DNA from: Alphaproteobacteria bacterium
GTDB taxonomy: Bacteria > Pseudomonadota > Alphaproteobacteria > Rhizobiales > Beijerinckiaceae
Assembly (NCBI GenBank): GCA_016869435.1
Contig: VGEB01000007.1
Coordinates: 1-56,998 of the forward strand
Direction: 5' to 3'
DNA: 56,998 nucleotides
Shown: in pieces, positions 1 through 56,998 of the stretch
Layout of the letters: every line of letters starts with the position of its first letter
How positions within the stretch are numbered: the first letter of the stretch is position 1
The notes under the pieces: generated by a model
Seen by the model: only the letters and a program-made list of their open reading frames with translations
Told to the model about the DNA's origin: nothing
The model's database searches: none
Made by a program: the position numbers and the translations under genes

Positions 1-142
1 TCTGGTACGCGTCAATCTCATGCATCGACGGCCAATCAATCGCCTCCGGGACCTCCACCCAGATCCCCTCCAGGACGGCGCACAACTCGGCCTCGACCTC
101 AGCCCATGCTAAACCGGACACCAGTGGGCTTGTCCCGGCCAT
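1..142 (-). CDS. Partial hypothetical protein at window edge
   Basis: An open frame of 47 codons runs leftwards from an ATG at 140-142 off the edge with no stop. I do not recognise the product. It is acidic (several Glu, Trp and Val), for example AWAEVEAELCAVLEGIW. The proposed start lies inside a palindromic repeat, so the true start may be a GTG seven codons further in, or the frame may be the remnant of a gene interrupted by the repeat. It could also be chance. Confidence 0.28.
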   Translation of the reverse strand, partial: MAGTSPLVSGLAWAEVEAELCAVLEGIWVEVPEAIDWPSMHEIDAYQ

Positions 143-196
143 CCACGCCAAACCAAAGGAGTGCTCGTCGATGCTCGGCTCAAGGCCGAGCATGAC
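126..196. repeat. Intergenic palindromic repeat, copy 1 (degenerate)
   Basis: The left arm GGGCTTGTCCCGGCCATCC (from 126) is identical to the matching part of the copy at 791-871. The right arm (about 170-196) reads ATGCTCGGCTCAAGGCCGAG then CATGAC, and differs from copy 2 at several positions. This is the layout of dispersed intergenic palindromes common in alphaproteobacteria: two arms built around a CCGGGC core with a short spacer. Confidence 0.7.
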
Positions 197-274
197 ATCC
201 AGGCAACGACGCACACTAGGTCCGCCATCTCATACCCCTTGAGCGAATCGCGCGCTTTTTGAATATCAATCTCG

Positions 275-733
275 ATGCCGATCGCTCGACTCGCTCATGC
301 ATCCGATCTGTCGTCGCTTCTGGCGCTGTTCGCTGCGTCCGAAGTCAGCGCCGCCGCTGAGCCGCTAGAATGCGCTGAACGCATTTGGCGTGAGACTTTG
401 GCGCAGCCAGGCGCTCACGTCTTCGTGTCCGATGACAGCGACCGCATCGCGGCGACATGCATGCTCATCACGGCGCCGAACCTTCTGCGCGAAGGTCGAC
501 GCCATGCCTTCTTGGAAAATGTCGTCACCCATCCTGATCTACGCGGTCAAGGGCATGGTCGCTCGGTTGTTGGAGCCGCGCTGGCGCAGGCATGGGCGAG
601 CGGCTGCCATCATGTTCTGATGCAGAGCGGGCGAGCGGACCCTCGGGTGCATCGCTTTTACGAAGGACTGGGCTTCGTACCTGGCCTACGGGTCGCTTAT
701 GTCGCGAAACGGCCCAACGACGATGGAGCGTAG
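275..733 (+). CDS. GNAT-family N-acetyltransferase
   Basis: A 152-residue single-domain protein with the GNAT fold. The acetyl-CoA pyrophosphate-binding motif A is RGQGHGRSVV at about residues 90-99, after the beta-4 strand LENVVTHPDL. The C-terminal HRFYEGLGF (about 126-134) is the typical motif B Tyr/Phe-Tyr-Gly-Phe region. Length is normal for a stand-alone GNAT. It would transfer an acetyl group from acetyl-CoA to an amine of a small molecule or protein; the sequence does not reveal the substrate. It is convergent with sufE and separated from it by a palindromic repeat. The upstream sequence is also repeat-derived, so it looks like a single-gene transcription unit in an accessory pocket. 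Confidence 0.88.
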   Translation: MPIARLAHASDLSSLLALFAASEVSAAAEPLECAERIWRETLAQPGAHVFVSDDSDRIAATCMLITAPNLLREGRRHAFLENVVTHPDLRGQGHGRSVVGAALAQAWASGCHHVLMQSGRADPRVHRFYEGLGFVPGLRVAYVAKRPNDDGA

Positions 734-790
734 ACGCTGCTGCATTGGGGCGCGGAGGACTACCGGCCGAGGATGTCAGGCGCCACCCCC

Positions 791-871
791 GTCATGGCCG
801 GGCTTGTCCCGGCCATCCACGCCAGATGAGTGAAGCGATGCGTGGATGCCCGGCCCAAGGCCGGGCATGAC
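791..871. repeat. Intergenic palindromic repeat, copy 2
   Basis: This is a long imperfect palindrome between two convergent genes. The left arm runs GTCATGGCCGGG to about 823 and the right arm ends GGCCGGGCATGAC at 871, with GCGTGGATG mirroring CATCCACGC. As RNA it would form a long hairpin on either strand, and it may serve as a transcription barrier between the acetyltransferase gene and sufE. Copy 1 is at 126-196. Confidence 0.8.
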
Positions 872-889
872 GCGGCGGAGTTTGCCGAG

Positions 890-1312
890 CTACGCCGCCA
901 TCGCCTCTCTGGCTTCTTTCTTGATGCGCTCGACCATCGAGCGCAGTCCGTTGGCGCGTTGCGGCGTCAGATGTTCGGCGAGGCCCAGCTCCTTGAACAG
1001 CGGCTGCGCATCAGTGTCGACGATTTCCTGCGCCGGCCGACCGGAATAGAGCGCCAGCGTCAGCGCGACGAGACCGCGCACGATATGGGCGTCGCTGTCG
1101 CCGCGAAACGACAGGGTCACGCGGCCGTCGGCGTCGCGCGTCGGCGTCGTTTCGAGCCACACCTGGCTGGCGCAGCCGCGCACTTTGTTTTCGTCCGTAT
1201 AGGCGTGTTTCGGCAGCGGCTCGAGCGTGCGGCCAAGCTCGATGAGATAGCGGTAGCGGTCCTCCCACTCATCGAGCAGTTCGAAATTGCCTATGATCTC
1301 GTCGATTTGCAT
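890..1312 (-). CDS. sufE: Cysteine desulfuration protein SufE
   Basis: SufE accepts persulfide sulfur from the cysteine desulfurase SufS and passes it to the SufBCD scaffold for cytosolic Fe-S cluster assembly. The 140-residue product matches the family length. The acceptor cysteine is Cys47 in VRGCASQVW, the hallmark SufE motif; FRGDSDAHIVRGLVAL and the C-terminal LTPQRANGLRSMVERI are also characteristic. No other suf gene is nearby, so it is detached from the sufBCDS operon, as often in Hyphomicrobiales. The ATG at 1310-1312 begins the conserved MQIDEIIGNFELL region. Confidence 0.95.
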   Translation of the reverse strand: MQIDEIIGNFELLDEWEDRYRYLIELGRTLEPLPKHAYTDENKVRGCASQVWLETTPTRDADGRVTLSFRGDSDAHIVRGLVALTLALYSGRPAQEIVDTDAQPLFKELGLAEHLTPQRANGLRSMVERIKKEAREAMAA

Positions 1313-1460
1313 CTAGCCTGCATCCCTGTGGCGACGGCGTATTCTACCTCAATTTCAGCGCCGATTGAGCGTCCGGCCGCGCCCTTTCCTTGGCCATGGC
1401 CACGCCTTACATTCCGCGGCATGACCGCCGGCGCGCCGCGCCGCTCTCTGGGAGATTTAT

Positions 1461-2057
1461 ATGCGCGACTTTTCCCGCTGGCGCACCGTCGCCGCCGCGA
1501 TTTTCCTTAGCTTGGGTCTTTCGGGCTGCGGCTACAATACGATTCCGACGCTTGAAGAAAACGCCAAGGCGAGATGGTCGGAAGTGCAGTCGCAATATCA
1601 GCGCCGCTCCGATCTGATTCCCAACCTGGTCGAGACGGTGAAGGGCTACGCCAAGCAGGAAAAGGACGTGCTCACCTCGGTGGTCGAGGCGCGCGCCAAG
1701 GCGACCTCGGTCAAGATCGACGCCGGCTCGCTGACCGACCCTGAAAAGATGAAGCAGTTCCAGGAAGCGCAAAATCAGCTCACCGGCGCGCTCGGCCGGC
1801 TGATCGCGGTCAGCGAAGCCTATCCCGATCTGAAATCGAACCAGAACTTCCTCGCCCTGCAATCGCAGCTCGAAGGCACCGAGAACCGCATCAATGTCGC
1901 GCGGCGCGACTACATCGAGGCGGTGCGGGAGTTCAACACCTCGCTGCGCACCTTCCCGACGCTGCTGTGGGCGAAGACCTTCTTCGCCGGAACCAAGCCG
2001 ATGGCGGAGTTCTCGGCGACCGACGCGGCGCAAACGCCGCCGGCGGTGAAGTTCTAG
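1461..2057 (+). CDS. lemA: LemA family lipoprotein
   Basis: A 198-residue LemA protein. The signal peptide ends in the lipobox LSGC, with Cys23 as the predicted lipidation site, followed by a long helical region with the family signature ARWSEVQSQYQRRSDLIPNL (about 38-57) and ENRINVARRDYIEAVREFN (about 146-164). LemA proteins are membrane-anchored helical bundles whose biochemical role is unsettled. They are usually encoded with TPM-domain (YgcG-like) membrane proteins. Here the next gene is cysE, two bases after the stop, and no TPM gene is in the window. Confidence 0.92.
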   Translation: MRDFSRWRTVAAAIFLSLGLSGCGYNTIPTLEENAKARWSEVQSQYQRRSDLIPNLVETVKGYAKQEKDVLTSVVEARAKATSVKIDAGSLTDPEKMKQFQEAQNQLTGALGRLIAVSEAYPDLKSNQNFLALQSQLEGTENRINVARRDYIEAVREFNTSLRTFPTLLWAKTFFAGTKPMAEFSATDAAQTPPAVKF

Positions 2058-2059
2058 GG

Positions 2060-2911
2060 ATGGACGCCGACGCGCCGAGCAAAGACTTCAGCGCGCTTGC
2101 CGCCGAGTCCAAGGCGATGTGGGCGCATATGCGCCGCGAGGCCGAGGAAGCGCTGCGCCTCGATCCCTCGCTGTCGGCGCTGATGCTCGGCGCGATCCTT
2201 GATCGGGCGTCGCTCGAAGAAGCCGTGGTTTTTCGCATCGCGGCGCGTCTCGGGGCCTCGGCGATCGACGCCGAGACGATCGCCGACGCCTTCATTCAGG
2301 CGGCGGATGACGACGAGACGATCGCGGCCGCTTTCCGCGCCGACCTCGCCGCCTGCGTCGAGCGCGATCCGGCCTGCGGGCGGATGATCGAGCCGCTGCT
2401 CTATTTCAAGGGATTCCATGCGATCCAGTCGGCGCGGCTCGCGCATGCGCTGTGGCGCGGGCGCCGACACGACTTCGCCTTTTACATTCAGAGCCGCGCG
2501 TCTGACGCGCTGGCCGCCGACATTCACCCGGCGGCGCGCCTGGGCAAGGGCTTGTTCCTCGATCACGGCACTGGCTTCGTCGTCGGCGAGACGGCGGTGA
2601 TCGATGCCGACGTGTCGATCCTGCACGGCGTGACTCTCGGCGGCACCGGCAAAGTCGCGGGCGACCGCCATCCCAAGGTCAGACGCGGGGTGATGATCGG
2701 CGCGGGGGCCAAAATCCTCGGCAATATCGAGATCGGCGCCTGTTCGCGCATCGCCGCGGGCTCCGTCGTGCTGAAATCGGTCCCGCCGAATTCGATCGTC
2801 GCCGGCGTTCCGGCGAAGGTGGTTGGGATTGAATCCCGCACCGAGCCCGCGCGCGACATGGATCAGCTCCTGCGCGGCCTCGCCTATGATTCCTTCGATT
2901 ACGGGATCTGA
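2060..2911 (+). CDS. cysE: Serine O-acetyltransferase
   Basis: CysE acetylates L-serine with acetyl-CoA to give O-acetylserine, the committed step of cysteine synthesis. The 283-residue product has the N-terminal helical domain (about 1-160) and a C-terminal left-handed beta-helix. [19 protein letters not shown] (about 169-187) carries the catalytic His-Asp region, and [20 protein letters not shown] the hexapeptide coils. I chose the ATG at 2060 because it lies directly after the lemA stop and gives the normal N-terminus; a longer frame opening at 1967 would overlap lemA. With sufE and gshB nearby, the locus has a sulfur/thiol flavour. The C-terminal tail is acidic and ends in DYGI. In other bacteria this tail mediates cysteine synthase binding and feedback, so an active complex is plausible. 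Confidence 0.93.
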
Positions 2912-3045
2912 CCCCGCTCGCTCGGCCTGAGCGCCGGCGCGCCGGTCGAGGGTTGCGCAGGGCCGCGATTCTCCTGCTATGTGTCGCCCGAAAGGGCGGC
3001 CCGCGCCTGAAGGGGCGCCGGACGGCGGCGGCGGCAGGGGGATCG

Positions 3046-4023
3046 ATGCTCGACATAGCGGTCCAGATGGACCCGTTGGAACGCATTAATTTTGCAGGCG
3101 ATTCGACTTTTGCCCTGATGCTGGAGGCAAAGCGTAGAGGGCATCGTTTATGGTTTTACACGCCGGATCGGCTGTCGCTCGAAGGCGAGCGGCTGACGGC
3201 GCGCGGCCATCGCATCGAGGTTTTCGACGATCCGTCCGGCTATTACATGCTCGGCGAGACGACCGAGCTCGACCTCGGCGCCATGGACGTGGTGCTGCTG
3301 CGCCAGGACCCGCCGTTCGATCTCGCCTATATTACTTCGACGCATTTTCTGGAGCGGCTCGCGCCGAGGACGCTTGTCGTCAACGACCCGGCGCATGTCC
3401 GCAATGCGCCCGAAAAAATCTTCGTCATGGAGTTTAGCGATCTGATGCCGCCGACGCTCATCACCCGCGACCGCGCGGCGATCGAGCGCTTTCGCGCCAA
3501 GCACGGCGAGATCGTCATGAAGCCGCTCTACGGCCATGGCGGCGCCGCGGTGTTCAAGGTCGGGCGCCGCGATCCGAACTTCGGTTCGCTCTTCGATATG
3601 TTCGCGACGATGTTTCGCGAGCCTTGGGTCGTGCAGCGCTTCCTGCCGGAGATCGTGAAGGGCGACAAGCGCATCCTTCTTATTGACGGCGAGGCGATGG
3701 GCGCGATCAACCGTATTCCCGCCGATGACGACATTCGCTCCAATCTGGTGCGGGGCGGGGCGCCGGCGGCGTCAGAACTCGACGCGCGAGAGACGGAGAT
3801 TTGCGCGCGGCTCGGGCCGGAGCTGAAACGGCGCGGCCTCGTCTTTGTCGGCATCGACGTGATCGACGGCTGGCTCACCGAAATCAACGTCACCTCGCCC
3901 ACGGGGCTGCGCGCGTTAAAACGCATCGGCGGGCCGGATCTCGCGCCGCCGCTCTTCGACGCGATCGAAAACCGGCTGCGCGCTCTGCGCGCATCGGGTC
4001 GACCGCCGGAACATGCGCGATGA
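3046..4023 (+). CDS. gshB: Glutathione synthetase
   Basis: GshB ligates gamma-glutamylcysteine to glycine using ATP. The 325-residue product has the N-terminal [19 protein letters not shown] signature and an ATP-grasp domain: [14 protein letters not shown] (phosphate loop), [20 protein letters not shown] and the metal/ATP site [17 protein letters not shown]. The ATG at 3046 follows a GGGGGA ribosome-binding site and starts the conserved domain; an in-frame ATG-like start at 2953 would add a non-conserved Arg/Ala-rich leader. The TGA stop overlaps the glnD ATG as ATGA at 4020-4023, so translation is probably coupled. Confidence 0.96.
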
Positions 4024-6830
4024 ACGAAGCCGCGCCGATCGGCGTTTTCGCCGGCCTTGATCCGGACGCCCAATTCCAAGGTCTGCGAGAGGCGCTGGCG
4101 CCCGCAGTTGCGACGATCTGCAAGACCGAGCGCGGCCATGCCCGGCGCACGGCGATTGTCGAATTGTTTCGCTCCGTTCTCGCGGAAGGACGTGAAATCG
4201 CCCGTGCCCGGCTAGAGGCGCGCGGCTCGGGATGGGCCTGCGCGCGATTGCTTTCCGCGCTCGAAGACGAGTTGATCGGCGCGATCTACGACTATGTCGT
4301 GCGCTATGTTTACGTCGTCGACAATCCGACCTTCGCCGAGCGTCTCGCCATTGTCGCCGTCGGCGGCTATGGGCGCGGGGCGCTCGCGCCAGGTTCCGAC
4401 ATCGATCTTCAGTTTCTCGTTCCTTACAAACAGACCCCCTGGGGCGAAAGCGTCATCGAGGCGATCCTTTATATTCTTTGGGATCTGCGCCAGAAGGTCG
4501 GCCATGCGACTCGCTCCGTCGCCGAATGCATGCGTCAGGCTCGCGTCGACATGACCATTCGAACGACGCTTCTCGAATCGCGTTTCATCCTCGGCAACGT
4601 CGAACTCTTCAATGAATTCCGCGACAGTTTCGACCGCGAGATCGCCCGTTCCGACACGCGCGAATTCGTCTCCGCCAAGCTCGCCGAACGCGACGCGCGC
4701 GTGATGCACGCCGGCGCCTCGCGCTATCTTGTCGAACCCAATGTGAAGGAAGGCAAGGGCGGCCTGCGCGATCTCAATACGCTGTTCTGGATCGCGAAAT
4801 ATGTCTATCGCGTGCGCGAGCCGAAGGAGCTCGTCGCCGCTGGGCTTTTCACCGCCGCCGAGCTCAGCCTCTTCGAGCGCTGCGAAGAGTTTCTTTGGCG
4901 CGTGCGCTGCCACCTGCATTTTGCCACCGGCCGGGCCGAGGAACGGCTTTCCTTCGACGTTCAGCCTGCGATCGCCCGGCGCCTCGGCTATCACGATCGC
5001 AGCGGACTGTCGCCGGTCGAGCGCTTCATGAAGCACTATTTTCTGGTCGCCAAGGAAGTCGGCGATCTCACCGCAATCGTCTGCGCAGCGCTTGAAGAAA
5101 AGCAGGCGAAGCCCCGCGCCATTTTTGAACGTTTCCTGCAGCCGTTTCGGCGTCGGCGCAGCCGCGCCCCGCAAGGCGATTTCATCGTCGATCACGATCG
5201 CATCAGCATCGTCGACGCCGACGTGTTCAAGCGCGATCCCGTCAATATCATCCGACTGTTCTGGATGGCCGATCATCACGGCCTGCCGCTGCACCCCGAC
5301 GCCTTGCGCGCGGTGACCCTGTCGCTGCGCCTGATCGACTCCAATTTACGCGCCAACAAAGAAGCCAATCGGTTGTTTCTCGAAATCCTGCTCTCGCGCA
5401 ACATGACCGAAATCACGCTGCGACGGATGAACGAGACCGGCGTGCTGGGCCGGTTCATTCCGGATTTCGGCAAAGTCGTCGCGATGATGCAGTTCAACAT
5501 GTATCATCACTATACGGTCGATGAACATCTGCTGCGCGCGGTCGGCGGATTGTCAGATCTCGAAGCTGGCCGCATGCCGGAGCACCAGCAGCTCGTCAGC
5601 GAAATCCTGCCGACGATCGTCAACCGCAAGGTCCTGTATCTTGGTCTCTTCCTGCATGACATCGCCAAGGGCCGAAAGGAGGATCACTCCGTCGCCGGCA
5701 TGGAAGTCGCGCGCACGCTATGTCCGCGCCTGGGATTCACGCCCGGCGAGACCGAGTCCGTCGCCTGGCTTATCGAGCATCATCTCACCCTATCGAGCTT
5801 CGCGCAGAGCCGCGATCTTTCCGACCGCGTCACGATCGAAAATTTCGCCGCCATCGTTCAGACGATGGAGCGGCTGAAGATGCTGTTCGTTCTCACCGTA
5901 TGCGACATTAATGCGGTCGGGCCCGGCGTGCTCGACGCGTGGAAGGAGCAACTGCTGCGCGTCCTCTATTGGGAGACGGAAGTCGTGCTCGGCGGCGGGC
6001 ACTCGGCGGTCGATCGCAAGAGCCGCGTTACGGCCGCGAAAGAAGAACTACGCGCGGCGCTGCCGGAGTGGAGCGATGAGGAGTTCGACGCCTACGCCAA
6101 ACGCCACTATCCGGCCTATTGGCTTAAGGTCGACGTCGCGCGCAAGGTTCGCCACGCCGAGCTGCTGCACAAGATGAATGGCGCGCCGGCGCCGCTTGCG
6201 ACGGCGGTTGAACTCGACAGAACGCGGGGGGCCGTTGAACTTACCGTGGTGGCGCCCGACAATCCGCGACTGCTGTCGATCATCGCCGGCGGCTGCGCGG
6301 CAGGGGGCGCCAATATCGTAGACGCGCATATCTTCACCACTGTGGATGGTCTCGCGCTCGACACGATCTTCTTCTCGCGCGCCTTCGATCATGATGAAGA
6401 CGAGATGCGTCGCGCCCGGCGGATCGCGGACCTTATCGCCAGAGCGTTGCGCGGCGAGGTCGTCGTGTCCGACGAATTGAAGGCGCGCGCCAAAGCCTAT
6501 CAGCCGACCGACGCCTTCTCGGTCGCGCCGGAAGTCGTCGTCGATAACAGCCTGTCCAACGTCTACACGGTGATCGAGGTCTCGGGGCTGGACCGCGAAG
6601 GTCTTCTTTTCGAACTCACCAATGCGATCTCAAGGCTCAACCTCAATATCGCTTCGGCGCATATCGTCACCTTCGGCGAGCGCGCCGTCGACGCTTTCTA
6701 CGTCACCGACCTGACCGGCGCGAAAATCGTCTCGCCGCAGCGTCAGGCGGCGATCAAGCGCCAGCTTCTGGAAGTCTTTGGCGGCCAAGGGGGCCGCGGC
6801 CAAAAAAACCCCGCCGCCGTACCGACTTGA
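4020..6830 (+). CDS. glnD: Bifunctional PII uridylyltransferase / uridylyl-removing enzyme
   Basis: GlnD senses glutamine and uridylylates or deuridylylates PII proteins (GlnB/GlnK), so controlling nitrogen assimilation. The 936-residue length is normal. The nucleotidyltransferase domain carries GGYGRG (115-120) and the metal-binding GSDIDL (125-130). The HD hydrolase domain includes [17 protein letters not shown] in the centre of the protein. Two C-terminal ACT domains bind glutamine ([20 protein letters not shown], and later [20 protein letters not shown]). I chose the ATG at 4020, inside the gshB stop. The coupling with gshB ties glutathione synthesis to a nitrogen sensor on one transcript. 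grpE follows after 54 bases. Confidence 0.97.
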
Positions 6831-6884
6831 TTTTGACGTTGCGCGCGCAGATATCGTGCCTTTTACAAGAACCACGGTGATAGC

Positions 6885-7481
6885 ATGAGCGATCCAATGA
6901 ATGCCGATAAGAAAGGTAACGCGACAGGAAACAAAAGCGCGGCGGAGCCCTCATCCCTGTCGCAACCCTCGGCGGAATCCGACATTGCGCAACCAGAGCC
7001 CTTCACCGAACTCGAAAATCTGTATGCGGAAAATGCGGGTCTAAAGGACAAGCTGCTTCGCGCGCTCGCCGAGGTCGAAAATGTGCGCCGCCGCGCCGAG
7101 CGCGAGGTTGCCGACGCGAAAGCCTATGGCGTCGCGAATTTTGCGCGGGAAACGCTGTCTTTCGCCGATAATCTGCGCCGCACCTTGGAGAACGCGCCCG
7201 AGGGAGCGCGCGCAGACCCGGCGGTAGCGTCGCTCGTCGAAGGCGTCGCGGTAATGGAGCGCGATTTTCTGGCGCGGCTTGCCCGCTTCGGCGTCAAGAA
7301 GATCGAAGCGCAGGGCGCGCGCTTTGATCCCAATCAGCATGAGGCGCTGTTCGAAATCCCTGATGAGACTCAGCCCGCAGGCACGGTCGCTCAGGTCGTT
7401 GAGGAAGGCTATATGATCGGCGAACGCGTGTTGCGGCCGGCAAAGGTCGGCGTGACCCGCGGCGGATCGAAGCCTTCCTGA
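6885..7481 (+). CDS. grpE: Nucleotide exchange factor GrpE
   Basis: GrpE releases ADP from DnaK in the cytosolic Hsp70 cycle. The 198-residue product has a polar, disordered N-terminus (about 1-40), a long helix beginning ELENLYAENAGLKDKLLRAL with ENVRRRAEREV, and the C-terminal beta domain ending EEGYMIGERVLRPAKVGVTR, the GrpE signature. hrcA, the usual neighbour, is absent, and I saw no CIRCE inverted repeat or convincing sigma-32 promoter in the 54-base gap after glnD. It may be co-transcribed with gshB-glnD. Confidence 0.96.
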   Translation: MSDPMNADKKGNATGNKSAAEPSSLSQPSAESDIAQPEPFTELENLYAENAGLKDKLLRALAEVENVRRRAEREVADAKAYGVANFARETLSFADNLRRTLENAPEGARADPAVASLVEGVAVMERDFLARLARFGVKKIEAQGARFDPNQHEALFEIPDETQPAGTVAQVVEEGYMIGERVLRPAKVGVTRGGSKPS

Positions 7482-7497
7482 CGGCGGGAGAGCGACC

Positions 7498-8502
7498 ATG
7501 GATAACCGGGCGCCGGCGACAAAGCCCCAAGAAGCGGGGATCGTCGCGGCGGCCGTCTATCAGGGCGGCCGCAAGATCGCTGATATCACGATCGATGAAG
7601 CCGGAGAGTGGGCCAAGCGCGAGGGCCATGTCGTTTGGATCGGGCTTTACGAACCGTCCAAGGAGCTGCTTGAGCGCGTTGCGCGCCAGTTCTCGCTCCA
7701 TCACCTCGCGATCGAGGACGCCTTCAAAGCGCATCAGTTCCCCAAGCTCGAAGAATATGAGGACAGCATCTTCATCGTCGCGCGCACCGCGCAGATGGTT
7801 GACGGCCACATCGCCTTTGGCGAGACGCATCTTTTCGTAGGCGTCGGCTATGTCGTGAGCGTGCGCCACGGAGCCTCAGAATCTTATGCGCATGTGCGCG
7901 AACGCTGCGAAGCGCGCGCGGAGCGACTCTCCGAGGGCGAGGACTTCATCGTCTACGCCATTCTCGATTTCATCGTCGACAATTACTTCCCGGTGCTCGA
8001 CGCTATCGATAGCGAGGTCGAGGACATCGAGGACCATGTCATCACGACGACGATGGGCAAGGCGGAAATCGAGCAGCTCTATACGATGCGCCGCGACCTG
8101 CTGCATCTTCGCAACGCCGCGACGCCGCTTTCCGATGTCTGTCGACGCTTGGAGCGCAGCGACGTCGTCGCCATCGATCCGGGTATGCGGCCGCATTTCC
8201 GCGACGTGCGCGATCATCTGCGGCGCGTGCAGGAGCGCATCGACACGATGCGCGAGACTCTCGCCTTCGCCTTTGAAGCGAGCCTGATGAATTCGCAGAT
8301 GCAGCAGACCGACATCTCCCGCCGGCTTGCCGCATGGGCCGCCATTCTCGCCGTGCCCACAGCCGTCGCCGGCATTTACGGCATGAATTTCGAGCATATG
8401 CCGGAGCTTGGCTGGAAATATGGCTATTACGTCGTCCTGAGCGTGACAGCGACGGTTTGCGCCTATCTCTACTATCGCCTCCGCCGCGCTGGCTGGTTGT
8501 AG
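7498..8502 (+). CDS. corA: CorA-family magnesium/divalent cation transporter
   Basis: A 334-residue inner-membrane channel protein. The large cytosolic N-terminal domain (about 1-275) is rich in charged helices. Two C-terminal membrane segments follow (about 279-295 and 308-326). The selectivity motif GMN is at 295-297 in YGMNF. After GMN the loop reads EHMPELGWKYGYY, typical of CorA. A GGGAGAG ribosome-binding site lies just ahead of the ATG, 16 bases after grpE. Mg2+ is the usual substrate; Co2+ and Ni2+ are also carried by family members, which could matter next to a cobalamin-making genome, but that is inference. Confidence 0.95.
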   Translation: MDNRAPATKPQEAGIVAAAVYQGGRKIADITIDEAGEWAKREGHVVWIGLYEPSKELLERVARQFSLHHLAIEDAFKAHQFPKLEEYEDSIFIVARTAQMVDGHIAFGETHLFVGVGYVVSVRHGASESYAHVRERCEARAERLSEGEDFIVYAILDFIVDNYFPVLDAIDSEVEDIEDHVITTTMGKAEIEQLYTMRRDLLHLRNAATPLSDVCRRLERSDVVAIDPGMRPHFRDVRDHLRRVQERIDTMRETLAFAFEASLMNSQMQQTDISRRLAAWAAILAVPTAVAGIYGMNFEHMPELGWKYGYYVVLSVTATVCAYLYYRLRRAGWL

Positions 8503-8552
8503 GGTCGCCTTACGAAAGTTTCATCCCGCCGCCATTGGCCGGCAAAGCGCCC

Positions 8553-8631
8553 ATCTCCATCTTCTACTCGCGGCGACGTTTTGCTTCTCCTCCGCGAGGC
8601 GTCGCTCTGAGATGGAGATTTTCGAAGAATG
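8553..8631 (+). promoter_or_regulatory. Structured leader sequestering the ribosome-binding site of the Do protease
   Basis: ATCTCCATC (8553-8561) is a perfect complement of GATGGAGAT (8611-8619), which contains the GGAG ribosome-binding site for the ATG at 8629. Inside this 9-bp stem two alternative inner stems are possible: GCGACG/CGTCGC (8573-8578 with 8600-8605) or CTCGCGG/CCGCGAG (8567-8573 with 8592-8598). The layout resembles a thermosensor or another translational switch. The outer stem is of modest stability, with A-T pairs at its base. Function is inferred from geometry only. Confidence 0.45.
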
Positions 8632-10140
8632 CCTATCGCAATCAATCCTCGCGACCGCGCCATGGAAGCGCCGCGCCGCGCGTCCCGCTTGGCGCTGCTG
8701 GGCGCAGCGGCCGCGTTCGCGCTTGGCGCCGCCATCGGTCCGACGCCGCTGACGCCGGCTTACGCCGAAGCGCCGCTTTCGGGACCGATCGCTTCCGGCG
8801 GCCCCACGTCCTTCGCCGACATTGTCGAGCGCGTGAAACCCGCGGTCGTCGCCATCAAGGTCAAGGCGATGGAAGATTCGCAAGGCGGTATGTTCGAGAT
8901 GCCCGACATATCGCCCGACGACCCGATGTATCGTTTCTTCAAGCGTTTCGGCGAACAGGGTCAAGGCCGTCCGCAGAAACACATGACGATGTCGCAGGGC
9001 TCCGGATTCATCATCAGCCCTGACGGCTATGTCGTAACCAACAACCATGTCGTCGAACACGCCAATGAAGTCGAGGTCGCGCTCGATGACGGCCGGTCGC
9101 TGCCGGCCAAGGTGATCGGAACCGACAAGCGCACGGACTTGGCGCTGCTCAAGATCAGCGATGGCCAGAAGTTGCCCTATGTCGAGTGGGGCACGACGGC
9201 GCCGCGCGTGGGCGATTGGGTGATTGCGGTCGGCAACCCGTTTGGCCTCGGCGGCTCGGTGACCGCCGGCATCGTCTCGGCGCGCGGGCGCGACATCGGA
9301 GCCGGCCCCTATGACGATTTCCTGCAGATCGACGCGCCGGTCAATCGCGGCAACTCGGGCGGTCCCGCCTTCGACGCGCATGGCAATGTGATTGGCGTCA
9401 ACACAGCGATCTATTCGCCGTCGGGCGGTTCGATCGGCATCGGCTTCGCCATTCCGACGGAGGTCGCCAAGGACGTTGTCGCGGCTTTGAAGGACAAGGG
9501 CTCCGTGGCGCGCGGCTGGATCGGCGTCAAGATTCAGAACGTCACGCAGGAAATCGCCGACAGCATGGGGCTGAAGTCCACGAAGGGCGCGCTGATCGCG
9601 CAGCCGCAGAAGGGCGCCCCGGCCGAAGAAGCGGGCCTGAAGGCGGGCGACGTCATCGTCGCGGTCAATGGCGAGAAAATCGAGACTACACGCGATCTTG
9701 CGCGTCGTATCGCCGCACTTGGCCCCGGCAAGACGGTGGACCTGACCTATCAGCGCTCTGGCGCCGAAAAGACCGTGAAGCTCAAACTCGGCGCTTTGCC
9801 TGACGAGCAGGAAGCGCGCGCCGACGACGAAAACTTTTCCGAGCGCGGTCCGGAGCTGTCCGGCCTCGGAATTGAAGTCGTGCCGGCGACCGAGGTGCGC
9901 GGCGCGGGCCGGGAAGGGCTGCTCGTGACGGATCTCGATCCGTCAGGCCCGGCCGCGCAAAAGGGATTGCGCAGGGGCGACGTGATCGTCGAGGCCGGCG
10001 GACAGCCGGTCAGCTCCCGCCGCGATCTCGCCGCTGCGCTCGAGGCCGCGCGCAAGGACGGCCGCCGATCGGTGCTCTTGCGGGTGAAGTCTGCGGATGG
10101 GGCGAAATTCCTCGCCGTTCCCGTGAAGGGCGCCGGCTGA
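8629..10140 (+). CDS. degP: Do/DegP-type periplasmic serine endoprotease
   Basis: A 503-residue HtrA-family protease and chaperone of the periplasm that degrades misfolded envelope proteins. A signal peptide covers about residues 1-46 (hydrophobic 21-36, cleavage near AYA). The trypsin-like domain carries the catalytic triad His140 (TNNHVVEH), Asp170 (RTDLALL) and Ser243 (GNSGGP). Two PDZ domains follow (about 285-390 and 410-500), including the carboxylate-binding GWIGVKIQ. The ATG at 8629 is supported by GGAG 11 bases upstream. A second in-frame ATG at 8662 would also give a good signal peptide. A strong terminator follows, then a two-component pair that may respond to envelope stress. Confidence 0.93.
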   Translation: MPIAINPRDRAMEAPRRASRLALLGAAAAFALGAAIGPTPLTPAYAEAPLSGPIASGGPTSFADIVERVKPAVVAIKVKAMEDSQGGMFEMPDISPDDPMYRFFKRFGEQGQGRPQKHMTMSQGSGFIISPDGYVVTNNHVVEHANEVEVALDDGRSLPAKVIGTDKRTDLALLKISDGQKLPYVEWGTTAPRVGDWVIAVGNPFGLGGSVTAGIVSARGRDIGAGPYDDFLQIDAPVNRGNSGGPAFDAHGNVIGVNTAIYSPSGGSIGIGFAIPTEVAKDVVAALKDKGSVARGWIGVKIQNVTQEIADSMGLKSTKGALIAQPQKGAPAEEAGLKAGDVIVAVNGEKIETTRDLARRIAALGPGKTVDLTYQRSGAEKTVKLKLGALPDEQEARADDENFSERGPELSGLGIEVVPATEVRGAGREGLLVTDLDPSGPAAQKGLRRGDVIVEAGGQPVSSRRDLAAALEAARKDGRRSVLLRVKSADGAKFLAVPVKGAG

Positions 10141-10254
10141 GCCGGTTTAAGGAACTTCTTGCGTAGAGACCGCGACACACTGCACCCGCCCGCAGCCGGT
10201 CTCCGCAACGAAGAGCGTCGGGCAGAGCCAGTCCCCTCCTGGCTCCCGAACGCG

Positions 10255-10293
10255 GGCAGGCCGGCGCACAATGCGCCGGCCTGCCGTTTTTTT
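10255..10293 (+). terminator. Intrinsic terminator after the Do protease
   Basis: The stem GGCAGGCCGGCGCA (10255-10268) pairs fully with TGCGCCGGCCTGCC (10272-10285) around a CAA loop, and seven T follow at 10287-10293. It lies only 22 bases ahead of the response regulator start, so it may act as an attenuator within a protease/two-component transcript. Confidence 0.88.
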
Positions 10294-10315
10294 GCAATCT
10301 CGGATATAGAGAATC

Positions 10316-10999
10316 ATGCGCATACTGATTATTGAAGATGATAGCGAGGCGAGCGAATACCTCGTCAAGGCCTTCCGCGAACAAGGGCATGTCGCCGAAC
10401 ATGCCGCCGACGGGCTTGCCGGCTATGGCCGCGCCAGCGAAGGCGACTATGACGTGCTCATCGTCGACAGGATGCTTCCGAAGATGGACGGTCTGTCGCT
10501 GATCTCGGGCTTACGCGAGCAAGGCGTCGAAACGCCCGCGCTCATTCTTTCCGCCCTTGGCCAAGTGGATGACCGCGTGAAGGGTCTGCGCGCCGGCGGC
10601 GACGACTATTTGCCGAAGCCTTATGCCTTCTCCGAGCTGCTGGCGCGCGTCGAGGCGCTGTCGCGCCGTCGCGTCGGCCCCAAAGGCGAAGAAACCCAAT
10701 ATCGCGTTGGCGATCTGGAGCTCGATCGCTTGTCGCACAAGGTGTCGGTGGCCGGCCAGGAGGTCGCGCTTCAGCCCCGTGAATTCCGGCTGCTCGAATA
10801 TCTGATGAAGCATGCAGGGCAGGTGGTGACTCGCACCATGCTGCTCGAAAATGTCTGGGACTACCATTTCGATCCGCAGACCAACGTCATCGACGTGCAT
10901 ATTTCGCGTTTGCGCTCCAAGATCGACAAAGGCCGCGAGAACCCGCTTCTGCATACGATCCGCGGCGCCGGGTATATGATCCGTGACGGCGCTCGGTAA
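10316..10999 (+). CDS. OmpR-family response regulator
   Basis: A 227-residue DNA-binding response regulator. The receiver domain has the acidic pocket EDD (7-9), phosphoacceptor Asp51 (IVDRMLP) and Lys101 (YLPKPY). The C-terminal winged helix (about 130-225) includes LQPREFRLLEYLMKHAGQVV and the recognition-helix region NVIDVHISRLRSKID. It is paired with the histidine kinase that starts inside its 3' end. The targets are not visible, but the placement after a periplasmic protease suggests envelope-stress signalling. A TATAGA box at 10305-10310 would put transcription initiation at about the start codon, so a leaderless message is possible. Confidence 0.94.
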   Translation: MRILIIEDDSEASEYLVKAFREQGHVAEHAADGLAGYGRASEGDYDVLIVDRMLPKMDGLSLISGLREQGVETPALILSALGQVDDRVKGLRAGGDDYLPKPYAFSELLARVEALSRRRVGPKGEETQYRVGDLELDRLSHKVSVAGQEVALQPREFRLLEYLMKHAGQVVTRTMLLENVWDYHFDPQTNVIDVHISRLRSKIDKGRENPLLHTIRGAGYMIRDGAR

Positions 11000-12395
11000 G
11001 CTTTTCCGGACAACGGCGTTCAAGCTTTCGATCGCCTATCTCGTGCTGTTCTCAATCGGCGCGGGGCTCGTGCTCGCTCGTGTCGGCGCGCGCGTCAAGG
11101 AGGTGCTCGACGAGCAGATCGAGCAGACCGTGGACGCCGAGATCAGGGCGCTTTCCGAACAATATTCGCAAGGCGGCCTTCGTCAGCTCGCCAATGCGGT
11201 CGAGCGCCGGGTGCGGGCGCCGGGGGGGTCGCTCTATCTGCTCTCGAGCCATTCGGGGGAGGTCATCGTCGGCAATATCGAGCCGCCGGCGTTCACGCCC
11301 TCGGGCGGCACCGAGCTCGTCGAGACGACCTATGAGCGACGCGGCGAGCCGGGGATCAAGCATCCGGCGTTGTTGCGGCTGTTCCTTCTTCCGGGCGGCT
11401 TTCGACTGCTCATCGGCCACGATATCGAAGACCATGAAGTGCTGCGCGGCATCTTGCGCCGTGCGCTCGGCGTGTCGCTGTTCTGGCTGGCGCTCGTAGG
11501 CGCCTTCGGCGGTCTTTTTGTCGCGCATCGCATGTTGGAGCGCGTCGACGTCATGTCGGCCTCGGCGCGCCGCATCATGGCGGGCGATATGCATGAGCGA
11601 CTGGCGATTACCGGCGCCGGCGACGAGCTTGACCGTCTGGCCGAAAACTTCAACGCGATGCTCGAGCGCATCAGCGAGCTGATGGCCGGTTTGCGCGAAG
11701 TTTCCGACAATATCGCCCATGACCTCAAGACGCCTCTCACCCGGCTGCGCAACCGCGCCGAGGCGGCGTTGCGGGCGGGCTCCGGCAACGGCGAGCATCG
11801 CGAGGCGCTCGCTGCCGTCATTGAAGAATCCGACAATCTGATCGGCGTGTTCAACGCCCTGTTGATGATCGCGCGCGCTGAGGCGGGCTATTCGAGCGAC
11901 AACATGGCCGCATTTGACGCCGACGCCGTCGTGCGCGACATCGCCGAAATGTACGAACCCGTCGCCGAAGAGCAAGGCGCGCGTCTCGACGTTACGACCC
12001 AAGAGGGGTTAACGGTCACCGGCAGCCGCGAACTGCTCGGGCAGGCGCTCGTGAACCTTGTCGACAATGCGTTGAAATATGGCGCGACAGGTGAGGATCG
12101 GCGCATTGGCGTGGACGCGCGGCGCGTCTGCGACCGCGTCGAGATTATCGTCTCCGATCGCGGTCCCGGCATTGCGCCATCGGATCGCGAACGAGTCGTC
12201 GGGCGCTTCGTGCGGCTTGAGAATTCGCGTTCTCGCCCAGGCTCAGGTCTGGGATTGTCTCTCGCCGCGGCGGTCGCGCGCATGCATCATGGCGCGTTGC
12301 GGATCGAAGACAATGCGCCGGGTCTGCGCGTCGCGCTGTCCTTGCCGGCGATGCGGATGACGGCAGGCCCGCCGGCGCGGATGGAGCGCGCCTGA
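10983..12395 (+). CDS. HAMP-domain sensor histidine kinase
   Basis: A 470-residue inner-membrane sensor kinase, the partner of the preceding response regulator. It starts with GTG, overlapping that gene by 17 bases. Membrane segments lie at about 13-33 and 161-181, bounding a periplasmic sensor loop of about 125 residues. A HAMP domain follows (about 182-235), then HisKA with phosphoacceptor His246 (NIAHDLKTPLTRLRN), and HATPase_c with N box NLVDNALKYG, G1 SDRGPGI and G2 GSGLGLSLAAAVA. The periplasmic loop has no domain I recognise. The last 109 bases overlap the 3' end of the convergent PAS kinase gene. Confidence 0.93.
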   Translation: MTALGKLFRTTAFKLSIAYLVLFSIGAGLVLARVGARVKEVLDEQIEQTVDAEIRALSEQYSQGGLRQLANAVERRVRAPGGSLYLLSSHSGEVIVGNIEPPAFTPSGGTELVETTYERRGEPGIKHPALLRLFLLPGGFRLLIGHDIEDHEVLRGILRRALGVSLFWLALVGAFGGLFVAHRMLERVDVMSASARRIMAGDMHERLAITGAGDELDRLAENFNAMLERISELMAGLREVSDNIAHDLKTPLTRLRNRAEAALRAGSGNGEHREALAAVIEESDNLIGVFNALLMIARAEAGYSSDNMAAFDADAVVRDIAEMYEPVAEEQGARLDVTTQEGLTVTGSRELLGQALVNLVDNALKYGATGEDRRIGVDARRVCDRVEIIVSDRGPGIAPSDRERVVGRFVRLENSRSRPGSGLGLSLAAAVARMHHGALRIEDNAPGLRVALSLPAMRMTAGPPARMERA

Positions 12396-14731
12396 GGGGG
12401 GACTTTGCCCGGCGCGCCCGGATGCTCGGTGGCGCGCGTCTTTAGCGTCGTCACCGTCGCGGATGCGGCAGGCAGCCGCATCATGACGATCGTCCCTTCG
12501 CCAAGACGCGAGCGGAAACGCAGCGCGCCGCCGTGCAGTTCGATGAGGGCGCGGGCGATGGCGAGGCCGAGCCCGGATCCGCGCATGCCGTTTTCGATCA
12601 AATTCGCGCATTGCTCAAAAGGCTTCCCGAGCTTGGGTATCGCGCATGGGTCGACGCCGCGTCCGGAATCTTCGACATAGACATCGATCGCGCCGCCATG
12701 CGCGCGCGCGCGCACCCGCACCGATTGTCCTCTCTCGCTGAATTTTACGGCGTTGGACAGAAAGATGCCGAGCGTTTTGACGATCGCGCTTTCATCGCCG
12801 ACGCAGCGCAAAGTCTCGCTCGCGTCGGCGACGATCTCGATATCCTTGAGTTCGGCGCCCACACGCCAGACGGCGATCGCTCTGCGCATCGCCTCGGCGA
12901 CGTTGATTTCACGCTCGGTCAGCCTCACGAGGCCAGCTTCGAGACGCGACATGTCGAGGATATCGGACAGCACTTCGTTGAGGTAGGAGCCGCCCTGGCG
13001 TATGCCGCTGCAATATTCCAGATATTTCGGCGAGCCGAGCGCGCCGAACGGCTCCGCCTCCATCATCTCCGAAAAGCCGATGATGGCGTTGAGCGGCGTG
13101 CGTAGCTCATGGCTCATATTGGCGAGGAATTCCGACTTCGCCACATAGGCGGCTTCCGCCTCCGCCTTCTGATGATGGTATTGCTCGGCGAGCGTCGCGA
13201 GCTGCTGCGCCTGCATTTCTAGAGTCTGCCGCGAACGGGTGAGGTCGGCGACGCTTGCCGTGAGGCGACGCTCAGATTCACGCAGCCTTTCCTCATTGCG
13301 CTTGAGCGCGGTGATGTCGGCGCCGACCGATACATAGCCGCCATCCTTGGTGCGGCGCTCGTTGATCTGAAGCCAGCGCCCGTCGACAAGCTGCGCCTCA
13401 TAGGTGCGGGCGTCTGGCGACGGACCGTCGGGCGGGGCGATCTCGGTTCTGATCAGCGGCGCGGTGGCGCAGTTCATGACCTGCCGATAACTCGCGCCGG
13501 TCGTCGCCGCGTCGGCCGAGAGGCCGTGCAGAGCGAGAAATTTCGAGTTGCAGGTGACCAGTCGGTTCTTGGAGTCCCACAGCACGAAGGCTTCCGAGAT
13601 GGCGTCGATGGCGTCGCGCAGGCGCAGATTGGCCATCTTGGTATATTCGGCGAGCGCGCGCTGCTCGGAAATGTCGATGGCGATTCCAACGAGGTGCTTT
13701 CCGGCATCGCGACTTTCTTCGACGATCTGCGCCCGGGCGCGCAACCAGATCCATTCGCCGTCGGCGTTCTTCAGTCGGAATTCGTGATCGACGCTGTTGG
13801 CTCGCGACCCCGCGATCATGTCGGCGATCGTTTCGAAGTCGCCGTCTTCCGGATGGAGCATTTCGCTCAATTCTGCGAAAGAGAGAAAACGACGCTCGGC
13901 GGCAAGCCCCAGCATCTCATACATCGAATCCGACCAATAGATACGGCCGCGGCTGATATCCCACTCCCAAAGGCCGCAGCGACCGCGGGAAAGCGCCGCC
14001 TCGAGGCGCCTGCGGATCAGCGTATTGGCGCGTTCGACCTCTTGACGACGGCGAGTCTGGCGGAAATAGGCGAGCACGATGAGAAGCAGCAGCAGCGTGG
14101 CGCCGGCGAAAATCAGGGCGTAGCGCGAAGCGATGACGCGCCATTCGTTGAGCACATTGTCGACCGGATAGATCATCGCCACCTGGCCGAAGGGCGCCGG
14201 CAGCTTTCTGACGCTCACCAGCGCAGGAACGCCTTCAGGCAAAGTGACGCGCATCACCCCCGCGCTATCGGCGAAGTCGACGAGCGCCTGTTCGGCGCCG
14301 AGCGCCTCCGACAGCGTTAGATCCTTGGAAGGAATTGGCGGAAGGGCTGCGGCGATCCGGCCGCGCTCGTCCGTCACCAGAATGCGGCGGCCGCGAGAAA
14401 GCGCCCCATGCGGCACCAGCCGATCAAGCGACGCGGCGGAAGGCTTTTGGACATCGGCCGTCAGCTTGTCGCGCAGGTCGAGCGAGACGGCGCGCGCAAA
14501 AAGCTCAAGATCGTCGATGGCCTGTTCGACCAGACGATCCTGCATCGTGCTGGCCAGCGATACGACAAAGGCGCCGAGAGAAACGAAGCAAATCGCGCAG
14601 GCGGCAAGCGCCAAAGGCCGCAACCAGGCGAAGTCCTTCAGCCCGGTCGCGCCATCCTCATCGAATCGATACGCCCCCCACACCGTATGGGCGTGAGTCT
14701 TCACGCGGGCAGCGGGAGCGCGCGCCATCAA
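12287..14731 (-). CDS. PAS-domain sensor histidine kinase
   Basis: An 814-residue membrane kinase. Membrane segments at about 38-62 and 204-223 flank an extracytoplasmic sensor region. Two PAS domains follow (about 243-358, with a PAC-like HLVGIAIDISEQ, and about 370-478), then a coiled coil (480-530). HisKA has His541 in ANMSHELRTPLNAIIGF, and HATPase_c ends with GSGLGLAIARALIELHGG (718-735). The arrangement resembles alphaproteobacterial PleC/PdhS-like kinases, but I would not name it. Residues 757-814 form an unusual low-complexity Arg/Ala/Pro tail after the ATPase domain, and residues 779-814 are encoded opposite the other kinase gene. No response regulator is adjacent. Confidence 0.92.
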   Translation of the reverse strand: MMARAPAARVKTHAHTVWGAYRFDEDGATGLKDFAWLRPLALAACAICFVSLGAFVVSLASTMQDRLVEQAIDDLELFARAVSLDLRDKLTADVQKPSAASLDRLVPHGALSRGRRILVTDERGRIAAALPPIPSKDLTLSEALGAEQALVDFADSAGVMRVTLPEGVPALVSVRKLPAPFGQVAMIYPVDNVLNEWRVIASRYALIFAGATLLLLLIVLAYFRQTRRRQEVERANTLIRRRLEAALSRGRCGLWEWDISRGRIYWSDSMYEMLGLAAERRFLSFAELSEMLHPEDGDFETIADMIAGSRANSVDHEFRLKNADGEWIWLRARAQIVEESRDAGKHLVGIAIDISEQRALAEYTKMANLRLRDAIDAISEAFVLWDSKNRLVTCNSKFLALHGLSADAATTGASYRQVMNCATAPLIRTEIAPPDGPSPDARTYEAQLVDGRWLQINERRTKDGGYVSVGADITALKRNEERLRESERRLTASVADLTRSRQTLEMQAQQLATLAEQYHHQKAEAEAAYVAKSEFLANMSHELRTPLNAIIGFSEMMEAEPFGALGSPKYLEYCSGIRQGGSYLNEVLSDILDMSRLEAGLVRLTEREINVAEAMRRAIAVWRVGAELKDIEIVADASETLRCVGDESAIVKTLGIFLSNAVKFSERGQSVRVRARAHGGAIDVYVEDSGRGVDPCAIPKLGKPFEQCANLIENGMRGSGLGLAIARALIELHGGALRFRSRLGEGTIVMMRLPAASATVTTLKTRATEHPGAPGKVPPQARSIRAGGPAVIRIAGKDSATRRPGALSSIRNAP

Positions 14732-14852
14732 AAGCCTCCGAAATGATTGTGATGCAAACGCGGCTGTACGCCCGAATCACCTTCATTCGAATCTCTCGAG
14801 GCGCTTTTGTCCAGACCTTAACGCAAAGTTAACGAAACTTTTTTTTGCGGCC

Positions 14853-17489
14853 TCAGCCGAGCGCCCTTGTGGCGATGTCGCGCAGGTCCGCTGAGAGGTT
14901 CTCCTGCGCGACGATATGCTTGAGTCGAGCCTCAATGAGGCCGCGTCGTCGCGACTCCATCGTGCGCCATGAACGCAACGCCGAAAGAAGACGGGCCGAC
15001 AATTGCGGATTCTTCGGGTCGACTTCGAGAACGACGCTGGTCAGCAGATCGTAGCCCGACCCGTCCAGCGCGTGAAAGCGGATGAGATTGCCGTTCGCGA
15101 AGGCGCCGATCAGCGCGCGTACGCGGTTGGGATTGGCGAGCGAGAATTCGCGATGAGTCATCAGGCCCAACACGCGCTGCGTCGTCGCTGCTTCCGGAAT
15201 CATCGCCTGCAGCGAGAACCATTTGTCGATGACGAGCGCATCTCCAGCGTATTGCGAATAGAAGCGGGCGAACGCCTCTTCGCGCGCAGGGCCGCCCAGA
15301 ATCGCCAATGTCGCAAGCGCGGCGAGCTTGTCGGTCATGTTGCCCGCAGCTTCGAACTGCGCAATGGCCAGCGTGCGTCCTTTGTCGGGGTCTCCGGCGG
15401 CCAAGAGGTCGAGCGCCACGTTGCGCAGGGCGCGCCGGCCTGCGCTTGCTGCGTCCGGCGTATAGGCGCCGGAGTCAGCGAAGCGCCGGTAGATGGCGTC
15501 GAGCTCCGAGCCGAGCGACCTGCCGATTTCGGCGCGAAGCGCCATGCGCGCGTCAAACAGAACGTCAGGATCGACGTTAGTCGCCTTTTCGCGCGCGAGG
15601 TCGATGTCCGACGGCAGCGACAACGCCTGCGCGACAAGCGCCGGATCGTCCTCAGCGCTGGCCAGCAACGATCGCAGCGCGTCGCTGAGTCCCCTCGCAT
15701 CGAGCGCGCCGGTTTCGAGACGGCCGAAAATCGCTCGCAACGCCAGGCCTTGCGCCGCCTGCCAGCGATTGAAAGGGTCGTCGTCACAGGCGAGCAAGCG
15801 TTCGAGATCTTCGCTTGCGGGCGCAGGCTCGAGGCGCACGGGCGCGGAAAAGCCGCGCAGCAGCGAAACGACCGGCCGCGACGGGATTTCACGAAAGCGA
15901 ATGACGCGCTCGGCGGCGTCGAGTTCGATCAGGCCGCGGGCAAGTTCGGTCGGGGTTGCGTCGTCGCCGACGAGATCGAGCTTTTGGCCATTTTCGCCAA
16001 AGAGCGCGAGCGCGATCGGAATGACGACGGGCTTCTTCTCGCTTTGGCCGGGCGTCGGCGCCGTCTCCTGACGGAACTTCAAAGTGAAGGTCTTGGCGAT
16101 GGCGTCATAGTCGCCCGCTGTCGTCACGACCGGCGTGCCCGCCTGACTGTACCAAAGCGCGAAATGCTTAAGGTCCCGGCTCGACGCCGCGGCGAAGCAG
16201 GAAAGAAAATCTTCGATTGTCGCGGCCGTCCCGTCGAAGCGCTCGAAATAGAGGTCCATGCCGCGGCGGAAAGTTTCCTCGCCGATCAGCATTCTCAGCA
16301 TGCGGATGATTTCCGCGCCTTTCTCGTAAACGGTCGCCGTATAGAAATTGTTGATCTCCTGATAGACGTCCGGACGCACGGGATGCGCGAGCGGACCGGC
16401 GTCTTCGGGGAATTGCGCAAGGCGCAGGCCGCGCACGTCGCCGATTCTCTCCACGGCGCGCGACCGCATGTCGGCGGAAAACTCCTGGTCGCGAAAAACC
16501 GTCAGTCCTTCCTTAAGGCAGAGTTGGAACCAGTCGCGGCAAGTGATGCGATTGCCAGTCCAATTGTGGAAATATTCATGCGCGATGACGCCTTCGATGC
16601 CGGCGTAATCGCCGTCAGTCGCAGTGTCGGCAGAGGCGAGCACATATTTGTCGTTGAAGATATTGAGGCCCTTGTTCTCCATCGCGCCCATGTTGAAGTC
16701 GGAGACGGCGACGATGTTGAACACGTCGAGATCATATTCGCGGCCGAATTTCTCTTCGTCCCATCGCATCGAGCGTTTCAGCGCGTCCATAGCGTAGCCG
16801 GCGCGCGGTTCCTTGCCGTGTTCGACATAGATGGCGAGATCGACCTCGCGTCCCGACATCGTCGTAAATTTGTCGCGCACGACGCCGAGATCGCCACCGA
16901 CGAGCGCGAAGAGATAAGAGGGCTTGCGGAAAGGATCGCGCCATATGGCGTAGTGGCGATTGGTTCCGTCGATGTCGCCTTGCTCCACGGGATTGCCGTT
17001 CGACAGAAGGATCGGCGCTTCGCTCTTTTCGGCTTCGATGCGCGTCGTGTAAACGCTCAATACGTCCGGCCGGTCGAGGAAATAGGTGATGCGGCGAAAT
17101 CCTTGCGCCTCGCACTGCGTGCAATAAGCGGAGCCGGAACGATAGAGTCCCGAGAGCTGCGTATTGCCGTTGGGATTGAGCTCGGTCTCGATGTCCAGCG
17201 TAAAGGGCGAGTCGGGGACTTTGGCGAGGGTCAAACGATCAGGCGTCGCCTCGAAGTCGCCAGGACCGAGCGTCGCGCCGTCGAGCCTGACGCCGAGCAG
17301 GCTCAGATCGTCGCCGTCGAGCGCAAGCGGCGCGCTGGGATTGCCGGCAGGATTGCGGCGCAACGCCAAGCGCGCGACGACTCGAGTGCTTGTCGGATGC
17401 AGCCTGAAGTCGAGTTCGACCGAATCGATTTGGAAGTCGGCGGGACGGTAATCGGCGAGCCGAATGGCGGCGGTCGAAGGATGACGCAT
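14853..17489 (-). CDS. pepN: Aminopeptidase N (M1 family)
   Basis: An 878-residue zinc aminopeptidase that removes N-terminal residues from peptides in the cytosol. The exopeptidase motif GAMEN is at 268-272. The zinc site HEYFH (304-308) with Glu327 gives HEXXH-X18-E. The N-terminal beta domain (about 1-190) and the long helical C-terminal domain match bacterial PepN of the gamma/alphaproteobacterial type, whose usual length is about 870-890. The ATG at 17489 begins a plausible N-terminus. It is an isolated gene, divergent from the efflux operon. Confidence 0.96.
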   Translation of the reverse strand: MRHPSTAAIRLADYRPADFQIDSVELDFRLHPTSTRVVARLALRRNPAGNPSAPLALDGDDLSLLGVRLDGATLGPGDFEATPDRLTLAKVPDSPFTLDIETELNPNGNTQLSGLYRSGSAYCTQCEAQGFRRITYFLDRPDVLSVYTTRIEAEKSEAPILLSNGNPVEQGDIDGTNRHYAIWRDPFRKPSYLFALVGGDLGVVRDKFTTMSGREVDLAIYVEHGKEPRAGYAMDALKRSMRWDEEKFGREYDLDVFNIVAVSDFNMGAMENKGLNIFNDKYVLASADTATDGDYAGIEGVIAHEYFHNWTGNRITCRDWFQLCLKEGLTVFRDQEFSADMRSRAVERIGDVRGLRLAQFPEDAGPLAHPVRPDVYQEINNFYTATVYEKGAEIIRMLRMLIGEETFRRGMDLYFERFDGTAATIEDFLSCFAAASSRDLKHFALWYSQAGTPVVTTAGDYDAIAKTFTLKFRQETAPTPGQSEKKPVVIPIALALFGENGQKLDLVGDDATPTELARGLIELDAAERVIRFREIPSRPVVSLLRGFSAPVRLEPAPASEDLERLLACDDDPFNRWQAAQGLALRAIFGRLETGALDARGLSDALRSLLASAEDDPALVAQALSLPSDIDLAREKATNVDPDVLFDARMALRAEIGRSLGSELDAIYRRFADSGAYTPDAASAGRRALRNVALDLLAAGDPDKGRTLAIAQFEAAGNMTDKLAALATLAILGGPAREEAFARFYSQYAGDALVIDKWFSLQAMIPEAATTQRVLGLMTHREFSLANPNRVRALIGAFANGNLIRFHALDGSGYDLLTSVVLEVDPKNPQLSARLLSALRSWRTMESRRRGLIEARLKHIVAQENLSADLRDIATRALG

Positions 17490-17783
17490 ATTGTCCTCAG
17501 GGCTAGGGCCATGGTTTTCCGGTGATTATAGAACCAGCGTCGTCATTTGCGACTGGAAGACGCGCCGAAGCGGGCCCGCGCCGGGGAATTCTCTGAAAAA
17601 GGGCCGCCGCCAGACCGAAATGCCTTGAGCATGTCGAGGCGTCCGGGCAAAATCGGGCCGTAGCGGCGCCGAAAAAATCTGGCGTCCGCCACGCGCATCG
17701 CCTCGGCGCACGCCGCTTCGCCTCTGGAACGGGGCCGCCGGCTTCGACGGCGCAAGCGCCGGTGGCCTGCAAAGCGAAGGTTC
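17490..17783. other. Gap between pepN and the efflux operon
   Basis: About 294 bases without a gene I would defend. Short Arg-rich frames occur on the reverse strand but look like frame shadows or decayed sequence. Divergent promoters for pepN and the efflux genes must lie here, but I could not identify good -35/-10 pairs. Confidence 0.5.
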
Positions 17784-18938
17784 ATGATCAATCACATGCA
17801 GCGAGCGCTCGCTCCTTTCCTTCGACTTCTCGTTTTTGGCGGCCTTCTGACGTTCAGCGCCGCCGCCGCGAAAGACGCTCCGGCCGAACACCAAAATAGC
17901 GTCCAGCCCATTCTCGTGAAGATCTCCGAAGACCAGATGCGCGTCGCGGGCGTCGAAACTCAGCCTGTCGAGTCAGAGTCGGGCATGGGCGAGCTTGTCC
18001 TGCCCGGCGTCGTCGCTGTGCCGCCGCAGCAGTTGCGCATTGTCGCCACGCCGGCCGCCGGCCTCATCGAGACCCTGCTGGTCGCCGTCGATGAGGACGT
18101 CAAGCAAGGCGCGCCGATCGCCACATTGAAATCGTCGGAACTCGTCGAGGCGCAGCGCGCCTTTCTGCACGCCGTTTCGGATGCGAATCTCGCGGCCGAG
18201 AAGTTGCGGCGCGACGAGCAATTGTTCAATGAGCATATTATCGCCGAGCGCCGGTTGATCGTGACGCGCGCCGAAGCGACTCAGGCGCGTTCGGCGCTTG
18301 AGGAGCGCCGGCAGATTCTCGCGCTTGCCGGAATGACCGACCAGGAGATCGAGGCGCTTCAGCGCGATCGAAAACTTGCGAGCTCTCTCGTCGTGCGCGC
18401 GCCAATCGCCGGAACCATCCTGCAGCGCCACGGCACCACCGGCGAGCGGGTGCAGGCTTCGGCGCCGCTCGTCACCATTGCGCGGCTCGACCCTATCTGG
18501 GTCAATCTGCAAGTGCCGCTCAGCCGCGCCGCGGGCCTCGACAATGTCGACCGCGTGCATCTGCCTTCGGCGGGAGTGGACGGCCAGCTCATTCGCATCG
18601 GCCGGACGGTCGACACGGCGACGCAATCGGTGACGGCGGTGGCCGAGTTCCGTCCCGGACGCAGCGCTCTGCGCCCGGGCCAGGCGGTGCAAGCGATCAT
18701 CCGCATGTCAGGCGGAGGCTTGACGCAATGGCGCGTTTCGGCGGACGCGCTTGTGAATTTCAAGAACCACAATTGGGTGTTCGTACGCGCGCCGGACGGT
18801 TTTGTCGCGACCCCGGTGACGCTCGTTTCCGAAACGCCGCAACACGCCTCGGTGCAGGGCGCCCTCAAGGCCGGAGAGCGCGTGGCGACACGCGGCTTGT
18901 TGACTTTGCTGGCGGAACTCGCCGAGGCCGAAAGGTGA
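17784..18938 (+). CDS. RND efflux periplasmic adaptor (CzcB/CusB-like)
   Basis: A 384-residue membrane fusion protein that links an RND pump to its outer-membrane channel. The N-terminal signal or anchor spans about residues 10-29. The split lipoyl/barrel-sandwich region reads ATPAAGLIETLLVAVDEDVKQG and later VVRAPIAGTILQRHGTTGERV, with a helical hairpin between (about 115-190). Beta-barrel and membrane-proximal domains follow. It starts with ATG after GAAGG. The next gene is 9 bases away. The Met-rich or His-rich N-terminal metal-binding stretches found in some CusB/CzcB proteins are absent, so a metal substrate is likely from family but not shown. Confidence 0.9.
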   Translation: MINHMQRALAPFLRLLVFGGLLTFSAAAAKDAPAEHQNSVQPILVKISEDQMRVAGVETQPVESESGMGELVLPGVVAVPPQQLRIVATPAAGLIETLLVAVDEDVKQGAPIATLKSSELVEAQRAFLHAVSDANLAAEKLRRDEQLFNEHIIAERRLIVTRAEATQARSALEERRQILALAGMTDQEIEALQRDRKLASSLVVRAPIAGTILQRHGTTGERVQASAPLVTIARLDPIWVNLQVPLSRAAGLDNVDRVHLPSAGVDGQLIRIGRTVDTATQSVTAVAEFRPGRSALRPGQAVQAIIRMSGGGLTQWRVSADALVNFKNHNWVFVRAPDGFVATPVTLVSETPQHASVQGALKAGERVATRGLLTLLAELAEAER

Positions 18939-18947
18939 CGATCCGCA

Positions 18948-21900
18948 ATGCTTGAAAGACTGATCCGCGTCGCGCTCCAGCAGCGACTGCTCGTCTTTCT
19001 CGGCGCGCTCGGTCTCGCCGCGTGGGGGGCGGTCAGCTATTTCAAGCTGCCGATCGACGCCTTTCCGGACGTCGCGCCGGTGCAGGTGCTGGTCGCCATG
19101 CGCGCGCCAGGCCTCACGCCCGAGGAGTTGGAGGCGCGCGTCACCGTGCCGATCGAGCTTGCAGCGAAGGGCATTCCTAATCTTCTTCGCATGCGATCGA
19201 CGACGCGTTACTCGGTCGCGCTGATCACTTTCGAATTTTCGGAAGGCACCGACATCTACTGGGCGCGCGCGCAGGTCAACGAGCGTCTGGCGCAGGCGCA
19301 AAATCAGTTGCCCGACGGCGTCTCCGGCGGTCTCGCGCCGATTGTCACGCCCCTCGGCGAGATGCTGATGTTCACCATCGTCGGCGGCGACCTCACGCCG
19401 ACCGAGCAACGCACGCTGCTCGACTGGACGATACGTCCCGCCATCCGCGGCCTGCCGGGCGTCGCCGACCTCAATGTTCTTGGCGGTTTCGTGCGCACGT
19501 TTGAAGTCGCGCCGTCGCCCGCCGCCATGGCGTCCCGCGGCGTCACCGTGGAAATGCTGCAGTCGGCGCTTTCCAATAACAACAAGAACGACGGCGCCGG
19601 ACGCGTGCGCGACGGCGAAGAAGCGCTGCTGGTCCGCGCCGAGGGGCGACTGAAGTCGCTCGAAGAAATACGATCGGTCGTCATCGCCGCGCGTGACACC
19701 GGCATCGTGCGCGTCGGCGACGTCGCCGAGGTGCGCAATGGCGCGCTTCCGCGCAATGGCGTCGTCGTGCGCAACGGCGAGGGCGAGGCGGTGTGGGGGC
19801 TTGTCCTGGGCCTGCGCGGCGCCGACGCGCGCATGGTGGTCAATGGCGTGAAGGAGCGGCTCGCCGAAATCGAGCCGACCTTGCCGAACGGCGCCAAGAT
19901 CGAAATCTTCTACGATCGTAGCGAATTGATCGGCAAGGCGGTCTGGACCGTGCAAAAGGTGCTGATTGAAGCGATCGTGCTCGTCGTCATCCTGCTCATG
20001 CTGTTCCTTGGGAATCTTCGCGCCGCGATCGTCGTGTCGCTCATTTTGCCGCTCGCCGCGCTTTCGACATTCGGCATCATGCGTTGGTGGGGCCTGTCCG
20101 CCAACATCATGTCGCTCGGCGGCCTCGCGATCGCCATCGGACTTTTGGTCGATTGCGCCGTCGTCGTTGTCGAGAACGTCGAACACCGCATGGCGCATTC
20201 GCATGACGCCAGCCTCTCCGATCGCATTTTCATGACGTTCGAGGCGACTCGCGAGGTCGCCGTTCCGCTGACGTCGGGCGTCATCATTATCGTCACCGTG
20301 TTCCTGCCGCTACTGTCTCTGGAAGGTCTGGAGGGGCGTCTGTTCGCGCCGGTGGCGCTGACCATCGCTTTCGCGCTCGGATCGGCGCTCCTGCTGTCGC
20401 TCACCTTCGTGCCCGCGCTCAGCGCAACATTGTTGAGACCGGGACAGGCCGACGAGCCCTGGCTCGTGCGCAAGATCGGCGCGGTCTACGAGCCTCTCCT
20501 CAAGCGCTCGCTCGACAAGCCGTTGATTGTCGGCGTCGCCGCCGTGCTGGGACTCGTCATCGCCTTCACCGCTTATGCGCGCATCGGCCAGACCTTCATG
20601 CCGGTGATGAACGAGGGCACGCCCGTCATCACCATTCGCAAACATCCGTCAATCAGCGTCAATGTGGCGGCTGAAACAGATATGCGCATACAGCGCGCGA
20701 TCATGGAGCGGGTGCCGGAAGTCAAGGGAATGATGGCCCGCGCCGGCGCCGACGAACTCGGCATCGATCCGGTCGGACTGAACGAGACCGATAATTTCCT
20801 CACGCTGGCGCCGCAAAGCGAATGGCGCGGCAAGAATATCGACGCGCTGATGGGCGAAGTTCGCGCCGTGCTCGATGGCATACCCGGCATTTCCTACGCC
20901 TTTTCGCAGCCGATCGACATGCGCGTGCAGGAAATGATTATCGGCGCGCGCGGGGATGTCGTCGTCAAGATATTCGGTGACGATATCGATGAGCTGAATC
21001 GTCTAACCCGCGAAATCGCCGCGACGCTGCGCAAGATCAAGGGCGCGCAGGACGTATTCGGCCTGCAAAACGACGGCATGCGCTATCTCACCGCGCGCGT
21101 CGACCGGCTCGCAGCCGGGCGCTTCGGCCTCAATGCCGGCGAAATTCAGGACGCGCTCCGCGTCTGGGTCGACGGTCAGCCCGTCGGCATCGTGCTGGAA
21201 GGGCCGATCCGCACGCCGCTCGTCATACGCGGGTCGGAAACGTCGCGTCGCTCGTCCGTCGATTTCGCGCGGCTGCCGATGGTGTCCTCCGAAGGCAAGG
21301 TCGTCGAATTGTCGCAGCTTGCCGACGTGAAGGTCGAGAACGGTCCGATCCAGGTCGTTCGCGAGGACGGCCGACGCTTCGCCACCGTTCTCGCCAATGT
21401 AACGGGACGCGACCTCGTCGGATTCGTTGACGAAGCCAAGCAAGCCGTCGCGAAGAACGTAAAAACGCCGGCAGGATATCGCTATCAATGGGGCGGCCAA
21501 TTCGAGAATCAACAGCGCGCTTCGGCGCGATTGGCGATCGTCGTGCCGATCGCGTTGGCGCTGATCTTTCTGTTGCTTTATCTGACGTTCAACTCGGTGC
21601 TGCAGGCGACGCTGGTGTTCTGCAACGTGCCCTTTGCGGCGATCGGCGGCATTCTGGGCTTGTGGCTTTCGGGTGAGTTCATGTCGGTGCCATCGTCGGT
21701 CGGCTTCATCGCGCTTATCGGAATCGCGGTTCTCAACGGGGTGGTGCTCATTTCATACATCAACAAGCTTGTCGCCGACGGCGCCCGCAGCACGCGCGAA
21801 GCGGTGCTCGAAGGCGCGCGCCGGCGCATGCGGCCCGTCTTGCTTACCGCGACAATTGCTGCCTTCGGCCTGATCCCGTTCCTGTTTGCGCATGGGCCCG

Positions 21901-22094
21901 GCGCCGAGATCCAGCGCCCTCTCGCCGTCGTCGTCATCGGCGGGCTCATATCCGCCACAGTTTTGACCCTAATTCTGCTGCCAATTCTCTACGATCGAAC
22001 GGCTAACATCGGCATGGCGTTCCGCCAGATATTCAGCGCGCGCGCCATGCGTCGCGCTACGGCGACAAGCCGTCGGGAGGACGCTCGCGCATGA
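18948..22094 (+). CDS. RND efflux transporter, heavy-metal (CzcA/CusA) type
   Basis: A 1048-residue inner-membrane proton-driven pump. The N-terminus KLPIDAFPDVAPVQVLV and the segment LTPEELEARVTVPIE are signatures of the heavy-metal efflux RND subfamily. The proton-relay region in transmembrane helix 4 reads AIGLLVDCAVVVVENVEHR, with the expected Asp. GQTFMPVMNEGTPVITIRK begins the second periplasmic half. About twelve membrane helices are apparent in two groups of six, as is standard. The metal specificity (Cu, Co/Zn/Cd, Ni) cannot be read safely. It overlaps the next gene as ATGA, so the three genes form a tight operon. Confidence 0.92.
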   Translation: MLERLIRVALQQRLLVFLGALGLAAWGAVSYFKLPIDAFPDVAPVQVLVAMRAPGLTPEELEARVTVPIELAAKGIPNLLRMRSTTRYSVALITFEFSEGTDIYWARAQVNERLAQAQNQLPDGVSGGLAPIVTPLGEMLMFTIVGGDLTPTEQRTLLDWTIRPAIRGLPGVADLNVLGGFVRTFEVAPSPAAMASRGVTVEMLQSALSNNNKNDGAGRVRDGEEALLVRAEGRLKSLEEIRSVVIAARDTGIVRVGDVAEVRNGALPRNGVVVRNGEGEAVWGLVLGLRGADARMVVNGVKERLAEIEPTLPNGAKIEIFYDRSELIGKAVWTVQKVLIEAIVLVVILLMLFLGNLRAAIVVSLILPLAALSTFGIMRWWGLSANIMSLGGLAIAIGLLVDCAVVVVENVEHRMAHSHDASLSDRIFMTFEATREVAVPLTSGVIIIVTVFLPLLSLEGLEGRLFAPVALTIAFALGSALLLSLTFVPALSATLLRPGQADEPWLVRKIGAVYEPLLKRSLDKPLIVGVAAVLGLVIAFTAYARIGQTFMPVMNEGTPVITIRKHPSISVNVAAETDMRIQRAIMERVPEVKGMMARAGADELGIDPVGLNETDNFLTLAPQSEWRGKNIDALMGEVRAVLDGIPGISYAFSQPIDMRVQEMIIGARGDVVVKIFGDDIDELNRLTREIAATLRKIKGAQDVFGLQNDGMRYLTARVDRLAAGRFGLNAGEIQDALRVWVDGQPVGIVLEGPIRTPLVIRGSETSRRSSVDFARLPMVSSEGKVVELSQLADVKVENGPIQVVREDGRRFATVLANVTGRDLVGFVDEAKQAVAKNVKTPAGYRYQWGGQFENQQRASARLAIVVPIALALIFLLLYLTFNSVLQATLVFCNVPFAAIGGILGLWLSGEFMSVPSSVGFIALIGIAVLNGVVLISYINKLVADGARSTREAVLEGARRRMRPVLLTATIAAFGLIPFLFAHGPGAEIQRPLAVVVIGGLISATVLTLILLPILYDRTANIGMAFRQIFSARAMRRATATSRREDARA

Positions 22095-23461
22095 GGCCGA
22101 GCGCGGTTCTTGCTGCAATCTCCTTGTTCGCGTGCGCATTGCCTTTCGAGGCGAGCGTCTCCGCGCAGGAGCAGGAAGAGCCGCCCGGGACGCGCATCAC
22201 AGCTTCGGTTAAACCGTCGCCGAAGAAAGCGCCTGAGAAATCATCCAGGAAAGCCCGCGTTCAGGCGCCGACTAAGCGAAGCGGCGGCATGCTGGCGAAA
22301 CATCTTGAGATGGCTGTCTTGATCGATGCGCCAAGCCGCTCGCTCGAGGCGCAGTTTCGCGCCGTCTCGGCGCGCTATGCCACGGCCAATTCGCTTACGC
22401 CGGGTTCGCCTTACGTCGCGGGCTATCAGCGCAACTCGGCCGCCGGCAATTTGCGCAATTACAATGAAACCGAGCTGGAGGCCGGCATGCCGTTGTGGTT
22501 GCCCGGACAGCGGGACGCCTTCGCGGGCACGGTGACCACCGGTCTCTTAGAGGTGGAAGAGCGCTTGGCGCTTCGCCGACTGGAAGTCGCCGGCGCGCTA
22601 CGTGATGCATGGTGGAACGCGCAGCGCGCGGCGCGCGACGTGTCGGTGGCGCGCAATCGCGTCGCCACCGCGCGAGATATCGGGACGGACATGACTCGCC
22701 GCGTGGAGCTTGGCGACGCCGGTCAGGCAGATGCGTTGCTTGCAAAGAATGAAACGCTCGCCGCCGAAACTGAACTGGCGCAGTCCGAGGGCGCGGTAAA
22801 AGTCGCGCGCATCGCCTACATGGCCTTGACCGGCGGCGCGCCGCCTGATGGCGCGCTGGAATCGGAGCGGCCGCCCATCGATATTGAAGATCACCCGGCG
22901 CTGCGCGCGCCCCTCGCGGCGCTTGCCCGAGCGCGCGCTCAGGCGGAACTCGTCGACGCGACGCCCATCGACAGTCCGGAGATCGGCATTTTCGGTCGGC
23001 AAGAGCATAATGACCAATATGCGACCGACCGTTCGCTGGACCCTATGGAGCCGATAACGAACCAGCGCACGGACGCGACCACCCTTGGCGTCCGCTTGCG
23101 CATTCCGCTCCCGACCCCTGGGCGAAACGAGCCGAGACGCGCCGAAGCGCTTGCCGAGATGGATCGCGCCACAGCCGAATATGAGCGCGCGAAGCGAGTC
23201 GTTCTGGCAGAAATAAAGGCGGCGCGCGAAGCGCTGGCGGCGGCGCAGCGCGCGGCGAAACTGGCCGATAGCCGTCTTGCCGTCGCCGATGATCAATTCG
23301 ACCTGTCGCTCAAGGCGTTCAAGCTCGGCGAGCTCAGCGCCTTCGATCTTTATCGCGTGCGTCAGATTCAGCTCGATGCACAGCGCATGCAGGCCAGCGC
23401 GGCGATCAATGTCGGCGTCGCGATCTCACGTCTCAATCAAGCTCAGGGTTATTCCCCTTAA
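22091..23461 (+). CDS. TolC/CzcC-like outer-membrane efflux protein
   Basis: A 456-residue outer-membrane channel component of the efflux system. A signal peptide (about 1-25) is followed by a basic Pro/Lys-rich linker (about 35-65). Two repeated helical-hairpin/OEP domains follow, one with coiled-coil helices ARNRVATARDIGTDMTRR and the other with AALAEMDRATAEYERAKR-like sequence near the C-terminus. Length and lack of a lipobox fit CzcC-type OEPs. The basic linker is longer than I would expect. The ATG overlaps the pump stop codon. Confidence 0.87.
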   Translation: MRPSAVLAAISLFACALPFEASVSAQEQEEPPGTRITASVKPSPKKAPEKSSRKARVQAPTKRSGGMLAKHLEMAVLIDAPSRSLEAQFRAVSARYATANSLTPGSPYVAGYQRNSAAGNLRNYNETELEAGMPLWLPGQRDAFAGTVTTGLLEVEERLALRRLEVAGALRDAWWNAQRAARDVSVARNRVATARDIGTDMTRRVELGDAGQADALLAKNETLAAETELAQSEGAVKVARIAYMALTGGAPPDGALESERPPIDIEDHPALRAPLAALARARAQAELVDATPIDSPEIGIFGRQEHNDQYATDRSLDPMEPITNQRTDATTLGVRLRIPLPTPGRNEPRRAEALAEMDRATAEYERAKRVVLAEIKAAREALAAAQRAAKLADSRLAVADDQFDLSLKAFKLGELSAFDLYRVRQIQLDAQRMQASAAINVGVAISRLNQAQGYSP

Positions 23462-23485
23462 CGCGATCGACCCGGATCGCATCGT

Positions 23486-24361
23486 CTAAGGACATGTGCG
23501 CACGAAAGCGGCGATGCGCGAAATCGTCGGCTGGTCGAGCAGCAGCGGCGCATGGCCCTGGCCTTCGACCAAGACTTGCTCCAGTCGCGGCGCGCGCCGC
23601 GCCATTTCGTCGAAGACCTCCGGCGAGAGAATATCCGAATTCGCTCCGCGGACGGCGAGAATTGGAACGCCGGTCAGCGCCGCGAAGTCGTCCCAATGTT
23701 CCTCGGGCGCGACATCCGGCTTGATCGAGTCGAGCGTGTGCGACAATTCCGGATCGTAGCGCAGGAGAACCTTGCCGTCCTTCTCGACGAAGGTGAGGCG
23801 CGCATAAGCTTCCCATTCCTGCGCCGAGACGCTGGAGAAATCGACGCCCGCCGTCATCCGCATCAAGGCGATCGCCTCGCGCATCGAGGGGATCGGCGGC
23901 AGCTTGCCGACATAGCGCTTGATGCGCAGCAAGCCGGCATGCTCGATCTTCGGTCCGATGTCGTTAAGCACGGCGGCGAGAACGACGCCCGGACGCCGCG
24001 CCGCGATGCGCATCGTGTGCAGACCGCCGCGCGACGTGCCGATAAACACAGCTTGCGCGACGCGGGCGTCCGCAAGCTGAGCCGAGATGTCCTGCTGCTC
24101 GACATCGAAATCGTAGCGTCGCCAGTCCGTATCCCAATCGGACCGGCCGCGTCCGCGATAGTCGAGCGCCAGCACCCTTCGCCCATCCTCCTGTAGCGCT
24201 CTGGCGATGGGGTCGAAATCGTCGGCCGAGCGGGCGAGTCCCGGCAGGCAGACGACCGGCGGCCGTCCGCTGGCCGCCGCCGCGGGATAGTCGAGAGCAT
24301 GCAGACGCAGGCCGTCGCTGGCCCGAATGAAACGGCTGATCGGTTCTTGCCTGGACCCCAT
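23486..24361 (-). CDS. Alpha/beta hydrolase
   Basis: A 291-residue alpha/beta-hydrolase fold protein. The oxyanion region is VVCLPGLARSADDFD (about 36-50), and the nucleophile elbow GTSRGG has Ser110. A late Asp (GANSDIL region) and His in GQGHAPLLLDQP (about 274) complete a probable catalytic triad. YRGRGRSDWD is the typical strand 4 turn. The substrate is unknown; esterase or hydrolase of small molecules is the safe description. It is convergent with the efflux operon and divergent from accA. Confidence 0.88.
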   Translation of the reverse strand: MGSRQEPISRFIRASDGLRLHALDYPAAAASGRPPVVCLPGLARSADDFDPIARALQEDGRRVLALDYRGRGRSDWDTDWRRYDFDVEQQDISAQLADARVAQAVFIGTSRGGLHTMRIAARRPGVVLAAVLNDIGPKIEHAGLLRIKRYVGKLPPIPSMREAIALMRMTAGVDFSSVSAQEWEAYARLTFVEKDGKVLLRYDPELSHTLDSIKPDVAPEEHWDDFAALTGVPILAVRGANSDILSPEVFDEMARRAPRLEQVLVEGQGHAPLLLDQPTISRIAAFVRTCP

Positions 24362-24477
24362 GGAACGCTCATTCCTGCATGACGAGGCCGCATTCGCTTC
24401 CTTGACTTAAGGGCCGGTTGCGGCGAGTTTGCGCGCGCCTGCAACAGGCCTCTCTGCCAAGGAAAATCGCCCTCTCA

Positions 24478-25443
24478 ATGCGCTCCTATCTCGATTTTGA
24501 AAAGCCCGTGGCGGAACTCGAAACAAAGGTGGACGAGCTGCGCGCGCTGGCCGAAAATGGCGAGGCCGTGTCGATCGGCGAGGAGCTCAGCAAGCTCCAG
24601 GCCAAAGCCGCCAAGGCGCTCGCCGATCTCTATGCCGGTCTTACGCCCTGGCAGAAGATTCAAGTCGCAAGACATCCGCAGCGTCCGCATTTTTCCGATT
24701 ACGTGCGGCAGCTCGTCGAAGAGTTCACCCCGCTCGCCGGGGACCGGCTTTTCGGCGAGGACTGTGCGATCGTCGGCGGCTTCGGGCGTTTCCGGGGCGA
24801 GCCGATCTGCGTCATCGGACAGGAGAAGGGCTCGGATACGGCGGGCCGCCTGCATCACAATTTCGGCATGGCGCGGCCGGAGGGCTATCGCAAGGCGGTA
24901 CGCCTGATGGAGCTTGCCGACCGCTTCGGTTTGCCGGTGGTCTCGCTCGTCGACACCGCCGGCGCTTTTCCCGGTATCGACGCCGAAGAGAGGGGCCAGG
25001 CCGAAGCGATCGCCCGCTCAACCGACGTCTCGCTCTCGCTCGGCGTGCCGAATGTCGCCGTGGTGGTGGGGGAGGGAGGCTCGGGCGGCGCGATCGCCAT
25101 CGCCGCCGCCAACAAGGTGCTGATGCTCGAGCACTCCGTCTACACGGTGGCCTCGCCGGAAGCCTCGGCCTCGATCCTGTGGCGCGACTCGGCGAAGGCC
25201 CAGGAGGCGGCGACGAGCATGAAGATCACCGCGCAGGACCTGCTGAAATTCGGCATCATCGACATGATCGTGACGGAGCCGCCGGGCGGCGCGCACCGCG
25301 ATCCTGCGGCGGCCATTGGCGCGGTGGGAGAGGCGCTCGCCAAGGAACTCGCGGCTCTGGCGAATTTTTCGCGCGAGCAGCTGAAACAAGCGCGCGCCGA
25401 TAAATTCCTGGCCATGGGCCGGAAACTTGACGAGAAGCGTTAA
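24478..25443 (+). CDS. accA: Acetyl-CoA carboxylase carboxyltransferase subunit alpha
   Basis: AccA with AccD forms the carboxyltransferase that makes malonyl-CoA, the first step of fatty-acid synthesis. The 321-residue product starts MRSYLDFEKPVAELETKVDE, the normal N-terminus; the ATG at 24478 was chosen over an upstream start at 24418. The crotonase-like core has QEKGSDTAGRLHHNFGMARPEGYRKA-type sequence, with GAFPGIDAEERGQAEAIA and GEGGSGGAIAI contributing to the active site. accD is elsewhere, as usual. Confidence 0.97.
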   Translation: MRSYLDFEKPVAELETKVDELRALAENGEAVSIGEELSKLQAKAAKALADLYAGLTPWQKIQVARHPQRPHFSDYVRQLVEEFTPLAGDRLFGEDCAIVGGFGRFRGEPICVIGQEKGSDTAGRLHHNFGMARPEGYRKAVRLMELADRFGLPVVSLVDTAGAFPGIDAEERGQAEAIARSTDVSLSLGVPNVAVVVGEGGSGGAIAIAAANKVLMLEHSVYTVASPEASASILWRDSAKAQEAATSMKITAQDLLKFGIIDMIVTEPPGGAHRDPAAAIGAVGEALAKELAALANFSREQLKQARADKFLAMGRKLDEKR

Positions 25444-25597
25444 GGTAAATCCTGAAAGTTTCGCTCTGATAAGCGTACACGCGGCAGATTCCCGCTGATT
25501 CGGACACGTTCTGGTCCCAATATTGGTTTTTCGTGACCACATGCGACGGCTTCCCTTCGAGGCCGGCGCGGCGCCAGAGCCGTCAAAAGGGGACGCC

Positions 25598-26857
25598 ATG
25601 ACGATTATAGGCAGAGCGCCGGCTTTGGGGCTTGCCGCCTTGGCCGCCGTTGCGCTTTCGGCCTGCGAACAGAGCGGTCTCGCGCATCGCTCGCTTGCGC
25701 CGATCCCCTCTGCGACGCTCGCCCTGATGGAGCAGGCCGGCACGACCAAGGAGGCGCCGATGCTGATACGCGCCTACAAGAAGGAGGCGGAGCTCGAAAT
25801 CTGGAAGATGCGATCAGACGGCCGCTACATTCATCTCAAGACCTATCCGATGTGCCGCTGGTCGGGCCAGCTTGGACCCAAGCGCCAGCAAGGCGACCGC
25901 CAGGTGCCAGAAGGCTTTTATTCGATCGGCCCGGCGCATATGAATCCGAATTCGAGCTATTATCTGTCGTTCAATGTCGGCTACCCGAACGCGCTCGACC
26001 GCGCCCTCGGCCACACCGGCGGCGACATCATGGTCCACGGCGCCTGCTCGTCGGCTGGCTGCTTTTCCATGACTGACAATCAGATCGCCGAAATCTACGC
26101 CATCGCACGCACTTCGCTCGCCGGCGGTCAGCGCGCCATCCAGATGCAGTCCTTCCCCTTCAAGATGACGGCGGAGAATCTCGCCAAGCATCGTCTCGAT
26201 CCCAACATCGATTTCTGGAAGCAGCTAAAGGAAGGCTCAGACCATTTCGAGGTGACCCTGCAGGAGCCCCAGGTCGCCTTCTGCAACCGGCGCTATGTGT
26301 TCAACGCGGAGGGCGCCGCGCATCTCGATCCCAATGCCGCCTGTCCGACGACGCTGAAGCAGGATCCAGAAATCGCTCAGGCGGTGGCCGAGAAGCGCGC
26401 GCAGGACGAGGCTAAGGTCGCTGAACTTGCACAAAGCGGCATGAGGCCGGTCAGGGTGGTCTATCAGGATGGCGGTCAGCATCCGAGCTTTGCGTCGCGA
26501 GTCCCAGAGGTCAGCCGGCCGGAGACGATCGTTGCACCGTCCGAAATCGCCCTCGACGAGAAACCCGGGCGGGGCGCCGCAAGGGCGCCCGCCAAGCCTG
26601 CCGCCACATCGCCTGTCATGACCTCTGCCGCGGCGAAAGCCAACGAAAGCCGGCGGCCCGTACGCGTCGTGGCGATGGCGACGGCGCATAGCGACCGCCG
26701 CGATATGTCGACGCTCGCCGCTTCAGACCCGAGCCCGACGAATTCCGTGAGAAAGTGGCTGCGACCGCATAAGGCCGCGGCGGAGGAGATTCCGACGCCG
26801 CCCGCTCTTATCGGAGTCAGGAGGTCGGCCGCCGCCCCAACGTCCAAATCCTTTTAA
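25598..26857 (+). CDS. L,D-transpeptidase-fold (YkuD/YafK-like) lipoprotein
   Basis: A 419-residue protein with signal peptide and lipobox ALSAC (Cys23), starting at the ATG at 25598 after AAAAGGGGA. The catalytic YkuD-like domain (about 55-230) contains HTGGDIMVHGACSSAGCFSM, with His139, His147 and Cys155 as the likely catalytic set. This form is closer to YafK (DpaA), which in E. coli removes Lpp from peptidoglycan, than to classical crosslinking enzymes; the exact reaction here is unknown. The C-terminal third (about 260-419) is Ala/Pro/Arg-rich and probably disordered. A terminator follows. Confidence 0.85.
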   Translation: MTIIGRAPALGLAALAAVALSACEQSGLAHRSLAPIPSATLALMEQAGTTKEAPMLIRAYKKEAELEIWKMRSDGRYIHLKTYPMCRWSGQLGPKRQQGDRQVPEGFYSIGPAHMNPNSSYYLSFNVGYPNALDRALGHTGGDIMVHGACSSAGCFSMTDNQIAEIYAIARTSLAGGQRAIQMQSFPFKMTAENLAKHRLDPNIDFWKQLKEGSDHFEVTLQEPQVAFCNRRYVFNAEGAAHLDPNAACPTTLKQDPEIAQAVAEKRAQDEAKVAELAQSGMRPVRVVYQDGGQHPSFASRVPEVSRPETIVAPSEIALDEKPGRGAARAPAKPAATSPVMTSAAAKANESRRPVRVVAMATAHSDRRDMSTLAASDPSPTNSVRKWLRPHKAAAEEIPTPPALIGVRRSAAAPTSKSF

Positions 26858-26883
26858 AAATCTCGGATCCTTCGCGTTAACTT

Positions 26884-26909
26884 AAAGCCGCGCCCTGGCG
26901 CGGCTTTTC
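26884..26909 (+). terminator. Intrinsic terminator after the L,D-transpeptidase-like gene
   Basis: The stem AAAGCCGCGC (26884-26893) pairs with GCGCGGCTTT (26898-26907) around CCTG, followed by TCTT. It ends transcription before the small RNA promoter 50 bases further on. Confidence 0.8.
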
Positions 26910-26961
26910 TTGTTGCACGCCTCGGCCAATCTAGCTGAGCCTTGTCTGTGTCAAAAAAAAC

Positions 26962-26990
26962 TTGACGCTTGTGCGGCGCAGCAATATAAA
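26962..26990 (+). promoter_or_regulatory. Near-consensus sigma-70 promoter of the small RNA
   Basis: TTGACG (26962-26967) and TATAAA (26985-26990) are separated by exactly 17 bases. This is the best sigma-70-type match I noticed in the window. Transcription would begin at about 26997. No reading frame follows. Confidence 0.75.
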
Positions 26991-27001
26991 AGTGCAGCGC
27001 A
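26972..27001. promoter_or_regulatory. Paired TGC-N3-GCA operator-like sites
   Basis: TGCGGCGCA (26972-26980, between the -35 and -10) and TGCAGCGCA (26993-27001, over the start site) are both flanked as GTGC...GCAG and are 21 bp apart, two helical turns. This resembles the CTGC-N3-GCAG site described for the polyhydroxyalkanoate regulator PhaR. The regulator assignment is inference. Confidence 0.5.
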
Positions 27002-27083
27002 GCGAGAATTTCTCGCTCCGTAGCCCTCCTTGGGCGTTTCCTCCCTTGACTTGGGCCGCTGGTTCGTCCGGCGGCCCTTTTTT
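26997..27083 (+). ncRNA. Small noncoding RNA, possibly AbcR/alpha-r15-like
   Basis: The predicted transcript is about 87 nt, from the promoter above to a clear intrinsic terminator. It has a 5' hairpin GCGAGA-ATT-TCTCGC (27002-27016) and two single-stranded anti-ribosome-binding-site stretches, CCCTCCTT (about 27024-27031) and TTTCCTCCC (27038-27046). The terminator hairpin is 27053-27077, followed by six T. No start codon with a useful frame is present. The TTTCCTCCC tract directly before a GGGCCGC terminator stem is, as I recall, the arrangement in the AbcR (alpha-r15) family of rhizobial Hfq-dependent RNAs that repress ABC-transporter mRNAs. That family assignment is from memory, not from a search. 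The T tract overlaps the cobB stop codon on the other strand. Confidence 0.65.
27053..27083 (+). terminator. Terminator of the small RNA
   Basis: GGGCCGCTGG (27053-27062) pairs with CCGGCGGCCC (27068-27077) around TTCGT, followed by six T (27078-27083). On the reverse strand the hairpin lies just after cobB but has no T run on that side. Confidence 0.85.
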
Positions 27084-28482
27084 ATGCCATTAGATGGAAA
27101 AAGGAGCCGGAAACGCCATTGCGCGTCAGTCCGGCTGGGCGCTCATCTTCGCTATAGGCGTCGCGCGCCAAGGCAAAGGCCGCACCTTCTTCGCGCAGAA
27201 CAGTCGCATAATGAAATTCATGCCCGCGCAGCGAAAATCCAGCGGCGCCGAGCGGATGATCCGCCGCCAATCTGACGCGGCGATAGCCGAGATGAAGCTT
27301 GCGCTTGGCGAAGCTCGTTTCCAATTCGAGCAGGCCGGCCATTTCATGCGAGTCGCCAGCGGCGTCGATCAGCGCGCGGCCGAGAACCATATAGCCGCCG
27401 CACTCGCCGTGAACCCATCGCTCCTTAGCGAAACGCCGCAGTCCGTCCATGAAGCCTCGCGCCGCCGACAACCGGCCGGCGTGCAACTCTGGATAGCCGC
27501 CGGGCAGCCAGCAGAGATCGCAATCGTCGGGCGGCGCCTCGTCGGCCAGCGGCGAGAAGAAGAAGAGTTCCGCGCCCGCGTCGCGCCAGCTCTGCGCGAG
27601 ATGCGGATAGAAGAAGGAAAAGGCGTCGTCGCGCGCAACTGCGATGCGCTGGGTAGGGGGCGAAATGGCCCCCACCCCAGCTCTCCCCCGCTTCGCGGGA
27701 GAGGGAGCAAGACGGCGCGCTTCATCAGCGTCACGCGAATCCGGCGTGAGCGTCCCCTCTCCCGCCGTCAGGCGGGGGAGGGACAGGGAGGGGGCGCTGC
27801 GCGCCGCCTCGATCATCGCATCCACATCCAGATGCGCGTCGATGAAATCGGCCAGGGCGTCGAGACGCGCATCGAGTCCCTCAGTTTCGCCGGCCTGCAC
27901 CAAGCCGAGATGGCGCTCGGGGAGCGTAATCGACCCGTCGCGGGGCAGCGCGCCGAGCACCGGGATTCCCAGCGCCTCGATTGCCTCGCCGGCGAGTCTG
28001 CGGTGACGCTCGGAGCCGACGCGGTTCAACACGACGCCAACGACTTTCACGCGCGCGTCATGCGCGGCGAGTCCGCGGACGATCGCTGCCGCCGTTTGTC
28101 CTTGACCGGAGACGTCATGAACGAGAATGACCGGCCAGCCGAGCATCGCGGCGATGTCGGCGCTGGCCCCGACGCCGGCCGCGCCGCCCGGCGCGCCGTC
28201 GAAGAGCCCCATGGCGCCTTCGGCAATGACGATGTCCGCGCCCGCGCTCGCCCGCGCCGCGAGATTCGCGATCAATTCCGCATCCATCGCCCATGAATCG
28301 AGATTGACGCCGTCGCGGCCCGTCGCCGCCGCGTGAAAGGCGGGATCGATATAGTCGGGCCCGCATTTGACCGGCGCGACGCGCAGGCCGCGCCTCGTTA
28401 GAGCGCGCATCAGCCCGAGCGTCAGCGTCGTCTTGCCGGAAGAGGAGCGGGCTGCGCCGATCAGCAGTCCCGGCGCGCTCAC
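27082..28482 (-). CDS. cobB: Cobyrinate a,c-diamide synthase (with in-frame repeat insertion)
   Basis: CobB amidates carboxylates a and c of hydrogenobyrinic acid using glutamine and ATP. The 466-residue product has an N-terminal dethiobiotin-synthetase-like ATPase domain ([18 protein letters not shown] at 11-28; [16 protein letters not shown] at 81-96). The C-terminal class I glutaminase domain has nucleophile Cys in [11 protein letters not shown], and GHEFHYAT near the end. It starts with GTG overlapping the cobM stop as GTGA. Residues about 231-278 are Pro/Arg/Ser-rich and encoded by palindromic DNA (27649-27792). They lie between the two domains, where an insertion would be tolerated. cobB is the last gene of the operon. 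Confidence 0.95.
27649..27792. repeat. Palindromic element inserted in frame in cobB
   Basis: This stretch contains a CTCTCCC...GGGAGAG hairpin (27681-27703) and CCTCTCCCGCC-GTCA-GGCGGGGGAGG (about 27756-27781). CCCCCACCCC on one side and AGGGAGGGGG on the other mirror each other as outer arms. Its composition and stem-loop design are those of intergenic repeats, yet it is read through as about 48 residues. Confidence 0.75.
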
Positions 28483-29243
28483 CTTTCGCCTCTTGCGCGA
28501 AAGCGCCGGTCATAGGCCGAGTCATACAGCGCGCTTTCGCGAAAATCTTCGCTCGCCAGCGCCGGGCCGACGAGAATCAACGCGGTGCGCTCCATGGGCG
28601 TCTCGGCCGCGCGCGCTACTATGTCGGCGAGCGCGCCGCGAACGATGCGCTCGTCGGGCCATGAGGCGCGATAGACGAGGGCGACGGGGCAGTCGCCGCC
28701 GTAAAACGGCGTCAGTTCTTCCACCACCTGCGCCAGCACATGAATCGAGAGATGGACGGCGAGCGTCGCGCCCGATTGCGCGAATGTCGCGAGCTTTTCT
28801 CTGTCGGGCATTGACGAAGCGCGGCCCGACGTGCGCGTGAGCACCAACGATTGCGCGACTTCCGGCAAAGTGAGTTCGCGTTTCAACGCCGCGCTCGCCG
28901 CCGCGAAGGCGGGTACGCCCGGCGTCATCGTATAGGGGATGTCGAGCGCGTCGAGTCGGCGCATTTGTTCGCCGACCGCGCTCCAGATCGAGAGATCGCC
29001 GGAATGCAGCCGCGCCACGTCGAGGCCGGCGTCATGCGCCTTTTTCATCTCAGCGACGATGTCGTCGAGCGACAGCGGCGCCGTATCGACGATGCGTGCG
29101 TTGGGCGGACAATGCGCCAGCACGCCTGCCGGCACGAGCGAGCCGGCGTAGAGGCACACCGGACAGCGCGCAATGAGATCGCGTCCGCGCAAGGTCAGGA
29201 GATCGGCGGCGCCGGGACCGGCGCCGATGAAATGCACGGTCAT
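28479..29243 (-). CDS. cobM: Precorrin-4 C11-methyltransferase
   Basis: CobM transfers a methyl group from S-adenosylmethionine to C-11 of precorrin-4 in the oxygen-dependent cobalamin pathway. The 254-residue product starts at ATG 29243 ([20 protein letters not shown]), the family N-terminus. A longer frame upstream overlaps cobE and is rejected. Uroporphyrinogen-methyltransferase-fold motifs are visible: [24 protein letters not shown] and [14 protein letters not shown]. The ATG overlaps the cobE stop as ATGA, and the stop overlaps the cobB start. Confidence 0.96.
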
Positions 29244-29638
29244 GGACTTTCCTCTGCGCCGCGTTTCGCCAGCGCGCAAGCGACAACCGGCGTCGTGACG
29301 CGCGGCGCAACAAGGCGGCTGCCCGCGCCGGCGCCGACCAGCGCGGCGGCTTCGGCGACGCTGCCGACGCCAAACAGCGCCTGCACGCGCGGCGAATGCG
29401 TCGCCGCCGGCCCCTTGCGGGCGCGCAGTTCGGCGAGCGGGAGAAAGACCAGTTCGACGCCGAGGTCGCGCGCCGCCTCGTGCAGGCCGGCTTCCTGGGC
29501 CTTGCTTTCGAGCGCGCAGAGCCTCGCGTCGCGCAGATCGACATTGTGCGTTTGCGCGACGCGGCGCACGAGTTCGACGATTTCATTCGCCGCGACGCCG
29601 CGTCTCGCGCCGACGCCGAAAGCATAAAGCGCGTTCAT
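29240..29638 (-). CDS. cobE: Cobalamin biosynthesis protein CobE
   Basis: A 132-residue protein of the CbiG C-terminal domain family (CobE). It starts [20 protein letters not shown], with [18 protein letters not shown] in the middle and [20 protein letters not shown] near the end, all typical. In aerobic pathways CobE is required for corrin synthesis, but its exact role is poorly defined. The start at 29638 overlaps the cobL stop (ATGA) and the stop overlaps cobM (ATGA). Confidence 0.93.
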
Positions 29639-30837
29639 CTCTTCACCGCCCGCCATTGCATTACCGCCATCGCCGGCTCGAACGCCTGGAAGCGGCCGAT
29701 CGGGCGCGCATGCGCGAACTGCAGATGCAAGAGTTCGCCGCCCTTGTCGCGATAAGCGTCGGCGAGCAGAGATTGAGTCTCGATCGTCACGGCGTTGACG
29801 ACGATGCGTCCACAGCAGGGCAGGGCGCGCCACGCCGCTTTGAGCGTCGCCGCATCGGCGCCGCCGCCGATAAAGATCGCCTGCGGCGTCTCGAGTTCAA
29901 CAAGCGCTTGCGGCGCTTCGCCATTGACGACGCTGAGATCCGGAACGCCGAGCGCGAGCGCGTTACGAGCGATGCGGGCCGCGCGCGCTTCGTCGCGCTC
30001 AATGCCGATGGCGCGGTTCGACGGATCGCTCAGCATCCATTCGATGGCGATGGAGCCGGCGCCGGCGCCGACGTCCCACAGCAATTCGCCTTTGCGCGGC
30101 GCAAGCGCCGAGAGCGTTACGGCGCGGATATCACGCTTGGTGAGTTGCCCGTCGTGCTCGAACCATTCGTCGGGCAGGCCCGGCGCAAGCGGAATGACCG
30201 GCGCGTCGTCGTCGGCCTGGACTTCGACGGCGACCGTGTTGAGCGGCGCAATGCCGTCGAGCGCAAACGCGTTGGCGCGCGTATCGCGGATGCGCTCCCG
30301 CGGTCCGCCGAGCCGTTCCAGCACATAAAGGCGTGATGCGCCCATGCCGCGACCGGCGAGATGGCGCGCGAGGCGCGCCGGCGTCGTTTCGTCCCAGGAG
30401 AGCGCGATGATCCGCGCGCGCGGCTGCAGATGCGGCGTCACGCGCTCGAAGGCGCGGCCATGCAGCGACAGCAGCGCGCAGCCCTGCTGGCTCCAGTTGA
30501 GCCGCGCCGCCGCCAGCGAAAAAGCAGAAGGCGCCGGAATGCAGAAAATCTCATCGTGTGCGACATGGCGCGCGATGAGATCGCCGACGCCATAGAAGAA
30601 GGGATCGCCCGAGGCGAGCACGACCGTCGGCCTGCCGCGCTGCGCAAGAATACGCGGCAAGGCGTCGGTCAGCGGCGACGGCCATTGCAGGCGCTCGGCG
30701 GGCGCATCGATCATGGCGAGATGGCGCGCGCCGCCGACAATCAGCGAGGCTTGCGCGACGAGCGCGCGCGCCGCCGGGGATAGCGCGTCGGCGCCGTCTT
30801 CGCCAAGACCGATCAGCGACAGCCACGGCGCGCTCAT
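29635..30837 (-). CDS. cobL: Precorrin-6Y C5,15-methyltransferase (decarboxylating)
   Basis: CobL methylates C-5 and C-15 of precorrin-6Y and decarboxylates the C-12 acetate. The 400-residue fusion has an N-terminal CbiE-like methyltransferase domain (LIGLGEDGADAL, then VVLASGDPFFYGVGD). The C-terminal domain is CbiT-like Rossmann (LLWDVGAGAGSIAIEWM, then AIFIGGG). The start at 30837 overlaps the cobJ stop, which rules out a start nine codons earlier. Its substrate precorrin-6Y is made by CobK, which is not encoded in this operon. Confidence 0.96.
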   Translation of the reverse strand: MSAPWLSLIGLGEDGADALSPAARALVAQASLIVGGARHLAMIDAPAERLQWPSPLTDALPRILAQRGRPTVVLASGDPFFYGVGDLIARHVAHDEIFCIPAPSAFSLAAARLNWSQQGCALLSLHGRAFERVTPHLQPRARIIALSWDETTPARLARHLAGRGMGASRLYVLERLGGPRERIRDTRANAFALDGIAPLNTVAVEVQADDDAPVIPLAPGLPDEWFEHDGQLTKRDIRAVTLSALAPRKGELLWDVGAGAGSIAIEWMLSDPSNRAIGIERDEARAARIARNALALGVPDLSVVNGEAPQALVELETPQAIFIGGGADAATLKAAWRALPCCGRIVVNAVTIETQSLLADAYRDKGGELLHLQFAHARPIGRFQAFEPAMAVMQWRAVKR

Positions 30838-31586
30838 GTCGCCTTCCGCGACGTATAGACCCAATCGCGCGCGCGCACGCGGGCAATGCGGCGCGTGCCG
30901 CTGGCGCCGATCACCACGAGCGTCGACATGTCGACCTTGTCGCCCTCGGCTTCGTCGAGGCGCGTCAGTATGATTTCTTCATTTTCGCGGCCGACGGATT
31001 TCGCGAGGCCCACGAAAGTCTCGCCGGGAAGATGGCGACGCAGCAGCGTGAAGGCGTCATTGATGCGCGTCGGCCGCGCCCGCGACGCCGGATTGTATAG
31101 CGCGATGACGAAATCGCCCTGCGCCGCATGTTCCAGCCGCTTGGCGATGACGTCCCAAGGCTTGAGATTGTCGGAAAGGGAAATCGCGCAAAAGTCATGG
31201 CCGAGCGGCGCGCCGAGCCGCGCCGCCGCCGCCTGCATCGCCGAGACGCCGGGAACCACGCGAATGTCGAGGTCGCGCCAGTCGCGCGGACCGCCATCGA
31301 CCGCTTCGAACACCGCCGCGGCCATGGCGAAGACGCCGGGATCGCCGCCGGAGACGACGGCGACGCGGCGGCCCTGCGCGGCGCGCGTCAGCGCCTTCTG
31401 CGCGCGGTCGACTTCGACGCGATTGTCGCTTGCAAGCCGCATTTGCCCCGCGCGCTCGGGAACGCGCGCGACGTAAGGCGCATAGCCGATAATATCCTGC
31501 GCGTCGCCCAGCGCCTCTTGCGCCTCATGCGTCAGCCATCGCGCGTCGGCCGGACCGAGGCCGACGATGTAGAGCGCGCCGCTCAA
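30834..31586 (-). CDS. cobJ: Precorrin-3B C17-methyltransferase
   Basis: CobJ methylates C-17 and drives ring contraction of precorrin-3B. The 250-residue product has YIVGLGPADARWLT at the N-terminus, VAVVSGGDPGVFAMAAAV and VVPGVSAMQAAAARLGAPLG, all family motifs, and ends in the typical VIGASGTRRI...W(V)YTSR tail. The start is a rare TTG (31584-31586) within TTGA overlapping the cobI stop. It is well supported by alignment to the family N-terminus. A weak start here would lower CobJ translation relative to its neighbours unless coupling compensates. Confidence 0.95.
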   Translation of the reverse strand: MSGALYIVGLGPADARWLTHEAQEALGDAQDIIGYAPYVARVPERAGQMRLASDNRVEVDRAQKALTRAAQGRRVAVVSGGDPGVFAMAAAVFEAVDGGPRDWRDLDIRVVPGVSAMQAAAARLGAPLGHDFCAISLSDNLKPWDVIAKRLEHAAQGDFVIALYNPASRARPTRINDAFTLLRRHLPGETFVGLAKSVGRENEEIILTRLDEAEGDKVDMSTLVVIGASGTRRIARVRARDWVYTSRKAT

Positions 31587-32347
31587 GGACGCCGGCCTCG
31601 CCCCGGCACCAGCGCCATCGAGAAATAGGGCGCGTCGTCGTCGCGCTTGTCGGCGAAGCGCATGATCTTCTCCCCCGGCATCGCGCCGCGTTCGACATAG
31701 ATCGCGCGATCGATGACGCCGGCGCGAGTCATCGCGCGGCGCAGCTTGGCGAAATTGCCGCCGAGCTTCATCACCACGGCGGCGTCAGTCTCCGTGAGCC
31801 GCGACGCGAGCCTGTCTTCGTCGAGCGTTGCCGGCAGAACCGTGAGAATGTCGTCGCCCCAGGCCATCGGCTGGCGCGCCGCGGCGAAGCAGCCCGACAT
31901 GCCGGAAACGCCGGCGCAAATCTCGATGCGAAAGCGCGAGTCAAGCCGGGCGAACATATGCATGAAGGAGCCGTAAAGCAGCGGATCGCCTTCGCAGAGC
32001 AGCGTCACGTCGCGGCCGGCTTCGAGCACTGTGCGAATGCGCATGACGCAGTCTTCGTAGAATCGCTGAAGCGAGTCGACATATTCGGGATGATCGAAAG
32101 GAATCTCGGTCGTCACCGGATAGTGCAGCGCAATTTCTTCGCAGTCCGACGCCAGATAAGGCGCGGCGATTGCGCGCGCATGACTCTCACGCCCGCGTTT
32201 GGCGAAAAAGGCGACGACCTTCGCCGCGCCGATGAGTCGCGCGGCCTTGACGGTGACAAGCTCCGGATCGCCGGGACCGAGGCCGACGCCGATCAGCGCG
32301 CCGAGCGCGGCGACGCCTTCACGCGATGTCGAGGCAAGCGCGTTCAT
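31583..32347 (-). CDS. cobI: Precorrin-2 C20-methyltransferase
   Basis: CobI adds the C-20 methyl group to precorrin-2. The 254-residue product includes IGVGLGPGDPELVTVKAARL, VTLLCEGDPLLYGSFMHMF and GVSGMSGCFAAARQPM, all diagnostic of CobI/CbiL. I chose the ATG at 32347 because it overlaps the cobH stop as ATGA and precedes the conserved domain by about 25 residues. A longer open frame upstream runs through cobH in another frame and is not coding. Confidence 0.96.
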   Translation of the reverse strand: MNALASTSREGVAALGALIGVGLGPGDPELVTVKAARLIGAAKVVAFFAKRGRESHARAIAAPYLASDCEEIALHYPVTTEIPFDHPEYVDSLQRFYEDCVMRIRTVLEAGRDVTLLCEGDPLLYGSFMHMFARLDSRFRIEICAGVSGMSGCFAAARQPMAWGDDILTVLPATLDEDRLASRLTETDAAVVMKLGGNFAKLRRAMTRAGVIDRAIYVERGAMPGEKIMRFADKRDDDAPYFSMALVPGRGRRP

Positions 32348-32976
32348 TCCTTTTCGCTCGCCAGCGCATTGATCGCGGCGGCGGCCATGGCGCTGCCGCC
32401 CTTTCGCCCCTTGACGATCACGAAGGGAATTCTGCCGTCTTGGCGCAACGCCTCCTTCGACTCCGCCGCGCCAACGAAGCCGACCGGCATGCCGATGATC
32501 GCGGCCGGCGGCGGCGCGCCTTCGTCGATGATCTCCAGCAGGCGGAAGAGCGCCGTCGGCGCGTTGCCGATCACGACCACCGCGCCGTCGAGACGGTTGC
32601 GCCACAGCTCCAGCGCCGCGGCGCTGCGCGTATTGCCGATCTCGGCGGCGAGCGCCGGGACGCTTGGTTCAAGCAGCGTGCAGACGATCTGATTTTCCGC
32701 AGGCAGACGCGAGCGCGTGACGCCATGCGCGACCATATTGGAGTCGCATAAGATCGGCGCGCCTCTCTGCAACGCATCGCGCGCTGCGGAGACGAAATTG
32801 GGCGAGAACTCGATGTCGTCGGCGAGTTCCGTCATGCCGCAGGCATGGATCATGCGCACGGCGATCCTTTCCTGCTCCGGCGTGAATCGCGAGAGATTCG
32901 ACTCGGCGCGAATGGTCGCAAAGGAGCGCGCGTAAATCGCGCCGCCGTCGCGGATATAGTCGAAGCGGACGGTCAT
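32344..32976 (-). CDS. cobH: Precorrin-8X methylmutase
   Basis: CobH moves the C-11 methyl to C-12, giving hydrogenobyrinic acid. The 210-residue product contains the catalytic His in RMIHACGM (about residue 44), DSNMVAHGVTRSRL and IGNAPTALFRLLEII, then GMPVGFVGAAESKEAL. Length is standard. Start and stop both overlap neighbours by four bases (cobG and cobI). Confidence 0.97.
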   Translation of the reverse strand: MTVRFDYIRDGGAIYARSFATIRAESNLSRFTPEQERIAVRMIHACGMTELADDIEFSPNFVSAARDALQRGAPILCDSNMVAHGVTRSRLPAENQIVCTLLEPSVPALAAEIGNTRSAAALELWRNRLDGAVVVIGNAPTALFRLLEIIDEGAPPPAAIIGMPVGFVGAAESKEALRQDGRIPFVIVKGRKGGSAMAAAAINALASEKE

Positions 32977-34277
32977 TGCCCCCTTCCGGCGCGAGCGGAA
33001 AGTTCGCGCATGACGGCCTCGAAGGTCAGCGATCTCAAATGCGGCGCCGCGTCAGTCCCGGCGTTCTCGATAAGATCAAACCCCTCGGCGCAGGCAAGCA
33101 GCGTGATTGGCGACGCGCTCTGCCGCGCGCAGCCTTTGGCGCAGCCCGAAAGATGCAGTCCGACGCCGTCAGCGCCGACGATCTTTTGCGCCAGCGGCGC
33201 CAATTCCAAAACATGGGCGCGCGTCTCTGCGAGCGCCTGCGGACATTCCGGCGCCCCGGGACAGGCGATGACCGCAAGGCGTTGGTCGTCAGACGACGTG
33301 ATGAGATCATGTTTTCGCGCGCAGGCGACGATGCGTTGTGCGGCGTCTTCATCCTGCGTCACGAGCAGCAAGGCGCGCCACGGCGTAAGCCGCAACTCGC
33401 CGGTTCCTTCGTTTCGCGCATATTCTGCGACAACGGCGAATTCGTCCGCTCGCCAGCGGCCGAAAGGCGCGCCGACGCCGGCGTAAAAGACGGCGCCGCG
33501 ACGTTGAGCGCCAAAAATATGCGCCCATCGCACAGGCGCGCGCGTTTCCTCGTAGACGCGCATCGCGAGTCCGGCCGTGCGCGGCAGCGCTTCAGCGCCG
33601 AGCGCCTCGACAAGCGTGTCGACCCGCCGGAAGCTATTTGCATGACGGTCTCTGAGCTCAACGAAGGCGCGCGCCAAACGTAGCGCCGCGTCGAGCGAAT
33701 CGTTCGCAGCGACCAGCGCCGCGCGATCGGGAACGCCGGCGATGCGGATCGCGATCTCTTCGGTCGAGGCCGCTTCTATGCAGATGTCGGCCTCGACATC
33801 GGTAAGCGACAGTGCGCCGCCATCATCGATTAGAAACAGAAATTTTGGCGGCAGCGCGCGCAGTGTCGCATCGCGCTGCAATTCTGCTGCAAGCCGCGTG
33901 GCCATCATATTCGCGTCGAAAGCGCTTCGAGCAAGGCCCGCGAGCGGCGACGCAATGATGTTCGTGACACGCTCGGCGTCGGCGTTTGGCGCGAGCATGC
34001 CGATCGCTTCGAGCCGACGCAGAGCTTCCGCGATCGTCGCTTCGCTGATCCCGCGCAGCTGCAATTGCGCGCGCTGCGAGAGATCAATCAACCCATTGCC
34101 GCAGTCTACGGCGATCCTCGCGATCTCTCGCGCCTGGTCCGCGGTCAGGCGCGAGCCGATCGCCTTGGCGCGGATCAGCAGACCATCGCCGCTCGGCATC
34201 GGCGCGAAGGCTCCCGGACACCAGCCCTTGATTTCAGGCCCCGGCTGCAAAGCGCCGTCCCTCCTGGCGTTCGACAT
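32973..34277 (-). CDS. cobG: Precorrin-3B synthase (oxygen-dependent)
   Basis: CobG hydroxylates precorrin-3A at C-20 using O2, the step that defines the aerobic pathway. The 434-residue sulfite/nitrite-reductase-fold protein begins with KGWCPGAFAPMPSGDGLLIR. It has Fe-S cluster cysteines in ACPGAPECPQAL and LSGCAKGCA, and the siroheme-type NSFRRVDTLVEALG-like half domain. The ATG at 34277 gives a 44-base overlap with the 3' end of cobN. The next ATG would cut into the conserved CPG motif, so the overlap is probably real. Confidence 0.95.
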   Translation of the reverse strand: MSNARRDGALQPGPEIKGWCPGAFAPMPSGDGLLIRAKAIGSRLTADQAREIARIAVDCGNGLIDLSQRAQLQLRGISEATIAEALRRLEAIGMLAPNADAERVTNIIASPLAGLARSAFDANMMATRLAAELQRDATLRALPPKFLFLIDDGGALSLTDVEADICIEAASTEEIAIRIAGVPDRAALVAANDSLDAALRLARAFVELRDRHANSFRRVDTLVEALGAEALPRTAGLAMRVYEETRAPVRWAHIFGAQRRGAVFYAGVGAPFGRWRADEFAVVAEYARNEGTGELRLTPWRALLLVTQDEDAAQRIVACARKHDLITSSDDQRLAVIACPGAPECPQALAETRAHVLELAPLAQKIVGADGVGLHLSGCAKGCARQSASPITLLACAEGFDLIENAGTDAAPHLRSLTFEAVMRELSARAGRGQ

Positions 34278-37200
34278 CGCTTAACGCGTCGCGCACGCTG
34301 TTGCGTTGCGTATTCCATAAGCCGCGCGCGAGCGCTTCACTGAAAACACGCGCGATCGCCTCCAGCGCGCGCGGATTTTCTGCGGCAAGAAAATCTCGTG
34401 TCGCATCATCGCCTAAGGTAGCGTCAAAAGCGAGATCGAATTGCGCGTCGCTAATGAGGCCGCTTGTCGCGGCGAATGCATAGAGATTGTCGATCGTCTC
34501 GGCGATCTCGCCCGCGCCGCGGTGGCCTTGACGCATCTGGCCTTGCAGCCATCGCGGATTTGCGAGGCGCATGCGCAGAACCCGCGCGATCTCGTCCTTA
34601 AGCGCCCGCATTCGCAGTCGCTCAGGCCGAGTAGAATCGAGATGCAACAAATCGGCGTCGCCGCCGAGCATGGCGTTGGCGGCGGCGAAGCCGCCTTCAT
34701 AATCGGCGAAGGCGGGTCCGATCAGCACGTCGACCTCGGCCATGTCTTGAACATGGACATGCGCATCGGCGGCGGCGACGCGGGCGCCGAACGCGGCGAC
34801 GGCTTCCGTGCTTTCGCCGGCGCGATCATAAGCGTGACCGGCGGCCGCAAGATAGGCGCGGCCCAGATCGTCGTGGTTCGACCAGTCGCCGCGATGCGCT
34901 CGCTCGCTCACGCCCAGTCCGTAGGTTCCGTCAGCGGCGCCGAAGACGCGGCGCAGGTCGTCGGCCCCCTTCAGCGGATTGAATGCGGCGTCCTCATCCA
35001 GCGCGGCGACAGCGCGCACCGCGTCATCGAACAGCGCGATGAGGTTGGCGAACATGTCGCGAAACAGGCCCGAGACCTGCAGCGTCACGTCGACGCGCGG
35101 AAAATCGAGCCGCGCCTGCGGCAGGATTTCGAAGCCGACGACGCGCGCGCTGGCCGCGTCCCAGTGTGGCGCGACGCCGAGGAGCGCGAGCGCCTGCGCG
35201 AAATCCTCGCCGCCAGTGCGGATCGTCGCGCTGCCCCAGAGGTCCAGCATGATATGGCGCGGGAATTCGCCATGCTGCTGCGCGTGGCGCGTCATCACTT
35301 CCGCGGCGGCGCGACGGCCGATATCGTAAGCCGTCTGCGTCGGCGCATGGCGAGGATCGATGCAATAAAGATTGCGCCCCGTCGGCAGAACGTCGGCGCG
35401 CCCGCGCGACGGCGCGCCGGCCGGGCCAGGCTCGACAAAGCGGCCCGCAAGCGCGGCGATCAGCGCCTCGCGTTCAGCGCGCGCGCAGGCGTCGCGGGCC
35501 GGATCGCGATCCGCGCGTCCGAAGACGTGCAGCCCGTCGCCGATGCGCATCTCTTTGAGGTCGCACATCCAGGCGTCGAGTCGCGTCAAGGTCTCCGCGG
35601 CGTCCATATCGCGCGATACGCCGCATTCGGCGGCAAGTCCGCTGCGTTCGGCTTCGTCGATGATGGCGCCGGCGATGAGTTGCGCGCGCCGAGCGTCGAG
35701 CGCGCTCGCGGTCGCGTATTCGTCGAGCAGCGTTTCGATCTTTGCAGCCGCATCGAACAGTTCGGCGTCGACGAGGGGCGGCGTCAGATGGCCGATCGTC
35801 ACGGCGCATGTGCGGCGCTTCGCCTGCGCGGCTTCGCCTGGATCGTTGACGATGAACGGATAGATCAGCGGCGTCGGTCCGAGCACGGCTTCCGGCGCGC
35901 AGATTTCAGACAGCATCGCCGACTTGCCGGGCAGCCATTCGAGCGTGCCATGCGCGCCGAGATGAATGAGCGCGTCGATCCTTCGCACATGCCGCAGCCA
36001 GAGATAGAAGGCGACATAGGCGTGGCGCGGCGGGCGCTGAAAGTCGTGATAAGTCTCGTAACGCTCGGCGCGCGCGCCGCGGTCGGGCTGCAGCGCGACG
36101 ACAAGCTTGCCGGCTTCAAGGCAGGAGAAGCGGAAGGTTCCGTCGATGACGGCTGGGTCATCCTGCGGCGCGCCCCAGGCGTCGTTAACGCTCGCAACAA
36201 ATTCGGCGGGGAGCGCGGCGAGCCAGGCGCGGTAATCAGCGATCGAAACGTCGAACGTTTGTATCGAATCTTCGAGAGCGCGTAATACCCTCCCCTTGAG
36301 GGGGAGGGTCGAACCGCGAAGCGGTTCGGGGTGGGGTGCGGCCCAGAGACTTGGAAGTTCACCCCCTCCTGCGTCGCTTGGCGACGCGACCTCCCCCCTC
36401 GAGGGGGAGGTGGGCGCCGCGCCAACATCATACTCCGCCTCTTGCAGCGCCTCGACGATCTCATGCACGCTCGCTTCCGCGTCGAGGCCGATGGCGTAGC
36501 CGCCGCGGCCGCGACGGGCCGGATAGTCGGAGAGAATGAGCGCGAGGCTCTTGTCCTGATTGGGCTTGCGCCGCAGTCGCGCCCAGTTCAATGCGAGATC
36601 GGCGACGAAGCCGATGCGCGATTGTTCCGGCGCATGGCGCGTTTCATTGAACTCAGCCGCAAGACGCAGCGGCGCTTCCTCCTTGAAGGAAATCGCGCGG
36701 GTGAAAATGCGTCCGTCGACTTCCGGCAGAACGACATTCATCGCGAGATCGGCGCCATTCGCCCCGCGCAGAGAAGCCGCCCAGGCTTGGCGCGACGAGG
36801 TCGCGAGAGCGACCTGCAGCACCGGCGCGTCGGCGAGATCGAGAACGCTTCCCGCATCGCGACGCGCAGAAAAGGCCGTGGCGTTGAGGATCACGTCGGG
36901 CGCGAAATTTTCGAGCGCATGCGACACGAAGGCTTCGCTCTCGGCTTCCTTCAGGCTCGCGACATAAATCGCCTCGACGGCGAATCCGCGCTCGGCCAGC
37001 GCATCGGCGAGCGCGACGATCGGCGCCACGTCGTCGGCGAGGAACATGGCGCGATAAAAGACGATGGTCGCGCGTAACGCCCCGCCGTTACGGCGGGCGA
37101 CTTCAAAGCGTCCAGCGCTGGCGACGGGCGCGCTCTCGCTCCACTGCGCCGGATGGCCGGCGAGCGTCGCTGCATAGCCAAGGAACGAAAGCAGATTGTC

Positions 37201-37641
37201 GGGACCGCCGTCTTGAAAGAACCGCCAGATTCGATTGAGCGTCTCGATATCGAGGGTCGACGCCTGTTTGAGGCGCGAATCGTCATGCGCGTCGCCGGGG
37301 ATGATCGCGAGCGCGATTCCATTCGCGCGCGCAAGTCCCTCGAGTTGCTCGACTCCATAGGCCCAATAATCCTTGCCGCCGAGCAGGCGCACGACGATGA
37401 GTTTGGCGTGTCGCGCGACGGCGTCGAGATAAAGATCGACGGAATAGGGGTGCTTCAACTGCGCGAGCGACGCGCAACGCAGGCTTGGAAGAGTCGCCGA
37501 CCCTCGCTCATAGAGCCGTGCGAGCAGACGCAGCTCGGAATCCGAGAAGGACAGAAACACGACCTCCGCGGGCGATTGCCCAAGGTCGACAGCCGCGCCG
37601 GCGTCGTCGAGTCTATGGAGATCGCGCGGGAGGAGATGCAT
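34234..37641 (-). CDS. cobN: Cobaltochelatase subunit CobN (with in-frame repeat insertion)
   Basis: CobN is the large subunit of the ATP-dependent CobNST complex that inserts Co2+ into hydrogenobyrinate a,c-diamide. The 1135-residue product has the Mg-chelatase H-subunit signature in HAYVAFYLWLRHVRRIDALI, HLGAHGTLEWLPGKSA, and LMLDLWGSATIRTGGEDFAQ-like sequence. It is somewhat shorter than typical CobN (about 1200-1275). Residues about 409-453 are Pro/Ser/Gly-rich, encoded by four tandem hairpins (36286-36411), and have no place in the family. cobS and cobT are not in the window. It starts 6 bases after the cobW stop. Confidence 0.95.
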   Translation of the reverse strand: MHLLPRDLHRLDDAGAAVDLGQSPAEVVFLSFSDSELRLLARLYERGSATLPSLRCASLAQLKHPYSVDLYLDAVARHAKLIVVRLLGGKDYWAYGVEQLEGLARANGIALAIIPGDAHDDSRLKQASTLDIETLNRIWRFFQDGGPDNLLSFLGYAATLAGHPAQWSESAPVASAGRFEVARRNGGALRATIVFYRAMFLADDVAPIVALADALAERGFAVEAIYVASLKEAESEAFVSHALENFAPDVILNATAFSARRDAGSVLDLADAPVLQVALATSSRQAWAASLRGANGADLAMNVVLPEVDGRIFTRAISFKEEAPLRLAAEFNETRHAPEQSRIGFVADLALNWARLRRKPNQDKSLALILSDYPARRGRGGYAIGLDAEASVHEIVEALQEAEYDVGAAPTSPSRGEVASPSDAGGGELPSLWAAPHPEPLRGSTLPLKGRVLRALEDSIQTFDVSIADYRAWLAALPAEFVASVNDAWGAPQDDPAVIDGTFRFSCLEAGKLVVALQPDRGARAERYETYHDFQRPPRHAYVAFYLWLRHVRRIDALIHLGAHGTLEWLPGKSAMLSEICAPEAVLGPTPLIYPFIVNDPGEAAQAKRRTCAVTIGHLTPPLVDAELFDAAAKIETLLDEYATASALDARRAQLIAGAIIDEAERSGLAAECGVSRDMDAAETLTRLDAWMCDLKEMRIGDGLHVFGRADRDPARDACARAEREALIAALAGRFVEPGPAGAPSRGRADVLPTGRNLYCIDPRHAPTQTAYDIGRRAAAEVMTRHAQQHGEFPRHIMLDLWGSATIRTGGEDFAQALALLGVAPHWDAASARVVGFEILPQARLDFPRVDVTLQVSGLFRDMFANLIALFDDAVRAVAALDEDAAFNPLKGADDLRRVFGAADGTYGLGVSERAHRGDWSNHDDLGRAYLAAAGHAYDRAGESTEAVAAFGARVAAADAHVHVQDMAEVDVLIGPAFADYEGGFAAANAMLGGDADLLHLDSTRPERLRMRALKDEIARVLRMRLANPRWLQGQMRQGHRGAGEIAETIDNLYAFAATSGLISDAQFDLAFDATLGDDATRDFLAAENPRALEAIARVFSEALARGLWNTQRNSVRDALSDVERQEGRRFAAGA
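36286..36411. repeat. Palindromic element inserted in frame in cobN
   Basis: Four hairpins occur in 126 bases: ACCCTCCCC-TTGA-GGGGGAGGGT (36287-36309), GAACCGC-GAA-GCGGTTC (36311-36327), GCGTCGC-TTG-GCGACGC (36371-36387) and ACCTCCCCC...GGGGGAGGT (36389-36411). The first and last form outer arms. The design is like the cobB element, but the sequence is not identical. Confidence 0.8.
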
Positions 37642-37647
37642 CGCGCC

Positions 37648-38682
37648 TCACGGCTGCGCCAGCGTCGCGATGACGGCGTCGCGATTGAGGCCCTTTTCGC
37701 CGATGATCACGACTTGGCTCCTGCGGGTCTCGCCCGGCTTCCACGCCCGATCGAAATGATGCTCGATGCGCGCGCCGACGCCTTGCACCAAAAGGCGCAT
37801 CGGCTTGCCGACGACCTCGACGAATCCCTTGATGCGCAGCACGTCATGCGCACGCGCCGCTTCGGCGAGTCGCGACATCAGCGCCGCCGGGTCATTCACG
37901 GCTGAAAGCGACACGACGAAACTGTCGAAATCGTCGTGATCGTGTTCGGATTCATCGTCATGATGCGACGGACGGCTGGCGAGATCGTCCTCCGCCGCCG
38001 CGGAAAGACCGAGCAGCACCAGCGGATCCACCCGCCCGCCGCTGGCGCGCACGACTTTCGCCGCCTGACGCGCGCCCTGCGTCAGACGGTTGGCGACTTC
38101 GCGCTCTTCGTCCGCGTCGAGCAGATCGGTCTTGTTGAGGATCACGAGATCGGCGCAGGCGAGCTGATCTTCGAACACTTCTTCCAGCGGATTGTCGTGG
38201 TCGATGGTTTGCGTTTCTTCGCGCTCCTGCGCGATCGCGCCGAGATCGTCGGCGAAACGGCCTTCCGCCACCGCCTTGCCGTCGATGACGGCGATGACGC
38301 CGTCGACGGTGAGCCTGGAGCGGATCGCCGGCCAGTCGAAAGCCTTGACGAGGGGCTTGGGGAGCGCCAGTCCCGAGGTCTCGATGATGATGTGATCGGG
38401 GCGCTTCTCATGCGCGAGCAGCGCCTCGATCGCGGGGATGAAATCATCGGCGACCGTGCAGCAGAGACAGCCATTGGCGAGTTCGACGATGTTTTCGTCG
38501 GGGCAATTCTCGACGCCGCAGGCGCGCAATATTTCGCCATCGACTCCGACATCGCCGAATTCATTGATGACGAGCGCGAGGCGCCGGTCCTTGGCGTTCT
38601 CCAGCACATGACGAATGAGCGTCGTCTTTCCCGCGCCGAGAAAGCCTGTGACGATCGTCGCTGGAATTTTCGCGCCGCTCAC
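37648..38682 (-). CDS. cobW: CobW GTP-binding metallochaperone
   Basis: A 344-residue G3E-family GTPase thought to deliver cobalt to CobNST. The P-loop is GFLGAGKT (13-20), and the metal-binding motif CLCC is at 72-75 in GCLCCTVADD. The guanine-specificity motif is NKTDLLD. The internal His/Asp-rich stretch (HHDDESEHDHDD) is a likely metal reservoir. The C-terminal CobW_C domain begins IKGFVEVVGKPMRLLVQGVG. It starts with GTG, overlapping the cbtA stop as GTGA. Confidence 0.96.
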   Translation of the reverse strand: MSGAKIPATIVTGFLGAGKTTLIRHVLENAKDRRLALVINEFGDVGVDGEILRACGVENCPDENIVELANGCLCCTVADDFIPAIEALLAHEKRPDHIIIETSGLALPKPLVKAFDWPAIRSRLTVDGVIAVIDGKAVAEGRFADDLGAIAQEREETQTIDHDNPLEEVFEDQLACADLVILNKTDLLDADEEREVANRLTQGARQAAKVVRASGGRVDPLVLLGLSAAAEDDLASRPSHHDDESEHDHDDFDSFVVSLSAVNDPAALMSRLAEAARAHDVLRIKGFVEVVGKPMRLLVQGVGARIEHHFDRAWKPGETRRSQVVIIGEKGLNRDAVIATLAQP

Positions 38683-39341
38683 GATGCCTCCTTTTCATGA
38701 GACAGGAGTCGCCAGACGAGGCCGGCGAGAGCGCCCGCGAGCGCCCAGCTGATCGCCTGAACCGCGAGCGAGGAAGCGGCGAAGCGCGCGGCAAGTTCCG
38801 CCGGCGCCATGCTCTCGGGCGTCGCGGGATGCGGCGCGAAGAACTGCGGCGCGACGATCAGCGCGACGCCCGCAATATTCGCGGCCGTCGAACCGAGCCG
38901 CAACAGAGCAAAAAGTCCGACGCCGGTCGACGCCGCCGTCGCCAGCCACCAGATTTGACGCGCCGCAAGATCGGTTTCCGCCATGCCGGGAAGCTGCGGC
39001 GCGAGTCCGAGACTTGTCGCAAGTCCCGTCGCGGCGAAGGCGCCGGCGCCCCACAAGGCGGCGCGGCGCGGCGCGATACGGTCGCCCGAGAGAAGCATGG
39101 CGGCAAGCAGAATGAGCGCATAGCCGATCGACACGGCGATTGTCGCGACGCTGGTCGCCGCCGTGCGGCTGAGCCCCGAAAACGCCGGGCCTGCGTCGAC
39201 GCCCTCATGCGCATGCTGCGCCGTCTCATAGACCTCGGCGGCGAGGATGAGCGGCGTCGTGGTGAAGTGCTGCAGGGCCGCCACCGCAAGCCCAGCGACA
39301 AGTCCGGCGATGACGCCGGTCGTCAATACCCGCGCGATCAA
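38679..39341 (-). CDS. cbtA: Cobalt transporter subunit CbtA
   Basis: CbtA is a membrane protein predicted to import Co2+ together with CbtB, and is typically under cobalamin riboswitch control. The 220-residue product has about five hydrophobic segments, starting ARVLTTGVIAGLVAGLAVAAL, with LQHFTTTPLILAAEVYE characteristic of the family. The start is TTG at 39341, weakly supported by a ribosome-binding site; no better ATG exists upstream without overlapping cbtB. It lies 12 bases after cbtB. Confidence 0.9.
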   Translation of the reverse strand: MIARVLTTGVIAGLVAGLAVAALQHFTTTPLILAAEVYETAQHAHEGVDAGPAFSGLSRTAATSVATIAVSIGYALILLAAMLLSGDRIAPRRAALWGAGAFAATGLATSLGLAPQLPGMAETDLAARQIWWLATAASTGVGLFALLRLGSTAANIAGVALIVAPQFFAPHPATPESMAPAELAARFAASSLAVQAISWALAGALAGLVWRLLSHEKEAS

Positions 39342-39353
39342 GCGCGTCGCGGC

Positions 39354-39539
39354 CTAGTGACAGGGGAAGGAGAGCGCGTGGCGCGTATCATGCGCCGCGT
39401 CATGCGCGCTTTCGGGATAGGCGAAGCCGGCAAGCCAGACGAGGCCAAAGCCGAGAACGAGCGCCACCGCGGCGGCTTTCAGCGCCTCGACCTTGGAGGG
39501 CGCGAGAGCGGCGGAATTGGCGAATGACTTGGCGTTCAT
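39354..39539 (-). CDS. cbtB: Cobalt transporter subunit CbtB
   Basis: A 61-residue protein with one membrane helix (AAAVALVLGFGLVWLAGFAY) and a short C-terminal His-rich tail (ESAHDAAHDTRHALSFPCH) likely to bind cobalt. Size, single span and His tail are typical of CbtB. It is the first gene of the cobalamin operon, just downstream of the riboswitch, with a GGGAGA ribosome-binding site. Import of cobalt and synthesis of the corrin ring are thus under the same B12 feedback. Confidence 0.93.
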   Translation of the reverse strand: MNAKSFANSAALAPSKVEALKAAAVALVLGFGLVWLAGFAYPESAHDAAHDTRHALSFPCH

Positions 39540-39581
39540 ATCGGTCTCCCTGCCGCCCCACCGGCGGCGATGCGATGCGCA

Positions 39582-39599
39582 GCGATCGAAAACGATCGC
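39582..39599 (-). promoter_or_regulatory. Hairpin between riboswitch and cbtB
   Basis: GCGATCG-AAAA-CGATCGC is a perfect 7-bp stem between the B12 box and the cbtB start. It could be part of the expression platform that links the aptamer to translation or termination. It has no T tract. Confidence 0.45.
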
Positions 39600-39603
39600 G
39601 AAG

Positions 39604-39768
39604 ACGGCAGGTCTCCTGGCTCCCGGGTCGTCGGACGCGCCGCCTTCCCAAGCCTGACGCTCAGTGGCCGATGGCGCGGACCTTGCCGGCTACAGTTGCG
39701 GGGGCAGCCGCGGAAACGGACTAACGCCCGCGCCGCGTTCCCTTTTCACTTCTTGCGAAGGACCGTCC
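39604..39768 (-). promoter_or_regulatory. Cobalamin riboswitch
   Basis: Read on the reverse strand, all the standard aptamer blocks are present in order: AAAGGGAAC, GCTGCCCCCGCAACTGTA, GGCCACTGAG, GGGAAGGCGG, and the B12 box GAGCCAGGAGACCTGCC (39606-39622). It lies 65 bases ahead of cbtB and controls the whole cobalamin operon. Binding adenosylcobalamin should repress expression. The position of the promoter (below) predicts the 5' end at about 39768. Confidence 0.95.
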
Positions 39769-39774
39769 CGACTA

Positions 39775-39803
39775 GTCATATGCGCGGCTCATGCTTCCGT
39801 CAA
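39775..39803 (-). promoter_or_regulatory. Promoter of the cobalamin operon
   Basis: On the reverse strand TTGACG (39803-39798) and TATGAC (39780-39775) are spaced by 17 bases, putting initiation at about 39768, just ahead of the aptamer. It overlaps the alternative upstream start of cobO, which supports the shorter cobO. Confidence 0.65.
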
Positions 39804-39838
39804 ACGGCGGAGGCGGTCGCGAGCGCTTGGAGAGGGCG

Positions 39839-40456
39839 ATGGCTGAAATGGCCGAAGACGACGAGGCGCGCCGCCACCGCCTTAAGATGGAAAAGCGAAA
39901 GGCGGTTCAGGACGCCGAGGTCGCCGGCAAGACTATCGCCCGCAAGGGGCTGCTGATGGTCCATACCGGCGCCGGCAAGGGCAAGTCGACCGCGGCCTTC
40001 GGCCTCGCGCTGCGGGCGCTCGGCCATGGCTGGAAAATTGGCGTCGTCCAGTTCGGCAAGGGCCAGTGGCGCACCGGGGAGCGCGATATGCTCGAAAAGC
40101 TCGGTGACGTGTCCTGGCACACGCTCGGCGAGGGCTTCACCTGGGAGACACAGGACCGCGCCCGCGACGAAGCATCGGCGCGGCGCGCCTGGGACAAGGC
40201 GCGCGAACTTATGGACGACCCTGAGGTTCGCCTGCTCGTGCTCGACGAACTGAACATTTCGCTGCGCTATGAGCATTTGCCGCTCGACGAGGTGCTGAGC
40301 GCGCTCGCTGCGAGGCGGGAGGACCTCAATGTCGTCGTGACGGGGCGCAACGCCAAGCCGGAGCTCATCGCAGCGGCCGACCTCGTCACCGAGATGACGT
40401 TGGTGAAGCATCACTTCGCGGCAGGGGTCAAGGCGCAGCAAGGCATTGAGTTTTAG
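39839..40456 (+). CDS. cobO: Cob(I)yrinic acid a,c-diamide adenosyltransferase
   Basis: CobO (BtuR/CobA type) transfers the adenosyl group from ATP to the reduced corrinoid cobalt. The 205-residue product has the P-loop HTGAGKGKSTAAFGLALRAL (42-61), GVVQFGKGQW, and LVLDELNISLRY with VVVTGRNAKPELIAAADLVT near the end. I chose the ATG at 39839 because AGAGGG precedes it and an alternative 16 codons upstream overlaps the divergent promoter. It is divergent from cbtB, so it is not controlled in cis by the riboswitch. Confidence 0.96.
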   Translation: MAEMAEDDEARRHRLKMEKRKAVQDAEVAGKTIARKGLLMVHTGAGKGKSTAAFGLALRALGHGWKIGVVQFGKGQWRTGERDMLEKLGDVSWHTLGEGFTWETQDRARDEASARRAWDKARELMDDPEVRLLVLDELNISLRYEHLPLDEVLSALAARREDLNVVVTGRNAKPELIAAADLVTEMTLVKHHFAAGVKAQQGIEF

Positions 40457-40649
40457 ACTCGAACCAAGCTCCATGCGATCGGATGCCGCCCTTGGCGCCG
40501 GCGCGCGTAGAGAATACGCTTCTCTCGCAGGCGGTCGCGTGATCCGGGAGGCGCGCCGACGCCGCGCAACCGCCGGACGAGAAAGAGTCTGTCCGGGCGC
40601 GTAAACGTCACTGCCGAATTCGCGAAATCGTCTGGACCGAAAAAGCTCG

Positions 40650-41696
40650 ATGGACATATACGACGCGCTCCGCTTTTCCGCTGCGAGAATCTCTAACGAA
40701 CTGTTTTCGGCGGGCTCGATATTTTCTGTCTATTCCCTGGCGACGACGTTTCTCATCGCCTTTTGCGCCTTGGCCTATCGGCGTAAGATGCGCCGCGGAC
40801 GCGCCAACTTTCGGGCGATCGCCCGCGCGATCTTCAACAAGAGAATCCTGCTGACGAGGTCGTTTGCGGCGGACGTCAATCTCTTTGTCCTGAGCGTCGT
40901 TCTGATGCCGGTCGTGGTCGGCGCCCTCGTCATCTCGACGAACGCCGTCGCGACGGTCGTCGTCGGCGCGTTGAACGCTTCGTTCGGCGCGCGCGCGCCG
41001 GTCGCGTGCTGCGACCTGTCGATAAAGGTCTTTTCGACCGTTGTGCTGTTTCTGGCGTATGAGATCGGCTATTGGGTCGATCACTACCTCAAGCACCGGA
41101 TCCCGTTTTTATGGGAGTTCCACAAGGTGCATCACACGGCGGAGGCGCTGACGCCGGTCACGAACTTTCGCAATCATCCGATCGACAACATATTTTTTGG
41201 CTACATGCTCGCGACATTCATCGGCGCGGCGTCGGGCGCGTTGGCCTGGGTCTTCGGGCGAACCACGGAGTCGTTCACGGTCGACGGGAAGAACATCCTT
41301 TTCATTTTCTTCCTATGGACCATCGGACATCTGCAGCATTCGCAGTTCTGGATTCCGTTTCGCGGCGTTCTCGGAAACATCATCCTGAGCCCCGCGCATC
41401 ACCAGATTCATCATTCGACGGACCCTGCGCATTTCAATCGCAACTTCGGCAGCGTCCTCGCTGTTTGGGATTGGATGTTCGGATCGCTCGAGATTCCCTC
41501 GACGAAAAATCCGCGGCTCAAATATGGCGTGACGGAAGAAGGCGCGGACCCGCATTCGGTGGTCGGCATTTTGGCGACGCCGATCTTTAGAGCCGCCCGC
41601 TCGCTTTGGCGCGGGGGCGCCGAAGCATGGAATGTGCTGATGGAGCGAATGGAGCAGCGTCGCCGCGAAGGGTCCAAGAGCACAAGCATATCATAA
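40650..41696 (+). CDS. Fatty acid hydroxylase/sterol desaturase family membrane protein
   Basis: A 348-residue integral membrane di-iron oxygenase candidate. Hydrophobic segments lie at about 23-43, 73-105 and 124-142, with more around 180-200 and 213-230. Histidine boxes are HYLKH (145-149), HKVHH (158-162), HLQH (227-230) and HHQIHH (250-255), matching the superfamily pattern HX3H, HX2HH, HX2HH. The substrate (lipid, carotenoid, sterol) cannot be told. It stands alone, and its wording is less GC-rich than the surrounding genes, which could indicate later acquisition. C-terminus is basic and Ser-rich. Confidence 0.88.
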   Translation: MDIYDALRFSAARISNELFSAGSIFSVYSLATTFLIAFCALAYRRKMRRGRANFRAIARAIFNKRILLTRSFAADVNLFVLSVVLMPVVVGALVISTNAVATVVVGALNASFGARAPVACCDLSIKVFSTVVLFLAYEIGYWVDHYLKHRIPFLWEFHKVHHTAEALTPVTNFRNHPIDNIFFGYMLATFIGAASGALAWVFGRTTESFTVDGKNILFIFFLWTIGHLQHSQFWIPFRGVLGNIILSPAHHQIHHSTDPAHFNRNFGSVLAVWDWMFGSLEIPSTKNPRLKYGVTEEGADPHSVVGILATPIFRAARSLWRGGAEAWNVLMERMEQRRREGSKSTSIS

Positions 41697-41908
41697 GCCG
41701 CGCTCGCCCATGCGCGCTCGTGCTGAGCGCATTTATATGAGGCCTCGAGACTGTTGCGTGAGACGCCATGGTCTCGTCGCTCCCGCGATCCTCTATGCGG
41801 GGCTGTGCTCCGGCGCAGTCGCGCCTTCACGCTTCAAATCGTGGCGCTTGGCCCTGGCGATATTGGAGTCGGCTTCGCCAAGTGCGAAACGAGGCCCGAA
41901 AACATGGA

Positions 41909-41941
41909 AGCCGACGCTCGAACATGTCGAGTGCGTCGGCT
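41909..41941. repeat. Hairpin after the hydroxylase gene
   Basis: AGCCGACGC (41909-41917) and GCGTCGGCT (41933-41941) are perfect inverted repeats, with TCGA...TCGA inside. Neither side has a clear T run (reverse side has TTTT ten bases away). It may be a terminator for the hydroxylase, or a protein site. Confidence 0.45.
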
Positions 41942-41984
41942 CCAAAATGATTTGCGCCGTACCCGGGCAAATCGTCCTCCCGAA

Positions 41985-42021
41985 AAGACAAGGCCGGGTG
42001 CTTGCGCGCCCGGCAAGTCTT
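41985..42021 (-). terminator. Terminator of the small membrane-protein gene
   Basis: GCCGGGTGC (41993-42001) pairs with GCGCCCGGC (42006-42014) with one G-U pair, extended by AAGAC/GTCTT outside an internal loop. On the reverse strand it is followed by TTTTC. It lies 12 bases after the stop at 42034. Confidence 0.55.
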
Positions 42022-42033
42022 TCGGCAGGGGTA

Positions 42034-42225
42034 TTACTGAATCATGCGAGCGGTAGAACCGACGCCGGCGCCTTCGATGCCGTTGCGGTTGCCCGTGCCG
42101 TTGGTTCCCTCGGGAGAAATCCAGTCCGGAACCCAGGTCAGAGCCACGACCACGAAAGCGACGAAAGCGGCGATCCAAAGCAGCATCTTGCCGACATCGC
42201 CAGAGCTGTGAACGTTAACGGCCAT
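42034..42225 (-). CDS. Small single-span membrane protein, unknown function
   Basis: A 63-residue protein starting MAVNVHSSGDVGKM. It has one membrane helix (about 14-33, LLWIAAFVAFVVVALTWVPDW) and a Gly/Asn/Thr-rich C-terminal tail (GTNGTGNRNGIEG). A strong AGGGGGAA ribosome-binding site lies 8 bases before the ATG, a promoter-like pair is just upstream, and a terminator follows. These signals argue it is a real gene. I recognise no family. A longer frame extending to 42600 has no support and lacks such a ribosome-binding site. Confidence 0.7.
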   Translation of the reverse strand: MAVNVHSSGDVGKMLLWIAAFVAFVVVALTWVPDWISPEGTNGTGNRNGIEGAGVGSTARMIQ

Positions 42226-42277
42226 GCGTTTTCCCCCTGTTCTTGATTTTGCGTGAATGCTTGCCGCACCGACGAGG

Positions 42278-42306
42278 AGCCTAGCTTGTTTCAAGCCGGA
42301 TGGCAA
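42278..42306 (-). promoter_or_regulatory. Putative promoter of the small membrane-protein gene
   Basis: On the reverse strand TTGCCA (42306-42301) and TAGGCT (42283-42278) are 17 bases apart, predicting a leader of about 45 bases. The -10 is weak (3 of 6 to TATAAT). Confidence 0.45.
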
Positions 42307-42529
42307 TGCGCTCATGCAGGGGGGGCGAACACCCTTCAAAAAAAAGATTTTATCTATAAGAAACAACCGCTTAATGTGCGACAAGAGGTCGCGGAAGCCG
42401 CGCAAAAGTCGCGCTGCGCCTCGATCGAAGCGCGCTTGGCGGCGGCGCCCTGAGGACGGGGCCGGCGCGTCCGCGCGGGCGCGGCCTGTCTCGGTCGATC
42501 CTGACCGGTCATAGGCCCGGCCGCGGCGC

Positions 42530-42558
42530 TTGCCCGGCGTGGGCGCATCGCCTATAAG
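42530..42558 (+). promoter_or_regulatory. Promoter of rpsB-tsf
   Basis: TTGCCC (42530-42535) and TATAAG (42553-42558) are spaced by 17 bases. Initiation at about 42565 gives a leader of about 106 bases before the rpsB ATG, long enough for autoregulation by S2, as known in other bacteria, though no specific motif was recognised here. Confidence 0.6.
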
Positions 42559-42670
42559 CGCGCCATTCCACAGGCGAGAGTTACGCGGCGTCTGCCTCAA
42601 GACGTCGCTCCGGTGGCCGGTTCTTTCGGCCTCTTCATCTTTCGCCGAGGCTCAACCGGAGAAACGACAC

Positions 42671-43726
42671 ATGGCGCTTCCAGATTTCACCATGCGCGGC
42701 CTGCTCGAGGCCGGCGCTCACTTCGGCCATCAGGCGCATCGCTGGAACCCGAAGATGGCGCCTTTTATTTTCGGCGCCCGCAACAACATCCACATCATCG
42801 ATCTTGCCCAGACGGTGCCGCTGCTGCATCAGGCGCTGAAGACGGTTTCCGACACCGTCGCCAAGGGCGGACGCGTGCTGTTCGTCGGCACCAAGCGCCA
42901 GGCGCAGGAGCAGATCGCCGACGCCGCCAAGCGCAGCGCGCAATATTACATCAATTCCCGCTGGCTCGGCGGCACGCTCACCAACTGGAAGACGATCTCC
43001 GGTTCGATCAACCGCCTGCGCAAGCTCGACGAGCAGCTGTCGGCGGGGGCGTCCGGCGTCACCAAGAAAGAGCGCCTGCTGCTGACCCGCGAGCGCGACA
43101 AGCTCGAAAAGGCGCTCGGCGGCATCAAGGACATGGGCGGCACGCCCGATCTGATCTTCGTGATCGACACCAACAAGGAACAGCTCGCGATCAAGGAGGC
43201 GAATCGTCTCAAGATTCCGGTTGTCGCGGTGCTCGACACCAATTGCGACCCGGACGGCATCACCCATCCGATTCCGGGCAATGACGACGCCGGCCGCGCC
43301 ATCGCGCTCTACTGCGATCTCGTGGCGAGGGCCGCGATCGACGGCATTTCGCGCAGCCAGGGCGCGATGGGAATCGACATTGGCGCGGCTGAGACGCCGG
43401 ACGTCGAACCGGCCGTCGAAGCGGGCAGGGTCATCCGCGAGGATTTGCGTCCGGCCGAGGCGATCGCCGCCGCGGAAGCGGAGGCGCCCGGAGAAGCATA
43501 CGAACTGCTCTCGGCGCCGCGTGGCGCGCCGGACGATCTCGCCAAGCTGCACGGCGTCGGCCCGCAGCTCGTCAAGAAACTGAACGACGCCGGCGTCTAT
43601 CACTATTGGCAGCTTGCCGCGATGACGGCGCCGGATGTCGAAAAGCTCGACGCCGAACTGAAACTGAACGGCCGCATTGCGCGCGACGGCTGGATCGATC
43701 AGGCGAAGGCGCTGCTCTCCGCCTGA
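42671..43726 (+). CDS. rpsB: 30S ribosomal protein S2 (extended C-terminus)
   Basis: S2 is a small-subunit protein needed for S1 binding. The 351-residue product has the standard core (about 1-250): [32 protein letters not shown] and [18 protein letters not shown] are typical. An Ala/Glu-rich linker follows. Residues 284-351 form an extra helix-hairpin-helix-like domain ([20 protein letters not shown]), an alphaproteobacterial addition. The ATG at 42671 begins the conserved MALPDF; an open frame further upstream is not coding. Confidence 0.98.
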
Positions 43727-43755
43727 TCCGCCCGTCACGTCCGAATGCTTAAGAC

Positions 43756-43778
43756 GCGCCGGTCCGATGGGCCGGCGC
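43756..43778 (+). promoter_or_regulatory. Hairpin between rpsB and tsf
   Basis: GCGCCGGTCC (43756-43765) pairs with GGGCCGGCGC (43769-43778) with one G-U pair around GAT. With no T run it is not an obvious terminator; it may be an attenuator or RNA-processing signal in the 84-base rpsB-tsf gap. Confidence 0.6.
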
Positions 43779-43810
43779 CGTCGCATGACCCTTTAGAAGG
43801 AATTTTGACC

Positions 43811-44737
43811 ATGGCTACGATCACCGCCGCCCTTGTGAAGGAACTGCGCGAGAGCACCGGCGCCGGCATGATGGATTGCAAGGCGGCGCTCACCCAGACG
43901 GAAGGCGATTTCGAAGCGGCGATCGATTGGCTGCGCAAGAAGGGCCTGTCCAAAGCAGCGAAAAAGGCCGATCGCGTCGCCGCCGAGGGACTGGTCGCTG
44001 CGCTGACGGGCGAGAAGACCGGCGTCGTGGTCGAGGTGAATTCCGAGACCGACTTCGTCGCCCGCAACGCCGATTTCCAGACGCTGGTGAAAAACATCGC
44101 CGAGGTCGCCCTCAACAGCGGCAAGACCGAGGTCGAGGCGCTCGGCGCGCAAGCCTATCCCGGCGGCGGCACGGTGAGCGAAGCCATCACCAACGCCATA
44201 GCCAGCATCGGCGAGAACCTGACGCTGCGCCGCGCCGCTACGCTCAGCGTCAGCGATGGCGTCGTCGGCCGCTACGTGCATGCGCAGGTCGTCGACGGCC
44301 AGGGCAAGATCGCTGTGATCGTCGCGCTCGAATCAAAGGGCGACAAGGAGGTGCTGTCAGCGCTCGCGCGCCAGCTCGCCATGCATGTCGCGTCGGCCAA
44401 TCCGCTGGCGCTCGACGCTTCGGGTCTCGATCCGGCGACGGTCGAGCGCGAGAAGAAACTGCTCATCGAGAAGAACGCCGGCAAGCCCGAGCATGTGCTG
44501 CAGAAGATCGTCGACTCGGGGATCAAGACCTACGCCAAGGAGGTCTGCATGCTCGATCAGGTCTCCAACCATCCTGACCACAGCGGCAAGACCGTCGCGC
44601 AGGCGGTCAAGGAACTTGAAGGCAAGGCCGGCGCCCCGATCGTCATCAAGGGCTTCGAGCGCTATGCGCTGGGCGAAGGCATCGAGAAGCAGACCAGCGA
44701 CTTCGCTGCGGAAGTGGCGGCGGCCGTGAAGGGGTGA
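43811..44737 (+). CDS. tsf: Elongation factor Ts
   Basis: EF-Ts exchanges GDP for GTP on EF-Tu. The 308-residue product starts [20 protein letters not shown], with the TDFV motif in [15 protein letters not shown] and the usual C-terminal domain ending in [11 protein letters not shown]. The ATG at 43811 follows AAGGA, and an in-frame start at 43745 is rejected. A terminator follows. Confidence 0.98.
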
Positions 44738-44773
44738 GTGATTACTTCTCGGTCGTGGGTAGAAGATCGTGTT

Positions 44774-44809
44774 AAGGGCCGGGGCGTTGACCCCGGCCCT
44801 TTTATTTTA
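44774..44809 (+). terminator. Intrinsic terminator after tsf
   Basis: AAGGGCCGGGG (44774-44784) pairs with CCCCGGCCCTT (44791-44801) around CGTTGA, followed by TTATTTT. It separates rpsB-tsf from pyrH onward. Confidence 0.9.
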
Positions 44810-44958
44810 CGCGAAATCTCTCCGCTTCACGTCCGGCCTTGCGCCGGGCGTTTGCCCAACACCCACCTTATCCTCTGCAATTGTGGCCCCTCACTTGCCG
44901 GCGCCGCGCTGCCTCCGTATGAAGATCGCGCCCCGCCTCAGCCAGCGAGAGACGCCTC

Positions 44959-45687
44959 ATGTCCGACCCCACGTCGACGCGAAGATTCAAGCGCGTGATC
45001 GTCAAGCTGTCCGGCGAGGCCCTGCAGGGCGGGGCGCCGCATGGGCTCGACGCCGTCACCCTCGCCCGCATCGCCGCCGATCTCGCGACGGCCGCCGCGG
45101 CGGGACATGAGATCGCCGTCGTCGTCGGCGGCGGCAACTTCTTTCGCGGCATCAAGGGCGCCGACACCGGCATCGAACGCGCCCGCGCCGATTCGATCGG
45201 CATGCTGGCCACCGTGATGAACGGGCTCGCGCTCGAACAGGCGGTCGAAGGGCAGGGGCGGCAGGCCCGCTGCCTCTCCGCCGTGCCGATGCCGTCGGTC
45301 TGCGAATCCTTTTCGCGCCGGGCGGCGCTGCATCATCTCGCCAAAGGCCGCGTCGTCATCGCGGCCGGCGGCACCGGCAATCCGTTCTTCACCACCGACA
45401 CCGGCGCGGTGCTGCGGGCCGCCGAACTCTCAGCCGACGCCGTGCTCAAGGCCACCCAGGTCGATGGCGTCTACACCGCCGATCCCAAACGCGATCCCAG
45501 CGCCACGCGCTACGACCGCCTCAGCCACGACGAAGCCATCGCCCGAAATCTGGCGGTGATGGACACGGCGGCTTTCGCGCTCGCGCGCGAGAACAAGATT
45601 CCGATTCTGGTCTTTTCGATCGGCGAGGCGGGCGCGATCGACGCGGCCCTTGCCGGCAGGGGGCGCGCGACGCTGGTCGCCCCGTAA
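44959..45687 (+). CDS. pyrH: UMP kinase
   Basis: PyrH phosphorylates UMP to UDP with ATP. The 242-residue product has the amino-acid-kinase fold with RFKRVIVKLSGEALQGG at the N-terminus, VVVGGGNFFRG, and GTGNPFFTTDTGAVLRAAEL, all conserved, as is KATQVDGVYTADPKRDP. The ATG at 44959 sits 149 bases after the tsf terminator; I did not find a clear promoter in the gap. Confidence 0.97.
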   Translation: MSDPTSTRRFKRVIVKLSGEALQGGAPHGLDAVTLARIAADLATAAAAGHEIAVVVGGGNFFRGIKGADTGIERARADSIGMLATVMNGLALEQAVEGQGRQARCLSAVPMPSVCESFSRRAALHHLAKGRVVIAAGGTGNPFFTTDTGAVLRAAELSADAVLKATQVDGVYTADPKRDPSATRYDRLSHDEAIARNLAVMDTAAFALARENKIPILVFSIGEAGAIDAALAGRGRATLVAP

Positions 45688-45844
45688 GATGCTTTCGCGC
45701 GCGACGGGAAATCGTGTCATAAATCCTGCGCCGGAGGGCTGACGAAGCCGGCGGCGCGCGCGGGTTTCGCCGCGCCCGTTTCGAAAACATAACAAGCGAA
45801 GCCGCATTGACGACGGCGACGATAATCAAAGACAGGTTGTGCAA

Positions 45845-46405
45845 ATGGCGGAAACTTTTGACCTTGCGGATTTGAAGCGCCGCATGCAGGGCGCGGTCGC
45901 GACGCTCAAGCACGAATTCGGCGGGCTGCGCACCGGACGCGCGTCGGCCAGCCTGCTCGATCCGGTTCATGTCGACGCTTACGGGCAGGTGTCGCCGCTC
46001 AATCAGGTGGCCACCGTCAGCGTTCCCGAGCCGCGCCTCATCTCGGTGCAGGTTTGGGACAAGGCCCTGGTCATCGCCGTCGACAAGGCGATACGCGAAG
46101 CCAATCTCGGTCTCCAGCCGACCGTGGAGGGGCAGATCCTGCGCATACGCATGCCGGAGCTGAACGAGCAGCGCCGCAAGGAGCTGGTCAAAGTCGCGCA
46201 TAAATATGCGGAAGAGGCGCGGGTCGCCGTGCGTCATGTGCGCCGCGACGGGCTCGACATTCTCAAGAAGTTGCTCAAGGATCACGCGATCCCCGAGGAT
46301 GACGAGAAGCGCCACGAGCAAGAGGTGCAGAAGGCCACGGATGAGACGGTGAAGGAGATCGACGCCGCGCTCGCCGCCAAGGAAAAGGAAATCATGCAGG
46401 TTTAG
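45845..46405 (+). CDS. frr: Ribosome recycling factor
   Basis: Frr with EF-G splits post-termination ribosomes. The 186-residue product has [38 protein letters not shown] and [20 protein letters not shown], all conserved. An in-frame GTG sits two codons upstream, but the AGG ribosome-binding site is better spaced (8 bases) for the ATG at 45845. Confidence 0.97.
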
Positions 46406-46456
46406 GACCCTGCGGCGTTGTTTGGCGCGGGCCCGATGGCCATTTGGAACCTGACC

Positions 46457-47236
46457 ATGACGGAGAGCGACATTCTCGAGGCGGAAACGAGCGCGCAAAA
46501 CGCGTGCGCGGCGCCGCGTCATGTCGCGCTGATCATGGACGGCAACGGCCGCTGGGCGGCCAAGCGCGGTCTGCCGCGATTCGAAGGACATCGGCGCGGC
46601 GTCGAGGCGTTGCGCCGGGCTGTGCGGGCGGCGATCAAGCTCAATATCCGTTATCTGACCGTTTATTCCTTTTCCCTGGAAAACTGGTCCCGCCCGCGTG
46701 AGGAGGTGGAAAGCCTGCTCGCGCTGCTGCATCGCTTCATCCGCAACGATCTTGCGGAATTGCACGCCAATAATGTGCGGGTGCGGGTCATCGGCGCCCG
46801 CGCCGACCTCGCCGCGGACATTTCGGATCTTTTGCGCGAGGCCGAGCAGATGACCCAGGAGAACACCGGGCTCACCTTGGTGGTCGCCTTCAACTATGGC
46901 TCGCGGCAGGAAATTGCGGCGGCCGCGCGCGCCCTCGCCGAAATGGTGGCGCAGGGCCGGCTCGCGCCCGAGGAAATTGACGCCGACGCGATCGCGCAGC
47001 GGCTCGACACTGCGGACATTCCCGATCCGGACTTGATCATCCGCACCTCGGGCGAGCAGCGACTGTCGAATTTCCTGCTGTGGCAGGCGGCATACGCCGA
47101 ATTCATCTTCCTGCCGATTCTCTGGCCGGATTTTGACGAAGCGGCGCTTTCGGCCGCGATCGCCGAATACGCCCACCGGGATCGCCGTTTCGGCGGGCTT
47201 GAGACCGCCGAGCGCAGCGCTAAGACCGCTTCATGA
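46457..47236 (+). CDS. uppS: Undecaprenyl (isoprenyl) diphosphate synthase
   Basis: UppS makes the C55 carrier for peptidoglycan and other polymers by cis-prenyl condensation. The product is 259 residues from the ATG at 46457. The catalytic Asp27 is in [12 protein letters not shown], and the substrate-binding FSLENWSRP and [15 protein letters not shown] are also conserved. The start is uncertain; an ATG at 46436 is also possible, and neither has a strong ribosome-binding site. The stop overlaps cdsA as ATGA. Confidence 0.95.
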
Positions 47237-48117
47237 TGGCGGATCGCAGGGAGCGAACCGTCAGCGCCGCGAAGGCGCCGCCGCTGGGCGCGCCCGCAGG
47301 GGGATTTGCCGATCTCGGGCCGCGCATCGCGTCCGCCATCGCGATGGTCGCCGCGGCGCTTGGAACGCTCTATGTCGGCGGCGACGCCTTCGCGCTGTTC
47401 TGGCTCGCCGCGGCCTTCGCGGTCAGTTGGGAGTGGCAGAACCTCATCGGCGGCGAAGGCCGCGCGGCTCGCATCGCGGTCGGCGGCGCTGCCGTCGCTG
47501 CGGCCACAGCCTTCGGGCGCGCCTCTATGCCGGGCGCCGCCGCTCTCGCGATCGCGCTCCTCGCCCTTGCCAGCGGCGCCCTCGCAGGCCCCGAGCGTCG
47601 GCTTTGGGCGGCGACGGGCGTCGTCTACGCCAGCGCCCCGGCCTTTGCGGTTTGCCTGTTGCGCGAATCGCCCGACCGCGGCGCGCTCGCCGTCGCCTTC
47701 CTGTTCGCCATCGTCTGGGGCACCGATATTTTTGCCTATTTCGGCGGCAGGCTGATCGGCGGACCGAAGCTGTGGCCGCGCGTCTCGGCGGGAAAGACCT
47801 GGTCCGGCACGATCACGGGCGTGGTCTCCGGCGCGTTGCTTGGCCTCGGCGCCGTCTATTTCGGCGCTGGTCCGCAATTTGCGATATGGCCTGTCTTCAT
47901 GCTGGGCCTCGCCATCGCCGCCTTTTCCCAAATGGGCGACCTCTTCGAATCCTCGGTCAAGCGCCGCTTTGGCGTTAAGGATTCCAGCCGGCTCATCCCC
48001 GGCCATGGCGGGGTCATGGATCGGCTCGACGGCTTCATCTTCGCCAGTGTTTTCGCGGCGGCGGTCGGTCTACTGCGCGGCGCCCCGTCGGTGGCCGCGA
48101 GTCTCTTCTTCTGGTAA
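47233..48117 (+). CDS. cdsA: Phosphatidate cytidylyltransferase
   Basis: CdsA converts phosphatidic acid and CTP to CDP-diacylglycerol, the precursor of phospholipids. The 294-residue inner-membrane protein has several (about 7-8) hydrophobic helices and the C-terminal signature [12 protein letters not shown], followed by [14 protein letters not shown], the catalytic part. The hydrophilic N-terminal 25 residues are Ala/Arg-rich. It overlaps uppS by four bases. Confidence 0.95.
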
Positions 48118-48127
48118 GGCGGAGCGG

Positions 48128-49378
48128 ATGGCGTCAGGAAATGGACAGATCCACGCGCGGGAACCCGCGAAGTCGCGGACGCATGCGGCGCGCCGCATCG
48201 TTCTCCTGGGCGCGACCGGTTCGATCGGCCGTTCAACCGTCGATCTGCTCGAGCGCGATCCCGAAGGATTTTCGGTTTCGGCGGTCGTGGGCGGACGGGA
48301 CGCCGAGGCCCTGGCGCGCGTCGCCCGCGCGGTCAAGGCCGAATTCGCCGCGATCCGGGACGAAAGCGCCTATGACGCGCTCAAAGCTGCGCTCGCCGGG
48401 ACCAATACTCAGGCGGCGGCGGGACGCGAAGCGGTCATCGAGGCCGCGCTGCGCGACGCCGACCTCGTCGTCTCCGCCATCGTCGGCGCGGCCGGCGTCG
48501 AGCCGACCTACGCCGCGCTCGCCGCAGGCCGCGACGTGGCGCTCGCCAACAAGGAATGCCTTGTCTGCGCCGGGGCTCCCTTCATGCGCGCCGCTGCGGA
48601 GGCCGGGGTGCGGCTGCTCCCGATGGACAGCGAGCACAATGCGATTTTTCAGGCGCTCGGCGGCGAGGATCCCTCGCGCATCGAGCGGATGATCGTCACC
48701 GCTTCAGGCGGCCCGTTCCGCACCTGGAGCAAGGAACGGATCGCCGAGGCGCGCGTCGAGGAGGCGCTCAATCACCCGAATTGGGCGATGGGCCCGAAAA
48801 TCACCGTCGATTCGGCAGGCATGATGAACAAGGGGCTGGAGCTGATCGAAGCCCATCATCTCTTTGGCGTGCCGGCGGAAAAACTCGACGTCGTCGTTCA
48901 TCCGCAGTCGATCGTGCATGGCCTCGTCGCCTTTTCCGACGGCTCGGTGACGGCGGGGATGGCCGTGCCGGACATGCGCACGCCGATCGCGCATTGTCTC
49001 GGCTACCCCGACCGGCTGACCGCGCCGACGCCGCGGCTGGATCTGGCGAAAATCGCCACTCTGACCTTCGAAGCGCCTGATTTCGATCGCTTTCCGGCGC
49101 TGAGGCTGGCGCTTGACGCCTTGCGCTTCGGCGGCGGTCTGCCGACCGTGCTCAACGCCGCCAATGAAATCGCCGTGGAGGCCTTCCTCGACCGGCGCAT
49201 CTCCTTCGACGGGATCTCGCGACACGTGGCCGAGGCCTGCGAGGCCGCCCTGCGCGATGGAACGGCGAACGCGCCCGAAAGCGTTGAGGACGCCCTCGCC
49301 GTGGACCATATTGTCAGAGAAAGATCGCGATCGGCCTTGGCCGGGCATGCCACATCGGGCATTCTGACCTTTCAGTGA
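48128..49378 (+). CDS. dxr: 1-deoxy-D-xylulose 5-phosphate reductoisomerase
   Basis: Dxr is the first committed enzyme of the MEP isoprenoid pathway. The 416-residue product has an NADPH-binding LLGATGSIGRSTVDLL (26-41), NKECLVCAG, MDSEHNAIFQAL (metal and substrate binding) and MNKGLELIEAHHLFG. The ATG at 48128 begins 10 bases after cdsA; a longer frame overlapping cdsA is rejected. It supplies precursors to uppS in the same cluster. Confidence 0.97.
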   Translation: MASGNGQIHAREPAKSRTHAARRIVLLGATGSIGRSTVDLLERDPEGFSVSAVVGGRDAEALARVARAVKAEFAAIRDESAYDALKAALAGTNTQAAAGREAVIEAALRDADLVVSAIVGAAGVEPTYAALAAGRDVALANKECLVCAGAPFMRAAAEAGVRLLPMDSEHNAIFQALGGEDPSRIERMIVTASGGPFRTWSKERIAEARVEEALNHPNWAMGPKITVDSAGMMNKGLELIEAHHLFGVPAEKLDVVVHPQSIVHGLVAFSDGSVTAGMAVPDMRTPIAHCLGYPDRLTAPTPRLDLAKIATLTFEAPDFDRFPALRLALDALRFGGGLPTVLNAANEIAVEAFLDRRISFDGISRHVAEACEAALRDGTANAPESVEDALAVDHIVRERSRSALAGHATSGILTFQ

Positions 49379-49442
49379 ACATGGCGTGCGCCGCCGGAAG
49401 GCTTGGCGCAAGCGAGACCGGCGAGACACCGCTTTGTTAAAC

Positions 49443-50588
49443 ATGCTGACGACCTTCGCCTTCTACCTCGTCCCCTTCGTGCTCGTCTTGACGCTGGTCG
49501 TGTTCGTCCACGAATTCGGTCACTTCATCGTCGGCCGCTGGTGCGGGGTTAAGGTCGACGCCTTTTCGATCGGTTTCGGACCGGAACTGTGGTCAAGAGT
49601 GGATCGTCTCGGCACGCGCTGGCGAATCGCCGGCATTCCGCTCGGCGGCTATGTCACTTTCCATGGCGACGCCAACGCGGCGAGCGCGCCGGACCCCGAG
49701 GCCGTGCGCGCAATGCCGGAGGCCGAACGCAAAGTGACCTTCGCCGCGCAGCCGGTCTGGAAGCGGGCCGCGATCGTCTTTGCCGGACCCTTCGCCAATT
49801 TTGTGCTGGCGATCGCGATTTTCGCCCTTCTCTTCGGCGTTTACGGACGCACGGTCTATGCGCCGCGCGTGGGGTCGCTGACCGCTGGCGGCGCCGGCGC
49901 CGCGGCGGGCTTCCTTCCCGGCGATCTGGTGCTGAGCGTCGACGGCGCGCCGATCGATTCGTTCTCGAAGCTTCAGGAAATCGTTTCGGGTTCGGCAGAC
50001 AGAAAACTCGTTTTCGTCATTCAGCGCGGCGATCAGGAGATGACGCTTCCCGCCGTTCCAGCGCTCCGAGAAGTCGAAAGCGCGCTGGGCAAGGTTCGCA
50101 TCGGCATGCTCGGCATACAGGCCTCGAAGGCTGTCGCCGACATTCGCCGGGAGAGCTACGGACCCATTGAAGCGCTGGGCATGGGCGTGCAGGAAACCTG
50201 GACGGTCGTGCGCCGCACGGGGAGTTACATCGGCGGCCTCGTCACCGGACGGGAGAGCGCCGATCAGCTCTCCGGTCCGATCGGCATTGCGCAAGTGTCG
50301 GGGCAGATGGCTCAGGCGGCCTCCAAGGTCGGCATGGCGCCGCTCTTGAGCCTCATCGCGATTCTTTCAGTTTCGATCGGCCTGCTCAATCTTATGCCCG
50401 TGCCGCTGCTCGACGGCGGTCATTTGTTGTTCTTCGCGATAGAAGCGGCCCGCGGCCGCGCGCTCAACGAACGCGCGCAGGAAGTCGCCTTTCGCGTGGG
50501 GCTCGCGATGGTCGGCGCGTTGATGATCTTTTCGACATACAATGACATCGCGCGTCTTATCCACAAGCTCGCCGGCTCCGGTTCCTGA
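49443..50588 (+). CDS. rseP: RIP metalloprotease RseP
   Basis: RseP is an intramembrane site-2 protease which in other bacteria cleaves anti-sigma factors and remnant signal peptides. The 381-residue product has HEFGH (23-27) in the first membrane helix and NLMPVPLLDGGHLLF in a late helix, giving the zinc site. A PDZ domain sits between them (GFLPGDLVLSVDGAPIDSF). The ATG at 49443 puts the zinc motif at its expected position; a longer frame from 49386 adds a basic stretch and is rejected. Confidence 0.96.
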   Translation: MLTTFAFYLVPFVLVLTLVVFVHEFGHFIVGRWCGVKVDAFSIGFGPELWSRVDRLGTRWRIAGIPLGGYVTFHGDANAASAPDPEAVRAMPEAERKVTFAAQPVWKRAAIVFAGPFANFVLAIAIFALLFGVYGRTVYAPRVGSLTAGGAGAAAGFLPGDLVLSVDGAPIDSFSKLQEIVSGSADRKLVFVIQRGDQEMTLPAVPALREVESALGKVRIGMLGIQASKAVADIRRESYGPIEALGMGVQETWTVVRRTGSYIGGLVTGRESADQLSGPIGIAQVSGQMAQAASKVGMAPLLSLIAILSVSIGLLNLMPVPLLDGGHLLFFAIEAARGRALNERAQEVAFRVGLAMVGALMIFSTYNDIARLIHKLAGSGS

Positions 50589-50889
50589 CGCCTCAGGCGG
50601 CCGCCACCGAAGCGACGGCCAAGGGCCGCGGAAGCGCGCAATTTGCGACGCAATTTTGACATGATCGCATCGGCGACGCCATGTCTTAACCATGCGCTGA
50701 CCATGAATCGTGGCTTTAACGTCACGCCTTCGACAAATTGCCGAAACAACATTTATTCTGCATTTGCAGGGTTGGGTAAACCTTGTAGAAGGAATCGCTC
50801 AACGCTGGCGAAGCGCCGATCGTCGGCGATCACAAATAAAGTTCGCGCCGCGGCCCGGGCGGCGACGTTGCGACGAGGACTAGCATTAC
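50589..50889. other. Gap between rseP and bamA
   Basis: 301 bases without a gene. It contains an A/T-richer part (50640-50780) that could hold the bamA promoter and a small hairpin CGCCGA-TCG-TCGGCG near 50815. I could not fix a promoter with confidence. Confidence 0.5.
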
Positions 50890-53217
50890 ATGCGCTCAAT
50901 CAGCGGCATTTGGAAAACTTCGTTCCTGTTCGCGGTCGTCGCCGCCATGTTGGCGTTTAGCGTTCCGGCTTTCGCCGCGCCGGATATCAATCGCGTGGCG
51001 TTTGAGGGCAACAGCAAGGTCAAGACCGACACTTTGCAGGAGCAGGTGCGCTCGCGCGCCCATACGCCGTTCAGCCCGCAGCTCGCCGAGACTGACGTCG
51101 CGCGACTGACGGAAGTTTATCGCAGGTCTGGCCGCGCCGCGGCGACCGTCACCTATCGCACGGTTGAGCTGCCGAACGGACGGGTGGACCTCGTCTTCAC
51201 CATCGTCGAAGGCGACAAGACCGGCGTCAAGGAAATCCGATTCATCGGCAATGAAGTCTATTCCACCCGTCGTCTCGTCGGCATGATGGAGACGACGGAG
51301 ATGAACTTTCTGTCGTTCCTCAAGACGAGCGACGTTTACGATCCCGATCGCATCGCCGCCGACCTCGAACTCATTCGTCGCTTCTATCTCAAGAACGGTT
51401 ACGCCGATTTCCGGGTGATCAGCTCCGACGCGCAGTTCGATCCGACAGTCGCCGGCTACATCATCACCATTACCGTGCATGAAGGGCCGCAATATCGGGT
51501 GTCGTCGGTGAGCGTCGAGTCTCATCTGCCCGACGTGGACGGGGCCGCGCTGAGCGGTTTGCTGCGCCTCGCGCCGGGCGACGTCTACAATGGCGACGCC
51601 GTCGAGAAGACTGTCGAAGCCTTGACGCGCGAAATTGCGAAGAAGGGCTACGCCTTCACCCAGGCGCGCCCGCGCGGCGAGCGCAATCCGGTCGACCAAA
51701 CGGTTGCGATCCAGTTCCTGCTCGAGGAAGGTCCGCGCGTCTATATCGAACGCATCAACATCCGCGGCAACACGCGCACGCGCGACTACGTCATTCGTCG
51801 CGAATTCGATATCGGCGAAGGCGACGCCTATAACCGAGTCCTGATCGACCACGCCGAGCGCCGCTTGAACGGACTGGGCTATTTCAAGAAGGTGAAAATC
51901 ACTAACGAGCCGGGCTCGGCGCCCGACCGGGTGATCCTGAACGTCGACGTCGAAGATCAGCCCACCGGCAACTTTGGCGTATCTGGCGGCTATTCGACGA
52001 ACCAGGGCTTTATCTCTGAAGTGTCGGTGTCGGAAAGCAACTTCATGGGCCGCGGCCAGGCGGTGCGCCTTTCGGTGCAGGCCGGCCAGATCGCCCGCGG
52101 CGTGACGTTCAGCTTTACCGAGCCCTATTTCCTCGACCAGAGAATCGCCGCCGGCTTCGACGTCTTCGCACGCCGGCAGGACGCCTATAACTACTCGATC
52201 TACAGCTCGACCTCGATCGGCGGCACGGTGCGCTTCGGCATACCGATTACCGACGAGATCAGCTTCTCGCCGCACTACTCGGTCTATCAGACGACCATCT
52301 CGATTCCGAACGACAAGAACCGACCTTACAACGACTGTTTGGTGCCGGTGCTGGGCTACACGCCTGGCTTCAGCCCGTTCTACCCGGCGCCGAGCCTCTT
52401 CCTAAATTGTCAGTCGAATGGCGAAGCCTCGCTCGGGATTAAAGGGTCACAGGGGACGCTGGTCACATCGCTTGTCGGCTATTCGCTCAACTACAGCACG
52501 ATCGACAATTTCAAGAATCCGCATAATGGCTGGATGGCGTCGTTCAATCAGGACGTAGCCGGTCTCGGCGGCGGCGCACATTACATTCGCTCGACCGGCG
52601 ACATCCGTTACTTTAAGGAGATTCCCTATGTCGACGACGTGGTCGGCATCGTCCGTCTGCAAGGCGGCGATCTGTCCACCTTCGGCAGCTACAAGGCGCG
52701 CATTCAGGATAATTTCAATCTTGGTCCGACTCTGGTGCGCGGCTTCGCGCCGGGCGGCATCGGTCCGCGCGATTCGAATATCTTGACGAGCTTCAGCAAC
52801 AACCGCGGCAACTCGCTCGGCGGCTCCAATTATGTCGGCGCGTCGCTCGAAGTTCAGTTCCCCTTCTGGTACCTGCCCAAGGATTTGGGATTGAGAGGGG
52901 CGCTCTTCGCCGACGCCGGTTCGTTGTGGAATTTCCGTGGACAGACGAATTACGCGAGCAATTTGCCCACGATACCGATATATGTGCCGGGTCAGCTTGG
53001 GACATGCATCGCCGCTTACACCGCGATCGCCGGGTTCGGTCAAGGCAGCTGCCTGACGCCGATCGCCAACAATTTCGCGCTGCGTTCGTCGGTCGGCGCC
53101 TCGGTGCTGTGGAATTCGCCGATGGGACCGATCCGCTTCGACTATGCGGTCGTGACCTCGAAGGTCTATGGCGACATCACCCAGAATTTCCGCTTCAGCG
53201 GCGGCACCAACTTCTGA
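50890..53217 (+). CDS. bamA: Outer-membrane assembly protein BamA
   Basis: BamA inserts beta-barrel proteins into the outer membrane. The 775-residue product has a signal peptide cleaved after AFA (about residue 29). Five POTRA domains follow (about 30-350), for example INRVAFEGNSKVKTDTLQEQ, VKEIRFIGNEVYSTRRLVGM and IERINIRGNTRTRDYVIRRE. The C-terminal beta barrel has LVRGFAPGGIGPRD (the VRGF/Y lid-lock motif) and ends KVYGDITQNFRFSGGTNF with a terminal Phe. lpxD follows. Confidence 0.98.
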   Translation: MRSISGIWKTSFLFAVVAAMLAFSVPAFAAPDINRVAFEGNSKVKTDTLQEQVRSRAHTPFSPQLAETDVARLTEVYRRSGRAAATVTYRTVELPNGRVDLVFTIVEGDKTGVKEIRFIGNEVYSTRRLVGMMETTEMNFLSFLKTSDVYDPDRIAADLELIRRFYLKNGYADFRVISSDAQFDPTVAGYIITITVHEGPQYRVSSVSVESHLPDVDGAALSGLLRLAPGDVYNGDAVEKTVEALTREIAKKGYAFTQARPRGERNPVDQTVAIQFLLEEGPRVYIERINIRGNTRTRDYVIRREFDIGEGDAYNRVLIDHAERRLNGLGYFKKVKITNEPGSAPDRVILNVDVEDQPTGNFGVSGGYSTNQGFISEVSVSESNFMGRGQAVRLSVQAGQIARGVTFSFTEPYFLDQRIAAGFDVFARRQDAYNYSIYSSTSIGGTVRFGIPITDEISFSPHYSVYQTTISIPNDKNRPYNDCLVPVLGYTPGFSPFYPAPSLFLNCQSNGEASLGIKGSQGTLVTSLVGYSLNYSTIDNFKNPHNGWMASFNQDVAGLGGGAHYIRSTGDIRYFKEIPYVDDVVGIVRLQGGDLSTFGSYKARIQDNFNLGPTLVRGFAPGGIGPRDSNILTSFSNNRGNSLGGSNYVGASLEVQFPFWYLPKDLGLRGALFADAGSLWNFRGQTNYASNLPTIPIYVPGQLGTCIAAYTAIAGFGQGSCLTPIANNFALRSSVGASVLWNSPMGPIRFDYAVVTSKVYGDITQNFRFSGGTNF

Positions 53218-53231
53218 TGGTCGGCGAAGGT

Positions 53232-53254
53232 CGCCGGGCGAATCGCGCCCGGCG
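53232..53254 (+). promoter_or_regulatory. Hairpin between bamA and lpxD
   Basis: CGCCGGGCG (53232-53240) pairs perfectly with CGCCCGGCG (53246-53254) around AATCG, 15 bases after bamA. Without a T run it is more likely an mRNA stabiliser or processing site than a terminator. Confidence 0.5.
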
Positions 53255-53299
53255 AACGGCTGATCCCTTGGCGAGCGCCGCGGCTCTGAGCATCTCATT

Positions 53300-54367
53300 G
53301 TGAGCGCGGCGGACTTCTTTCCCTTGGCGCGACCGGCGTCTTTGAGCGAAATCGCGCGAATCGCCGGCGCTGAAATTCGAGCCGGTTCCGTAGGCGATTC
53401 CGCCTCCGGCGCGCTTTCGTCAGCTCTCATTGTCGGCGTCGCGCCGCTCGACTGGAGCAGAGCGGGCGATCTCTGCTTCTATGACAATCCGCGCTATCGC
53501 GAAGCGCTGTCGGAGTGCCGGGCGACCGCCTGCTTCCTGCGCGAGCGTCACCTCGCTCTGCTTCCAAAGTCCGTCGCCGCGCTCGTTGTCGACGATCCAC
53601 AGCGCGCCATGACGCTCGCGACGGCGCATCTTTTTCCTGACGCTCTCAGACCTGAGTCGCTCTTCCGTTCCAGCGGCGTTTCTCCGGGAGCGGCAGTGCA
53701 TTCCGACGCTCGACTCGAACCCGGCGTCGTCGTCGATCCCGGGGCGGTGATTGGACCGGGCGCTGAGATCGGCGCAGGAACGATCATCGGCCCTCAAGCC
53801 GTCATAGGTCCGAATGTCCGCATCGGACGCGACTGTTCGATCGGCGCGCATGTCAGTCTCACTCATGCGCTGATCGGCGACCGCGTCGTGATTCACCCGG
53901 GCGCGCGGCTGGGACAGGATGGATTCGGCTTCGTCGCGACGCGGAAGGGCTATCTGAAGACTCCGCAGATCGGCCGGGTGATCGTGCAGGACGATGTCGA
54001 GATCGGCGCGAATGCGACGATCGATCGAGGCGGCTCGCGCGACACGGTGATCGGCGAGGGCGCCAAGATCGACAATCTCGTGCAGATTGGCCACAACGTG
54101 GTGATCGGTCGGTTTTGCGCGATCGTTGCGCAGTCGGGAATCGCCGGCTCTTGCGAAATTGGCGATTTCGTCGCGCTTGGCGGGCAGTCGGCTGTCGCCG
54201 GCCACCTCACGATCGGCGAAGGCGCGGCGATCGCGGCGAAATCCGGGGTGATGCGCGAAGTGCCGGCGGGACAAAGGGTCGGCGGCGCGCCGGCGCGTCC
54301 CTTGCGGCGGTTCTTGCGCGGCGAGGCGCTGCTCGACCGACTCGCGCGCAAAGACAAGCCGACGTAA
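53300..54367 (+). CDS. lpxD: UDP-3-O-(3-hydroxyacyl)glucosamine N-acyltransferase
   Basis: LpxD adds the second 3-hydroxyacyl chain in lipid A synthesis. The 355-residue product has an N-terminal uridine-binding domain (about 1-125) and left-handed beta-helix hexapeptide repeats (about 130-320), with the catalytic His in [33 protein letters not shown] is a family signature. The start is GTG at 53300. The C-terminal helix is basic. No skp lies between bamA and lpxD, which is usual in rhizobia. Confidence 0.97.
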
Positions 54368-54422
54368 GACAGTTCGGCACAAAACAAGCATGGCGCGGGC
54401 CGTGCGGCAGGAGGAGGAAAGA

Positions 54423-54887
54423 ATGGTCGAGGCCGCGGCCGGCGCGACTCTCGAGAGCGCCGACATTCTGGAGATCATGAGTCAGTTGCCGCATCGCTAT
54501 CCGTTCCTGCTCGTCGATCGCATCATCGACATTCGCGGAGATGAATCCTGCGTCGGGATCAAGAACGTCACGGTCAACGAACCGCAGTTCCAGGGGCACT
54601 TTCCCGAGCGTCCGATCATGCCCGGCGTTATGCTTGTCGAGGCCATGGCGCAGACCGCCGGCGTCATCGCCATCCGCGCGATGAAGGGCGCGGACCGCTC
54701 GCGTCTCGTCTATTTCGTCACGATCGACAATGCGAAGTTTCGCAAACCCGTGACGCCTGGCGACCGCGTCGAATTCCACATGACGAAGACCGCTCAGAAG
54801 CGCAATATTTGGTGGTATGCGGGGCGCGCGACGGTCGACGGCGCGCTGGTCTGCGAAGCGCAGATCAGCGTGATGATGGGCGCGTAG
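54423..54887 (+). CDS. fabZ: 3-hydroxyacyl-ACP dehydratase FabZ
   Basis: FabZ dehydrates 3-hydroxyacyl-ACPs in fatty-acid elongation and competes with LpxA/LpxD for substrate. The 154-residue hot-dog-fold product has catalytic His24 ([13 protein letters not shown]) and His59 in [12 protein letters not shown] with Glu73. I chose the ATG at 54423 because a strong GGAGGAGGAAA ribosome-binding site lies just before it; an upstream ATG at 54390 would embed that site in the coding part. Confidence 0.97.
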
Positions 54888-54909
54888 GATCGCCGCGCCG
54901 GATGCGACA

Positions 54910-55701
54910 ATGAACGCGTCGGTTCATCCGTCTAGCGTCGTCGAACCGGGCGCGCGGCTTGGCGCCGGCGTCGTCATCGGACCTTTCTGCCATATTGGGG
55001 CGTCTGTCGAGATCGGCGACGGCGCGTCGCTTCATTCCCATGTCGTTGTCGGCGGCCGGACGCGCATCGGCGCGCGTGCGCGGATTTTTCCTTTCGCCGC
55101 CATCGGCCTGCCGTCGCAGGACATGAAAGCGGCGCTGGCGGCGGGCGCACTGACGATTGGCGACGATTGCGTCATTCGCGAAGGCGTTACGATCAATACG
55201 GGCGCGGGGGAGGGGACTCGCATCGGCGCGCGCTGCGTATGTCTCGCCGCTTCGCATGTCGCCCACGACTGTCGGCTCGGCGACGACGTGATACTGTCAA
55301 ACCAGGTTCTACTCGGCGGCCACGTCGAGATTGGGAGTTGCGCGATGATCGGCGGCGCGACGGCGGTGCATCAGAATGTGCGAATCGGCGCGCACGCCTT
55401 TGTCGGCGGCCTCGCCGGGGTCGAAGGCGACGTCATTCCTTTCGCGCTCGCTTCTGGCAATCGCGCCCATCTTTTCGGGCTCAATCTTGTCGGCCTGAAG
55501 CGGCGCGGCTTCGCGGCGGAACGCATCGAACGGCTGCGTCGCGCCTATGGCCTGCTCTTTACCCGCAAGGACGCGCGGGTGCTGAGCGAACGCCTCGAGA
55601 TGTTGTCGCGGGATTGCGCCGGCGACGCAGACGTCGCGGCGATCGTCGATTTCCTGCGCACGCCATCGACGCGCCCGCTGTGCGTTCCGCCCGTGCGCTG
55701 A
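54910..55701 (+). CDS. lpxA: UDP-N-acetylglucosamine acyltransferase
   Basis: LpxA makes the first acylation of UDP-GlcNAc in lipid A synthesis. The 263-residue trimeric left-handed beta-helix protein has its catalytic His119 in AASHVAHDC, and the chain-length region near SNQVLLGGHVEIG, plus the C-terminal helical domain (GLKRRGFAAERIERLRRAY). It starts with ATG 22 bases after fabZ. lpxB follows directly. Confidence 0.97.
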   Translation: MNASVHPSSVVEPGARLGAGVVIGPFCHIGASVEIGDGASLHSHVVVGGRTRIGARARIFPFAAIGLPSQDMKAALAAGALTIGDDCVIREGVTINTGAGEGTRIGARCVCLAASHVAHDCRLGDDVILSNQVLLGGHVEIGSCAMIGGATAVHQNVRIGAHAFVGGLAGVEGDVIPFALASGNRAHLFGLNLVGLKRRGFAAERIERLRRAYGLLFTRKDARVLSERLEMLSRDCAGDADVAAIVDFLRTPSTRPLCVPPVR

Positions 55702-55707
55702 ACCGCC

Positions 55708-56853
55708 ATGAAAGCGCCGCGCATCTTCCTTGTGGCGGGCGAAGCCTCCGGCGATCAGCTTGGCGCCGCCCTGATGCGCGCTTTGCGCGACGCCTGCCCG
55801 AAGATCGCTTTCGCCGGCGTCGGCGGCGAGGCGATGGCGCGCGAGGGACTCGTTTCGCTGTTTCCGCTCGCGGACATCGCGGTGATGGGGCTCGTTCCGG
55901 TCCTGGCGCGGCTGCCGCGCCTTGTGAGGCGCATCGATGAGACCGCGCGCGCGATCGTCGATCTGGCCCCTGATTGTCTCGTCATTATCGACGCGCCGGA
56001 TTTCACCCATCGCGTCGCGCGCAGGGTCCGCGCCGCCAGACCCCAACTGCCGATCGTCGATTATGTGAGCCCCACGGTCTGGGCGTGGCGGCCAGGTCGC
56101 GCGCGCGCGATGCGTGACTATGTCGATTGCGTGTTGGCGCTGCTGCCCTTCGAACCGCAGGCGCATGCGCGGCTGGGCGGCCCGAGATGCGTCTATGTCG
56201 GCCATCCGCTCGTCGAGCGGCTCGACGAATTGACGCCGCATCCTCACAACCGCAGCGACCGGCGATCGCTGCTCGTGCTTCCGGGGTCGCGCCTCGCCGA
56301 AGTGCGGCGGATGACCCCGATATACGGCGAGACGCTCGAATTTCTCCTGCGCGAACGCGCCGATTTCGACGTGGTCATCCCGGTCGCGCCGCAAATGGAG
56401 GAAGCCTTGCGTCACGAATTGCGTGGCTGGCCGATGACGCCGCGTCTCATCGGGCAGGCGGAAAAGTTTGCCGCGTTCCGCGCCGCGCGCGCGGCGCTTG
56501 TCACCTCCGGCGTGGCGACGCTGGAACTGGCGCTCGCCGAGGTTCCGATGGCGGTCGCCTATCGAGTTTCGCGTGCGGAATCGCTGCTGCGCATTCTCGT
56601 CAATGTCGAGTCGATCGTGCTGCCCAATCTCGTCATCGGCGAGAATGTCATGCCGGAGTTCCTGCAGGAAAAGGCGACGCCGCGCGCCCTCGCCGCGGCG
56701 CTAAGGCCGCTCCTAGGGGAAAGCGCCGCGCGTGATGCTCAGTTCGTCGCTTTCAGCCGCGTTCGCGCGCGACTGCTTGAGGCAGGCCGCGCGCCAAGCG
56801 CTCGGGCGGCGGACATCGTTCTTGAATATGCGTCGCGCGGTCGAGGAGCGTAA
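55708..56853 (+). CDS. lpxB: Lipid A disaccharide synthase
   Basis: LpxB condenses UDP-2,3-diacylglucosamine and lipid X. The 381-residue GT19-family product begins IFLVAGEASGDQLGAALMRA, the classic motif, and has FAGVGGEAMA, VDYVSPTVWAWRPGRARAM, GHPLVERL and LLVLPGSRLAEVRRM. The start is 6 bases after the lpxA stop, whereas most relatives have lpxI in between. Its substrate lipid X must be made by an LpxI, LpxH or LpxG encoded elsewhere. Convergent with ssb. Confidence 0.97.
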   Translation: MKAPRIFLVAGEASGDQLGAALMRALRDACPKIAFAGVGGEAMAREGLVSLFPLADIAVMGLVPVLARLPRLVRRIDETARAIVDLAPDCLVIIDAPDFTHRVARRVRAARPQLPIVDYVSPTVWAWRPGRARAMRDYVDCVLALLPFEPQAHARLGGPRCVYVGHPLVERLDELTPHPHNRSDRRSLLVLPGSRLAEVRRMTPIYGETLEFLLRERADFDVVIPVAPQMEEALRHELRGWPMTPRLIGQAEKFAAFRAARAALVTSGVATLELALAEVPMAVAYRVSRAESLLRILVNVESIVLPNLVIGENVMPEFLQEKATPRALAAALRPLLGESAARDAQFVAFSRVRARLLEAGRAPSARAADIVLEYASRGRGA

Positions 56854-56877
56854 GGGCAATTAGAAGGGCAATTAGAA
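56854..56877. repeat. 12-bp tandem duplication at the ssb stop
   Basis: GGGCAATTAGAA occurs twice in direct succession (56854-56865 and 56866-56877). The second copy contains the ssb TAA stop on the reverse strand and the first repeats it downstream, leaving a backup stop. Confidence 0.85.
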
Positions 56878-56998
56878 GGGAATGTCGTCGTCGAGTTGAT
56901 CGGAGAGCTTGCCGGCCGGGACCGGGCGCCTCTCGCCGGGACCGCGCTCCATCGGCGAGGAGCGGCCGAAGGAGCCGCCGCTCTGTGCGTAGCCGCTG
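56872..56998 (-). CDS. ssb: Single-stranded DNA-binding protein, C-terminal part
   Basis: This is the 3' end of ssb, running off the window edge; only the last 41 codons are seen. The translated tail is Gly/Ser/Pro-rich with FGRSSPMERGPGERRP and ends in QLDDDIPF. The acidic DDDIPF tip is the universally conserved protein-docking motif of bacterial SSB. The OB-fold lies outside the window. The stop is at 56872-56874, 18 bases from the convergent lpxB stop. Confidence 0.93.
   Translation of the reverse strand, partial: SGYAQSGGSFGRSSPMERGPGERRPVPAGKLSDQLDDDIPF

Follow-up and report, generated by a model that had tools for sequence, protein, structure and literature searches.

The window, that is the whole stretch of 56,998 nucleotides analysed here, derives from a genome of 3.16 Mb in 209 contigs, and the sRNA locus lies on contig G000:C7. 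It comprises a gene for an sRNA of ~85 nt (26999-27083, plus strand) and the convergent cobB gene (27082-28482, minus strand; Pfam GATase_3 and CbiA), with its stop codon at the end of the sRNA T tract. The sRNA gene is preceded by a sigma-70-type promoter (26962-26990, plus strand), composed of the -35 element TTGACG (26962-26967), a 17-bp spacer and the -10 element TATAAA (26985-26990), and closes with an intrinsic terminator (27053-27083, plus strand) formed by a 10-bp stem (27053-27077) and the stretch TTTTTT. A sigma-70 promoter scan of the locus returned 0 promoters, because its rule requires a T as the sixth -10 base, which TATAAA lacks. A preliminary description of this DNA had set the transcription start at 26997; alignment with the S. 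meliloti coordinates (PMC12542648, PMC7143759) would move it slightly, to ~26999, corresponding to an RNA of ~85 nt, and the predicted 5' end accordingly spans 26997-26999.

A search of the Rfam models revealed a match to RF00519 at 27016-27091 with 68.8 bits (cut-off 41), covering model positions 1-77 of 77. RF00519 represents suhB/MmgR, a family named alpha-r8 in the papers on it. The predicted RNA (26997-27085) folds with -43.6 kcal/mol (z = -5.4), and equally stable structures were found for 0 of 200 shuffled sequences. Its MFE structure displays, on the plus strand, a 5' hairpin (26997-27021) whose first strand overlaps the right half of the second operator described below, a small hairpin GCCC-UCCUU-GGGC with an anti-Shine-Dalgarno loop (27023-27035), which is also part of the Rfam match, and the unpaired 10-mer UUUCCUCCCU (27037-27046), the pairing stretch of alpha-r8 RNAs. 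As alpha-r8 membership demands, this single-stranded 10-mer sits downstream of a weak hairpin, and the RNA ends in a rho-independent terminator (27053-27083). Judged by its sequence, the gene is a Methylocystis mmgR and encodes a trans-acting alpha-r8 RNA. The free-standing sRNA gene of the preliminary description is borne out; the near-consensus promoter TTGACG-N17-TATAAA is present as given, the strong terminator was recovered as a stem followed by six T, and the C/U-rich anti-Shine-Dalgarno tract was confirmed as well.

The same description had proposed to look for covariation in relatives, and the structure of the RNA does covary. We aligned 25 of the 30 high-scoring copies (60 bits or more) over 18 base pairs, of which 7 were changed on both sides; 96.4% of the cells were paired. 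The number of both-side-changed cells was 19 compared to a mean of 3.2 after shuffling, and 0 of 500 shuffles reached 19. Controls with slid partners gave at most 69% paired cells, a comparison that leans toward the structure, as these very sequences had served to derive it. In the helix of the 5' hairpin, both-side changes were present in 3 of 5 counted pairs somewhere among the 25 sequences, and the 10-mer is invariant in 25/25 copies.

The RNA had initially been likened to the AbcR/alpha-r15 family. AbcR1/2 are C/U-rich anti-Shine-Dalgarno sRNAs and resemble the present sRNA in this respect, and the preliminary description took the tract TTTCCTCCC in front of the terminator as a further resemblance. 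Against a transporter-repressing RNA of this type, an Rfam scan relaxed to E values of up to 10, whose library presumably includes an alpha-r15 model, returned RF00519 and no alpha-r15 match, and besides RF00519 nothing came close to its own cut-off. AbcR1/2 belong to a different RNA family; we rejected this identity and assign it next to no probability. Despite this evidence transporter targets are possible via alpha-r8: TonB receptors and other transporters are repressed by SisA, an alpha-r8 RNA of Caulobacter (PMC12559287), so that the suggested repression of transporters is plausible by this parallel, whereas the route through AbcR is not.

Two palindromes of the TGC-N3-GCA type overlap the promoter. 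Operator 1, TGCGGCGCA (26972-26980), is located between -35 and -10, and operator 2, TGCAGCGCA (26993-27001), covers the predicted start and belongs to a tandem pattern conserved in the order. Their starts are separated by 21 bp, and as predicted PhaR operators they should face about the same side of the helix. The PhaR consensus YGCRNYGCR from the literature (PMC12542648) is matched by the core of each site, in agreement with the PhaR-like double operator noted at the outset. Read against the AT-rich arms WNWDDN ... NHHWNW, each site fits in part; the left arm of operator 1 is partial, and a pattern with relaxed arms matches operator 2 and misses operator 1. The mmgR site published for S. meliloti, CAATTGTGCACCGCAGCATTA, occupies the same place as operator 1 and likewise breaks the first W of the arm (PMC12542648).

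The window contains 19 single TGC-N3-GCA sites where 22.8 are expected by chance, hence no enrichment. Pairs, in contrast, are unusual: across the 3.16 Mb, TGC-N3-GCA pairs with a gap of 8-16 bp occur at 6 places, and a search for the strict TGCRNYGCA pair, allowing gaps of at most 30 bp, gave 2 places. The reversed control pattern yielded 0 places in either search. The two strict tandem places are the sRNA promoter and the region 5' of two adjacent phasin genes (L034:552-1384, minus strand; Pfam Phasin_2). A third Phasin_2 gene (L190:632-970, minus strand; Pfam) has a single PhaR-type operator 5' of it; these three genes are those found at the loci concerned and do not represent a genome-wide count. 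The genome also encodes PhaR, with PF07879 and PF05233 in one reading frame of 215 aa. Predicted operators in front of both the sRNA and phasin genes are what is expected of a PHB regulon. A loose PhaR-like pattern with AT-rich arms matched 21 places in the genome compared to 10 for the reversed pattern. Few of these 21 places were tied to PHB genes: among the four loci with inspected ORFs, L190 has the phasin gene, and for those on C36, C2 and C68 no PHB gene was recognised by eye among ORFs of 150 aa or more. The motif alone is a weak predictor; the 21 versus 10 matches, together with the lack of enrichment in the window, mean that single sites need context.

Retrieval of homologous loci via the flanking YkuD gene yielded 80 named loci, 18 of which contain the exact sRNA core GCGTTTCCTCCCT within the stretch fetched. 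The YkuD proteins of these 18 loci are 68-85% identical (best segment); 14 of the loci are labelled Methylocystis or Methylosinus and 4 are Methylocystaceae or Alphaproteobacteria bins, and by this comparison the genome is Methylocystis-like. Loss of the operator pair in close relatives had been named beforehand as counter-evidence; inspection by eye instead showed both strict sites in 16/18 named loci, with a weaker second site, CGCAACGCA, in L047 and no second site in L061. Two loci, L010 and L016, have no start-site operator; both display an additional TGC-N3-GCA palindrome, located 30-31 bp further upstream than the spacer site, which may reflect a turnover that keeps two sites.

A survey of a sample of 397 genomes from the order detected a strict site at a distance of 40-68 bp ahead of the sRNA core in 179/397 genomes and 84/141 genera; some of these 179 matches correspond to the start-site operator, and two or more (G418, G033) look like chance. 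The tandem pair, with an allowed spacing of 17-25, precedes the core in 112/397 genomes and 49/141 genera, compared to 0/397 genomes for a control with a scrambled second site (YCGRNYCGR). Genomes lacking the sRNA count as misses in these numbers, and diverged sRNA copies are missed because the patterns demand the exact core. The 114 tandem places are spread over 23 families and show a spacing of 19 bp (13 places), 20 bp (22), 21 bp (67), 22 bp (11) or 23 bp (1). At the level of the class, with the core TTTCCTCCCT, the tandem pattern is rarer (21/385 genomes). Family f24, possibly Rhizobiaceae, has the single pattern in 16/20 genomes and the tandem pattern in 0/20. Based on the tandem survey (112/397), the counts for f24 and the one site given in PMC12542648, a single-site mmgR promoter of the S. 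meliloti type is probably not the typical state. A PhaR domain was found in 97/99 surveyed tandem genomes, the two exceptions being 82% and 85% complete, and also in 202/258 surveyed genomes without the tandem pattern, so that the association is partly phylogeny.

These distributions bear on what the palindromes are for. The second one could be conserved for the 5' hairpin of the RNA rather than for PhaR, in which case MmgR would be regulated from one site: its right half is part of the first strand of the covarying hairpin, and the published S. meliloti table gives one site (PMC12542648). However, its left half (26993-26995) is conserved as well, although it lies outside the transcript, being upstream of the predicted start. 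The spacing to operator 1 is 19-22 bp in 113/114 places, the scrambled second site is absent from all 397 genomes, and L004, L027 and L119 appear to retain site 2 without site 1, so we regard this explanation as unlikely. Alternatively, the operators might serve another repressor that binds TGC-N3-GCA, with PhaR being incidental. The AT-rich arms of S. meliloti are matched by operator 1 in part, which would suit such a repressor, yet this holds for the S. meliloti mmgR site too, and there the promoter binds PhaR and altered palindromes abolished the shifts (PMC12542648). The same strict pair in front of the phasin genes of this genome and the presence of PhaR in 97/99 tandem genomes also argue against another repressor, which we consider very improbable.

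The preferred reading, in which PhaR controls mmgR, builds on a published circuit. In S. meliloti, PhaR (AniA) represses mmgR (Ceizel Borella 2018, cited in PMC12542648), whose promoter is bound by the purified protein in EMSA (PMC12542648); the link between PhaR and the sRNA, described at first as unknown in the literature, had thus already been published for this species. PHB titrates PhaR, whereby phasin genes are derepressed, NtrC activates mmgR, and without MmgR phasins and PHB are higher (PMC12542648, PMC8401924); the effect on phasins is worded otherwise in PMC7143759 ('preserves synthesis'). According to PMC7143759 and PMC12559287, no direct mRNA target of MmgR was known. The 10-mer UUUCCUCCCU of Caulobacter SisA pairs just upstream of a start codon, as shown by compensatory mutation, and TonB receptors and other transporters make up a large share of the SisA targets (PMC12559287).

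Transferred to the present locus, PhaR, a repressor that binds PHB, would occupy both operators, in the promoter spacer and at the start site, when PHB is low, and would block transcription of the sRNA. Formation of PHB granules would titrate PhaR away, which would turn on the sRNA at the same time as the phasin genes with their operators of the same type. The sRNA would then pair through UUUCCUCCCU with Shine-Dalgarno regions and lower the translation of phasin and/or other carbon-related mRNAs, thus acting as a brake on the very PHB response that induces it. Beside the observed family membership, conserved operators, PhaR and phasin genes and RNA covariation, we infer repression, PHB titration and pairing from S. 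meliloti and Caulobacter. We give this explanation as a whole, from the two operators to the brake on phasin or carbon-related mRNAs, a probability of about 0.82. Phasin mRNAs did not stand out as partners of the sRNA: pairing of equal or greater strength was obtained for 25, 35 and 68 of 126 ORF starts, in a test with crude ORF calls, some overlapping loci counted twice and a background that includes the loose-motif loci.

Compared to S. meliloti MmgR, the RNA family, the 10-mer, the terminator and the PhaR site in the promoter spacer are shared. The S. meliloti RNA has 77 nt and one listed PhaR site (PMC12542648), whereas the RNA described here has ~85 nt and two predicted sites. An N-formylglutamate amidohydrolase gene, the usual though not defining neighbour of alpha-r8 genes, is not an immediate neighbour here; the YkuD gene and cobB take this place. 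With SisA-D of Caulobacter crescentus the RNA shares the single-stranded UUUCCUCCCU and its anti-Shine-Dalgarno character, and several copies per genome occur in many relatives here too. PMC12559287 found no motif common to the regions upstream of sisA-D, in contrast to the at least one PhaR-type site at 30/30 copies of 60 bits or more in our set. The phaP1 and phaP2 phasin promoters of S. meliloti also contain two palindromes each with the core YGCRNYGCR; there the pair flanks -35, whereas one sRNA operator is located in the spacer and the other covers the start site.

The RNA family, the link from PhaR to MmgR and the pairing mechanism are already in print. In the open-licence literature consulted we found no statement on mmgR of Methylocystis or on conservation of a second operator, which does not prove absence. 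What appears to be new is the order-wide comparison of the tandem pair, a modest addition in regulatory detail. The locus would place the PHB control of a Methylocystis relative in the published circuit, in which PhaR represses MmgR and MmgR restrains phasins, and suggests that two operators, not the single site of S. meliloti, are common across the order; cooperativity is therefore directly testable. Methylocystis is of interest for the production of PHB from methane, and an sRNA that may cap granules would therefore be a practical knock-out target.

Head-on to the sRNA gene, a cob gene cluster extends over ~39.3-27.1 kb on the minus strand. Upstream of cobB and on the same strand it encodes CbtA, CobW, CobN, a sulfite-reductase-like protein, CbiC and four tetrapyrrole methylases, and a cobalamin riboswitch (39589-39782; Rfam) lies just upstream of the cluster. 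The end of cobB is close to the sRNA in 16/18 named loci and in 8/17 further loci, including other families; L014 and L024, from the same genus, have no cobB end near the sRNA, and in L063-L065 it reaches into the terminator stem, the antisense of which encodes the end of cobB. A search of the minus strand from 27082 to 26300 revealed no intrinsic terminator, an arrangement that allows antisense read-through of cob transcripts over the sRNA. MmgR of Methylocystis and Methylosinus might accordingly receive a second input at the RNA level, beside the tandem PhaR array. When B12 is short, the putative read-through cob mRNA would carry an exact MmgR antisense and act as a sponge, similar to CrfA on SisA, so that B12 and PHB status would meet, while the tandem array would give a more switch-like control than the single-site S. 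meliloti promoter. We consider this extension highly doubtful.

RF00519 has several copies in many of these genomes. Of 41 genomes (the own genome and relatives), 37 have matches at E up to 0.001, 33 exceed the cut-off, and the largest number is six matches in one genome. The ~65 bp upstream were scanned for operators in 74 of 77 copies. Copies with 60 bits or more (n=30) have the pair in 21 cases and one site in 9, some of the latter from the same genus; copies with 41-60 bits (n=29) have 2 pairs, 5 single sites and 22 without a site, and those below 41 bits (n=15) 1 pair and 14 without a site. The scrambled motif was detected upstream of 0/74 copies. By these operator counts the main copy is the one predicted to be PhaR-linked, and most of its siblings have other promoters, as PMC12559287 likewise describes for SisA-D. 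An element at C83:3020-3087 was rejected as a second MmgR, as it has 33.5 bits, below the cut-off, and no PhaR site. This element (L002:1501-1568, equal to G000:C83:3020-3087) contains two C/U tracts and a terminator of its own; four relatives have similar copies (L154, L155, L156 and L158), and it may represent a separate sRNA family. In L122, L123, L126, L133 and L140, alpha-r8 paralogues that lack PhaR sites display a GAACA(C/A)AGTTT(T/C)GCCA(C/T)AG-like motif upstream. A further type of paralogue, with a shortened body and a single PhaR-type site near the promoter, is found in L124, L129, L141 and L144.
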